A DNA stretch of 64,000 nucleotides, from contig JAVXUO010000209.1 of assembly GCA_033065855.1 (NCBI GenBank), positions 248,001 to 312,000 on the forward strand, given 5' to 3'. The stretch's first letter is position 1. The number at the start of each line of letters is the position of its first letter. The DNA is from Escallonia rubra. Taxonomy: Eukaryota; Streptophyta; Magnoliopsida; Escalloniales; Escalloniaceae. A program made the translations under genes and the position numbers. This document shows positions 1 through 64,000 of the stretch, piece by piece. Below the pieces are notes generated by a model. It was not told the DNA's origin. It made no database searches and was given only the letters and a program-made list of their open reading frames with translations.

Positions 1-3000
1 GAAAAAGCAACCAGTAGTCAAAGTTATTCGACGTCAGTGGTGAAATTGGATGAGGGAATAAAAGAACGGCTTAATGTAACTGATGAAATGATGTTGCAAA
101 TCAGGTCCAAGAAAAAAGATGAGAGGCCTATTAAGGTGTCGAGTTTCGATAAGCGCATGCCAGCGGATTCTTCCAGTTGGCAAATATCTTTGGTATCAAA
201 CTCCCAGTCAGGCGTGCAACAAATAGGTGTTAATGAGGGTGATAACAGAAGCCCAGAGGCAATAGTGAGACCTCCGTCATCTCAACCGGTAGCAAGAGGT
301 CGATATGGTGAGACCACCGGTGGTTTTGCGGCCAACGAGCTTTCAGATGAAAATCTAGGTAGCGGCTCCAGTATATTACACGAGCATGCGGAAGAGATGT
401 CTTCAGCTTCACAGCATGATATTTATGGAGAATCTAGACTGGATGAAACTCTTGGGGAGCCTCTGAAATATAGTTCCCATGAGGACGCACTAGGTTCGGC
501 CAGCCGATTTCAGAAATCCTCCTTGCACTTTGTTGGTGAGTTTGTTCAGAAGATGAGTCATGAAGTTTCCACCTCCGAGGTTCAGAAGAATAAGAAGACC
601 TACGAAACAAAGACAGTCTACGCAGATGAGCAACATAAGCAAAAGAATATGGCTCATGATGGTTCTGCAGGGTCTCAACCAAAGGCCGGTAGCTCAAGGC
701 ATTCTTCTCGGGGTTCTGGAACAAAGGGGCCTTCTGATGAAATGTGGGACACAGCCGATCCTTCTATTAAGGAACCTCTGGAGACGGAAGTACCAGAGGC
801 CACTAATACAGCAGGGAATGCTGTTGTCAAGAGGACTGGAAGGTCAATGTGGGGTGTCATTGCAGATATAATCCGCATGCGGTGGGCTTCACTTTCTGAA
901 ACCCATTCAAAGTCAGGGAGAAGGAGTTCGCCAAATCAGTCGACCAGCAGTGGGACATGGTTTTCTGGTCTTGAACCAGATGAAAACACTGATGAGACAA
1001 CGAAAAAGGAAAGGAGACGCCTGCCACAAGAACCCTCTTTGGATCAGCAACAAGCAGGAAGTGTTCGAGCTCAAAGCCAAGGAGAAGCATCTACCTCAGT
1101 GAGATTAAAGGATAAGGTGAAGGATGTACGAGCTGGTTCACAATCCTCTTCAAGTATTGAGATTGGCATAGCCTCAGAAGACATTTTATCGTCTTCAACT
1201 GAAGAAACTCGTGCAGAGCATTTAGAAAGCACTTCTGGTGCTGCAATTGTAACATCATCAATAGAATTACCTGCTTTGCGCATGAGAAGATCTCCTGTAA
1301 CAGAAGAAGTTTCAGGGGCTCGCAAAGCTGATGCATCTAGTAGTGGCACAATGGTGCAGCTTGAACAACCAGTTAGTCATTTGGAAGCATCAGGGACTGA
1401 GGGTAAGAGTGGGGCTTTGAAACGAGGGAAACTTCAACGGAACAATCAAGTCCTGAAAGATAAATTTGATGAATGGGAAGAAGCATTTGTACTTGAAACC
1501 GAGCAGCGAAAAAATGATGAAATATTTATGAAGGAAGCACTGTTGGAAGCCAAAAAGGCTGCCGACATGTGGGAGGTGCCTGTGGGAGCTGTGCTGGTAC
1601 ACCATGGAAAAGTAATTGCTCGTGGATACAACCTGTAAGTTTGCTATGTCTTATGACTTAATTTTTTTTTGCTAAATTGTCTTGGCTTGGGGTAATTATA
1701 AGCACGTATTTTGCAGTGTAGAAGAGTTGCGCGATTCCACTGCCCATGCAGAGATGATTTGTATACGGGACGCATCAAACATTCTTCAGACGTGGAGACT
1801 ATCGGTAAATTCTCTAAATTCTCATTCATGGTGAATGCAAAACTCGGTTTCCAGGAGACTAGAAAGAAGAAGGTTGAGTTATTAATTATGGAACACCATG
1901 GAGTAGTATATAAGGGAGGGAGGGGGGTTGCCAATGCCCTTCCATCTCCTCAAATCCCCGATTTACTTCTGGAATCCTTTATTTGGAGAGCATTCACATA
2001 AGGAGGTTCAGTTGTTTTTGGGCCTAAATGAGGATCTTGATTGAGCACCTGATGCTTCTGTTTGGCAAAAAGATTGATGCTGCTTCTGGAATCCAAGACT
2101 GGAAATGAATAAGTTTACATTTTCTTTGAACATTTTAAACCAGATCTACATATAGTCAGTGTGTGGACTTAGAAAACATGAAATTATGTGGATTTCAGAG
2201 CCTTATTAGTGGTTAATTAATATCTAATTGTGACTGGAGTTATTTAAAACACGGATTCTACTTGGACAAGTAGTAGCCAAAGAATGTTTGCACATCTACT
2301 TCAACGTTCCCTTAATCTCTTAATCAATCTTCTAATAGCAACTTCTCCACATTCCTCGAATTCCTTTGTTTTAATCCATCTATTTTCTGAAAAGGATCCT
2401 AAGCGTATATGCACAGGCTGAAGTTATTGTTAAATAGATTCCTTCGTATGCAACTCTGTTGGTTAATTGGATTCCATCCTTCATGTTCGTTAAGCAAATT
2501 ATATGGTATTCACCCAATGCTATATCATGGGTTTCATGTTTTTGCCAACCACTGATTTTTTATTTCTTCTAATAGCAACTTCTCCACATTCCTTGAATTC
2601 CTTTGTTTTAATCCATCTATTTTCTGAAAAGGATCCTAAGCGTATATGCACAGGCTGAAGTTATTGTTAAATAGATTCCTTCGTATGCAACTCTGTTGGT
2701 TTATTGGATTCCATCCTTCATGTTCGTTAAGCAAATTATATGGTATTCTCCCAATGCTATATCATGGGTTTCATGTTATTGCCGACCACTGATTTTTTAT
2801 TTCTTCTCTTCAGGAGACTACACTTTATGTAACACTTGAACCATGTCCTATGTGTGCTGGAGCAATTCTTCAGGCTAGAGTAGACACTGTTGTTTGGGGT
2901 GCACCCAACAAGCTCCTAGGAGCTGATGGCAGCTGGATTAGGTAATGAGTTACTTGTTTTGTTCCTCTTTTGAAGATAATAGCTTTTGTTTTGGTAGAAG

Positions 3001-3898
3001 TAGGATTACATAAGAAATGCGCAACAGGATGGAATAAAATCCAATGGAAGAGGAAACTTAAAACACTTAACCCCCCACCACCCACCCCAACCTTCCCAGC
3101 CGCAGCACGCTTTGTTGTGTTGGATAGCTTTAGTCATGCTCTTTGTTAAGAAAAGAAAATATCGTTTGAGCCTTGTCCCAAGCTTGTTGTGATCGGCTAG
3201 ATGACTCCTTTTCTTCCATTCAGACAAATTCCTAGCAATCCGGCCTTTACTCGCCACTTCATGCCATGTCCTTTTTGGTGGATCCTTGCCTTGTATTACA
3301 TCATCTACACGATCTTTTTGTGAATTGTATTCTATCAGACCTTCTTGCAATTATCCTTAGTTCGTACTCCCGCTCATCCACCTAAGCATTCGCATTTCAG
3401 CACTTCTAGAATCGGATGGTTTTGCCTTTTTATGCACTGAAAAGTTGGGGAAAAATTAGATTGAATTGAAGCCAATATAAAGTGAAGCCCTCCCTGTTTC
3501 TTGATCCAGCTGAATTGAATTTACATTACAAAATCTAGTTTGGTATTGAACATGTAACTTTACTATTCTCGATTGCTCTGCAAAGCACTTGATGCGCCTG
3601 ATATGGATTTGTAATCAATTGCAGGCTTTTTCCTGATGGTGGTGTCAAAAATGGCTTGGAATCTACAGACAAGCCAGCTGCTCCGGTCCACCCATTTCAC
3701 CCGAAGATAACAATAAGGCGAGGGATATTGGCATCGGAGTGTGCAGATGTAATGCAGCAGTTCTTCCAACTGAGGAGAAGGAAGAAGGAGAAGACACCAG
3801 AGCCTCCAACACCGCCATCACGTCTTCCTATTTCAACACACCCTTCCAAGTTTTTGACCAAAATTCATGACGCCTTCAACATCATGTTCTGTTTGTGA
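1..3898 (+). CDS. TADA: tRNA(adenine-34) deaminase, plastid type, 3' part (TADA)
   Basis: The C-terminal 707 residues of a plastid tRNA adenosine deaminase, which converts A34 of tRNA-Arg(ACG) to inosine. Exons are 1-1634, 1717-1804, 2814-2941 and 3625-3898 (stop TGA). All introns are GT-AG and the phases join exactly. The frame is open from base 1, so the start lies upstream. Counting from the window edge, about 500 residues are a Ser/Glu/Lys-rich, low-complexity extension, as in the very long plant TADA proteins. The deaminase domain follows: [20 protein letters not shown], then the zinc/catalytic motif HAE (H555, E557) in exon 2 and PCPMC (C585, C588) in exon 3. The C-terminal tail is basic and proline-rich ([15 protein letters not shown]). 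The active-site set is complete, so the gene looks functional. Family assignment is firm; plastid targeting is inferred from the family because the N-terminus is outside the window. Confidence 0.95.
2329..2802. repeat. 237-bp tandem duplication at the 3' end of TADA intron 2
   Basis: Two near-identical copies, 2329-2565 and 2566-2802, follow each other directly and end close to the acceptor used by TADA exon 3 (AG at 2812-2813). They share blocks such as aaaggatcctaagcgtatat. By eye only a handful of bases differ. Where the second copy leads into ttcttctcttcag and exon 3, the first leads into ttcttctaatag, so the duplicated polypyrimidine tract is not followed by the same acceptor. Confidence 0.9.
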
Positions 3899-5610
3899 TA
3901 GATCAGCAGTAACTGCAAAGTTGGCAAGATTCTACTTTCTTTGGTCAAGCTTTAGATCATTACTTCAAGTTTCATGGAACCCAAAAGTTGTTGATTTGTC
4001 ATAGAAGTACTACCACGCAGAAAGCATCATGTTTCCTTTTCACGGGAAGTAGTTGAAAAGATTCAGAGAATTCTGAACTTGATGCACATCTGTTTAACTG
4101 AAGATCTATCACTACTTGTAGCTGCAGTGATGATAACGGATGATTTACATCATTGGTAAACACAGTGTCGTGGCCTCAATTTCCTAATTGTATTCATTGG
4201 TGCTTTAACACTTGGTTACCAAAACTCTAGCTCTTCCTCCGCCTCGTGCCTGTCATTTATTCCATATAGTTGAACTCCTCTGCCTTATGTACATGCTCCC
4301 AGATTTTTCCACCGGCTTAATCTTTCTTTTGGTATCTTGATACTACATGCTTTTATTTACACGCCTCATCGACGGATTTCGCGTTAAACTTTCTGTTGTT
4401 CGTACTATCTAAATTTTTTAAGGGATGTAGTCTACTCTTTTGTGGCAGTCAGCAGTTTAATCAGATTCTAGGAGTCATAGGAGACAAATGGTGGGTTGCC
4501 TCTGGGTCTTTCGTTGACCCTATTGACGATATGTCCAGACCTCCTCTCTATTGACATTGTCGCTAAAAGTGTTGTAGCTATTGCATTTTGCGCACTAAGA
4601 AACCGATGTGAAGATTTTAACCTTGATGCCTGTTATGGTTAAAACGTGACTCTCTCGACTCATCTAACACATCATAGTTTATGTTTTAAGGGCGTTACAC
4701 TTTGCAATATCGAGCTAAGTAACCATGAAGTGCTGCTACAAGAGTAAATATTACGTGCAATATCGAGCTAAGAAACCATGAAGTGCTGCCACAAGAGTAA
4801 ATATTACGTGATACGGAATAGAGACCACCACTGCACCCAAGAGCCTAAGACTTCCCAAGAAGCACTTTCAAATAACTTCACATTGCGCAGGGAAGAAAGA
4901 AATGTGGAAGCCTTTAAGAGTTTGTCGCCTTTACCGTAGAGGTGCACCCAACTAGTTAAAAAAAAAATGGCACCTCCAAGAGTTCATTTCAATTAGCCAC
5001 GTTAACCCCCCCCCCCCCCCCCTATAGTCTAGAGATTCAGGGCTTGATCCCGTCCTCCCATTCGATGCAAAAAAATAAAAAAAATTAAGCAAAAAATTGG
5101 CTCGAACGGTTCCCCATCGAAATTGGTGTTCACCCAATTTTGTTGTAACTTCTTTCCACCTGTGGCATTAATTTAGTGTTGTTAAGTTGCACCAGAAGGA
5201 AGAAAGTAAAAAGAAACCTGAGCGAAGTTCCTCATTTATGATTGGACAGCACACCAACGTCTAGGTCTTGTGTTAAATCATCCTTGTGCTGAAATTTTCA
5301 GATGGACCATTGACATCAAAATCCTGTCCATCTCATATGCAGTGACCAGTAGTAACTTTGTGTCACAAGCTAAGTACCATTTTGCTCATATTTTTGGCAT
5401 CAAACCACAAAAACAATTAATGCTCATGGCAAACTGTTAAGAGAAGGCTGATTTTGTAACAAAAAGCACGTAGGCCTTCTCTAAAACTGAGAAATCAAGA
5501 CTACTACACCCCCCTCAACCCCCCCTCTATCACATTCTGGTTATCAATAACCTCACTCGCCAACTCATTATTGTTAGAAGAGATGTAACAATCGAACGAA
5601 GACTTCACTT
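3899..5610. other. TADA 3' UTR and intergenic DNA
   Basis: Downstream of the TADA stop. The first few hundred bases are presumably 3' UTR. No ORF here looks coding. A run of 17 C lies at 5006-5022, and a short tandem repeat at 4704-4809 is listed separately. Confidence 0.6.
4704..4809. repeat. 53-bp tandem duplication
   Basis: Two copies, 4704-4756 and 4757-4809, each beginning gcaatatcgagctaag and ending agtaaatattacgt. I see about two differences. No associated gene. Confidence 0.85.
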
Positions 5611-5617
5611 CTCCCTT

Positions 5618-5835
5618 CAACATTTCACCAAACTCTTCAATTGCTTCTACAACTGACTCTGCCACATATCTGTATTTTTAAGGAGAAAATATTACAACAA
5701 GATCCCAGATCAACAGAACGGCTACACTTCACCAAACCCTTCAACGATTGCTTCTACAACTCCCTCTGCCACATATCTGTATTTATAAGGAGAAAATATT
5801 CCAACAAGATCTCAAATCAACACAATGGCTACACT
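5618..5835 (+). repeat. Tandem duplication of the AGP 5' flank including the start codon
   Basis: The 5' leader of the arabinogalactan gene is present twice with a period of about 107 bp. Both copies contain gcttctacaact, ctgccacatatctgtattt, aaggagaaaatatt and a start-codon context. The proximal copy has the real ATG at 5825 (cacaATGGCTACACT). The distal copy has ACG at 5718 in the same context (cagaACGGCTACACT), so it cannot start the protein. Confidence 0.9.
5779..5787 (+). promoter_or_regulatory. Candidate TATA element of the AGP gene
   Basis: tatttataa, about 40 bp before the ATG at 5825. The matching place in the upstream duplicate reads tatttttaa, a weaker box. If this is the true TATA box the 5' UTR would be only about 10 nt, so it may instead be leader sequence. 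Confidence 0.35.
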
Positions 5836-6708
5836 CCGGTTGGCTCGCATTTTCGCTTGCCTCTGCCTTTCGCTAGCCATTGCCAATGCGCAGGCACCTG
5901 CAGCTTCGCCTTCCACTACACCATCTACGGCACCACCACCAACATCAACCACGCCTACTGCACCCACGCAGCCGCCCACAACTGTGGCAACAAGCCCACC
6001 TGCAACCACACCTATTTCATCACCATCACCTAAAGTTTCTCCATCTTCAAGCCCAACCGTCCCACCACCGCAACCACCACAGAGTCCGCCTGTCTCCAGT
6101 CCATTGCAGCCACCAGTATCGCCACCACCACCAGTGTTGCCCCCACCTTTACCCCCACCAACGATATCCCCAACACCAGCTCCTGCAAAGGCGACACCAG
6201 CCCCAGCACCTGCTAAGGCAGCACCAGTTCCAGCACCAGTGCCCTCACCACCAAAGGCGCCACCAGCACCGGCACCGGCACCAGTTACAGAGTCACCAAC
6301 CCCAACACCAACATTAGTGCCATCACCTGCACCAGCTCCCGGAAAGCACAAGAAGAAAAAGAAGCACAAGCACAGGAGACACCATGCACCAGCACCTGCA
6401 CCAACTGTTCCAAGCCCTCCAGCACCACCTACAACAACTGACTCCACAGAAACGACACCAGCACCATCACCAACTCTCGATCTGGTAAGGTGTTGGCTAA
6501 TTTTCAAGTTCTAAGTACACTCACCTGAGTATAGATATTATAGTGCATGCGACTAGCATCTAGAACTCTTTTAAGTCACTTACCTTGTCCCTTCTTTAAA
6601 TCACAGAGTGGAGGATTAGCACTTCTGCAGCACGGAGGAAGGTATAACACATTGCTGAGTACTGGATCCGCTGTTGCTGTTGTATTGGCTCTCACATGCT
6701 ACTTCTAG
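5825..6708 (+). CDS. AGP19: Lysine-rich classical arabinogalactan protein precursor
   Basis: A cell-surface proteoglycan core protein of 253 residues. Exon 1 is 5825-6484 and exon 2 is 6607-6708 (GT-AG, phase 0). Residues 1-22 form a signal peptide (MATLRLARIFACLCLSLAIA). Residues 23-172 are Pro/Ala/Ser/Thr-rich with many AP, SP and TP dipeptides, the usual hydroxyproline-O-glycosylation sites. A lysine/histidine-rich block, GKHKKKKKHKHRRHH, covers 173-187 and defines the AGP17/18/19 subgroup. A second short Pro-rich stretch follows. Exon 2 encodes the hydrophobic tail expected for GPI anchoring (STGSAVAVVLALTCYF). The symbol rests on the Lys-rich block plus its position next to TADA; AGP17 or AGP18 are alternatives by sequence alone. 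Stopping at the first ORF end (6514) would lose the GPI signal. Confidence 0.88.
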
Positions 6709-6989
6709 AAGTCATACTCAATGACAATGTGCTTTTACAGCCACAATATTTGGAAAGATAATTTTGAAACGAAATTCAACTGTTTAGAGGTATTGAATGA
6801 ATAACATACTAGACGATGCCACCCAGATTTTTTTATATTGGTATTCTTATCATCATCCATATTTTCTGTCTTATTATCATATCACGAATTGTCTCGGTGT
6901 AATCAAGAAGCAACTCAAACTACTATTATCAGTGCAGAAGCATACAATAATACAAAAAATTTCAAGGGATAAAGGGTGACAGTCTCATG

Positions 6990-9900
6990 TCAAACTTGAT
7001 CTGCACTTGGCTCCACACTGATATCCTCCCGAAAGTCGTACTCCACCACAAGACCAAGATTGTCAACTAGTTGGTGATGCTTGAAACAGCCTGAGCACTA
7101 AAAAGAAATGTCACCAGTTAGTGAGGAGGAAATAGAAAGATTCCAATGACAATCAAAGGTTGAGTGGCCACTCTAATTTGATACAGGTTTAGAGTTCTGT
7201 ACTTGGAAGTAAGTTTCTTGGATTCTTATTTTCTTTAAAAAAGAAAAAGGAAGGATATCTGGTATCGCATCTAAAACATTGCATAAAGCTTCACTATTGT
7301 AGAGAAACAGCACCCAAGCAAGGTGATAATTTCCTTAAAAATATGATTTAGCCTCCAACTCGCTGATTCTAATATATGAAACAGCTTTACTGCAATTCTT
7401 CCGTACAATGCAAGCAATGATTGGACTAGGAGAAGGGTGTATGAATCTAGTTATGGTGAGAGCAATGACTTCATAAGACCCACCCCAGAGGGAAGAAGAT
7501 AAGAAAGCATCGAGGAAAATGGTCCCGATAGAAGCGGGTCAAGTAAAGTACAATTTTTAGAAAACTGAATTTCAACTAGGCACATGTACGAGATGCAAGA
7601 GGACTGAAGCATAAGTTTGATGGTGGGCAGATATTCAAATCAGGAATGATAGCAATGGCTTCAACATGATAAACTAATTGATACTAACTGGGAAAAACAT
7701 GCAACTGCAGCAGAACTTCAATAATGAATATAATGGTGGAGGAGAAACTTGTTACACAGATCAGTATGGTAGAGTAAGCAACGAAAGTTGTCATTCGAGT
7801 ATATAGTATAGAGGGAGGCCCTTGTATTATGACAAACCTCAAGAGAAGTTCACGAATTTTCCGAACAGAGAGATTGATAACAAATTTACGGGTAGTAAAG
7901 TTCAAAGATTAAGGGTGCTTAATAAACACTGGTCATTACCAATAACCACATGACAAAAACTTCCAAGATGAAAATCCTACCTGTACAAAAACTGTTCCTC
8001 TTTCATAAGCGAGTCTATTTATGAGCTTCTGTGATCTTTCACCACATGCATTACAAGTAAACAGTACTAACAAACTTCTTCTTGGGAGTTTTAGGTCGAT
8101 AGCTGCTTCCTGCAAATGAACATCACAGAAGGACTTGGCTAAAAAAGTATATTCCACACGCCGAAAAATAAGAATGTAGACCTTGTTTTCAGCCTAGTTA
8201 CTTCATTTGATAAGAAGTAGATAATTTTAGTATCATTTCTGACCTCGCGTTAAGGTGCTATACAATGAAAAAAAGAGTAAGTCACTGAAGCCTACAATTT
8301 TGACCACTTGAGACGGCTGCATCAAGTGGTTTCTCCAGTTAGCTATAATTATGAGTACACCAATATTGGATATTACATATTCAGGAATTTCAAACAGCAG
8401 CGAACAAAATTGCATTCTACGGCAAAAATGATTTGTACCCAAGATTATAATACATTTGAGTTTTCTGTTAACCAAAGGAAAGCTCATAAACCCCAAATAA
8501 CTTAATAACCTTCAAACTAATCTTCCAAAAATGTCAACCAGTATTGACCAAACGCCACACTGCTTTACCTGCTTCAAGGAGACGAAGCTGTTTCTTGCGA
8601 AGTTAGAAGTAAGTGAAACATTCTTTTTAAATTGTTTATACACTATTAGCTGTGATCCGTTAATTACTTTTTCCACAATAGTCCCATGCAAGGTGATACC
8701 TCTGCTTTTGCAAATACTAAGGCAAACATGGTAACTTTTTAAGTTCAACGATCTAAATGCAAATAGTAGAGCATCTATCTCATAAGGAAACAGTGAAGTC
8801 AGCATTCACTATTATCAATGTTGTGGGTGATCCATGGATAGCCCATTTATATGCAACTTAATGGACTCTTTTTGATACAGTAAGCACATTCGCCTTGGTA
8901 GAGAGGTGTGATGGATGAATTCAATCACATGTATGCTTCCCTCACCCTTGGCTTTCACGAATACATACATAATAGTTCTAGACACAAGTTTTCGTTTTGG
9001 TAAACCTCGCTCGTCCAGTATTCGCCTCTGTATAGTAGGAAAATGACTGTGAAATATATATGTGTGTGTGTGTGTGTGCGCGCGCGCGCGTGTGTGTGTG
9101 ATGAGAAAACCATATCTTAACAGGCTTTGCCAAACAAACGGACCTAACCAATATCCCTGGCTACTCGAAAATGCAAAGCTCACACCTAAACGTCAAACTA
9201 GGAACATGAAAAGCCCTATCAAGTATCAATTCATCTCATGGTTGTTCTGCACAAAATAAGGAAGCCACCACCCTCCACTCCAAGAAAGTTTATCCTCCTT
9301 AACTACTTCTATACGACCAATGTGCAAATTAAAAGACTAAGGAAAGAGACATGGCTTTGTGACTCTTACCAATGTGGCGAAATCACTATAAGCTTACACT
9401 GGCAAAACATGGAACCATATGCATTTAATTTGGTACGACCCATCAATATTCAACATACGAAAATAGCAATCCAAGCGATTCACATGATTTACGAAGATCA
9501 TAAACCCATAGTGCCCCAGGTCTGAATCTCTTCACATATAGCACGCTGAATTTGAACTTATTTCTTCCGGTATACATACTAATCAAACCTAACCTCAATT
9601 ACTTGGTTTTGGCTGCATGAACCATATTTGGCCATTCTGCTCTGTTATATGATTCTTTCCTCTTTCATTACACCTTAGTCTTGTCCTGACACTTAGCGTA
9701 GCAATAGTGTTAATTTTCCGTTATTAGCCTTCCTGGAAAGTGTCCAAACCATCTAAGCAGATTTGTCACAACTTTATCTTCTGTATGTGCTGCTACCATC
9801 TTTAAAATGTACTCATTTCTTACTTGATCATTTTCTCCTATATCTTGCTTCAATCCCATCCCTCCAATTTCACCCAAACTAATTCAATCCATCTGTCCCT

Positions 9901-10747
9901 TCTTAATTCAACATAGCAAATATATTTTCCAAAGGGAACCTCTAAAATGGATGTCAAAAACAACAAAAAATATTCAAGATTTAAATAAAATAAAAAATTT
10001 CATCTGTTGTACCAAAAACTCAACATTGAACATTGTAAAATTTTCAAATCGTAAAATGCTTTCAAATCGTAAAATTTCAAATCCATGTTAAAGGATGCTT
10101 GAACATCCTTCCCCACAGGCTTCATAATTTTCCCCTGACATTTTTTGGGAATTCCTAGAGTTTGGACATGCAAATATTATTACTATTTGAGCTCATTTTA
10201 ATGCTGAGATGTTCGAATTATGTTCTTCAAATTCGCATAAAGTAAAAGGGGGCAAAAATTATGAGAAAACGGTGGAGTAAACACATAAGATTGTGCTAAT
10301 GACACGTTATTATGGCCAATGGACTTGAAATCACCGTATGCCCAGAAAGTTACAATCACATGATTTAAACAAAGATAAAAAAAAACGAAAAATAGTATAC
10401 CTGGGGAGAATCATTAAAGACAGAACTATCATCCACCAAACAAGTAATTGCCGGTAATCTATCTAGCTTTGTTGCTGCTTCCCTTGTTCTATGTGAAATC
10501 TTGAGTCTGTAAAAAACAGAAATAAGTTGAAGAGCTAAAAGTAAAGTGTATACAAATAGATGTACGGGTCGGTCAATGTCCCTATGCTGATTTATAAAAA
10601 AGACCTGGTGGGATTGAAGGTAGGGCTGGAACCCAAATTGGGTCTGAAGGAATTGGGGCTGAGACGGCGATAATTGGGTCCATGGGCTTTAACTGTGGAA
10701 GAGGAGGAAGGGCAAGAACCGGCGAAGTTAGTGCAGCTGCATGCCAT
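6990..10747 (-). CDS. DNL/Zim17-type zinc-finger protein (organellar Hsp70-escort)
   Basis: A 161-residue protein from four exons on the minus strand: 10747-10605, 10506-10401, 8109-7981 and 7097-6990 (stop TGA). Introns are GT-AG and phases match exactly. The start ATG at 10747 is in a different frame from the longest ORF there. Only this frame joins exon 2 (ACC AG | A CTC). Residues 1-48 are Ser/Asn/Arg-rich with few acidic residues, like a transit peptide. The zinc ribbon uses C102-x2-C105 (FTCNACGERS) and C127-x2-C130 (CSGCFKHH), followed by the diagnostic DNL motif at 138-140 (LVDNLGLVVE). Zim17/Hep1/DNLZ proteins keep organellar Hsp70 soluble and stimulate its ATPase. Intron 2 (8110-10400) is 2.3 kb. 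Whether it acts in plastids or mitochondria is not decided by the sequence. Confidence 0.93.
9059..9102. repeat. (GT)n/(GC)n microsatellite
   Basis: Alternating purine-pyrimidine run (tgtg..., gcgc..., tgtg...) within intron 2 of the DNL gene. Confidence 0.9.
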
Positions 10748-10923
10748 TTTCTGTAGCAGCAATTGCTGATACGTGTGAATAGGGCTCTGGTATTATCCAA
10801 CCGGTGGAACCGGTTCAAGGTATAATTCCGGTTTCATTTGTTTTCGATTTAGTCACTAAATAGTTAAATTCTAAACACATCCGCTATTATCGAGAAAAAC
10901 TTCAATATAAGAATATAATAACA

Positions 10924-11124
10924 TCACGTCGCGCTGCTACACGGTATCATGTTCCAAAGTCAGATATTTTACATGTTTTTAGAGAAGGCAATCATTGTGC
11001 AGATTTGCTTGCTAATATAAGAACTAACCAAGGTGAGACTTTTGTTTATCTCGACCAACCCCCTGTGGAGTTACGATCGCTGCTTCTTGCAGATGTAATT
11101 GGGGTGGCATACCCACGTTTTTAA
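10924..11124 (+). pseudogene. LINE RNase H domain remnant
   Basis: An open stretch of 66 codons ending TAA encodes the end of a plant LINE-type RNase H domain: HVFREGNHCADLLAN, then VELRSLLLADVIGVAYPRF. The same C-terminal layout appears in the LINE at 41.4 kb (REGNKCADHLANYG ... ELDFLLSADLRGTAYRR). It is truncated at the 5' side and has no start. It sits between the DNL gene start and the next LINE fragment. Confidence 0.8.
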
Positions 11125-11162
11125 GTTTGTAATTGGGGTATCATGCAGAGAGTTTTGCTCAA

Positions 11163-12205
11163 AAAAGAGCATAATTTAGGGGAAGGTACCAGCAGCGAGG
11201 ATAAAACAAAGTGGTAGTTCATTTAATTTGGATATTAAATGTACCCAGCAAGATAAAGATATTTTGTTGGAGAGCTTGCTCGGATATCCTTCCAACAGGT
11301 AATAGACTTATACGCAAAAGGATGAAAGTAACCAATGTGTGTCCAGTATGTGATTTAGAAGGAGAAACCTTGTATCATGTCCTTCGCAACTGCAGTTTTG
11401 CTCGACAAGTGTGGGCTCTTTGCTCGTCTAATCTGTACAAAGAAGTCAAGTGTTGCGATAGTGTCTATTGGTGGTGGAAGGATGTAAGGGAAAGAGTGGA
11501 CACAGAGGAGTTTGAAGTTTTGGTGACACTTTGCTGGAACCTTTGGAATAATAGAAACGAATGTTTATTCGTAGGAGATCAACGAGATGCACTAGAATTG
11601 TACTCATCCACCATCAATTTGCTGAAGCAATACAAAGACGCACAAATCAAGCCATCAAAACCTAGCAATATGATTCCTGTTTCTTGGGTAGCCCCTCCGG
11701 TAAGTTGTTATAAAATTAATTTTGATGCAGCAGTTTTCGAAGGGGAAGATGCAATTGGTATAGGGGTAGTGGTCCGAGGTACGGAAGGCGATTTCTTTGC
11801 AGGTTTGTCGAAGAAAATGAAAGGTCTATTAGAACCTGAATGTGCAGAGGCAATGGCAGCTTCTGAAGCTGTACTTTTTGGATTAGAAAGTGGTTTTCGG
11901 AAGGTAATTATTGAAGGTGATGCAGCAAATGTGATTTCAGCACTTCGGCAAGAAGGAGAGAATTTATCAGCGATAGGCAATGTGATTGATGAAGCTAAAA
12001 TTATGTGTAATAGCTTTCATAGATGTGAATTCAGCCTTGTACGGCGCACAGGAAACAAAGTAGCCCATGGACTAGCAAAATACGCTAGAGTCCTTGATGA
12101 TTATTGCGTTTGGATGGAAGAGGCACCCGAATTTATAATGCCTGCCATCCAAGATGATGTACCCCAACATTAGTGGAATAAAATCGTTTCATTATAAAAA
12201 AAAAA
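11163..12205 (+). pseudogene. 5'-truncated LINE: reverse-transcriptase zinc-binding and RNase H domains
   Basis: The 3' end of a non-LTR retrotransposon ORF2, open from about 11211 to the TAG at 12173. First comes the zf-RVT region (KIKIFCWRACSDILPTGNRL; CPVCDLEGETLYHVLRNC). An RNase H-like RVT_3 domain follows (YKINFDAAVFEGE, then ECAEAMAASEAV, IIEGDAANVI and GNKVAHGLAKYA). The frame in front of 11211 continues the LINE (GTSSEDKTKW) only after a frame change, so the copy is broken as well as truncated. It ends near an A-rich tail (about 12196-12205). There is no reverse transcriptase core, so it cannot move itself. Confidence 0.88.
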
Positions 12206-12828
12206 TCTTTTCCTTTTAATAAAAAAAAATGTTCCAATTAATATTATATAAATTAACACATGGACACATCTCATCTCATTTAATAAGTGATGTGGATGGT
12301 GATCGACTATAATGAAACCGACAGCGACGATGACAAGTAGTTGATGGGGACGACGGCCACGACATTACGAACAACGCTTCTTGGCCTTTACCTAGAGCTC
12401 AAAGACCACGACTAGTTTTTCGATCTGAAATTGCACGAAGAAGACGCCGTGGGGAGGGATCCAAGTCAAGGGAGCTCGTATGTCTTGAACGACTCTCTAC
12501 GATGCCTCGCCGGCAATTCCTAATTCCAAGCATGTCCCCCTTCTTTGCCCTGTTCATCGCCACCGTTCGGACGTCGCTCCTTTGGAAGGGGTAAGAGTTA
12601 GAGTGTGTTTGAAACCATAGAATTGATGAGATTTTATTTCAAATTTTCAAGGTTTGTTGTTTGGAACATTACAAAAAGAATTTGGAATTGGATTTTATGA
12701 GATTTGATTGGATTTGTTTCTATAGTGTGAAATCCGATGAAAAATAGTTGGATTTTATGAAATTTCGATTCACTTGAATTAAAAGTAATTATTTATCTAT
12801 TTTATCATTTTCATGGATCTCTCCAACA

Positions 12829-13690
12829 ATGAACCCATCACCTTTGTCTTCATTGCCGCTACCGCCACATCACTTTTACTATCAGTACCGCCACATCACT
12901 TTTTCTACCATCACCGCCACCACTACTGCCATCACCACCACCACCGCCACCACTAGCGCCACCACCACCATTGCCACCATTACCGCCCCCGCCACCACTA
13001 CTACTACCATTAGCACCTCCACCGCCACCATCATCACTACCGCCATCACCACTGCCGCCACTACCATCACCACTGCCATCGCTATCACCACTACTCCATT
13101 ACTGCCATCACCACCGCCACTGCCACCGCCACTACTACCATTACCATCGCCACCACTACCGCCGCCGCCGCCACCACTACTGCCAGCACCACCGCCACTA
13201 CCACCACTATTGCCACCATGTACTACCACCGTCACCAACATCACTACTGCCATTAGCACCACCACCACCACTATCGTCGTCGCCGCTATTGCCACCACTG
13301 CCGCCGCCACCACTACTGTCACCACCACGACTATCACTACCACCGTCGCCACCACCATCGGCACCAACACGACCACCGCTATCATTACTGCCACCACTGC
13401 AACCGTCACCACTACTACCACCACCGCCGCTGCCGCCACCACCATTATCATCACTTGACCACCCCACCATTACTGCTACTGCCACCACTATCACTGCCGT
13501 CACTGCCACTACTATCACCACCATCGCTGCCACAACTGCCAGCACCACTACCGCCGACGTCACTATTGGCGTCACTTCTCCACCGCTAGTTACACCTTGT
13601 TACACCACAATACCACCACAATTACCATCACTTGACCACCCCCACCACTTCCACCGTCGATGCCGCTATCTCATGTGGTGGCACTAACAC
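12829..13690. repeat. Degenerate (ACC/ATC/GCC)n trinucleotide array
   Basis: About 860 bp made almost wholly of accacc, gccacc, atcacc and tactacc triplets. All six frames stay open for long distances because the period is 3 and stop codons are rare, giving Thr/Ala/Ile- and Pro/Leu-rich reading frames. These are compositional artefacts, not genes. Confidence 0.9.
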
Positions 13691-13859
13691 ACTTAGGGTT
13701 CGTTTGACAAAATTTTTTTTTGGTTTTCAGTTTTTAAAGAGCCAGCTTAATTTTTTTTTTATAAAAACAAGTGGGTGTTTGATAACCCCTTTTTTTTTAG
13801 GTTTTTTTTTTGGTGTTTGGTAACCCTTTTTATTTTGACTTTTTTTTTGGTGGTTTGCG

Positions 13860-14200
13860 GTGGCGGTGGTTGCAGCGGTGGTGGCGGTGGTGGCCGGCGG
13901 CCGGAGGCGGCTGCCGGCAGTCGCCGGCGGTGGTGGCCGGCGGCCGGAGGCGGCTGCCGGCAGTCGCCGGCGGTGGTGGCCGGCGGCCGGACGGCTGCCG
14001 GCAGTCGCAGGCGGCTGCCGGCAAGGCGGCTTAGGCGGCTGCCGGCAGTCGCCGGCGGTGGTCGCCGGCGACCGGAAGCGGCTGCCGGCAGTCTCCGACT
14101 GCACTGCCGGCAGTCGCCGGCGGCCGGAGGTGGTGGCCACTTCTCAGGTGGCTGCCGTCCGGCGGCCGGAGGTGGCTGCCGGCAGTAGGTGGCTGCATGG
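13860..14200. repeat. GC-rich minisatellite (ggctgccggcagtcgccggcggtgg unit)
   Basis: Several imperfect copies of a unit around cggctgccggcagtcgccgg, each followed by cggtggtggccggcgg. Long ORFs on both strands are artefacts of the repeat. It is bordered on the left by homopolymer-T-rich sequence containing tgtttgataaccc and tgtttggtaaccc. Confidence 0.85.
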
Positions 14201-14460
14201 TGGTGGCACTGAACCACTGGACTGTCAAACTAGGCCTTAAAACCACTGATTCTAGTTCATTTTTCATCGTAAGTCAAAAATATAATTGTCCAAAGATTTA
14301 TTATCTTTCCATTTTCTTTGTTCTCCAAACACAAAATATGAATTTTGTAATTTGAATTCCGTTCAGTTTCAAACAAAAAAAAGTGAATTGAATTTTAAAC
14401 CCAATTCTGAATTTGAAATCTAAATCTTAAAAGAATTAGTTCTAAACAGACCGTTAATGT

Positions 14461-15977
14461 CGTTGATGGTTTTGTCGAGGGCATTTCAGATTGGGTGGAG
14501 TTAATGAGGATCTCATTGTTGACGTGGATGGTTATGGGTATGTCAATTGGCAAATTCCAAATTTTTAGTTGGGGCCGTGATACCCTATTAGCGCTAATAA
14601 CATGGTATCACCCCCACGGCCAAATTTTGCTCGTTTTAAATAATTTGTGGTTGCTCAAAAGGTGTAAAATTTTATATGTGGTGATGAATAATTGGAGCCC
14701 TCGAGTTGGGCGATTGCTGGGTTTTGATTCATTGAGGTGCAACAATGCTCGTTTTTAATTTGAGTGCTCTCATCTCTCTCTCCCAAGTGACTTGTCACTT
14801 CCTGGTTCAGTGATAATGCTAGCATACAACATGAATTTGGTAATGAAAATTCTTCTTTTTCTCTTAGCATATGCTAATAATTTGGTCTACGTACAACATG
14901 AATTTGGAAATGAAAATTCTGGGCAGTTGAGTGCATATCTCGGTATTGGCGTGCAAAGTTACATACGCTCATGTTAGAGATAATAATCTCTCACCACCTT
15001 TGCCTCGGCCCTCGGGGTTCTCGTCTCATAGGCTTCTCTCGATCCAATAGTTCTGGATGGTCCAGACCAATGATCTTAGACCAGGGCTTCTCTCGATCTA
15101 ACAGTTTTGGATGGTCTGGACCAATTTAGACTTCAGCATAGTGCAATTGTAATCCCAAACAAACAAAAGCTCAAAACTTCTTGAAACACCAACAGACCTA
15201 ACGTAAAGCACATGGCAGATATGAAGAAGATGTGTTCGATGATCCTGAAATATTGAAAATTAACAACTTGATAGTCTCCTGTCCTGGACATTCCTTCCTA
15301 TTAGTCTGGTGTTCTAATAGGTAGCCCACACTATCACAAATGTGCTCAGAACGTGGCTCGGTACATTGCAGTAAGGACATACTCGATTCCCATTTGGTAT
15401 GATGCATAATGTGTGTTTTTGGTCACAAACTATGAGGCAGATTGTTGCTAGACTAAGTGCTATACGGCACATGCTTTCTGTGACTTTGATGTGGATACAA
15501 CAGTCATGGTGCTTTGGTCATTTTTCCTTCTTTCCAGTTCATTCTGACACACAATTTTGATAACTGGTAATGGACATCCTTTTCTTCTTGGGGACAAACT
15601 CCATAATTATCGCTTTTATTTTGCCTTTTTCCAATTTGGTATTCGGCTCAATATGTTGCGTATTCAGAAGACTTGAACAAGAAGTAAAAATGAAAAGGAA
15701 AGTGGAGACCAGAAATGGAACATGTACCAAATGCGGTCTGATATGTAACGAAGCCTACCAACAGCGCACCAATTTCATTGCATTGTGGAAGAAACTTTTC
15801 GTATACAACATGCTCATGCATCGGACCAAAAATACAGCGATAAGCAAATTGACATCTTGATAGATCAATTTGTGGCGTGAAAATAAGGTTCCTATCCTTG
15901 GTGAACCATAGGGTGGTGGAACAGCATCAATGACCTGGAACTGTATTCTGTTAGCAACTGTTGCCAATGGGGCATCA
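14461..15977. other. Intergenic DNA and PHO1;H1 3' flank
   Basis: No coding region supported. It contains a short imperfect duplication around 14820-14925 (tacaacatgaatttgg twice) and the 54-bp repeat listed separately. The part just below 15978 is presumably the PHO1;H1 3' UTR, transcribed leftward. Confidence 0.55.
15032..15127. repeat. 54-bp tandem duplication
   Basis: Two imperfect copies starting gcttctctcgatc, each with ggatggtc(c/t)(a/g)gaccaat. The first is 15032-15085 and the second begins at 15086. Confidence 0.8.
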
Positions 15978-18900
15978 TCAGTCTTGCTCATCCACTTCAT
16001 GAAAAGGAAGTGGTACTGTCTTGACAGCTCTAAACTTGCCCGCGTTGTTTAGATGCTCATTCTCCAACCTGGATCGTCACAAGAATTTGTTCAATCCAAT
16101 TTGCACGCACAAATGGTACAGTTTATCGGTTTTAGTCTCCAAAAATCTATTCAAAAACACGTTTGAGCAAGTCCATAATCACGTTCTTTACGAACAGCTA
16201 AACCTTTGCCTTTGGACAAAGGAAATGACAAGCAGACAGCAAAGCAAAAAATCTGAACCATAGCGTAAAGAGGGAAATAAAATCGTAAGAATAAGCTATT
16301 TAATCTTAGAAAGTCACCTATAGAAATTCCACTGCCCTCTTCTAATGACTTCAAGGGCTGCTAAAAATAGCCCTGTTACTCTGTAATCAATGCTTCCAAA
16401 ATTGTAGTGGAGAACAGTTTGTAGCCAAGCTAGTCTGAGAATTAGGTTCAGTCCCTGCAAGAGGTACCAAATTTTCAGTCCAAGTTCAGTACTTCAGAAA
16501 AAGGAGGGGGAACAGAGAGGATTGAACATACCATAGAAAAGAAATAAATGAATTTGCGGCGTAGCATCAGTTCATTCCTTAACCAGGGGTTCTTGGAATG
16601 AAACTGAAGCAACCCCCAGTCACGAACAAAATCCCAGTACAACTGGTATACGGTTGCACCACTGGACACGACCACTACTAAGCACAGCCATCCCACACTC
16701 TTTTCTTTCTCATAGGCCACCTTGGCTCCTGCTGCCAACATTGCAGACACATATTTGCCAAGATTCACCAGGTGGCTTGTTTGCCCTTCATCAAACCACC
16801 TCCGCGCACACTGCAAACACCGGTTAGCAAAAAAGTTGTTAGATGATAACACAGTTGCAAAAGCAAAGATTGTATTCAGCAAAGTGCGCGGTGCTAAACC
16901 TGCATGGCCCTCCAATAATATGGTAGGAAGGAGACCGCGTAAGAAAGATCCCTATAATTTTTGTTCTTCATGCAGTAACCATAGTCCTGAGTTTTGTAGC
17001 TCCCAGTTATGTAGTAGCATGCCACGTACTCAAGATTTCTGAGCATTGGTACCTGGTTTATATTAACAGTTTACCAAAACAGAATCAGTTCACAACATAG
17101 ATTAATGGCCTGGACAATATTACCAGTGACCACCTTTTAGTGCTTGAGCTCACCTGGCTACAAAGTTGATCAGCCATGAAAAAGTCCAGCATAACAACCT
17201 TCAAGTCCAAAAGAGAAATAATCGGTATGATGGTTTGCTCTTATATAAACATGATGAAAATGTTGGCTGCTGCTTTACATCTTTGATTTAGTTTCAGGAT
17301 AACGATGTCATTAGTTCGTAAGAGAATATTGTACCTTGTAGAGAGGGGATAGAACAATGTTCCTCAATACACGGAGGAAACGGTAACGACTAGATTTGTA
17401 AATTATGTTGAAGGGGAGCACAAGCAGTACCAAAAAAGCCTGTATACATGAAACTAATTCAAGTTAGTAGGAAAAAATGAAATACACCTACGTTCAAACA
17501 AAAAATGAAGCATAACGTGTTTGAAAATTTTTGAATCTATATGGAATGGAACAGTAAAGCATTACCAACAGTAGAAGACCCGGGATTGCTTGGACTTGAG
17601 AATAGGAACCCTTTGTCATAAGTGACAGATGAAGAAGCAAGACACCCATTACAGCCGTCATCGACGTGGTACAGATTAAGAAGACATCTCTGTAATTAAG
17701 CTCTACCGTTTGGGACAGCTCAAATATGAAGCTATAGTTTATACGAGTCTTCCTCCACATGAAAATGTTGCATCCATACAAAAAGAAGTGTAGAAATAGT
17801 AGGGTGAACATGCTGCAAAATTAGAAGTATTCGTTAATTAGGATGGAAAATTGTTTTAAATTTTCAGTAACGGTATATTGGGGAAGATTTAGCATACAAA
17901 TGTATGGTACTTGCCTAAGAAGAGGATAGACTGTTTCCATGTATACTGTATCTTGTTTTGGTCTGTACATTCCCGCCATATGAGCCATTATCACGTATCC
18001 CACAAAGAGTGCAATAAATAATCCGGTAAATAGCCCTGTCAAAAGAAAAAAAAAATGAAAGCAACTACCGTAAATATCATGATTTGTCGAGTCATAAAAC
18101 TTAATTCACCTAGGTGTGCAGGTGCTTGTAACATGGTTACACGTAAAAATAGTCTAATTCGTTTACAGATATAGTTCAAATGTTAACCAGAACAGCGGTG
18201 ATATATTGATAGTTCCTTAGCTCATGCTTATAAGAGCTAATTAGCACGATGATGTATAACTATTCCCTTCATGTTTCAATCATTCAGGAGGCGAAAGGGT
18301 GGGAACTATGAATGCTAATAGTGCTTAGGGGCAAGTCTTTCTTTATTGTGTGTGTGTTTACAACATGAGCACTTTTTCTCGTTGAGGAAGTGTTCATGCT
18401 AATAACCAGGTACCACACCAGGGAAACTGGGAAATTCTGGCTTCTGAACCCTGTGCTAAGGAGCTGTTTAAGGTTCAAAACCAAGTAGCTAGTCAAATGG
18501 TCAATCACATTATGATGGCCTGGCATGAGACTTTTCTTTATCACCCACCAACATAAGGTGGACCATCTATGACCCTCAGATTAGTGGCCTAATGGAGCCA
18601 TGCTTTTGTCTAATCTTCCTCTTTTATTTTGCATTATATGGCCGCAAAGTGAGAAAGCTTCGAGATCTCCACTAATCTGGAGGGAGTCAATTATATATGT
18701 TATCTTTCAAAATCTTGCTTTTCTACGTTCTTATTGTGGAAAAAGCTCACCTATGAAATATGTCACAGTGTGCGAGTCTTTGCCTTGAGTCGGTTTAAGG
18801 TATTTCATGGCCTTCATACGATTCTCTTGAGCGAAGTGTTTAACAAAAATCTCCTCAACCTCGTCAGCTAACTTCACAACCTGTCATTGATCATACCAAT

Positions 18901-20642
18901 CAGATAGTTTAATCACAGATGCTCAAATGTTGTGATAGACAAGCATATCTTAGCTCAATCCGTGCAAATCTAAGGCTATCCCTTGTGTGGAAATGCACTT
19001 TACTGGACCGTGGCCACTCGACATTGTCTAAGAATAATCTGGTGATGGGATACCTTGTACCCCACATCCAATCATCTTCCAATCACAACATCATGCAAGC
19101 TTGTCCCATATCATAAGTATGCTTAATGGTGCACTAGTTATTTTACTCAGTACCGTATAGCTTTTTGGCCTAGTGATTTACCATGTCTGAGCTATTGAAG
19201 TAGGAGGTCTCGACCACTTTTAGGTAAATGGGAAGAGCTTGTTTGGTAGTGACCTGAAAAAAACCACCAAGAAAGCAAGATAGTCATTCAAAAGGGGATA
19301 CAGGAAAAAGAAGAAAAAAAGTTCACAAGGCACACAAAAGTTACCCCATCACTCACTTTGTCAAATTTTTTCAATATCTTCACAAAAGCAAGCATGTTCA
19401 AGTGCCTGAAAATGACAGTTACATGAAGACAACAGTAAAGAAGTTGTTCTGAAATGACCAAATGTTGGAAATGTGAGGAAACTTGAGTATCTGGAAGAAC
19501 AAACCTGTAAGTTTTAAGATACCCTAATCCTTTATATAATTCAATGAGAGCTCCTCTGATCATTTTCTCTGCATGGTGTAGCTTTGTTTTGTTGATGTGC
19601 ACTTTATTTCCTTCCGGACCACATTTCTTTGAGGACTGATTGATTAAATCATCCCAAAGTAGATATGAGAATGTGCGAGTCGGATTGGTCAGAGGAATAT
19701 GTATTCTTAAGTTCTTCCCTTGGCAATTGAATGCACGACCTGAAAGAGCCCTCAACTTCCCATCCTCCCTTTTTATTCTCATTGATTTTTCCATCTCATC
19801 TGATTTTGGAGAGTCCATGAACTGCTCATCACTTTTGTTAGTCTCCTCTGTCGTATCCTGCCCCTGTTCTTGCTCTGTTCTGTCCTTGAGAGAATCGTCA
19901 TCTGTGACGAAAGAACAATAAAAGAAACATTTAGCTAAGTGAAGAATATCAATGTGTACTAAGAAGTTCAAGAACTTTGTAACATAAAGTTGTCTGATCA
20001 ACTTTTGAAAATATTTTTGTTTTTTGCATACCGCACGAGATTGTGCCTGAAATAGACTCGTCATCCTTGGAATCCTGAGAAGCGGCTCCTTTGGTGCGCT
20101 GTTGCTTGAGCGCCGTTTTAAGCTCAACGAGAATCTCCAATTGTTTCTTCAATGAGTCCCCTCTTTCAAGGAACTCTTTCTCTTTTGTTCTATAAAATTG
20201 GTTCACCTTGTTAAGTTGTAGGTCCAAACACGCGAAAAAATCAGTGGCTGCCTCTACATCAGCAAACTGCTCCAGCAATTCTGTCTCATACATGTCCCCC
20301 TTACTAGCCGAGGATGCAAGTTTCTTATGAACCTGATCAAGACCATAAGAAAACCAAATATGTAAACAAAGAATACCTGGAGAGGAAAAAAATAAATGCA
20401 AAGAGATGAGAAAGTACTTGAATGACCCTATGGTCTCTATGTTGGTGGCCAAATAATGAGAACTTCTTTAGAGAGGAGAAGAAGGTGCTGTTTAAAGGGC
20501 TTTCGTGATGCCTCGTGGGTGCATTATCGCTGTTGAGCAGATGGATTTTCTTGACATCTCTTTTGAGTTGCCAATAATCAACGAAGGCTTCTTTCCATTC
20601 AGGAACTAGCTGACCTTCGAACTGTTTTGAGAACTTCACCAT
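15978..20642 (-). CDS. PHO1-H1: PHO1-type phosphate exporter, PHO1;H1-like (SPX-EXS protein)
   Basis: A complete 783-residue protein in 14 exons on the minus strand: 20642-20418, 20332-20032, 19901-19505, 19405-19357, 19253-19182, 18880-18751, 18035-17915, 17812-17566, 17439-17335, 17198-17154, 17052-16900, 16810-16532, 16454-16318 and 16068-15978. Every phase joins. PHO1 proteins export inorganic phosphate from root stelar cells to the xylem. The start [20 protein letters not shown] is the canonical SPX N-terminus. SPX elements include [20 protein letters not shown] and the basic phosphate/inositol-pyrophosphate-binding helices ([21 protein letters not shown]). Transmembrane segments start near residue 388 ([19 protein letters not shown]), with others at [36 protein letters not shown] and [15 protein letters not shown]. 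The EXS domain follows, with [14 protein letters not shown] and CARRWFDEG. Length and exon layout fit the family. The H1 subtype is inferred from microsynteny with TADA. Confidence 0.96.
17813..17914 (-). other. GC-AG intron in PHO1;H1 (intron 7)
   Basis: On the minus strand exon 7 ends CTTCTTAG and the intron begins GCAAGT, a good GC donor. The acceptor is TTTTGCAG before CATGTTCACC. Joining AG|C gives YPLLSMFTLLF, the expected PHO1 sequence. The nearby GT (AGGCAA|GTACC) would break the phase. Confidence 0.85.
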
Positions 20643-23384
20643 CTTGTCTTTGTGTAAAGTAAAGTATAGATGATCTTGGGTAGCCTTGAGACTAGTGAGT
20701 AGTTTCAGTGGAAGCCTATGATCACATTATATATGGAGAAGAAAAGGAAATGGATTGATGTGCTCGTACAGATGCTCGAAAGCACATTCTAAAAGATCCT
20801 TAGTACTTTTTTATCCCATGCTTCTTCCACTTGGAAGGTATAGTACTTGGGATTAGCCGGAAAATTACCCATCTGTCACCGGATTTAATGACTTCCGGCC
20901 AGCATATGCTGTGATGAGAACTTTGAAAGGTTGGGAAATTGAAGCGCATGGAGATGGGACCAAATCAAAATCGAATTCGAAGAAACATGGTTACTTATAA
21001 TAATGGAAATTGCCAAACGCTTAAACATCTTCAAGTGGCTTGCTTTTTCCAAAGAGGCATATGCATGGTACGTACAGAGGGCAATACAGGAACTAGCTAG
21101 CAAATCCCAATATTGTATGTCAAGGGCTGTTCATTTCTAATTGGGGCTTATTGGCTAAGCAGTGTATAAGCACACCAATCTGGCTTCCAATTAGACCAGC
21201 CTGATTTCCACTTGATTAAGAGGATAATAGTTTTCCCCCTCCCACTATATTTAAAGGAAGAATTGTTAAAAAGTAGAGTTGCATGTGATTATTGCAGATA
21301 AACCAGCCATCAAATACTATATCATGGAGTTTGGCACATTTTTTTTTGGTTAAAATTTGAAAATTTCTGGATTAAGGATTATAAAAAGTTTCTTGTCAGA
21401 TTAAGAGATGAACTAATCATTACGATCGACTCTAAAGATGTCAAAATTTTCTATAAACCATGACAAGAAGTTTAGCATCAGACAGTTGGAAGTATAGAAT
21501 AGTTCTAGGCTGCTAGTAGTACTAGTAGTACTCATTATAGGGGAAGAAGGTTCTCAGTTCTATTCCCTTGCTTCTCTTCCCACCTTCAGACCAACTTGTC
21601 AATATGACACCTTCCACTTAAACAACAAAATTCGAGATCCGTAGCCGTGTTCTTTCTGCCCCTTCTCTCTCTCCCCTGCACACACACGCGCACACACTTG
21701 ACAAGGATAGCAACATCAATGGTATTGAACCTGTGGAAAATTGGAAGCGCTAGTCAAACACATAGTTTTGTTTTCTTGCCCTCTTTAACTCTCTTACATA
21801 CACGCCCAGCGCGCTCAACTCCTTTTGTGTATGTGCCTACATACTTGACGTGTCGTGTATATTTTCTTTCCTTATCAAGGAAGAGGACTAGTAGGAAAGC
21901 TTTCAACCGATGGTCTATGCAAATATATACAAGGAAAAACCTGCCTTTATTGCTCAAGCACATTAAAGGAATACTTGTAAACCTTCTTGCTGTAAGCAAT
22001 TCTGATTACTTTCCATCTTTGTAAATGCTTCTTTAAAGGTAGGATTTTTTTGATAAACTGAGGGACCCCCGGCCCCCAACCCAAAATTGAAACAGGGTGT
22101 TTCTTGAGGAGACTGAGTAGTTATGCAGTCATGTTAAGGTGATCATAATGGATTTACAAGTAGCATAGATTTCAGTTTGGTAGTGTTTCTCCCTGTCGTA
22201 TCCCTTACCTCTTGTGTATGTGTGTGTGTGTCTGTGTTTTCAAGCAGCTACATGAGATTGACATGTGTTGTTTGCAGGATTCAGGAGCAGATGTAGGACA
22301 TTGCTGCTACTGCTAGGAACCATGTGTTCGGTTTTACATAACTAGTGGAATAATCTCCCTAAAGAGTAGAAGTGAAAATGAAATATAACTGCAAAAAATG
22401 TGTTCTCCACAAGTAAATTCTTCAAGATGACCAAAATTTTGGTACTAATAGTGGTTACGTATGATAGGAGGGTCATTATTAATCAAACAGTTCATTGTTA
22501 TTACTTCAGAAAGCGACCTCTAGCCGCAAATAGAAAACCGTTGAAAGACACACAGAAATGAAAGGAATTGCAAGTTCCCAAAGGAGAAAATGGGTACATA
22601 TATGCCCTCTATATTTTATAAACAACTTCTTTTGCAGTCGGTATGAGCCTTAAATTGATCAATTGAAGGAAGGACTGATTTTATGTAAAGGACCTAGTGA
22701 TTAACCATAAATATCTCAAGACTGCCATTTTCCCAATCAAATTTTGGTGGGGATGCCACATGAGACATTGAACCCTCTTGGAAAGGTCATACAAAGCATT
22801 CCCTTTTCAGCCTGTCTATGTGTAGGATATCCAAACATGGATTTTCTGCTTGCTTGTCTTGCAGTTTGAAATGTAGAAACAATTGTTTTGGTAGAAATCG
22901 ACTAAGAGGAGAAGAAAAGGTACCCACGAAATCTAAAGGCTTCTGATGGAACTAATGACACAAGCCATAGACTGATAGGAATGATGGTCTGAGTAGGATG
23001 GCATTGCTTTTGGGTGCGTCCTTATAGGCTTCCCCACCTCCCCTCACATTCAAGGTTGAGTATAACAACTAGTTACTCAATAAACTGCAGACTGAGAGGA
23101 TTTTCTCTTATCTTCGTAATGTTAGACCCTATTTAAGTAATAATTGCAGCTAAGGTGGCTGCTTATTGCCAAGTACATAAAAATTAGTAGTTCAAACTCA
23201 TTTCACCGTTTCATTCATGCAGTTCGACCGAAGAATATGAGAATAAATTTCTTCGCTAGAGTTGGAGGAATTCCGGACAACTGGAATCCGATGGATGAAA
23301 TGAAACATTTATCGCGCTCAGGTTGGGAAAAGATTATGGCAAATGAACAAGGGATTAAGAATTCCTGTCAATATTTTCTTTTAG
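20643..23384. other. PHO1;H1 upstream region and intergenic DNA
   Basis: Contains the presumed PHO1;H1 promoter (rightward of 20642). No ORF with recognisable protein features. There are CA/TG-rich patches near 21676-21697 and 22216-22233. I could not point to a clear phosphate-starvation element by eye. Confidence 0.5.
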
Positions 23385-23393
23385 GGTTAATTA

Positions 23394-24381
23394 CTCACGG
23401 CACCCCTGAAGTTTACCCTAAATTACACACGGACCCCGTATCTTTTGAAAATTACACTCCGCTCCCCCAGGTTTATACCCGCATTTCACGGAGCCCCACA
23501 AAATTGACGGGGACCCTAACTCCTTCTAAAGATTCTCTAACGCCTTACTTTTTGGATTTTTCATCCCCAAATTGCCCTCCCTTGAAAAATCATCAACCAT
23601 TGCCCTCCCCATGGCCTTGCTCGAGATCCTTATGTCCGGGTGGACCTGCTTCAAGACCTTGAAGATGTAGATCTTGTAGGTCTCGACGGACTTCTTGGAC
23701 TTCTTCTTCTTTTTGTCTCCGGCAGCGGCGGAGCCAGCCTCCTTGGGGAGCTTCTTGTCGGCCTTGGGCTTCTTCTCGGCGGGGGCCTTCTCGGCGACGG
23801 TGGGCTTCTTCTCCTCCGCCGGCTTCTTCTCCGGTGATGGACTCTGGCATCGCCTACAGTTTACACCACGACACAACAGAGGCGACCACCGCGCCGCAGC
23901 CACCACCGCGCGGGATTTATCATCTGCGCCATCTTCGGTGCCATCTCGTGGTCAACCACCCCTCATTCTCCGGCCACGCCCCTCACCGGAAGTACCGCCC
24001 AACACCCCCGCACACCACTGCGACACCGAACACCGCACGGCTTCATCACCGGTGAACCCGAAGCCGCATGCCTGACACCGTCACCCTCCATTGGAAGCAC
24101 CGCCCCCCGCAACCTCCAAAACAGCCATGGAATCACTACTGTCGGCAGCGTATCCGGTCCCCGATGGCCGATTCCGGCCAGTGTAGCCAAGAGTGAAGAG
24201 CCAGACAGTCCCTCCAAAATCCAAGACGATACTGTGTAGTTAATATACAAGGGTAAAAATGTCTTTTTGCGTCCCACCGTTAACACCGTCGAAGAAATGG
24301 AGCGGAGTGTAATTTTCAAAAGATACGGGGGTCCGTGTGTAATTTAGGGTAAACCTCAGGGGTGCCGTGAGTAATTAACCC
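23394..24381. mobile_element. Pack-MULE: Mutator-like element carrying a histone H2B fragment
   Basis: A 988-bp element with long terminal inverted repeats. The left end reads gggttaattactcacggcac, and the reverse complement of the right end starts the same way, the match extending about 85 bp (through acacggacccc and cttttgaaaattacactccg). It is flanked by a perfect 9-bp target duplication, tttctttta (23385-23393 and 24382-24390), the hallmark of Mutator insertions. The interior is GC-rich and carries an H2B gene piece; no transposase is present, so it is non-autonomous. The remaining interior (about 23840-24240) is also GC-rich, and I could not identify its source. Confidence 0.93.
23607..23831 (-). 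pseudogene. Captured histone H2B N-terminal fragment
   Basis: About 75 codons match the plant histone H2B N-terminal tail and the first part of the fold: a Lys/Pro/Glu-rich tail ([23 protein letters not shown]), a KKKKKSKK block, then [20 protein letters not shown] and ISSKAMG. Similarity stops abruptly at SKAMG, so most of the histone fold (about 65 residues) is missing. One residue in DIxISSKAM is R where plant H2B has G. The reading frame continues into unrelated sequence on both sides. It lies wholly within the Mutator-like element, so it is a transduplicated fragment and not an H2B gene. Confidence 0.92.
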
Positions 24382-24390
24382 TTTCTTTTA

Positions 24391-27300
24391 AGTTGGCTAA
24401 GTTTGATATGAAGAAAAGGAAGGTCAAGACAGAAATATGACCATGATGATTGTGACTAATCCAGTCTTCATCAAGCTTACATGCAGGAAATGAGATTCCA
24501 TTCTTCACTAGAATGGTATCAAGCTTAAAGATTATGAACCATGCAAAAACAATGTCTGCCTTTAAGCCTTTAAACTTCCAAAGTATTAGATAGGTGATTC
24601 CATTTCTAAGCATATGATTCTAGATTTTGATTCCAACTAAAGTTAATGGTAAATGAAAATGGATAAAGCATAATACAGGACAAGAATATCCCTGTTTAAT
24701 TGTTTAAAATCCCATGCTTGTTCCTTCAAAATGGATTAGGAACCCATCCTTTCACCGTTCTTTCTAGAAATGATGATTCAGTCAGGCATATACCTCAATT
24801 AGTACCTCTGAAAGTTCTTATACTCGTGCTCCTCTTTCTGGGGTTCAAATTAGTACTACCTTAGACAAGCCCGCCATGGATTTTACCAAGTATATGCCTC
24901 TCTTTGCATCTTACTATTGAGTGACAGTTCAAAATTTTTGGACTTTGGGTGATAAGGATATGATTCTTGAAGATGTGATCAGAACCACAATCTTGCTATA
25001 AGCTCCGTTGGGTTAGTGTGATCTGTGGTTGAACGAATTAATGCGCTATGTCGCGTGACTTGTTCTTGTATCATTGGAGTGTTTGGATAATTTTCGCAGC
25101 AGATACTTTCTGTTCAAAATGCTCATGAGTAGGCAGCAGTACGAGTATTCCTTAGGAGCAATTATCAGAATCTTGCAACATGTTTATGTCACAGTCATCT
25201 GCAGAGTTGGAAAGAAACCAAGGAAACAATATGTTCTGGTTTGTTTGTTTAAAAGAGACTTGACTAATGTCGTGGCACGTCCCTGAAAAAGAGACCACTT
25301 TCTAATAAATGGATCTAAAGACACTCTTTTATCACTCTATTGATATAGGAAAGGGTATTGAAAAAAGAGAGCTTGGTTTGAAAGATTACATGAAGAACTT
25401 ACGTTTGGATAGTGTTATGAACGTTTCTATTTTGGTAATTATGAACGGGAAAGTTTATGTTAACACCTCAAATGCTTGTCCACTCTATGATCATTTATTG
25501 CTAAGAGTATATGTTTTTGTCAGTAGAGTACTTTGTAGCAACAAACTGATGAATGAACAAGTATTTGAAGGCTTACAAAGATGAAAAAGATGTTGTTTTC
25601 ATAACAAAATTGAAACATGTAGTTGCCGTTTTCAGAATTAAGGAACAACAAAATTCAAGGGTAACACCCGTGCATACAGGTTTAGAGTATGCTTGGTGTT
25701 GTATCCAATGGTCTACACGTACTGGGAGCGTCTTGTGACTATAATTAGGAACCAACTAAATGTTTTCTTAGGAAGAAACGTGTTAAATTAGAAGATAGTT
25801 TCGGATCCCTCTCCTTTCGAGTTCCACCATTTGATCTTGTTTCGAACCTTATGGATGGAAACAGCACGAAAGGACGAGGAAATCAAGACACTAATCATCA
25901 TGTCGATACAAAAGCATTGAAAAACCATCTCGACCAATTCACAAGTTCTCTGCTCCACAGCAGATGAAGTTTCACATTTCTGAATGACATAAAATTCTGT
26001 AATCACCTAAATTTTACTGTCATTTTTTTCATCCGTACGGTTCGAATGTCAATACATTGTTTTGCATGGTTGTATTAGTACATGGAACGTCCGTAAAATA
26101 CCCTCCTAAACCTCCTTTATTAGGAAAGTAACCTTACATAAAGTCGCTAAATATTATATGCCCAACCATGCATCTATATTCCCACATCAATATACTAGCC
26201 CATACTGGTTAAAGTCCTTTTTGAATGGCAATCTTTCGTTCCTGAATTGCCATTTAGGTCAGTAGAGTTTGTGGGCAGAGTGTACTTGTGGGTGAAAAAC
26301 GCATCTTAAATCCAGTTTGCCTTGGACATAGTATTGCGGTTCTTAGGCAAAGGAATTCCACGTTTCTCGAGTTTGGTTTTTACCAACATTATATATTACT
26401 GTTTAGCATCGTTATCTCTTAACTAGCCCAGTAACCCGAGCCGGGTTAGTTCATGATATGATTGTAAAAGATTAAGTTCGATTTTGTTTAGACACCCTTT
26501 GTTGCGTAAAAGGTCCTTGTCACATCTACGTTTGCAATGCAAAGAATATGATTGTCACATCTACGTTTGTAATGCAAAGAATAGGATGCTTGTTTGAAGC
26601 TTGAAGTTCCAAGTATCACCTTTCAACTAATTTAAATAACTAAGGAACACTCAAGAAACTTATTTCCAACAGAGTTAGGAAAATATAAGAATAAGATTTT
26701 AGTTTGAGATCGAATTGAAGTAAATAAGAAACTTAGTACTAAGAATCTTATTTCCATTAGAGTTGTGACAAATAACAATAAGATAAAAGAATTATGGAGA
26801 TATCTCGTTAGTTGTATACCAAAGGATAAATGTACATTTATTCTCTAAGAATCTGTCCATTATAAGATCAATCTTACACATCAGGCAATTGATTGATCTA
26901 TCCTCTTCAAGAGTTAACATCTATGCCTGCAAAATCTTCTCCCAGTGCATTTCGTGTAAAAGTCCAAATATCATTGCAACACACGTCTTGTCCAGTTGGG
27001 CACCAATTGTCGCAATTTAAACATATTATGCCATCGAGTACGAATTGTGATTTAAGGAGTGAGGCACTATCATATCCCATATTAAAGTACTGAATAAAGG
27101 TAAAATCCCCTCTTTGTTGGTATTTGTTCCATTCAAAAAGAGATTACTTCTATTAAGTATCAGCAATAGTTGTAGTTTTCTAATGCTAATTGTAAATGTC
27201 TCTAGTGTTGGTGCTTCGAAATAAGTTTGTATTGTATTCTTGTGCCTAAATCTCTGTCCTATTTCTTCTAACCGTGAAAGTATTTGCCAAGATATTAGTC

Positions 27301-28247
27301 TTTTATCATTATTGGGCCATTTTGAATTTCCAATGTTAACATCACATATAATTCCGTAGTCATTGCTCAAACGTCTAGAAGCTGTTGCAGGTCCAACGTA
27401 TGCTAAAAAGGTTTAGACACGATACTTTTGAAATCCTGACCATAATATCCTTGATTAACTCTGTTGGCAAATAAGTGAGTAGACGTAGCTGATTGATCTT
27501 GATGTCGCTGTCAACCCACATGAAACACGTAATTTTGGATTAGTTTTAGGTGCATTAGTTTGTACTATCATGATGTTAGGTATAGCGACGTTGAAGTTCA
27601 GGCTCAATACAATTCTTGCCAAAATTTTATAATGTTTGTTATAGTCAATTAATGGCAAATATAAAATCCTTGCCAATGGAAGGTAATCTTGCATATGTAA
27701 TGATTTTAAGTTCACTGAAGGTGACGAATGCTTCGAGTTGCAATTGTTGCAACAATACATCATTAAATCCTAATCCTAAAATGTAATGCAAGGCCCAGTG
27801 TCTCCTTTTCCTTTAAAAGTATTATGTCTCTCTAACTATGCCTCGATAGATATCGGATTGATCGGGTCTCTTTTTTAGATATTTAAAATACCAACTCCTC
27901 TTTCAGAATATTGAGCCTAAAATTGTGTAATGTGCGAGTTACCTCTTCTTTACACAAAAAGGAAAAGTGAATAATTGAGTTGAAACTTAAAAAGGCCTGA
28001 AAATAGCCAACCAAATCACTCTGTCTAGCTGCTGAAATGATTTTACGGCAACATACGCGAATAATTTCCTTATTCCTTCTGGACAGAAAGTGAGTCCTTG
28101 GCGGGAAAAGGCGGTACTCTCATTTTTTTAAGATATTGATGTCACTTTTTCTTGACTTAGCATACCAATTTGATGATACGGCAGTGATTAAATCACCACA
28201 AGACAGTATTGGACTATAAATTTAGAACAACTTTGGCTCTCACTCGA
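24391..28247. other. Intergenic DNA without recognisable genes
   Basis: AT-rich sequence with only short ORFs. Two minus-strand ORFs near 27026-27370 and 27455-27763 show no family features I recognise. A 34-bp duplication is listed at 26518-26585. Confidence 0.5.
26518..26585. repeat. 34-bp tandem duplication
   Basis: Two copies of ttgtcacatctacgtttg(c/t)aatgcaaagaata. Confidence 0.8.
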
Positions 28248-28444
28248 GTTGTAGGAATCTTCCTCCAACCCCGTATATAGTGACAATTAATAGTCGCTAA
28301 ATATTTCTAGTGGCTTTTCTTCTAACACTTTCAGTGATAATTATTAGCAGCACTTTTTTAGCGTCACTAAATAAAAGCTACTAGAAATATTCAGAGACAA
28401 TTGATTGTCGCTATATAAGGGGTAGGAGGAAGATTCCTCCAACC
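28248..28444. mobile_element. Palindromic MITE
   Basis: About 197 bp whose two halves are inverted copies of each other. The left arm starts gttgtaggaatcttcctcc; the reverse complement of the right end starts gttggaggaatcttcctcc. The pairing continues through tatatag(t/c)gacaat and aatatttctagt(g/a)gctttt to a short central loop. The transcript would fold into a long imperfect hairpin. No certain target duplication was found, so the superfamily is open. Confidence 0.8.
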
Positions 28445-28864
28445 AAGATAGCAGCCAAATTTTTCCATAAAATTAATGCAAGTAAAGTAAAAGGACTAAG
28501 CAAATCTCTTTAGCAAAGTTCCACTTCTTTTTGGCATAAGGTAGGAGTTTAAGAAAATTGCAGAGATCTAATCACCAAAGGGAAAAAGTATATAAAGTAT
28601 CTCCTTAACGGTCTATGTAATTGCTGCTTAAATTTCATGTAAAAGAAAAGTGAAAGTTCCTTCATTGCGTATGTCTAGTCGTTCATAATTACCTTCTTTT
28701 TCGTTGGCCTTCTTGATTCTCTTCTTTCTGGAACTTTAGCTTGTTGTTTCACTATTGGAACATGCTCGCGTTCTTCATCCTCAGTCTTCTAAATGTGATG
28801 CATTGTCATTAGGTTCCATTGCACTTTGCCCAGCTTGATTGTTATTTTTAGGCGCTTTCTTTTG

Positions 28865-31054
28865 GTAGTTGTATCAAATTTTGAACCTTTTGGGAGTCAT
28901 CTTTTGCATCACAATTTTTAGACACCTGCATATGTTAAATGCACGATTTCAATGCTATGTATTAGGAAAATATTGTGGGATTCTATGTGACAAAGTTTGT
29001 TGAGCTAACTGGGGATGTTTAGTACTTGCATAGCTGTAACCAAATTGGCACTTTCTTCCGCAATATCTGTATCCTCGAAGACTTGGTTTAGAGTGTAGTC
29101 TTCATAACCCTTATCAATGTTGAATTGCGTTATCTTGACTTGGAAGATGAAGGTCCTACCAACAATGTTCTTCACAACTTTTGGAATTTCTTGCAGATTT
29201 TGTTCCTGAAATAGCATATGTAGTTTTAGGTTCTCGTAAATCTCATAGTAGAGGGGTGGCTTATTTTGCTGATGTCATAGAGATATGTCATAATAACTAT
29301 GAATGCATTGTGATAAGAATTTACCTCTTTTTGTTCATCAATGAGTTACTGTGCTGGCCATACTTTCTGCTTCTCAGTTGAAAATGACGAATGTTGTAGT
29401 CCCCGTAACATGCTTTACTTGCACCTGTGGTCTATACCTGTGCATAATTGTATTGCAACATTAATAGCTTGCCTTGATTGAATGTAAAAGAATTTCTGAA
29501 AGTTGTCCATTTTTTCCCTCGAGTGCCGAGGGCAAAATATGTTAGAGCCCGATAGATCTCGTACCTGACCTGCTTGCCTTTAAACTGGTATCTTGGCTAA
29601 TTTTTTGCATTTTTCACGGTACAATGTATCTTGAAAAGGCTTTAGTTTTTTACTGTATTGGCATACTGAGTAATACCAGCTGTTTACATCTTAGAATTGT
29701 GGCATTACAGGTACAAATCATTTCCTATACAAATGCAGCAAAGCATAAACATAATAATGTATAGAGTACTTCAAACGTAAGGTGTGCAAAGGAGTTTTAG
29801 GAGTCATGCGAGATTGAAGTACCTTTCGTCCATCTTCAAACTTCTTATTGAGGATTTGGTCGATAGTCAATCTGTTGGTGAGCTTTATTTATTCTATGGT
29901 TGCCTGGTTGTTGTTTTTTTGGGATTGGTACCATTTCAATCTCAAAGTTCTGGTCTATTGCATTGTGCATCCTTTCTCTGAGGTCGTTGGCCTCCTTTAT
30001 GTTGAAATTGGCTTAAATCTTCGTTCCACTTGTGGAGCTTAGGTGCATGTTTCCTTCTTTTTTTCCCCCCGACATGACCATAAGATCAAGTATGGGTGGA
30101 AATTAGAATAAGGGAACAAAAGAACTGTTACATGTAAAGCAAGAAAGAAGAGTGAAAGACGCCTAACCACAGACAGTAGGTACTATTTCAGTGGTTGTTT
30201 GCTTCTTTAGAATATTTTCAAATTCCAAATCTTGGCCCTATCATGCCACTCACAAATAATACATTTGTATATAGTTGTGGAGAATGTTCTAATGTACATA
30301 TCCTGTCTTAGAGAGATTTCATTACCTTTTGTTTGTCAAGATGATATCCTTCTTGAAAACCGGTTTGGTCCTCCCAGACTTGATACCAAAGTCTTCAATG
30401 TCAAAGACATTTGATAGAATGCCAATGACATCTAGATAGAATGCAGGAAAAATGAATTATATGCAACTATTCTAAATACAATTTAATATGGGAAAGAAGT
30501 CTAATTGAGTCCTTTAAGTTTTTTACCTATAACTCTGTAAGGTATGTGATATCATTCGCTCGTTTGTGTAGGCCATCATAGTTTATAAGTCTAAAGTTAT
30601 ACTGAGGCATTGATTTGACATCTTGCCTGAGGTGTTATATTTTAGTTGCATGGAACAAAGTGATCATTGTATCCTGCTTTGGTAATGGCCTGTACGTTCC
30701 TTTTGCCTCTGTGATCTTGAAGTTGAAAATCATGTAGACATTTCCTTCTTCGAATTGTGATGAGAATGTGCGCCTCTGGTTGTTCCGCAATAATACATGT
30801 TGTAGATTTCCCTGGAATCATATAATTATAGTCACTACTATTTCGTTAGGAATTGTATCTATATTAGTTTTTATATTTCATGACCGAATACGACATGTCA
30901 TACTTATCTCCTCGTCAAGCCATATCATGTTAGAGTTGTGAATCTCTTTTGTGCTTGGGTTAACTCCATCCCAAATCTGCGTCACCCTAACTTTGATGGT
31001 CCAGTCATCTCTGTCAGCTTTTACCTCAGAGAGTTTGGTGCATTATGCCGCCAT
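28865..31054 (-). pseudogene. RPA70-like (replication protein A large subunit) pseudogene
   Basis: Exons of an RPA1-like single-strand DNA-binding protein lie in order on the minus strand. At 31054-30907: MAA*CTKLSEVKADRDDWTIKVRV. At 30811-30535: an OB-fold piece (FEEGNVYMIFNFKITEAKGT, MPQYNFRL). At 30431-30326: DVIGILSNVFDIEDFGIKSG, ending in KKDIILTNKR. Near 30000: NFNIKEANDLRERM. Near 29380-29400: TTFVIFN*EAE. At 29205-29026: the C-terminal domain (IVGRTFIFQVKITQFNIDKG). Damage includes a TAA at codon 4, a donor reading GAG|ATAAGT where GTAAGT is expected, stops after HATKI and after TTFVIFN, and a frameshift in the basic tail. RPA70-like genes of this type are often carried by plant Helitrons, but I found no Rep/helicase and no Helitron ends. 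Confidence 0.82.
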
Positions 31055-31338
31055 TTGCTCTCCTTCGATTGAACAACTTAGCGTTATCCATAACGAACAA
31101 ATTGAGGAAGAATGTAAAGAATAACAATAATGCATATTACTTGTTGAAATTGAATAGAACAAAAGGTAAAGACATAATAATGATTTATGGCTGCAATGTA
31201 TCCTTTGTCTTAGCTAACCCCATGATTTAATTAGCACTTATAGTAAAAACAGCTTAGTAAATTTCCAGATTGTAAACAGAGTACTAACACTGAGAAAGAG
31301 AGATCCATAAGTACTTAAGCTTTCTTATGAGATTGTGA

Positions 31339-31365
31339 GCGCGCGCGTGTGTGAGAGAGAGAGAG
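31339..31365. repeat. (GC)(GT)(GA) microsatellite
   Basis: gcgcgcgcgtgtgtgagagagagagag within AT-rich DNA upstream of the RPA-like pseudogene. Confidence 0.85.
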
Positions 31366-32540
31366 ATTATACGTATTACGATTATGTTTCTCTTTAGGTA
31401 GTAGTGTATCTTTGCCTTCATGTAATTCTGAAAGATAAATAGAGGATCAGAGTAAATAGAGACAACACTTGAGAGCTACTGCGATGATTGAAAAGATTTT
31501 GATGTGAGTATTTTTGGGACATATGTCATTCTTTTATAGTTTCTCTCAAACTACTCCGCATTCTGCAATTGTCTTGTAAAAAGGTAATCTATTAAGTTCT
31601 ATTAGTCATACACAAGCATATTAAAACCTTATATTTTTTTTAATGAGATCTTTATAAGTGTATTTGATTAATTTCGCATGCTTTAATCAAGTATAAATTA
31701 CTTAGCGTTATGTATTACTATAAACTAATTCTAGACACTCTAAAAATCCACTAACTAATATACTAACCTATTAGAACTTAACTTTTGAGGTTAGTTCAAG
31801 TTTACATATTATTCTGGTCTGTCTTTTGTCATATTTTTTTAGTAATCCTCATGTATACTAAAAATTGATTCTAAGCAGTTCCTTATTCAACATAAGAATT
31901 TTCTTATAAAAACGTAATCTATCTTAGTATGAGATTAGAATTCTATGAGGAACATGTAAGTTCTATAAGTCATATGGCAAGCATATTTAAAAACCTGGTA
32001 TTTCTTTACTGAGATCTTTATATATATGTATGATTAATTTTGCCTAAATTAATATGAATATTCTGGCGTTACTATTATCATATTTGTTTAGTAAGCCTAA
32101 TCTAACTTAAAAATTAATTCTAAGGTATCTAAAAGTGTACTAACTTCTGATTTATTAGTACTCAACTTTGCTATTGTGTGCCTAAAATCCCTGCTATTAG
32201 GAAAACCAAAACTCATGAAATTAAAGAAAATGAAAATCACATAGGGAATATAAATTAAAAACATGTGGGTACTAATTTAAATTAATTCTATGTCTTGATC
32301 GGAGATTTGTTGTACTTATAATCAATAAATTCACAAGAATAAAAAGAACTGAACTGTATGGTTAAAAAACTTTACAGTAACTTGATTCCAAATCTGTTGT
32401 ACTTATAATCAATAAATTCACAAGAATAAAAATGACTGCCTATGTTAGATACAAAAATCCTTGGCCATTTTATACTTGTGACTCAATGTTGCAAAAAGCA
32501 CATGAACACTACTCCTAATCAAGAAACACTACTCCTAATC

Positions 32541-33280
32541 AAGAAGGAAAAGTAGACGTTATTTAGAACTTAGCAATTTAGAACCAATAATTGCTAGCTC
32601 GAGCAAAGTTAATTATTCTTTGATTGTTGACATGAGAAGGTTTGCTTACGGAACATGCGTTCCTCTAGCTAACTGTCGAACATCCTTTACATGCAGCCTT
32701 TTTCGGTGGTTGTTAGTAGGACTAACTATAAGCTCTAATCTCCTCTTTTCATTCTGCCGAACACACGTATTATTTTATTTTTTTCATTCTGCTCAATGAA
32801 TTGCATATCTTACCATCATCCAAAGCTTTTTCCAGCTTGAACCAGGCTTTGACATGAATTACAAATTCCTGCAATAACTGTTAAAAGGTAATAATACCTT
32901 TCCGCAAATTGCGCCTAAGAATATAAATCCTATGAGCACGAGCTTCCCTATATTGTTCTCTAGCACCCAATACAGTAGGCATTGAGTTCAAAGCTGGCTG
33001 ATGTTGTTGCATTATCAGCCATAAACAGTTCATAAAATTCGACGACTCCTACTCAAGAAGAAAAAGTAGACGTTATTTATAACTTGGTGATATAGAACCA
33101 ATAATTGCTACCTTGAGCAACGTCTACTAATCTTTGATCATTGACACAAGAACGTTCGCTTGCAAGAAAAGGCGCTGCTCGAGCTAACCGGCGAACATCT
33201 GTTACGTGTAGCCTCTTTGGGTGGTCGTTAGCAGGACTTACTATAGGCTCTAATCCCCTCTTTTCATTCTGCTGAACACA
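32541..33280. repeat. Direct repeat pair of about 227 bp
   Basis: Copy 1 (32541-32768) and copy 2 (33055-33280) share aagtagacgttattta, tagaaccaataattgcta and ctcttttcattctgc, with clear divergence in between. The spacer between them is about 286 bp. In the same stretch, gttgtacttataatcaataa recurs about 86 bp apart near 32311 and 32397, and ctactcctaatcaagaa recurs 20 bp apart near 32510-32545. The wider 31055-33790 interval holds no supported gene and looks like locally duplicated, AT-rich DNA. Confidence 0.75.
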
Positions 33281-33784
33281 CCTCTCTTTTGCTGAATTTC
33301 CAACTTTTTCTTTAACAAACTTTGGTTCTTCTCTTCCCCTCTTTTGAGCAGTCTAAAATCCACAAATATCCATCTCTTTTTCTGCAGTAATATCTAATCC
33401 AAAGAAAGCAACTTCAATTCTATCCCACACTTGTGTAATTATAATACAATCTTAACTTTCATATCAAACTCATCACAAGATGGTTATAAACAATGACAAC
33501 CAAGTATAAAACATAAGGAGAAAAGGTAGATCTAACGACACCATTAGTGCGAGCAGTTGAATTGCATGTCTACTCATCAAAAAGAAAGAAGAAGTCAAGA
33601 AGTATTGACTACTTAAAATTTAAACAACCATTAACTCTATAAATCTTAGCTTGAACGGGGTTTAGTTCAAAGATCAAGCTGGTTCAATTTTGCAAGCATC
33701 TTTATTACAAACTGACACCGTCAACGTTAAATACCAAAATCCATGAATGGAAATCAACCAACTCAACAAGCTACAGAGCACAGC

Positions 33785-34847
33785 CTTAGGGAAAAAAAAA
33801 CAATTCAGGAAGATTGATTCAAACCAAAAGCAATATGGTATAGATTGCTTTGAGCAATCCATTCAATAAAACAATTTATTCATGGATTCACTTCCAATTC
33901 CTTGTACAAACCATAACATCAATTCATGCATGCACTTGTATTTTTTGCTTAAAGGAGATGGTTACCTGATATAGAAACAGCAAAGGTGCTGTAGGGGAAG
34001 AGAAGATTGATGGATTGAAGGAGCCTTCTAAGTTGAATAGTATCTAGGCAGCTCAACACACTGATGAGTCTTGTTTTTGTGGGTTTGATAGAGTGGTGTT
34101 GTTTGCTAAATTTGCACTCAATCACTCCTTACACCAAGCTGTTTCCTCCATAATAATGCTAGAGATGGTGGAAACAATTGGTCAGTGTATTCTCTATCAC
34201 CAGTGCAATAATTCCGGTGTCTTTTTTTTGTATATTCTGTATTAAGAGAATGAGCACAATCAATTCATGGTAGTATTGGTCTAAAGCAATGATTAGGTAC
34301 TCTCCCTAGCTCCAGTCAATATGCAACGTAAGTACCACAGGCCATGATGCTGCTTTCTATTAGCCAAAAAATAGGATGGTGCGGTCTGGGGTTTAACTTT
34401 CTCTAATTGTCAACCCACCCCTTTTCGTCTTATGAACCAATTGCAGAAGCCATGATGTGTGATTGAGTGCCATGACGAAACTTCCTGCGAGTGCATCTAC
34501 CATCTCCCTTTTACCAATTTCAGGTCTTTCACGACCCTTACTGTAGTTAAAGAGGTAAAAGACTATCTACAGACGTAAATTCTGTGAGAATTGTCACCAT
34601 GGGAACATGACTACACCATGTTAAATTTCACAAAAAGCTACCATCAATTTACAAAGCATAGTGTTAGAAAAAATCACAAATTCAGGAAGATTGCTTCAAA
34701 CCAAAAGCAATCTAGTATAGATTGCTTTGCTTTGAACAATCCATTCAATAAGGCAACCTATTCATGCATTCACTTCCAATTATCCGGTACAAACCATAAC
34801 ATCAATTCATGCATGCACTTATATTTTTTGCTTAAAGGAGACGATTA
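33785..34847. repeat. Tandem sister copies of the LTR-element target region
   Basis: A segment at about 33785-34030 recurs at about 34655-34847 and resumes at 40991-41065 after the retrotransposon. Shared text includes attcaggaagatt, aaaccataacatcaattcat and tttttgcttaaaggaga. In the first copy the sequence runs uninterrupted through aaaggagatggttacctg. In the second it is split at gatta by the LTR element. Confidence 0.85.
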
Positions 34848-35955
34848 TGTTGGAGTATTTTAATAAAATAGTTAATAAGAATTATTGTGGGTGTTACCAA
34901 TTATTTATTTCTCACATAAAATGACATTAAGATGAGAAGTAATTAGTCTTTGGACCATTATTATTCTAGCCGTTAGAACATACTTGGCATGGTACCCAAC
35001 GGTTGAGATTTAAATACCAAAGATACTAACCAAGGTTCCAGCCTACACCTGCACTAATTTATAAGGTGCCGTTTCTTTCTTTTTCATTTAAGACATAGCC
35101 TTCCTCCTCCTTGCATATGTATGTCTCTGCTTTGCCCCTCTTTGTTGTTATTCTTTGGTTATTATTTAACCTCAGGCAAGCAGGGACGCAGCCAGTAAGC
35201 TGGCAGTCCTCTTTGCTTTCCATGTCCTCTTCTTGATGCTAGTGATAAAATTACCTTAAGCAATCTACTAGAGCCCAAGATAGCCGTATCTCAAAAATTG
35301 CCGATCATTCTAAACTTGCAGCAGCTGACCACTGCAGCGTTCAAAACTGTGCCTTGAGGTCCTAGAACAAAAACATGGACCTATCTTGCACCTTAAGCTT
35401 GGGAAATTTTTGGGCAATCATTTCCTTCCCAGAAGTGAGCAAGGAGGTGGTAACAAAGCTGTAGCTTACTTTTGTTAGAGGCAAAAGCTCGTCTCGGTTG
35501 ACACTGTCGGTTATGAATATTGAGTTTTCTTTATCTAAGTAATGCATTTTTGGGCAAAGAAGGGTGTTGTGTGGAGCTTCTGCTTCTCTAGTAATGCAAG
35601 CTAAGAGAAGTCACAGCAAAATCGCTGGGCTGTTGTATCCTGGAGGCGGCGTGCTATAACCTATTGCATCGGAACACTCCGTAGGGGCGCGAACCGTCTT
35701 AAAGAGAGCGACCTAGTCCGCGCCTCAACCCAGTGTCAACATAACTTATTTCCAGGTGTTCGAGACAAATTCTTTGAACCCTTAGCGCACTTCATTTGGT
35801 AAGATCAATGTTGTGTTGTTGAAGAGCATTGAGGTAAGTTGTTTTGCATGCTCACAACTAATGGAGGTACGCGCTCGCATATAATTTTTTACATTTCATT
35901 TCTTTTGTAAGATTACTAAAATATTGCAATTGATTGTTAAAAATTGCTTCCAACA
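34848..35955 (+). repeat. Left LTR (1108 bp)
   Basis: Runs from tgttggagtatt to gcttccaaca. By eye it differs from the right LTR at only a few positions: cattt/ccattt near 35085, gtgtc/gtatc near 35732, and gcgctc/gtgctc near 35872. Confidence 0.9.
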
Positions 35956-38900
35956 ATTTTAAGACGGTTCGAGGTTTCTAATGACTGTCTTACATTTTTG
36001 TTGCATATTATAATGTTCGTGGTAAGAGGACTTTGGATGAAAAAATTTGCGCAACGGCACGTGATGGAAAGGACTACCCAATGCAGATTATGAAAGCTCA
36101 GATAAATGTAATATCAAATATGGTATGAGCTATTGTGATATTTTTTATATCACTCAAGGTATGTCTATAACAGCTAGTACTAATGCATAATGATGAAATA
36201 TGGGAGCTACGAAATCCATGGTCTAAGTCCTAAGGGCATAATGACAACTTAATAATAGTGAGTCATAAGCTTTAACTTTCATACGTAAATAAAAGTTTGA
36301 TATATTGACATGTAGCCTGCATGATCTGTACTCATAAAAGATAATGAGCATGAAATTGAAGTGTCAGAATAGTGGGGGCCCAAGGAAAAGGCAATGATAT
36401 TCATGTGAGTAATTTAGATGCTGATTTGCGTTACATAAGTCTGGCACTTGGCACCATTAACTAAAGAACTACAAGGGGGTTGAGAAACAATCCACTCAAA
36501 AGCGGTTAGTAGTTCTTGGTGGTGATCCAAACTCCAAGCATAAAGAAACATAGGGAGTTTTAATTATGAGCAACGAGAAACCAAGTGCTCTGTACAACCT
36601 TTATGCAAATGGGACTGGATGGTGGAATTGGAACATGGAAGGTGTTGATAATGATGACGTAGCTTGCAATAAAACGATAAGAAGGGAAATTAAGGTGCTA
36701 GTGCTTACATAGTTACTATGGCATGATTTTCGTTCGGTATTTGAAAATGTTTTGACAACGTTGAGAGTTTTTATAAGAGTGTAGAGGGTCTATTTGGTGC
36801 TGAACAAAATTTAATGCTTGTTTATCACGTGGTGTTCTTATTTTATTGCAATGTTTAGCACTTTAACCTTCATGTTGTGAAACAAGGCTTAAAAATGTGA
36901 TTTTCTTTTGGTAACTGGCTTTGGTTTAGCGTAAGTGGCTTTAAAAATAATTGGATTGCCTTTTAGATATGAAGTCTTTAAGACTCAGTTGTTTGGGCTT
37001 GTTTGAAAATGTGGTGCTATTGGAATAACTTGGTATACGTTGTGAAGGGTTACATGCGAATAATATATTGCGAGTTATCTTTTACATTGTATTTGCCTTA
37101 GTTGAGGAAGAGGGGATGTCTTTCTGTTCTTTGTCCTTTCCGAGAATGATTAAGCTTTTGATTAATGTCGTCTCGGTTGAATTTCTTTTTAGAAATTGAG
37201 AATCACAACAGTTTTGAGATCATACATAGATGGCGCTTCGTGTAAAGACAAAGAGTGATTAACTAATATTCTGAGGAGATAAATCAGAATGAACTTTAGA
37301 CTATTTGAAATTATGGGACGCAAGGATAAATCAAAGCACTATGAAACTTTACTCTTGGAAGTAAATGTTTGAACTTGGTTCAAAGTTCATGCATTTTGAA
37401 TAGATTGAGCCTTTTGAGAGTCTTTTTCGTATGTTCCTTTGACATCATATGAGTTTGAAAGAAAATATAATTTGCATGTGGAGTTAAGAGAAATTAATGG
37501 GATTTTTTTTAAATACAAAATTTGTGTTCCCAAGTTTCAAATTGTGAGCTATTTATGATGTTGTTGCATTTTAGCTACATTTTGATGTCGAGGAAGGAAA
37601 GTAGTAAGCCCGATGGTTATAAAATGGAGACATGCCGAACTTATTTGCAATTTATGTTCACTTGGGTAGAACCCTTTTTTGTTTTTGAAGGAAATGCCTT
37701 CCTTGATTGAGTTAGTCTCATATGTATAATTACCTTTAGATTATTTCACTCGTATCTTGTGAAAATTATCATCCTTTGGTTGGATGAGGCATGTGAATAG
37801 CAATGTCTGCTTAACTTAAATTAGTGTATGCTAGAATTGGCATGTAAGTAGATGTGGTTATGTTTGACGGATATTGATGTGTAGGTTGTGTTCGCAAGAA
37901 AAAGGGTTTATTAATGCCATAGTAAACACAATTTGAAACTCTGTTGGCTTCATATATATGTAAGTGCCTTCCTCTACTAGGCTTCTAGGAGCAAAGTACA
38001 AAGTGTACGACGAGAAGGCAATTGATGTACTCGTGGTAATCATCGATGTTTGGCAGAGCAAGGAATGTGGTATATATCCATTTGGGGTTATAGCATGATT
38101 ATTGAAAAAAAAAAAATTTACTAGTAAAGAGGGTTTTTGGATGCCGTAAACTGGACAAGCATCTTGAGGTAAAACTCTTTGGCCACAATAAAAGTACCTG
38201 AGCAACTATTAGGTGCATTCTTTTCAAATGTGTGCCAGAAAAAGCTTGCATTTATAATGTTAGATTTCATGCTTTTCCTAGATGATATGGTTTGGTCTTT
38301 TATGACTGGTCCTTCTGTTAATGAGATTTCCAACACTGAGCTTTTTCTAAGTCGGTATTGAATATATTTTTGCTAATAAATGAATTTGAATATGGTTGGA
38401 TTTACCTCAGGCACATGATCTTTATACTTAAGTTAAAGTATGTGCTAATCCAGTCTTATGCAAAGTATCTCTTCATAAATCTAGGAATTCATGGAAATCA
38501 AGGCCTGAAAGTTTTTTTTTAAGGAATTAACTCGTTGAGTTCTACATGAGATTCCACTAGTTTCTACAAGGTGGAGCCTTGGAAAGTTTTTGGGATCTTA
38601 AGTAGTAGCATTATTGATACAAAAGTCCTTTCATATTGAATTTTTAAAAGCTGTGTGAAAATAATATGAGACACGGTCATTCTTCGGAGTTAATTTTGGA
38701 ATTTTTGCAAAATATAATTTACTTTGAAATATTTGAAGTAATATGTCAAGGATAAAGCAATGTTGTTTTACTCTTGAAGAGGAAAAACAAAAGCTTGTGA
38801 GATTTTTCAAATCAAGAGACATAAGAATCTCTGATGAGTGACATGCTAATGGCCTTAAAAGGTATAGTAGGTCCTAGTAGTAGACTATTAGTCACATGTT

Positions 38901-39882
38901 TGTGATTTCTCATAGTATGACTATTGACTGTTAGCATGACGGTTGAAAAACCTATTACTTTTTGGGTAAAAGTAAGGCCGTTGATTGACCATTATCTTAT
39001 CGTGATGTATTTTTTATTACCTCGATCATATATCCCAAATAAAAAATGTTATGGGATAGTATATGATATTTTGGCTCGATAAATTGTTGGCCTTCAAGCA
39101 CGATGGAATCGAGGTAAGGCATGTGTTGCCTTGGAAATGGAACAGGTTGGTTATTGCATATGTTGGTTAATGTTTGTATACCACCTGTTGATCAGACTTT
39201 TGTTGTGAATTATGTGAAAATTGTGAAAGTCTAGCTAGAGGCAAAGGTTTGATATACATCGAGGGGGATGAGGACTTTAGCCCAAAAATTGTATAAGTCA
39301 CCTATAAGGATACAACCTACTAGGGACTGGAGATCCCAAGAACTAGGTAAGGGGACCAACGAATTATAGAGTGACTGGTTTTTAAACATGTACTATTATT
39401 GTCTTATGACATAATGTCCCTCCCTATGGTGTAAGTACATGTTTCTCGTAACGATATCGGAGGTTGAGATTATTTATAATCTCTTAATGAGTTTTATAGC
39501 CCATACGGGTGGGATGTATCAGTTATGAGAGCATCCTTGATAGACTCACCTATATGAGTGTGGAAGTGAGGCCGCTTCCTATGAGAATTGGGCTAATTCT
39601 CTAGAGCACTCACGAAAGCTGGGATAAAGCACAAGGCCGTAACGTGCTGGCTTAAGAAGCTTGGTTTAGAACACCTGGAATGTCGTGTGTGTGACGCGAT
39701 TCTACGTGCCCTCAAGTAGTCATCGTTTCAAGGCTGAGCCACTTTGACTCTAGTACGGGAATTGCTGAAACGCTAAGTGAAGGTTTCAAGGCAGAGCCAC
39801 CTTCATGATGCATGATATTCCATCTTTGCCCAACCTTGCATTACTATTGTTATTATTATTTTATTAAAATAAGTGGGGGATT

Positions 39883-40990
39883 GTTGGAGTATTTTAATAA
39901 AATAGTTAATAAGAATTATTGTGGGTGTTACCAATTATTTATTTCTCACATAAAATGACATTAAGATGAGAAGTAATTAGTCTTTGGACCATTATTATTC
40001 TAGCCGTTAGAACATACTTGGCATGGTACCCAACGGTTGAGATTTAAATACCAAAGATACTAACCAAGGTTCCAGCCTACACCTGCACTAATTTATAAGG
40101 TGCCGTTTCTTTCTTTTTCCATTTAAGACATAGCCTTCCTCCTCCTTGCATATGTATGTCTCTGCTTTGCCCCTCTTTGTTGTTATTCTTTGGTTATTAT
40201 TTAACCTCAGGCAAGCAGGGACGCAGCCAGTAAGCTGGCAGTCCTCTTTGCTTTCCATGTCCTCTTCTTGATGCTAGTGATAAAATTACCTTAAGCAATC
40301 TACTAGAGCCCAAGATAGCCGTATCTCAAAAATTGCCGATCATTCTAAACTTGCAGCAGCTGACCACTGCAGCGTTCAAAACTGTGCCTTGAGGTCCTAG
40401 AACAAAAACATGGACCTATCTTGCACCTTAAGCTTGGGAAATTTTTGGGCAATCATTTCCTTCCCAGAAGTGAGCAAGGAGGTGGTAACAAAGCTGTAGC
40501 TTACTTTTGTTAGAGGCAAAAGCTCGTCTCGGTTGACACTGTCGGTTATGAATATTGAGTTTTCTTTATCTAAGTAATGCATTTTTGGGCAAAGAAGGGT
40601 GTTGTGTGGAGCTTCTGCTTCTCTAGTAATGCAAGCTAAGAGAAGTCACAGCAAAATCGCTGGGCTGTTGTATCCTGGAGGCGGCGTGCTATAACCTATT
40701 GCATCGGAACACTCCGTAGGGGCGCGAACCGTCTTAAAGAGAGCGACCTAGTCCGCGCCTCAACCCAGTATCAACATAACTTATTTCCAGGTGTTCGAGA
40801 CAAATTCTTTGAACCCTTAGCGCACTTCATTTGGTAAGATCAATGTTGTGTTGTTGAAGAGCATTGAGGTAAGTTGTTTTGCATGCTCACAACTAATGGA
40901 GGTACGTGCTCGCATATAATTTTTTACATTTCATTTCTTTTGTAAGATTACTAAAATATTGCAATTGATTGTTAAAAATTGCTTCCAACA
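39883..40990 (+). repeat. Right LTR (1108 bp)
   Basis: Direct copy of the left LTR, following the purine tract and ending in gcttccaaca before gattacctgg. Confidence 0.9.
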
Positions 40991-41211
40991 GATTACCTGG
41001 TATGGAGACGGCAAAGGTGCGGCGAAGGAAGAGAAGATTGATGAATTGCAGGAGCCCTCTCTGTTTTTTTGGGTTTGTAGAGTGGTGTTCTTTAATAATT
41101 TGCACTCATATCTTTGGCTTATAAGGAGAGATGTTACCTGTTATATTTTCTGCTTAAAGTGGACTTGAAGCGTGAACAGTGGAGGAGGACAAGATTGACA
41201 GATTGAAGGAG

Positions 41212-41378
41212 GATTCTCCTGTCCCTCGCAATCTTAGCCATCACCATTCTACCAAGCAAAAGATCTTCATTGAAATTTCACAAGACTCAAAAGTAACCAA
41301 CCCAAATCTTTTTCTCCCCTCTTTCTCCTGTCCCTCGCAATCTTAGCCATCACCATTCTACCAAGCAAAAAATCTTCA
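41212..41378. repeat. Duplicate of the LINE insertion site
   Basis: tcgcaatcttagccatcacc to gcaaaagatcttcattgaaatttcac (about 41222-41282) is repeated at about 41336-41378, where it stops at atcttcat and meets the LINE tail. The missing half (gaaatttcataac, caaaagtaaccaaccca) resumes at about 42840. Confidence 0.8.
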
Positions 41379-42838
41379 TTTTTTTGTTGGTTACAAAGGA
41401 AAGAAGAAGATACAAAACAGTTACTCATGCCTCCTGTAGGCAGTTCCTCTTAAATCAGCTGACAATAGGAAGTCTAGTTCTCTGTTTGGCTTGTCCACAT
41501 AGGTGAGGGGATGTGGTTGATCAGCTCCATAGTTGGCAAGGTGGTCGGCGCACTTGTTTCCCTCTCTTAAGGTGTGATGGATCTGGTATTTGCACCTCTG
41601 TATGATGTATCGACAGTCGGATATGAGGCCTCTTAGTTGATGATTCATGTTCTCTTGTTCCAATATTAGTTGAATAGCTGCAGTGGAATCAGTTTCAATT
41701 ATCAGGTTTTGGATATTCTTCTCTTTTGCCAGCTTCAATCCTTGGTGGATACCCCACAGTTCAGCTGTTAGGCTGTTAGTTTGTCCCAGATGTCCACAAT
41801 AGCCCCATTGCCATATTCCTTGATCATTTCTGAGGATTCCTCCAAAGCCTCCCTGTCCTGGATTGCCTCTAGCACATCCATCTGTATTAAGCTTTAAATA
41901 TCCTGTCAAAGGAAAAGACCATGAAATTAGGTTGTGGTGCTTCTTTGTATGATTACTGGTTTGATAATTGAAAGCCTTCACCGTGTCTGTGTATTGCTGT
42001 GTGATCCTTTGTACAGTACTGTTAACATCCATTTGGGATCCATTGAAGAATCTTTCATTCCTGCTCTTCCAAATGTGCCAGGCTATTAAAGCAAAGAGTT
42101 GTGAGGATATGATGTTCTCAGGTTTCTCTTTATCTTTGTGCTTGGAGCAATACTTTAGAATTCAATTATGGATGTTCAGCATATTGTCTTCCATTAACGT
42201 GGCTTGGGGAAAGAAACACCTCCAAATAGCTTGGGCCGCACTGCAATTTCTCAAGACATGGCTAGTGTCCAAACCTGGCAATAATCACATATGGGAGTAG
42301 CATCCATCCCTCTACTCGTACGAAGAACATTAGTAGGGAGACGATTGTGAGCAGTAATCCATAAAAAGAAATTGACACGTCTGGAAGTTTTAATTTTCCA
42401 GATTTTGTCCCAGAGTTTATCACAAAGGTTAGTCTCTAGAGAATTACAAATGATATCATTATAAACATATTTGGAAGAGAACAGGCCATTAGCTTCCATG
42501 CCCCAGATGATAGTGTCAGGATATTCTAAGAAGATAGATCTAGGAGTTGTTATAATGTGATTGATGAGTTCTTCTCCCAGTTGGTCTTTCCAAGGTTCAA
42601 TATTCCAAACATCATTTTGAAGGACGTCACTGACTTTCAAGTTGGGGTCTATACAATTTATAGTATCGTTTAGAGGCTTGTTGCCACACCACCAGTCTTC
42701 TCCCAAGGAAACGTTTTCACCATTTCCTATAAGCCATTTGGTCCCCTTGAGGAGCATAGGTTTAGTACTCATGATACCCTTCCAAATATGGGATTCTCCC
42801 CGTTTAGTAGTCCAAGATCATTGAAATTACGATAAAGA
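41379..42838 (-). pseudogene. 5'-truncated LINE with zf-RVT and RNase H domains
   Basis: Reads leftward. It opens with the ORF2 zinc-binding region (GTKWLIGNGENVSLGEDWWC, VNFFLWITAHNRLPT, CDYCQ) from 42772. It shifts frame near 42265 and continues as DTSHVLRNCSAAQAIWRCFF. One stop interrupts HN*ILKYC near 42160. The RNase H domain then runs 42032-41421: LKLNTDGCARGNPGQGGFGG, TAELWGIHQGLKLA, IIETDSTAAIQLI, REGNKCADHLANYG. The 3' end is a T run at 41380 (poly-A on the minus strand). The D/E/D residues of the RNase H core are present, but the frameshift and stop make it inactive. Confidence 0.88.
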
Positions 42839-44021
42839 ATGAAATTTCATAACACTCAAAAGTAACCAACCCACATGTAGCTTTTCAAAGTCGATCACAA
42901 CTTCAGACGACATCAATTTTGTAGTCATAGGATAGTCTGGTTGGGAAGAAAAAGAAACTGGCACAAATTATGAAAGTAAACCAAGCAAAAACTGAAGCTA
43001 CAAAAAGAACCTGAACACGAAGTGAGGAAAGATAGTCTTCTGGAGCAAAACAGCTGGATAGTGCGAGAGAAAACGGTCCACCTATTTGCGGACTTCGTAT
43101 ACATAAAACTCCAATGACGTAAACCTTTCTTCTCTTCCTCAAATCATCACCTGTTAGAATAGAATTCCTTGCAGCTTCCAGGCAAAAAAAAGGTGACGTC
43201 CTGAGAGGACCAAAGAACACTAGATTCTTTTCAAGGAGTAGAGGAGTTTCTTCGAGCAGAGAGCACCAAAAATAAAAGGAGGGAGATAGAACAAGCAAAA
43301 CAGAGTCGATTTGGAGCAAAACAGAGGGAGGGAGATAGAGGGAGCAGAACAGAGCATTAGAGATTGGCAGGAATACGAAGAGGCAGCAGAGTATTGAGGC
43401 AATATAATCCTATTTGGACATTACAACTTAATCCGAAGGATGATGTGTCGTTTTGTGATGACGTGGTTAAAGACTGTGATGATGTGTCGTTAAAATATGT
43501 GATTATTTGTCGTGACTTCGTATACGTAAAACACCAATGACATAAACCTTTCTTCTCTTCCTCAAATCATCACCTGTTAGAATAGAATTCCTTGCGGCAA
43601 AAAGGTGACGCCCTGAGAGGCCCAAAGAACACTAGATTCCTTTCAAGGAGTAGAGGAGTTTCTTCAAGCAGAGAGCACCAAATAAAAGGAGGGAGTTAGA
43701 AGAAGCAAAACATAGTCGATTTGGAGCAAAACAGATGGAGGGAGATAGAGGGAGAAAAACAGAGCATTAGATTGGCAGGAATATGAAGAGGAAGTAGAGT
43801 CAGGGGCGGAACTAAGAATTTTTTTCAGGAGGTGCACAAATTATATCGAATTTGTCAAAAACATTTATTAAAATAATATTAAAAACGGAATGCACTTATA
43901 AAGCATACAAAAAGTAGAGTCATTAAAGATTCTTTACAAGTACAACAAAAAAAAAAAGGAAAATACAAATTCACCATAATAATTATATAGTGATAACAGT
44001 GAAGCCAAGGTGGCTAAAAAT

Positions 44022-47000
44022 TAGAGTTGTCAAACGGGCCGGGCGGCCCGCGGGCTGGCCCGACCCGGCCCGGTTTTGGCCCGGGCTGGCCCGGCCCCGT
44101 GGATGAACAGTAGAGGCCCGCACACGTAGGGCCTGGGGCCTGGGCCTGGACCAGGCCTGAATAATCTGGAAAACGGCCCGGCCCGGCACGGCCCGGTTTT
44201 GGCCCGGGTTTGGCCCGGCCCGGTTTCGGCCCGGGCTTGGCCCGGTCTGCGGCCCGGATTTTGGCCCGGTTTTGGCCCCACTTTTTTTGAATCTTTTGCT
44301 TTTCCCCCCCTTTCTTCTCCCCCTTTTCCAAACTTCCACTTTTACCCCCCCAACAGCTATATAACGGCTAGTTTGGGGGGTATTTTAGTCTAACCTATAT
44401 TTTTCAACTCCTTTACACTCTTACCCTCCCCAACAACTATAAACGGATAGTTTGTAGGGGTATTTTGGTCTTTTGTGAAGTTTCTAAAATCTATAAATTC
44501 ACACCATTTCTCTCTAATTTTTCACACCAATCTTCTTACTCTCTTCTTACTCTCACAACAAGCTTTGCTACTAGTTTCCTCTCCAATTACTACTCTTGCT
44601 AATTACTACTAGTATTTAGTAATTAGTACTCTTGTTTATTAATTACTAGTCTTGCTAAATTCTTTTTAATTACTCTTACTCTCTAATATTTGTTACTCGT
44701 TCATTCTTTTAATTACTACTAGTATTTACTAATTAGTACTCTTGTTTATTAATTACTAGTCTTGCTAAATTCTTTTTAATTACTAACTCTCTAATATTTG
44801 TTACTCGTTCATTCTTTTAATTGTTATTTCTTATTACTACTCTTATAATTGTGTATTTAGTTACTCTTACAAAGTTTAGCGTGAAATATGTCTGGATTAT
44901 TGAACAAAATGAGGCGTGCAACGTCATCACGAAAGAAATCATCATCATCGCAAGCACCACCACCAGCACAAGCGCCAGCGCCACGGCCATCAGAAACACC
45001 AATCCAAGCACCAACACAACCATTCGTTCGTGGACGAATGAGTACAGGCTCTATGATAGATACCCAAGCCAATTGGGAGTTCAATCAAAACATTCCAGAT
45101 TTTGAATACACGCCTGATGAAGACCCCCCGCATTATAGTCAAGGACGCAGCTCGGTTGGCGAAGCTACTACTCAGTGGCATAATCTCAACCCTATGCCTG
45201 GTCATGATGAAGAAGGGCCGAGCAATGCCTCCGATAACGTGCCAGAAGTCCAAAGGGGGAAAAAGAAGAAAGCCGAGTGTTGGAATCATTTCGACTTAAT
45301 TACGGTGGACGACATCCGAAAAGCTCAATGTAAGTACTGTCTTAAATTATTTTCGACTGGTAGTGGTAATGGACATCTTAACAGGCATTACCCTCAGTGT
45401 GCACCTCGACAAGGCCACGTCGAACCTACCCAAACGCAATTATCTTTTGACGGTAAGTTATTTGTTTATAATCAGCGAGAGCAAAGAGACGGTCTCGCTG
45501 AATTTGTTATTCACGATGAACAAGCCTTTTCTTTTGCCGATAATCCTAAGCACTCTAGATATATGAACACCTACGTTCAACCTTTGTACAAAAAGGTTCA
45601 TAGAAACACAACGAGGTCCGATGCACTCCGACAGTACAAGGCTGCCAAAGCACGCCTTATCGATTATTTCGATAAATTTGACGGTAAAGTTAGTCTTACT
45701 TCTGATATTTGGCAATCTCCTTATACTTTTGTTAGTTATTCTTGTGTGACCGCTCATTGGATTGATGCAGATTGGGTTATGCACAAGAGAATCATCACTT
45801 TCGAGCACTTCCCTTATCCGCACGATGGAATGAACATTGCTACTCTTATATTAAAAGCATGCAACACATTTAAAATTAAGGATAAGATTATGAGTGTTAG
45901 TTTTGATAATGCTTCTAATAATAAAGCTGCTGTTGCAGCTTTAAAGGAGACGCTTCAACCTGTACTTGATGGTGAATTATTTCATGTTCGTTGTGTTTGT
46001 CACATTATTAACTTAATTGTTCAAGATGGTTTAGGTGCTGCAGGAGATATTCTGCTCAAAATGAGGGGTATGACAGCGTATGTTAATGGCTCGAGTTTGA
46101 GAACACAACAATTTAAAACGTTGTGTGTTCAATATAATATGCCTCGCAGGAGAGCAGTTACAGATGTGGTCCACAGGTGGAACTCTACATACCACATGCT
46201 TTTACACATTCTGGCATACCGAGAAGTCTACACGCATTTTCTACTAACCCAGTTCCCAGCCGGCTTGCCAACTCAAGAGGAATGGCAGATGGCCACATAC
46301 CTAGCTGAATTTTTGGAGGTATTCTACACGTCTACCAATTTATTGTCTGGTACGTACTATCCCACCTCTCCTCTCGCTGTAATAGAAATTCTGAAGATGG
46401 CTACAATGTTAACAAAATGGAGATATATAGGACCCTTTAGGGAAATAGTACAAGTGATGGATCAAAAATTTAATAAATATTGGAGGAAACTGCCTGCTAT
46501 TTTTACTGTGGCTACTTGTTTAGATCCTAGGTTAAAGTTGCATGGCGTGAACGCCTCGATACAAGAGATATCGAAATTAATGCGCTACACAGCAGATGAC
46601 ACAACCTTGCTCACAGCAAAAGTGAGCAAGAGGTTTGAGGACTTGTTCAACCTCTATCGTAATTCTGCTGACGTGCGCGGGCGAGCTACATCATCATCCA
46701 CTGCTGAGAGGTATTATGCGCCATACCTTCAAGGCTTTGAACATCTAGTAGCAAGACAACTACCAGGTGAAGGTACTTCTAATTCGGGAGGTTCGTATAA
46801 TTTTTCCTCTTTTAATGAGATTGGTGTATATGCAAATACTGATCATTATTCTGATTTATCAAGGCAAGAACAGATTAATTTTAATTTGTTAAATTTTTGG
46901 AAACAAAATCAAAACATGTATAAAACTTTATCCCAAATTGCACGGGATGTACTGCCAGTGCAAGCCTCCACGGTTGCTTCAGAGTCGGCATTTTCAGCAA

Positions 47001-47825
47001 GCGGAAGGGTTTTGGATGACAGGAGGAGTCGTCTTAACCCCGAGTCGCTCGAGCTATGTGTATGTTGGAAGGATTATCTTGATGCGAAATACCGCGAGCA
47101 AGATAAACCGATTGATGATAGGAAGAGCAGTGACTCGGATATTGAAGTACTTCCGGATGATTAGGTAATTTGTTTTTATTTTCCTCTTTTGATCCTTTTG
47201 GTTGACGTTGCAGATTTCTTGATCTTTGATTGCTGATATTTTGGATAGACATGCATTATTATTTTGATTGTTAGAGTTTTAAGAATAAATTTTTTCACAA
47301 AATATACTTTTGTCCATATATATAAAATAATTTTTTACACGCAAGATATATATTTTTTTGTATATATAAAAAAATAGGTAACCTCGACTGTTTGTTTACA
47401 AGCAGCCGGTGCCAAGCCCGGATAAAAGGAGGAGGGCCTATGAACACATTTATTATTTTTCTATATAAATTGTTATGTGTTAAGATTTTATTAATAAAGC
47501 TCACCAAGAAGAGTATGAAAATGTTTAACATATTAATAAAGCTCACCAAGATTAGGTTCGTTAAATTATGAATATTGCCTAGAGGCTAGAGATGAAATTG
47601 AATAATAAGAAAAAAAAAAAAGTTTTGGGCCCGGGCCCGGCCCAAGCCCGGCCCTAAATATTGGGCCTAGGGCCAGGGCCTGGACTGGGCCTAGGTTTCC
47701 CTTCGGCAGGCCCGGCCCGGCCCGGCCCGGTTGGCAGCCCCACTGGCCCGGCCCTGGCCCGGCCCCACAGCAGGTCCGATGGGCTTGGGCTGGGCCGGCC
47801 CAAGCCCGGCCCTTTGACAACTCTA
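44022..47825 (+). mobile_element. Complete, apparently autonomous hAT transposon (inner)
   Basis: 3804 bp. The termini are tagagttgtcaaacgggccg on the left and, as reverse complement on the right, tagagttgtcaaagggccgg. There is a perfect 8-bp target duplication, ctaaaaat (44014-44021 and 47826-47833). Subterminal regions (about 44034-44280 and 47626-47815) are dense arrays of ggcccgg motifs, probably transposase-binding sites as in other hAT elements. The single gene inside is intronless and intact. ORFs in the ggcccgg arrays are artefacts. Confidence 0.95.
44888..47164 (+). CDS. hAT-family transposase with BED zinc finger (ricesleeper type)
   Basis: A 758-residue uninterrupted ORF that catalyses cut-and-paste transposition of the element around it. 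Residues 1-125 are Ser/Pro-rich. A BED zinc finger spans about 128-172 (C148-x2-C151, H163, H167, with C171 nearby) and binds DNA. The RNase H-like catalytic core has the hAT acidic residues at D273 (LTSDIWQSP), D340 (SVSFDNASNN) and E699 (ASESAFSASGRV). The CHIINL motif is at 371-376 and the RW motif at 430-431. The C-terminal dimerisation region, about 665-735, contains FNLLNFWKQN and ARDVLPVQASTVASESAFS. The start ATG at 44888 is the first in the open frame. Length and motifs are complete, so it may still be active. Confidence 0.96.
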   Translation: MSGLLNKMRRATSSRKKSSSSQAPPPAQAPAPRPSETPIQAPTQPFVRGRMSTGSMIDTQANWEFNQNIPDFEYTPDEDPPHYSQGRSSVGEATTQWHNLNPMPGHDEEGPSNASDNVPEVQRGKKKKAECWNHFDLITVDDIRKAQCKYCLKLFSTGSGNGHLNRHYPQCAPRQGHVEPTQTQLSFDGKLFVYNQREQRDGLAEFVIHDEQAFSFADNPKHSRYMNTYVQPLYKKVHRNTTRSDALRQYKAAKARLIDYFDKFDGKVSLTSDIWQSPYTFVSYSCVTAHWIDADWVMHKRIITFEHFPYPHDGMNIATLILKACNTFKIKDKIMSVSFDNASNNKAAVAALKETLQPVLDGELFHVRCVCHIINLIVQDGLGAAGDILLKMRGMTAYVNGSSLRTQQFKTLCVQYNMPRRRAVTDVVHRWNSTYHMLLHILAYREVYTHFLLTQFPAGLPTQEEWQMATYLAEFLEVFYTSTNLLSGTYYPTSPLAVIEILKMATMLTKWRYIGPFREIVQVMDQKFNKYWRKLPAIFTVATCLDPRLKLHGVNASIQEISKLMRYTADDTTLLTAKVSKRFEDLFNLYRNSADVRGRATSSSTAERYYAPYLQGFEHLVARQLPGEGTSNSGGSYNFSSFNEIGVYANTDHYSDLSRQEQINFNLLNFWKQNQNMYKTLSQIARDVLPVQASTVASESAFSASGRVLDDRRSRLNPESLELCVCWKDYLDAKYREQDKPIDDRKSSDSDIEVLPDD

Positions 47826-50171
47826 CTAAAAATGAAGCTCATATTTAATTCTTGTTTAGGGTTTTTATAAGATTTCATCTTCTTTGTATAGTATTCAAAA
47901 CAAAGGTTAACAAATAAAAATTATATATAAGCCTTCTAAGGACTAAAGTGGCCAAAATTCACATAAAACTGTCATTGATTATTTGGTTAGACATAAGACA
48001 TTAGACATCAATGATCAATATAACTATATAAGGTATTCTAGATATTTAGTATAAAATGAAATAAATTCTTTTCTTTGTTTCTTTATTTATTTTGCACCAT
48101 TGTACAAATTATTAGAAGCGGTGATTCAAGCAACTCTGCAACTGAAGCAAAAAAGAAATGATAAAAGTTGAGCCTCACACTATTTTGTGTCACTAAATGT
48201 CCAGTGACTCAGTGAGGCAGTGGAACTGTGGAAGGGGTCGAAGGGCTCAAGGGCATACGGACAGAAAACAATTGCAGAAGTCAGCAGAGCAGCCAGCACT
48301 CGGCACTCCCAGGCCCCAGCAGGCAGCAGCCGGCGTCGGCGCGGGACTCGCGGGAGGTCGTCGGCGGTCAAGATCTCAAATCTGGTTCTCGTTCTTCAAG
48401 GGTGACTGCCGACTGGTTCTTCAAGAGGTCGTCACTCGTCGGCGGTCAAGATCTCAGATCTGCTGGTCCACTCGTCCGTCACAGCGTCACAGCCGTAACT
48501 CCATCGTCCCTCGTCGAAGCTACCGTCGTTCAGATCTGGTCGCCGTGAGCTTCACTGTCCACCGGTGACTCGGAGAGAGAGAGAGAGAGAGAGTCTCGAT
48601 TGGGGGTCTCGGGGAACGGCCGAACGAGGTATCGGGGACTGGGGAACGGGGTCTGTGATTCCCAAAAACCAAAAAAAAAAAAAAAAAAAAAAATTTTTGC
48701 CTAGAAGTTAGGGGGTGCTTCAACCCCCCCTTGTCACCACGTGGGTCCGCCCCTGAGTAGAGTATTGAGGCAATATAATCCTATTTGGATATTACAACTT
48801 AATCTGAAGGATGATGTGGTTAAAGACTGTGATGATGTGTCGTTAAAATATGTGATTATGTGTCGCGACTTCGTATAAGTAAAACACCAATGACGTAAAC
48901 CTTTCTTCTCTTCCTCAAATCATCACCTGTTGAAATAGAATTCCTTGCAGCTTCCAGGAAAAAAGGTGACGCCGTCCCTGAGAGGACCAAAGAACACCAG
49001 ATTCCTTTCAAGGAGTAGAGGAGTTTCTTCAAGCAGAAAGCACCGAATAAAAAGAGGGAGATAGAAGAAGCAAAATAGAGTCTATTTGGAGCAAAACAAA
49101 GGGATGGAGACAGAGGGAGCAAAACAGACCATTAGAGATTGGCAGGAATACGGAGAGGCAACGGAGTATTGAGGCAATATAATCATATTTGGACATTACA
49201 ACTTAATCTGAAGGATGATGTGTCGTTTTGTGATGATGTGGTTAAAGACTGTGACGATGTGTCGTTAAAATATATGATTATGTGTCGCGCAAAGAACCTA
49301 ACGTTACATCATTTGCTTCGCTTATTATATATTATATAGATTACTCTGTTCTGCAAGTTTTGTCCTTTTTGATCTTTTTTTAATTCCAAGATTCACCTAG
49401 AGTACCTAATCATTGAAGTCATTTGGTGATTAGATGAAAAACAAGTTTTGTTCCACATGTCAAATTAGGTTAAAAATAATAAGTTTATGTTTATATGTTC
49501 GAATTGTATTTTAGGAGTTTGCAAAAAATCAAAAGGGATAATAGTTATGAAATTGAAGGATTCATTTAAATAAGGCATAATCCCAAAACTGTGTCCTCAA
49601 GTTTACCTCAAGTACAGCTTTAGTATTCAACTTTGAAGGTGTGCCAAAGAAGTACCTGACTTTGAAAAAGCGTACCAAATCAGTACCTCGATTGACGGAT
49701 GACCGATGCCGTTAGAAAGTTAGAGGGGTAGGACTGTCATTATTAAAAAAAGTGTTTTTACTTAAAAAGTTCAGGTACTGATTTGGCACGGTTTACTTTT
49801 CACATGTACTCATTTGGTACGGTTTATTTTTACTACTTTTTCTTTTCACAGCCGTTTGATGTGACACTATCTTAATCGTTTGTTTATTTTATCTTCCTTA
49901 ATTAATTATTAAAAACTCTCTCTCTCTCTCTCCCCCCATGTCTCATTCTCCCTCTTCCTCTAAGCCATAGTCTCCCTATCATCTCGGAGCCACTGCCATA
50001 ATCACTTGTCATTCTCATCCTCCACACCAGTGACCTACCGCCATCACCACCGGTCTTGCCACTACCACCACTTACATCAGTGACCCCTCACTACTGATCT
50101 GGCAACTGCCACTTCCCACACCTGTGAACACACCACCGTCACCACCGATCTAGTGACCGCCCCATTACTTA

Positions 50172-51275
50172 TGTTAGATTATATATATTAATATGGCAAT
50201 TACCTTTTCTCTATTGTCCTATGTCTAGATTATTCTAGAGTTCTCCTAAGTTCTATAGGATTCTCTTTTCTATTTCTGGTAGAATAGTTTTCTCTTGCCT
50301 ATATAAAGGCCTTATTGTACTCAGTTCTCTAATGCTCTCTAATATAATTATCTTTCCCTTCACCTTTTCTATTATGGTATCAGAGCCATACAATCCGCCG
50401 GTTTGAGAGTCTTTCAATCACTTTCGTAAACACCGGCGGACAGTCTTCTGTCGTTCGCCCGGCCTTCTGCCATTCGCGGCCAATTCATGTGCCTTTGTTT
50501 TCTTTTCGTGCTCTTCTTTTCTTCTTGAGTTTTAACATTTTGGTCTTTCTTTCCTACCCTTTTTATACAGTGATCTTCGCTTATGCTAGCCACCATCCAC
50601 TCTTGCTATTCATCAACTCTAACTTATCTCTTTTGCTCAAATAAAAAAAAAAAGAAATTCTCAGTCGCTGGACCTCACCCCGAGACCTTTATGGTCGTCG
50701 GACCACACCCCGGGACTCATGTCTTCTTCTTAGTCGCCGGACCTCGCCCCGAGACCTTTATGGTCGTCGGACTTCGCCCTGGGACTCCTTCCTTGTTCTT
50801 AGTTGCCGGACCTCATCTCGAGACTTTATGGTCGTCGAACTTCGCCCCAGGACTCCTAATCTGTTCTTAGTCGCCGGATCTCACCCCAAAACCTTGATGG
50901 TTGTTGGACTTCGCCCCGGGACTCCTGTTCTGTTCTTGCACTGCCAGACTCTACACATGGAATTCTTCTCAACTTGGATCTCGCATAGTGTAGCTAGTAT
51001 CAAGACATCGCTCTGGACTTAACCTCCAAACTCAAGCTTGTTCTTTTCTACCAACTTGAGTTTGAAGGGGGATGTTAGATTATATATATTAATATGGAAA
51101 TTACCTTTTCTCTATTGTCCTATGTCTAGATTATTCTAGAGTTCTCCTAAGTTTTATAGGATTCTCTTTTCTATTTCTGGTAGGATAATTTTCTTTTGCC
51201 TATATAAAAGCCTCATTGTACTCAGTTCTCTAATGTTTTCTAATATAATTATCTTTCCCTTCACCTTTTTTATCA
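50172..51275 (+). mobile_element. TRIM (short non-autonomous LTR retrotransposon)
   Basis: Two 203-bp LTRs, 50172-50374 and 51073-51275, begin tgttagattatatatattaa; the right one ends ...atca. The primer-binding site tggtatcagagcc (initiator tRNA-Met type) follows the left LTR directly at 50375-50387. A purine tract (tttgaagggggat) precedes the right LTR. The flanks actta/accta look like a 5-bp target duplication with one change. The LTRs differ at roughly a dozen positions by eye, so the insertion is old. The internal region of about 700 bp has no coding capacity beyond a tandem repeat. Confidence 0.93.
50660..50945. repeat. About 70-bp tandem repeat, four copies, inside the TRIM
   Basis: Each copy reads approximately tagtcgccggacctc(g/a)cccc, then gagacctttatggtcgtcgg, then ac(t/c)tcgcccc(g/a)ggactc, with a variable ttgttct end. 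Starts are near 50663, 50731, 50801 and 50868. The open frame through it is a product of the period. Confidence 0.88.
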
Positions 51276-52288
51276 ACCTACCGACATGTTTACCACCATC
51301 ATCCCTGACCGTCAGCGTCCAAATCAATCTTCAATCTCCGTCGACACTCACATCCACGACCCACGACCAACCGTCGCCGGTGCACCCAGTAGTGGCCACA
51401 CACGGTGTTGGGTTTGTGACGGTGATGGTGACACGCAGTGGCTGGCGACGGTGTTAGGCGATGATAGTGGTGGTGGTGGTGGTGGTCTGGTGAGTGATGG
51501 TGGCATTGGATAAACCGTCGATCTGGCCGATCTGGCCACTAACACTTCTCACACCATTGAACGCACCACCGTCACCACCGATCTAGCGATCGCCATTACC
51601 TATCGACCTGTTAACCACCATCGTCCCTGACCACTGGCATCCAAATCAATCTCCAATCATCATCTGCGCTCACATCCACGACCTAAGACCAACCGTCGTC
51701 GGTGCACCTAGCACCACCACAACCTAACATCACCATCACCACAACTCCTACGCAGCGGCATCATCATTGCCGGTTGACTGAGCACCAATTTTTAAAAATT
51801 GGGGTACTGGTTATAACATGGCGTTTGTGCAAAATCTTCTCCTTCCGGGTGACACAGTTCTATAGAATCCGTGGCTTGGTTACGAGGAGAGTTTGAATGT
51901 GCACAATATTCTCCAAGGTTTATGTATTTTGCTTCAAGCCTCTTACTTTGTGCGGTGGAGTTGGTAGTGTGTGATGGTCGACAGTGTTGGGTTTGTGGCA
52001 GCGGTGTTGGGTTTATGACGGCAGTGACCACACACAATGTTGGGTTTGTGACGACTGCGTTGGGTTTGTGATGGCGATGGTGACACGTGGTAGTCGGAGA
52101 CGGTGTTAGGCGACGATAGTGGTGGTGGTTTGATGGGTGATGGTGGTAATGGATAAACCGTACCAAAGTCGAACGGCTGTGAAAAGAAAAAGTAGTAAAA
52201 GTAAATCGTACCAAATGAGTACCTATGAAAAATAAACCGTACCTAATCAGTACATGAACTTTTTAAGTAAAAACACCTCTTTTTAATA

Positions 52289-53486
52289 AAGGCTAATTAC
52301 ACATTTGTCCCTGAGGTTAGGGGGTAATTACAGTCAATGACACTAAGTTTCAAAATGTAACATACCGTGACCAAAACATTTTCAAATGTATCTATCCGTT
52401 AGAGTTCCGTTAAAAATTTGTACTTTTTGACTGACGTCATCATTATATATTTTAAAATGACAATAATACCCTTACCCTTATATACTGAATAATTTTTAAA
52501 ATCTTTCTTTTTCTTCTTTTTTAAGAAAATTAAGAATAACCCCACATTATCCTCCTGATTTCAAAAATTAGGGTTTATTAGAGCCCTAATTTTGAAATTA
52601 GGGTTCCAAAACCCTAATTTGAAAATTAAGGGTTAAGTGAATTTCAAATCACCGCCGGCAGTCCTTCCCTCCCCTGCGCCCCGCCGCCGGCAGCCTCCCT
52701 CGCCCCACCACGCCACCATGCCGGCAGCCTCTCCCCGCACCACCCCACCACGCCACCAAGCCCGTCTCAGCGATTACTCGTCTCCTTTCGATTCCATGCA
52801 GAGACGACGATCGGAGGTTTCTAGTCGTACCACACTCTCCGATTTGCACATCGAGTTCAAACAGGTAAACGGGAAATTGGGGCGAGAAATGAAGGGTGAA
52901 GATTAATAGGCAAATGGTGATGTGATTCGAATTCGAAAAAGAAATTGGCAGATTCACCGAATAGCTCATGCGTATTGCAAATATGGAAACTTTGAAGCAA
53001 AACGGAGATTCGGACGGTGCGTGCAGCAGGACGGCACAGCGGTGCTCTTCTCCGACGTGTCGGCCAGCGTGCTCCGGCAGACCCTCTATTCCACCACAAT
53101 TAAGGATGGGCCTTTACGACATCCTAAAGAAAAGATGTACGGATCCGGGCACGGGCAATATGCCATTGACGAGGCCGGTGCAGTGATATATTGGGCGGGT
53201 GACGGGGAGGGGGCGGCGAAGGGGTGCAACGGTTATTGGGTTGGGGGGGGGGGGGGGGGGCGGGGAAGGGGAAGAGTAAACAGTAAAGTCTTTCTTTCTT
53301 TCAGATAAAGTAATGGCATTAGAAAAAAAAATAAGGTTCAAACTTAGGGGCAATAAAGTCTTTTCATTAAAATCGTTAGGGTTTTTACGATTCTGTTTGG
53401 TCAATGGACACAAGTGTAATTTGTCCAAACTATTGTCCTTGCATGTAATTATCCCATAACCTCAGGGACATATGTGTAATTAGCCC
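52289..53486. mobile_element. Pack-MULE: Mutator-like element carrying a dicarboxylate carrier fragment
   Basis: About 1.2 kb, inserted in the right arm of the larger Mutator-like element. The left end reads ggctaattacacatttgtcc; the reverse complement of the right end reads ggctaattacacatatgtcc. Both continue ctgaggtta and then (g/t)ggg(g/a)taattaca. The flanks tttttaata and cttttaata give a 9-bp target duplication with one mismatch. The interior includes a GC-rich stretch with a possible captured exon (MQRRRSEVSSRTTLSDLHIE, then a gtaaac donor near 52864) and the carrier fragment listed separately. A G run lies at 53247-53260. No transposase. Confidence 0.9.
53021..53180 (+). pseudogene. 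Captured mitochondrial dicarboxylate carrier (DIC/UCP-type) fragment
   Basis: The fragment encodes VQQDGTAVLFSDVSASVLRQ plus TLYSTT. After a frameshift caused by a small insertion (accacaattaagg where accacaagg is expected, near 53095) it reads RMGLYDILKKRCTDPGTGNM plus PLTR. This matches the segment of plant mitochondrial dicarboxylate carriers around the LFSGVSATVLRQTLYSTTRMGLYD signature. Only about 50 of roughly 300 residues are present, so it is a non-functional captured piece. It cannot be told from this length whether DIC1, DIC2 or DIC3 was the donor. Confidence 0.88.
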
Positions 53487-53663
53487 TTTTAATACTAACA
53501 GTCCTACCCCTCTGACTTTCTAACGGCATCCGTCAGCCGACGTACTGATTTGGTACGCTTTTTCAAAGTTAGGTACCTTTTTGGCACACTTGCAAAGTTG
53601 GGTACTAAAACTGTACTGGAGGTAAACTTGAGGGCACATTTTTGGAATTAGGCCTTTAAATAA

Positions 53664-56600
53664 TGACATGAACACCTCGTGCTACACCTCATGCCCAATG
53701 ACGGATCTAAGACAATTCTTGTAAGGTGGTCCAATAATAGTAGTGAAATATTTTTTTTCTGGCGCATCCGAATATGTAGTCTTTCATGATTTCCACACTT
53801 TATCTTCGGTTAAAAGGTATAAATATTCTACTAGCCTAACCCTCTGGCGGATTGTGATAGGGCCGCGAGGACCACGGTCGTCCCCCAAAATTTCTGTAAT
53901 ATATTTTGAACTTTCTTGTATGATAGTTACCCAGCTTTGACATAATTACGAAAATCAAAATGTAATGTAATATTGGAATCACTGGTTTCTTTTAGTTGAA
54001 AATTTGTGGCACTAACTATCAAAACATATAAACATATCATTTCTTTCTGACATTATATCGAACACCTGGTGGGTGTTTAAATTTATGGAAACAACAGAAA
54101 AATTTATAGGAAGAAAATCAAAATAGATATAACTAGTTACGACACTGTCAGTTATCACTCAGCAAATCAAACTACAACATGATGTGGACATAACTTTTGG
54201 TCAATTTTTTTTTCCTTCGAATCAATACGAGCACAACCAAGCCATGTAAGACAGCTACATCAGATAAAACTATCATTGATCTTCCTACTTGCATTCATGA
54301 AGGTTCCTAATACTTGCAAGAATAATCGGAAAGAGGACGAAAAGACGACGATTTTTGGAGATTTTACGGAGAAGAGTGAAGAGATTAAAGAAGAAAGAAG
54401 ACGGAAAGGGGCTTATCGGTCAGGGACGGTCGACGGCGGAGATGGGTCTTGTTGATGGCGGAGGTTGCTGCGGTACAGTGGAAAGTTATCCCAAGTGCTT
54501 AGAATTAATACCCCCCTCTAGGTACGGAATTCCCCTACTTAAAAGGATAAAACTCATCCTTTGGATTTCTTATCCGACTGTTATTAGCGTGTTCAAGTGC
54601 CGGATATGATTATTTTTATTCTATCCAAAACTCTTATCTCGCACGCGAAACACAACCTTATAATACTAGTTGAATCAAGCTGGTTTTGGCTTGGGCGAAT
54701 ATCAAGGTCCAAAGTCTTGTTTTGTATTGGGTTTGAGCTCGTGAATGCTTTGTTGTCCAGCCCACCACAGGCCCAAACCTTTCCATACGTGTTTATTATC
54801 GTACACGTTATACACATGTAAAGAGCACGTTTTCATTATATTCTAGTCTTTACGCGTGTTTCTTTTTTGCGGTTTTAACACTAGAGATGTTGTAAATGAA
54901 AATGAGTTTACATGACCATCCCGGTTCATAGTAGATTGCACACACACCTATTATCGTACATATTACACACATCACAAACCGTTCTCGAAAACATAGTGCA
55001 ATATAATAAAAACATACTAGAGTCGCGGAAGCAAATCCAAGTCCTGTCATCAATCCGCGCTATCTTGGCAATCTCCATTTGCTCTAGTGATGTTTGGGAA
55101 CCAATCCATGGATTAAGACTGTCCTTGCCTCACATGCAAATCTTTTTAGAGATTTTGCTTCAGACAATACATCTGCGGACACTGACTTCATGCGGCATTT
55201 ATTGAGCATACTACTTGCATAACATAGATCCTAAGAATGATGCTGTCGTTACCCTGCTCACCTCTTCATTCACAGTTATCTATTTCAATGCACGTGCTGC
55301 TGAATTACTACTGTAAGCAACAATTTGGAATAAACCATAACTACGCGACCCCAAGCATGCTTGTAGGAGAGAGTGTATCATTGCCGTGAACGGATCCAAC
55401 GACAAGAAATAAAATGGTTTTGATCCAATTCTTTTCCAAAAATTATCAGTTGGGGTAATTCTTGCTCTTCTTCTGATTGCATTGAATTTGCAGTACAGAT
55501 TGATGAAGACATCACTGTTTCTAAGGGTAACGTCGGACTTTGAATATTAAGAATAAAAGAACTTTTGGATTGTTGGGATTTGCTGTTTTTGACTTCTCAG
55601 AATTTGAGATCAGAGTGTGTGACTTGGGAATTGGGTTCAAGTTTCAATATTGTAGGAGGCTGTGGCGTAGGATGGTAGTAGCCACATTCTTTGATTTCAT
55701 AATGACTGCTGTTGGTCTAAAAGCAGCATATCTAAAGAAAATTTTGTTTCTTTGGAGCCAAATACACCAGACATGCACCAGACACTACAGATAGTGAGCT
55801 GTGACTGAAATTGATGGGCTTTGATACTATGATCTCTGAGCACTTGCAGAGGTGTGTTTAGGATCTAGTAATCATCCCATACTTAAAATGCTATTGCCAA
55901 TGCCTGCCTGCGATCTCAGTCCCTCTCTTAGGACTTCTCTTCCTTCGATAATCCCCCTTCATGCCCACGGAAATTTGCCCTTTTCTGGTGATTGTAAGAA
56001 AATTTATGCAGTACTTTTTCCGAAAGAATATTTCAATGAGCCTTTGCGGTTCTTGTGAGATCCGCCAACTAGTCTTAGCCAAGAGTGCTTATTAAAAGCA
56101 TTTGTTTCTCGAAATCTCATGCCTCCCTCTTCCTTTGGCGTACAAATAGCTTTCCAGTTTACCTAATGAATTCCTTTTGCATCGTTATTTTTCTGACCAT
56201 CAAAATCTTTACAAGATCGAATATATTACTTTGCACATATGCGCAATGGGAATATAAGGCATTGCACTCATACATTAGCAAAGTACCTGCGACTTGTTTG
56301 ATTATGACTAGAGTTACCCTACTGGCACGATTGAGGAGCAGTCCCCTCCAACCCAAGTACATATTCTTAACCTTCCTCGTGAAGGATGTAAACAATTCTT
56401 TTCTATTTGTCACAGTGTCCAGATTTGTCCCAAGATATATGAATCAAAACTTGGCTTTAGCTTTTTATCGAGATACGAAACGAATCTAATGTAGCGTCTA
56501 CTTCCACTTTCTACATGTTCTTTTACAACTTTATTTGTCGTTTAGCAGTGTACTAATGAATTAACGTAAATCTATAGTGACAGCTGAGAGTGTGAAATAA

Positions 56601-56798
56601 TGTGTTAGGGTGTGAAAAAGACGCCTCTTTCGGTTGATAGATTAACAAATATTCGTTACATAAAGAAGTCAAGCTACTAAAAAGGGTTAATTTCATTTTT
56701 TCCCTTGTACTTTGTCCCTCTTTCTAAACCAGTCTCTGTAATGCTAAATATTTGAAACTAGCAATTATACTATGTTCCATCGTCATTTTAGTCCATCT
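53664..56798. other. Intergenic DNA without recognisable genes
   Basis: Only short ORFs (for example near 54355, 54912, 55540 and 56085) with no family features I can name. Composition is ordinary and AT-rich. No TIR or LTR pair was identified. Confidence 0.5.
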
Positions 56799-56806
56799 GT
56801 TTGTTT

Positions 56807-57602
56807 TAGGAATAGCAATGAGGCGGGTCGGATGCGGATCTTATAAAATCCGTACCCGCCCCGGTACCCTTGCAACCCTGCACCGCCCCACCACCGGTCA
56901 TGAAAAAGAAATACCATAATCAATCCTAATTAAGTCTAGAAAACCCGTCCCTGCCCCGATCCACCCTACCCTTACCTAAAATTTTTGATCTAAAATTTTT
57001 CTCTAAAATTTTTCATTTTGTTGATTGGCTTAACCAGGCTGCATCGTATAGTAGCAACTAGCAACCGGAAAAGTGCTTAGCATGTCAAAGGCTATGCCAG
57101 AAGCCAAAGTTTCAACCATCTTTACAGGACTTTCATGATGGAACACTTGATCCATTATACTTCGTAAACAACATTGACCACAAATTAGAATGTTTAGCAT
57201 GGGCAATCAAACCGATAGTGGTCGCAAATTAGCACGGTGGTCGCCAATCAACTCCAGAGAGGGACGTCGACGGTGGACGGTGGTCGCCGACGATGCTGGC
57301 AAGAAGGAGAAAAAGAGGCACGCGGGTAGGCAAGCAAAGAGACGGTAGACGATAAAGGTGGATGACGACGGTGGACGGTGGTCGCCGGGGTGGATTTAGA
57401 CGCCGAGGTGGTAAGGATACCGGGGGCGGGTACGGGTTGCGGGGTGGGTTGGGCACAATACCATACCCGACCCTAACCCGCTGCGGATTTTTTAAAAAAT
57501 TACCATACCCGTCCCATAAATTGGTCGAAGTAAAAAAACCCACCCCTAACGAAGCGGGGCGAGGCGGGGATCTGCCGAGTGCGGATCTAATTGCCATCCC
57601 TA
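56807..57602. mobile_element. Decayed hAT-like element with GC-rich subterminal arrays
   Basis: The left end is taggaatagcaatgaggcgg; the reverse complement of the right end is tagggatggcaattagatcc. Both are followed by gcgggtcggatgcgg- or cggggcggg-like repeats of alternating Rich-C/G text, a common plant hAT terminus layout. Flanks (tttgtttt, tttctttt) resemble an 8-bp duplication with a mismatch. The minus-strand Pro/Arg-rich ORF inside is compositional. Confidence 0.65.
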
Positions 57603-58028
57603 TTTCTTTTAAGTAGAGGGCTAAATTCTTCATTTCATGCTTCCAAATAAAAAATGGCACATGTTGTGCACATGACACAGTTTTAGAGCTCCTAATCTAG
57701 CAATCCATCGAATCAGCCACTCCTTTCTTCCTTTCACGCCAACCCTCACTTGTCAGTGTATCATAGAGTTCGCGAACTAAGAATAGAGTAGATATGGAGG
57801 TTGAGGTGCGGTGTAAAAATGGTGACTAGCGGTTTGGCGGTAGCGACATGTGGTGGTCGCTGTGGATGTGTGGCGGTCAAATGGCGATGGTGAAAATGGA
57901 TACGATGGTCATGGTTAAATCTATATATGGTGGGTTGGGCATAGGTATTGGTGGGGGTGAAAATCAATGGAAGATATAGGTATGGGAGTTGGTGGTGGTG
58001 GTTGCACTAAATCAGGAGGTGGTGTTTG

Positions 58029-58543
58029 TAGGGCTGTATACGAATCGAGTTCAAGCCGAACAGAGGTATATTCAAACTTGTTTATTTAGTTTCAGGCCAT
58101 GTTCGTGTTCATATTCATTTAATCTTCAGAATTTTGTTTGAACTCGTTCGCTCACAAAACTCGTGTTCGGCTCGAATTCGTTCGTTTATTAAACGAACCG
58201 AACTCGAACTTAAAAACTTGTGTTCTCGTTCAAAACAATTATTTCCAAACTAGAACTACACCTTAATCCAATTGTCTAACTGATTTTCGGACTTCCAAGT
58301 TTAAACTAATTTATGCTATAATTAAATCATATGACTTTTGGGATTGAAACATATTATAATTAAGTTATTATTCAGACGAGCTGTTCACAAACACATTCAT
58401 GAAACTTTGGAATGCTCATGCTCAGCTCGTTTAATAAATGAGCTCTAATATTTTGTTTATGTTCGGTTCGTATATTATACAAACGAATATGAACGAGTTC
58501 TTTGAGGAACGAATATTAACAACTTGGTTCATTTACAGCCTTA
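58029..58543. mobile_element. hAT-like MITE (515 bp)
   Basis: The termini are tagggctgtatacgaatcga on the left and, as reverse complement on the right, taaggctgtaaatgaaccaa. Flanking 8-bp repeats are ggtgtttg (58021-58028) and ggtgcttg (58544-58551), one mismatch. The interior repeats gttcgttc/cgaacgaa and gaactcg-like motifs on both strands. No coding capacity. Confidence 0.85.
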
Positions 58544-58551
58544 GGTGCTTG

Positions 58552-59393
58552 TGGTAAATCGCGATGAAGGTCGAAGCTTGATGGTTGTTTAAGGCTTTGG
58601 CTCATATCTGTGATGAAAGTGATTGATATATTGATGGTGGTGGTTGTTCATGTTGTGATTTAACTCTCGAATGTTGAAAAGGACGGTGGTAGTTTCGACG
58701 GCGGTGTTGCAAGGAGGGGAATGAGCGAACACACATCACCGGCGTTGCCATTGCCAACCGTGGAGGTGGTGAGGTGGGTTCGATTTGACGCGTGTCTTCA
58801 TTGTGAGTGGTGGTTGTCGCTACGAGTGATGGTATAATTACCGTGAATGAAGGAGGAGGAGGAAAAAAAGGGGATAATTTTGAAGGACGAAAATATCCCC
58901 AAGTTTTTAGTAGAAATGCTAATGGAAGGGCCGAAGTGATGACGAGACATAATACAAGACTAATTCAAGAATTTAGCTGTACATAAACTGAAATAAAAAA
59001 TTCAAACAAAGTAAGATACTGAAAAAGGAGAAAGAAAAATACAAAGTCTGGAAAAAGGAGAAAGAAAAAAGGAAACAAAAGCAAACGACCAATTCCAACT
59101 TCTCCGATAATAGATAAAGTAAAACATATCCGAGAAAGACACGCGGCACCATGCTGGCAATGGGCCCCACATCTTCAAACATTACCAACAGAAAAGATAG
59201 CCGCTAAATCGTTTCTACCCGGAAAAAAGATCCTGATAATCGTCGCCAAAAGTGAAACAGTGACGTCTTCGGCTCTTTCCGTTCTCGTCAACAACTCTTA
59301 TCTTCCATTTTCCAACAAACCTACCTCAAATGAAATCAAGCACAACTACTGTAAATCCAATTTCACACACACACACACACACACATTTCAAAA
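58552..59393. other. ICME upstream region
   Basis: No supported coding region. GGT-rich text lies at 58.6-58.8 kb. The last few hundred bases are the presumed promoter and 5' leader of the ICME gene. Confidence 0.5.
59364..59385. repeat. (CA)n microsatellite in the ICME 5' leader
   Basis: cacacacacacacacacacaca ending 8 bp before the ATG at 59394, hence probably within the 5' UTR. Confidence 0.9.
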
Positions 59394-59743
59394 ATGCAAG
59401 CACAGATCTTACCTGTATCTAACCCATCATCGCTGATGCCGCCAAGTTTACCGTCAACCGGCACATTGTTGATTAGATCAGACGGTGACGACGATGAGAA
59501 CAAAATCGAGATCAAGCCTTTTCTATCCAGGTCATCGAGTTATAACGGCGTGACCACCGCATCTACCAAAACCAGGCCAAAATTCTACCAGCTGTGGCGG
59601 CGGCGCGTCGCTAGTGACGCGTCACTCTCGGATAGACCTGCCGGCGACGGACGGCGCCACTCTTTTCGCCAGGGCGTCGGCCAAGCCGCCTCCGACACGT
59701 ACTTGATTACCAGACTTTGTTTCAAGTTGTTACGCTATCTAGG
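59394..59743 (+). CDS. ICME: Isoprenylcysteine alpha-carbonyl methylesterase, first exon only
   Basis: First exon of an ICME/ICME-like gene (116 codons plus 2 nt, donor GTAAGA at 59744). The enzyme removes the methyl ester from farnesylcysteine at the C-terminus of prenylated proteins and acts in the ER/Golgi membrane system; in Arabidopsis it modulates abscisic acid responses. The first 80 residues are a poorly conserved Ser/Pro-rich cytosolic leader with the LSRSSSYN motif. The diagnostic part is the end, [20 protein letters not shown] plus LG, which precedes the membrane region in Arabidopsis ICME. The catalytic alpha/beta-hydrolase domain must lie beyond the window; I did not find a second exon before 64000. 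ICME-LIKE1 or ICME-LIKE2 are alternatives. Confidence 0.82.
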
Positions 59744-59842
59744 GTAAGATCTCGGCTTATGGTACTCCACTACTCCGTCCGTTTCACTGAATTTTCTCCG
59801 ATTTGATTTTCTAAGGGTTCCAGTTATATTGAATAAACATGT

Positions 59843-60640
59843 ATAGCCTGTTTGTGAGTTTTGAGATGAGAGAAAGGAATAGAAAAAAGAGAAGGAAAGA
59901 GAACAGAAAGGAAGAGAAGGGAAGATAAATTGCCTTCCTCTTGTTTGTGAGTTTAAGAGAAAAAAAAAGTATCATTCATTCCCCTTATTTGTGAGTTCAG
60001 CTGAAAAGAAAAGAAAAGACACCCGATTACATATATATCTCTTATACTATATTGTGATATTTCTAACAGAGATTATGAATGTAGGATCCTAATCCTAATA
60101 AAGAACATGATTTTGATAGGAAAATAAATTTGTTTCAATTATAGCATACAAAGTTCATAGCATACTAATATAACAAGCCTTACATAAGTGGTTAATGTCA
60201 CAATAGAATCAGTGGTTAATGTCATAACAGAAAAAATAAAAATTAGCCACGAGTTGACTACAAACATCCCAATATTGAAATTGAATTAATGTCACACCAC
60301 AAGTAAAACAATTAGTCATGAATCAACTCTAACATCTAAAACCATTATATGTTTGTAAGTAAAATGATAAGTTCTTGTAAGAAACCCTAAAACCTGAAAG
60401 TTATTAATAATTTAGTCTTTATTATCTCAAGGGTAAAATACGCATTATTAAAATATTATTTATGAGAGTTTCCTTTGCCTCCCTTTCTTCCGAATTTTGG
60501 GAGGAACCCCAAACTTTCCTTCCTTTTTTCTTCTTTTCTCTCCTTAAAAAAACTCACAAACTAGAGAAATGAAGGAAAGGAGCCACTTTCCTTTATGTTC
60601 CTCTCTTTTCTATCCTAAAATAAAACTCACAAACAGACTT
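59843..60640. mobile_element. Possible hAT-like element in the ICME intron
   Basis: Inverted ends: agcctgtttgtgagttttga on the left, and the reverse complement of the right end is agtctgtttgtgagttttat. Internal copies of the same motif recur in direct (cttgtttgtgagttta, 59940) and inverted (aaaaactcacaaacta, 60547) orientation. No clear target duplication. Confidence 0.55.
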
Positions 60641-60711
60641 GTAAAGAAAAATTGTACTTGTTGTCTTATCCTAACCTGATTTCTTTCGAATTTTTTGAAT
60701 ATATTTAGTAA

Positions 60712-61674
60712 GGGAAAAGAGCATTTTGGCACCTTATGTTTATATCAATGTGCGGTTTGGTCCTCTCCTGTTCTAAAAGTTCTACTAAGCCTACCTCTAC
60801 TCTAAAAAAATGTGCGCATTAACCACAACCATTACAAACTTGTTAAAAAGACACAATTATCCTCACAATTTTGTGTTATTTACTTTAAATATTTGTAAAT
60901 GTTGATTTACCATTTTTTCTTCAATTAAGGTTCCACCCTATCATTCCACCTGCCATCCACCCCCGTCATGATAGCACCTGGCAACTGCCATCGCAACACG
61001 ACCATTGTCGAACACTACACCACCGACGCCATTACAACCGTTAACATCAAGCTCCATGCCTGAATTGGTGCTTGATCAAAGGGAGAGAAAGAGGAGATGG
61101 ATGTGGTATGGCTGTGGTGGTCAAGCAGGGTCAGAGAAAGAGGAGATTAGGGTTGGTAGTGGTTAATGAGAGGGGAGAGAAAGAGGAGATGGGTGTGCGT
61201 GTAGTGTGATTCTGTGTTCAGTTTGTGTGGATGTGGGTTTGTGGCTTTGCAGTGTGATTGTACGTGTTCAGTTTGTGTGTGCGCGCGCGTGCGTGGGTGC
61301 ATGTTTGTGTGTGTGCATGCAGCGTGTGTGTGCGTGTGTGCCTGTGCGGGTGTGGATGTGGACATGTTTGTGCACACTTGTGCATGTGTGTATGTGCACA
61401 CGTGTGTGTGGTGATGGGTGAGGGGGGAGGGGGGAGGGGGGGGGGGGGAGAGGAACAATGGTGTGGGTGGGTGTCTGTGTGTGCTGTCAAAAGGGTATTT
61501 TGGTCTTTAAAATGTGCCAAACAATTCCCACCCAAAAGCAGTGTTCAGTTGGAAGGAATTCTTCCGATGTGCACAATTTCCGGGAGTAGAGGTAGGTTTA
61601 GTACAACTTTTTCAACAAGAGGGGACCTAACTGTACATTGGTATAAGTAAAGGGGGCCAAAGTGCTTTTTCTCC
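60712..61674. mobile_element. Mutator-like MITE in the ICME intron
   Basis: 963 bp. The left end is gggaaaagagcattttggca; the reverse complement of the right end is ggagaaaaagcactttggcc. The similarity continues for about 90 bp (atcaatgtgcggtt / accaatgtacagtt, then cctacctctact). The perfect 9-bp target duplication is atttagtaa (60703-60711 and 61675-61683). No transposase. Confidence 0.92.
61194..61480. repeat. (GT)n-rich array
   Basis: Irregular tgtg, gcgc and gtgtgcatg text with a G run near 61436-61448, inside the Mutator-like MITE. Cys/Val-rich and His/Thr-rich ORFs on both strands are artefacts. Confidence 0.85.
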
Positions 61675-61683
61675 ATTTAGTAA

Positions 61684-64000
61684 ATATGTAAAATTGACTT
61701 GTTGTTTTAGCCTAACTTACTCGCAAAAAAGTCAAAGGGACAAATCCAATTTAACGGAGTGGCATTCGTCACTTTGTTGATAGTTGTACTTGTTGTTTCC
61801 AACAATGAGTTTATTGCTATGCTGTAATTTTCCTTGCATATGATGGTCCCCCAAAAAGACGTAGTTTTTGGTTGATCAATACATTGCTTTTGTCATTTCA
61901 TTCTCTAAGGCGTAATTAGATTACCCCCACTGAATTGTTCCCCAGGTCTTTGTATACACATAATTCCCAGTGACTTAACAGTTTGAAGAGAATTTAAGGT
62001 TCAGTGCTAATCGAGGCTTTCATCGTCTGATAGAGTGGTTGAGCATAATATATTGGTAGATTTCAAATTTTGTTAGCACTGGGAAATGGATTAGTAGCTC
62101 CTCCCGCTTGTTGAATGAACTGTGGAAGGGTCCTTGGGATGCCAAATAGTCCTCCACATGTAGCCGGAATGGATTCTCTCTTACAGCACACTAAATAACC
62201 CAATTTGAGGGAATCTATAACCTTCAACTTTTACTGGTTTTGGTCCCAACTTTTTCCAGACTCTCCACCTTGTTCCACCTTGTAGAGTCTCAGCAAAGGG
62301 ATTAGCTCTTATCAGCTACCAGCCTAGGAGTTTCTAGCTAGACCAGCAAGTTAACAACGGTATATGTTGGCTGTTTATACTACTGCTGTATTTACAGAAA
62401 CCTGTAAATTGTGTTGAGGAATTCTAAAAAGCTGCCCAGTGCACGAGAGGGTTATATACATCCTTACTTCCTAAGTCGCCTACTGCAATTGGGGCTAGAT
62501 TCGGGAGCAGATTAGCAGGGGGAATAAGCTATTCAGAGACAATGGATCAGGTGCCTTTGGGAGAAGAGTGGTGGATGACAGGTATGGTAGGCACCAGCTT
62601 TCAGCGTAGGGCTAGAGAGGTCCAAGCCAAATTTCTGCCTGATTTAGTCACACCCTGATGTTGTGGCTTCCACCTCTGCTCGTACTTCTAATAGATTTTG
62701 CAGGGGCATACTGGATCTAGTTTTCTCTGGCTTGGTGTAGGCAAGCTTGTCTTTGTAGGCGGAGAAAACTCTATGGCGGGGACCAGAAATGAGGGGGGTC
62801 TTTTTTAATTGTTTCTTCTATGCTCTAAGAGGGTTTTATCATTGGAGGAGCATCTAGCACAGCTCTACAGCTCCCAGGTTCGCCTTTTGCATTGGCAGCA
62901 AGAACTTGCTGATGAGGAGTGGAAGGTCATGTTTAGTTGGGACATAACTGTGCAAAAAGTTCGGATAATTAGTACACTAATTGCTTCTCACCGCAAGGTC
63001 TTAAACAGTCTATGTAGTCTCCTCTCCGCTGTTCATTGTCTGTTCTGTCACGCCAAGGTCTGTTGGTGGTATACCATGGGAGTGGGGAGCGAAGAAGGGC
63101 CCTAGGAGTGTGCGACAAAAGTAAAGCTTGGCTTTGTTGTGCCTTATGTGGTCACTTTAGAAGGATAGAAAAGTTGCCGTTTTGCATGGGCTGAGCTACA
63201 GCCTTACAGGCTACAGCTGCATTGATCACGTGCAATGTCTTTAAGCTTACTTTTTTGCTGACTTAAGGAGGGTTCCTATATTCGAGTATGGCATTTTTAG
63301 AATTCATTGATGAGATTGCATGGGAGCTGTTTTCTCGTCCCCTTGCCATGGTCTGGTAGTTTGTATTTCGCTGGAGGAGTTTTTGGCTGTGGGTTTTGTT
63401 TCATGCCAGACTCGCTCATTGGTGCAGTTTTGCTTGTGAACATGTACTTTACAAGAGAGAGAAATAGAAGCGCTGTTGGAATTGATAAAAGTAGTGAAGG
63501 AAGAAGTGGGGACAGGGTTTCTGGAGCATCTATGATTAAACTAGGGAGATGGGAGTAGAAGAGAGGCGAAGGGATTTTGCTGTTTACTTTCAGGATCCTA
63601 TTTATTTATCAGGTGGAAAAGTTTGAAGTTTTGGACTGGTCTAAATTTCAACTCGTGCGTGACTTGAAGCTAAGAGTTACTCAAATAAGATAGAAACGAA
63701 GAATAAGGCTGCTCTGGACTCTTTGTTAGGTTTTCTGATATTTAAAAGTGGAGGAGAGCCTAGAGCCAAGGAGAAGGTCAAGGTATTAGGAAGGAGGAGG
63801 CTAGTGAAAAGGAGGAGTAGAGAACAACAGAGCATCAAAAATTGCCTTAGTCATGAAGATGAGACAGAAAAGATGAATATGGGGTAGTTTAACTTAAGGG
63901 TAATATAATTTCCATATGAGACTAAAGGACATTGATCTAAAACATGATGCACAAGAACTGCGACATTTAAGAGTTGCTTAACAGGATAGATTCACTTCAA
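61684..64000. other. Remainder of the ICME first intron (presumed)
   Basis: No exon of ICME and no other gene recognised. A short ORF near 62809-63105 has no identifiable domain. Confidence 0.45.

Follow-up and report, generated by a model that had tools for sequence, protein, structure and literature searches.

A probable Pack-MULE holding a piece of histone H2B in Escallonia rubra

A 998-bp element at positions 23384-24381 of the Escallonia rubra window (the whole 64-kb stretch of DNA that was analysed) is best explained as a non-autonomous Mutator-like DNA transposon of the Pack-MULE type, which captured a fragment from within a plant H2B gene and was inserted at this site with duplication of 9 bp; we place the probability of this reading at about 0.88. 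The classification as a Pack-MULE with a captured H2B piece, already made in the initial annotation, is upheld: the element has inverted ends and a 9-bp duplication, no transposase domain occurs among the ORFs scanned, and a host gene piece is confined between the ends. With both insertion marks kept and a core histone as the captured gene, the element is a neat and complete case of MULE-like gene-fragment capture.

Bounds and classification of the element

Both inverted arms, detected by self-comparison of the region, were recovered together with the flanking duplication and the H2B stretch (Table 1), and the H2B-carrying element that had been proposed is therefore real. The arms measure 82 and 83 bp rather than the claimed length of about 85 bp, with a single substitution and a 1-bp indel between them. 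The left boundary, which had been set at 23394, lies ten bases further left, at 23384. The perfect 9-bp duplication stands as described, with 9/9 bases identical, and the only match of at least 9 bp at the element's spacing among the 61,602 window positions scanned was that of the element itself. An alternative boundary, in which the ends are AGGG and the duplication is 7 bp, is also compatible with the outermost matching base pair, the 9-bp reading being the longer of the two.

Table 1. Parts of the H2B-carrying element and its flanking duplication, in window positions
Feature	Position	Strand	Remarks
Target-site duplication (9 bp), left copy	23375..23383	.	TTTCTTTTA
Left terminal inverted repeat, 82 bp	23384..23465	+	starts GGGTTAATTACTCACGGCACC; holds three imperfect 18-bp repeats
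Left subterminal filler	23466..23606	.	two identical direct copies of the 11-bp ATTGCCCTCCC, at 23571 and 23599
Captured histone H2B piece	23607..23831	-	75 in-frame codons (EKKPAEEKK... to ...SSKAMG)
G+C-rich (63%) internal stretch	23832..24200	.	no Pfam match
Right subterminal stretch	24201..24298	.	24201-24381 overall 45% G+C
Right terminal inverted repeat, 83 bp	24299..24381	-	
Target-site duplication (9 bp), right copy	24382..24390	.	TTTCTTTTA

For MULEs, passages of one source give 100-500 bp as the usual length of the inverted ends and 8-11 bp as that of the duplications (PMC4858842). The 9-bp duplication falls within the latter range, and the present ends are long, yet below the former. 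It is very improbable that these ends belong to a different superfamily of TIR transposons. No transposase of the family was found among the ORFs scanned, and the AGGG boundary with its 7-bp duplication would leave room for such an assignment, but a duplication of 9 bp combined with 82-bp ends suits MULEs, and the duplications given for other superfamilies in parts of a further source are 8 nt for hAT, 5 nt for CACTA, TA for Mariner and TTA/TAA for PIF elements (PMC8903248).

The coding content of the element fits a non-autonomous Pack-MULE. As many as 21 of the 23 listed ORFs of at least 30 aa overlap it; a Pfam scan of all 21 matched the histone piece only, and a transposase domain was found in none of them. 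No second copy of the element or of its ends was found in the 64-kb window, nor was a related transposase, the ORFs outside the element having been scanned in part. When the 21-bp terminal pattern was searched for with up to 3 mismatches, the window gave two matches, both of them the element's own ends (mean of 0 in 100 shuffles). The end patterns had 0 exact matches in viral and prokaryotic genome collections, which may omit the records of the window's own genome. To move, the element would depend on a transposase supplied from elsewhere that acts on its ends. The left end (23388-23466) holds three imperfect 18-bp repeats of the type AATTACxC...CCC, which start at 23388, 23420 and 23449, about 30 bp apart, and are possibly transposase-binding sites.

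Extent, composition and edges of the H2B piece

The H2B piece reads on the minus strand from 23831 to 23607 (75 codons, 225 bp), inside a 141-codon stop-to-stop frame (23951-23526). It matches Pfam PF00125 at E = 8.9e-7, scoring 29.6 bits where the cut-off is 26.4, and its best PDB match is H2B.6/HTB9 (E = 6.1e-26). The names among its best PDB matches are H2B.6/HTB9, H2B, H2B.10, H2B.1 and H2B.4, all of them plant proteins. In the two PDB alignments shown, whose chains are 150 and 153 residues long, the piece spans residues 11 or 14 to 86 or 89, and both alignments end after KAMG, in agreement with the abrupt stop at SKAMG noted earlier.

The piece has neither a start codon nor about the first ten residues nor the C-terminal half of the protein, and it includes most of the Lys-rich tail. 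It had been described as the N-terminal third to half of H2B, which is right as to size (about half) but not as to position, because the piece begins about ten residues in and not at the N-terminal end proper. Similarly, the description of a retained tail without the fold is correct for most of the tail but leaves out helix alpha-1, which is also present; the piece ends where helix alpha-2 begins. Its exact left edge is uncertain, because the tail repeats EKKPA-like units. A tblastn search with the 75 residues found no other H2B stretch in the 64-kb window, the sole non-self match covering 15 residues at E = 0.62. A weak 27-bp match at 33578-33603 (E = 0.004), which involves the lysine run of the piece, was taken for low complexity.

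In composition, the interior of the element stands apart from its surroundings. The G+C content is 59% in the H2B piece and 63% in the adjoining stretch, as opposed to 46% and 45% in the element's outer parts and 39.3% and 35.5% in the 5 kb on either side, and 93% of the codons of the piece have G or C at the third position. The higher internal G+C (59-63%) is what captured exon DNA would give, and Pack-MULEs of rice and maize reportedly favour G+C-rich sequence, according to the sections of PMC3310237 drawn on here.

Repeats lie near both edges of the H2B piece. On one side, the 11-bp repeat of the left filler recurs at a spacing of 28 bp, and its second copy (23599) runs into the edge of the piece; when that stretch was simulated 2000 times with a first-order model, an exact repeat of this length arose 29 times, so that the repeat is a modest one. 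At the other edge, 23820-23837 and 24038-24055 are identical at 16 of 18 bases, a match that was equalled by 0/2000 simulations and by 0/207 other 18-mers from the H2B piece. The repeats had already been noticed when the two tests were chosen, and they lie inside the element and are not microhomology with a known parent. Taken tentatively, they are a hint of template switching. This process has been proposed as the origin of animal Pack-TIRs, for which passages of PMC8277862 record microhomology (median 2 bp) in 190 cases (67.6%), at either breakpoint or at both.

Origin, function and relation to known captures

The source of the H2B piece would be an H2B gene of the host, and its uptake may have occurred via template switching during gap repair. 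Once captured, the piece would be passive passenger DNA without function, and we regard the H2B-carrying element as probably passive. The suggestion that small changes in the piece indicate a capture that is not very old is unsupported: H2B is a conserved protein, and few amino-acid changes date nothing. Dating by divergence of either the ends or the protein was rejected, because the H2B protein is too conserved and because inverted ends need not be identical at insertion.

Two alternatives would give the captured DNA a function. The one that we consider extremely unlikely sees in the element a gene for a small H2B-tail protein, both expressed and subject to selection. The 75 codons are indeed open and in frame within the 141-codon stop-to-stop frame, but no ATG precedes the piece in this frame, where the first methionine is the M of KAMG, and an 85-aa ATG-initiated ORF that starts at 23850 crosses the piece in a different frame. 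Moreover, of the 675 possible single changes in the piece only 37 generate a stop, and ten random changes would spare the frame with a probability of about 0.57; openness is therefore weak evidence and cannot be read as a sign of selection. Protein coding by the piece was rejected since it has no in-frame start codon, and the piece, judged from its sequence, probably yields no protein.

The other alternative, in which the element is a functional regulator whose transcript leads to antisense or small RNAs acting on H2B genes, is somewhat less improbable but still unlikely. Because H2B genes belong to multigene families, the action of such RNAs would be blunted. On the side of this alternative, 225 bp of H2B-like DNA is retained, and a small-RNA role of the piece is possible, as a review describes how captured sequences in maize Helitrons, Pack-MULEs and Sirevirus elements can be reservoirs of siRNAs against donor genes; the same review also holds that selection may eliminate such silencing where the donor gene is essential (PMC13317346). 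A bolder proposal, to which we attach very little likelihood, is that a plant MULE family carrying H2B sequence alters the H2B supply or the silencing of its own chromatin, whether via small RNAs or via a spliced H2B-tail fusion. A passive Pack-MULE is the reading that we prefer, and the element would have wider importance only if transcripts of the H2B piece had an effect on H2B genes. A scan with bacterial promoter and terminator models found 2 terminator-like sites and 0 promoter-like ones, numbers that did not exceed those in shuffles, and was set aside as these models are inapplicable to plant sequence.

The element is a clean example of a well-known class of gene-fragment capture. It resembles the Pack-MULEs of rice, maize, tomato and Arabidopsis in being non-autonomous and in having inverted ends, a 9-bp duplication, a host gene fragment and a G+C-rich filling, although its ends are somewhat short in comparison. 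A full-text search in one open-access library found no paper that pairs 'Pack-MULE' with 'histone H2B', and a case may still be known. The initial annotation considered the capture of a core histone gene piece unusual, a view that is weakened by published hAT transposons with captured histone H3 in several fungi (PMC6710886). Histone H3 has been captured and amplified by hAT elements in Pyrenophora tritici-repentis (PMC3538342) and Pseudocercospora fijiensis (PMC6710886), and these elements are likewise DNA transposons with a captured core histone gene. They differ, however, in superfamily and kingdom, in carrying H3 and not H2B, and in having tens to hundreds of copies, and for Pyrenophora tritici-repentis full-length H3-like variants are also described in the portion of PMC3538342 drawn on here. 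Animal Pack-TIRs are a further parallel, in that a gene piece lies between inverted ends and gap filling with template switching is proposed; they differ in being from animals and in that microhomology was measured against the parental copy, as set out in parts of PMC8277862, whereas the edge repeats noted here are internal to the element.

Other features of the window

Two further MULE-like elements lie in the window. The larger, at 49574-53654 (about 4.1 kb), has GGCATAATCCCAAAA at one end and TGGAATTAGGCC at the other. Its outer inverted arms, about 175 bp long, match at 85%, and its 9-bp duplication, TTTAAATAA, is perfect; a second element in the window with such features counts in favour of the Pack-MULE reading. 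The two ORFs tested in it, outside the nested element, gave no Pfam match. The nested element, at 52291-53485, has the ends GGCTAATTACACAT, and its duplication is 8/8 (TTTTAATA) only when the left end is shifted 2 bases and the right end 1 base outward. In two of its internal ORFs tested, no Pfam match above the cut-off was obtained. When the ends of the H2B-carrying element were compared with those of both these elements, the four scores were reached by 9, 4, 2 and 2 of 1000 base shuffles, a likeness that is suggestive but no proof of a single family.

A 759-codon stop-to-stop frame at 44885-47164 has the hAT transposase domains PF05699 and PF14372. About 2.7 kb from the H2B-carrying element, an ORF on the minus strand (19949-20467) has an SPX domain (PF03105); the gene is perhaps PHO1-like, and the minus-strand ORFs at 19288-20148 and 20337-20726 may be part of it. 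Finally, reverse-transcriptase-like RNase H (PF13456) occurs together with zf-RVT (PF13966) at 11205-12173 on the plus strand and by itself at 41421-42161 on the minus strand, and both of these stretches are presumably LINE remnants.
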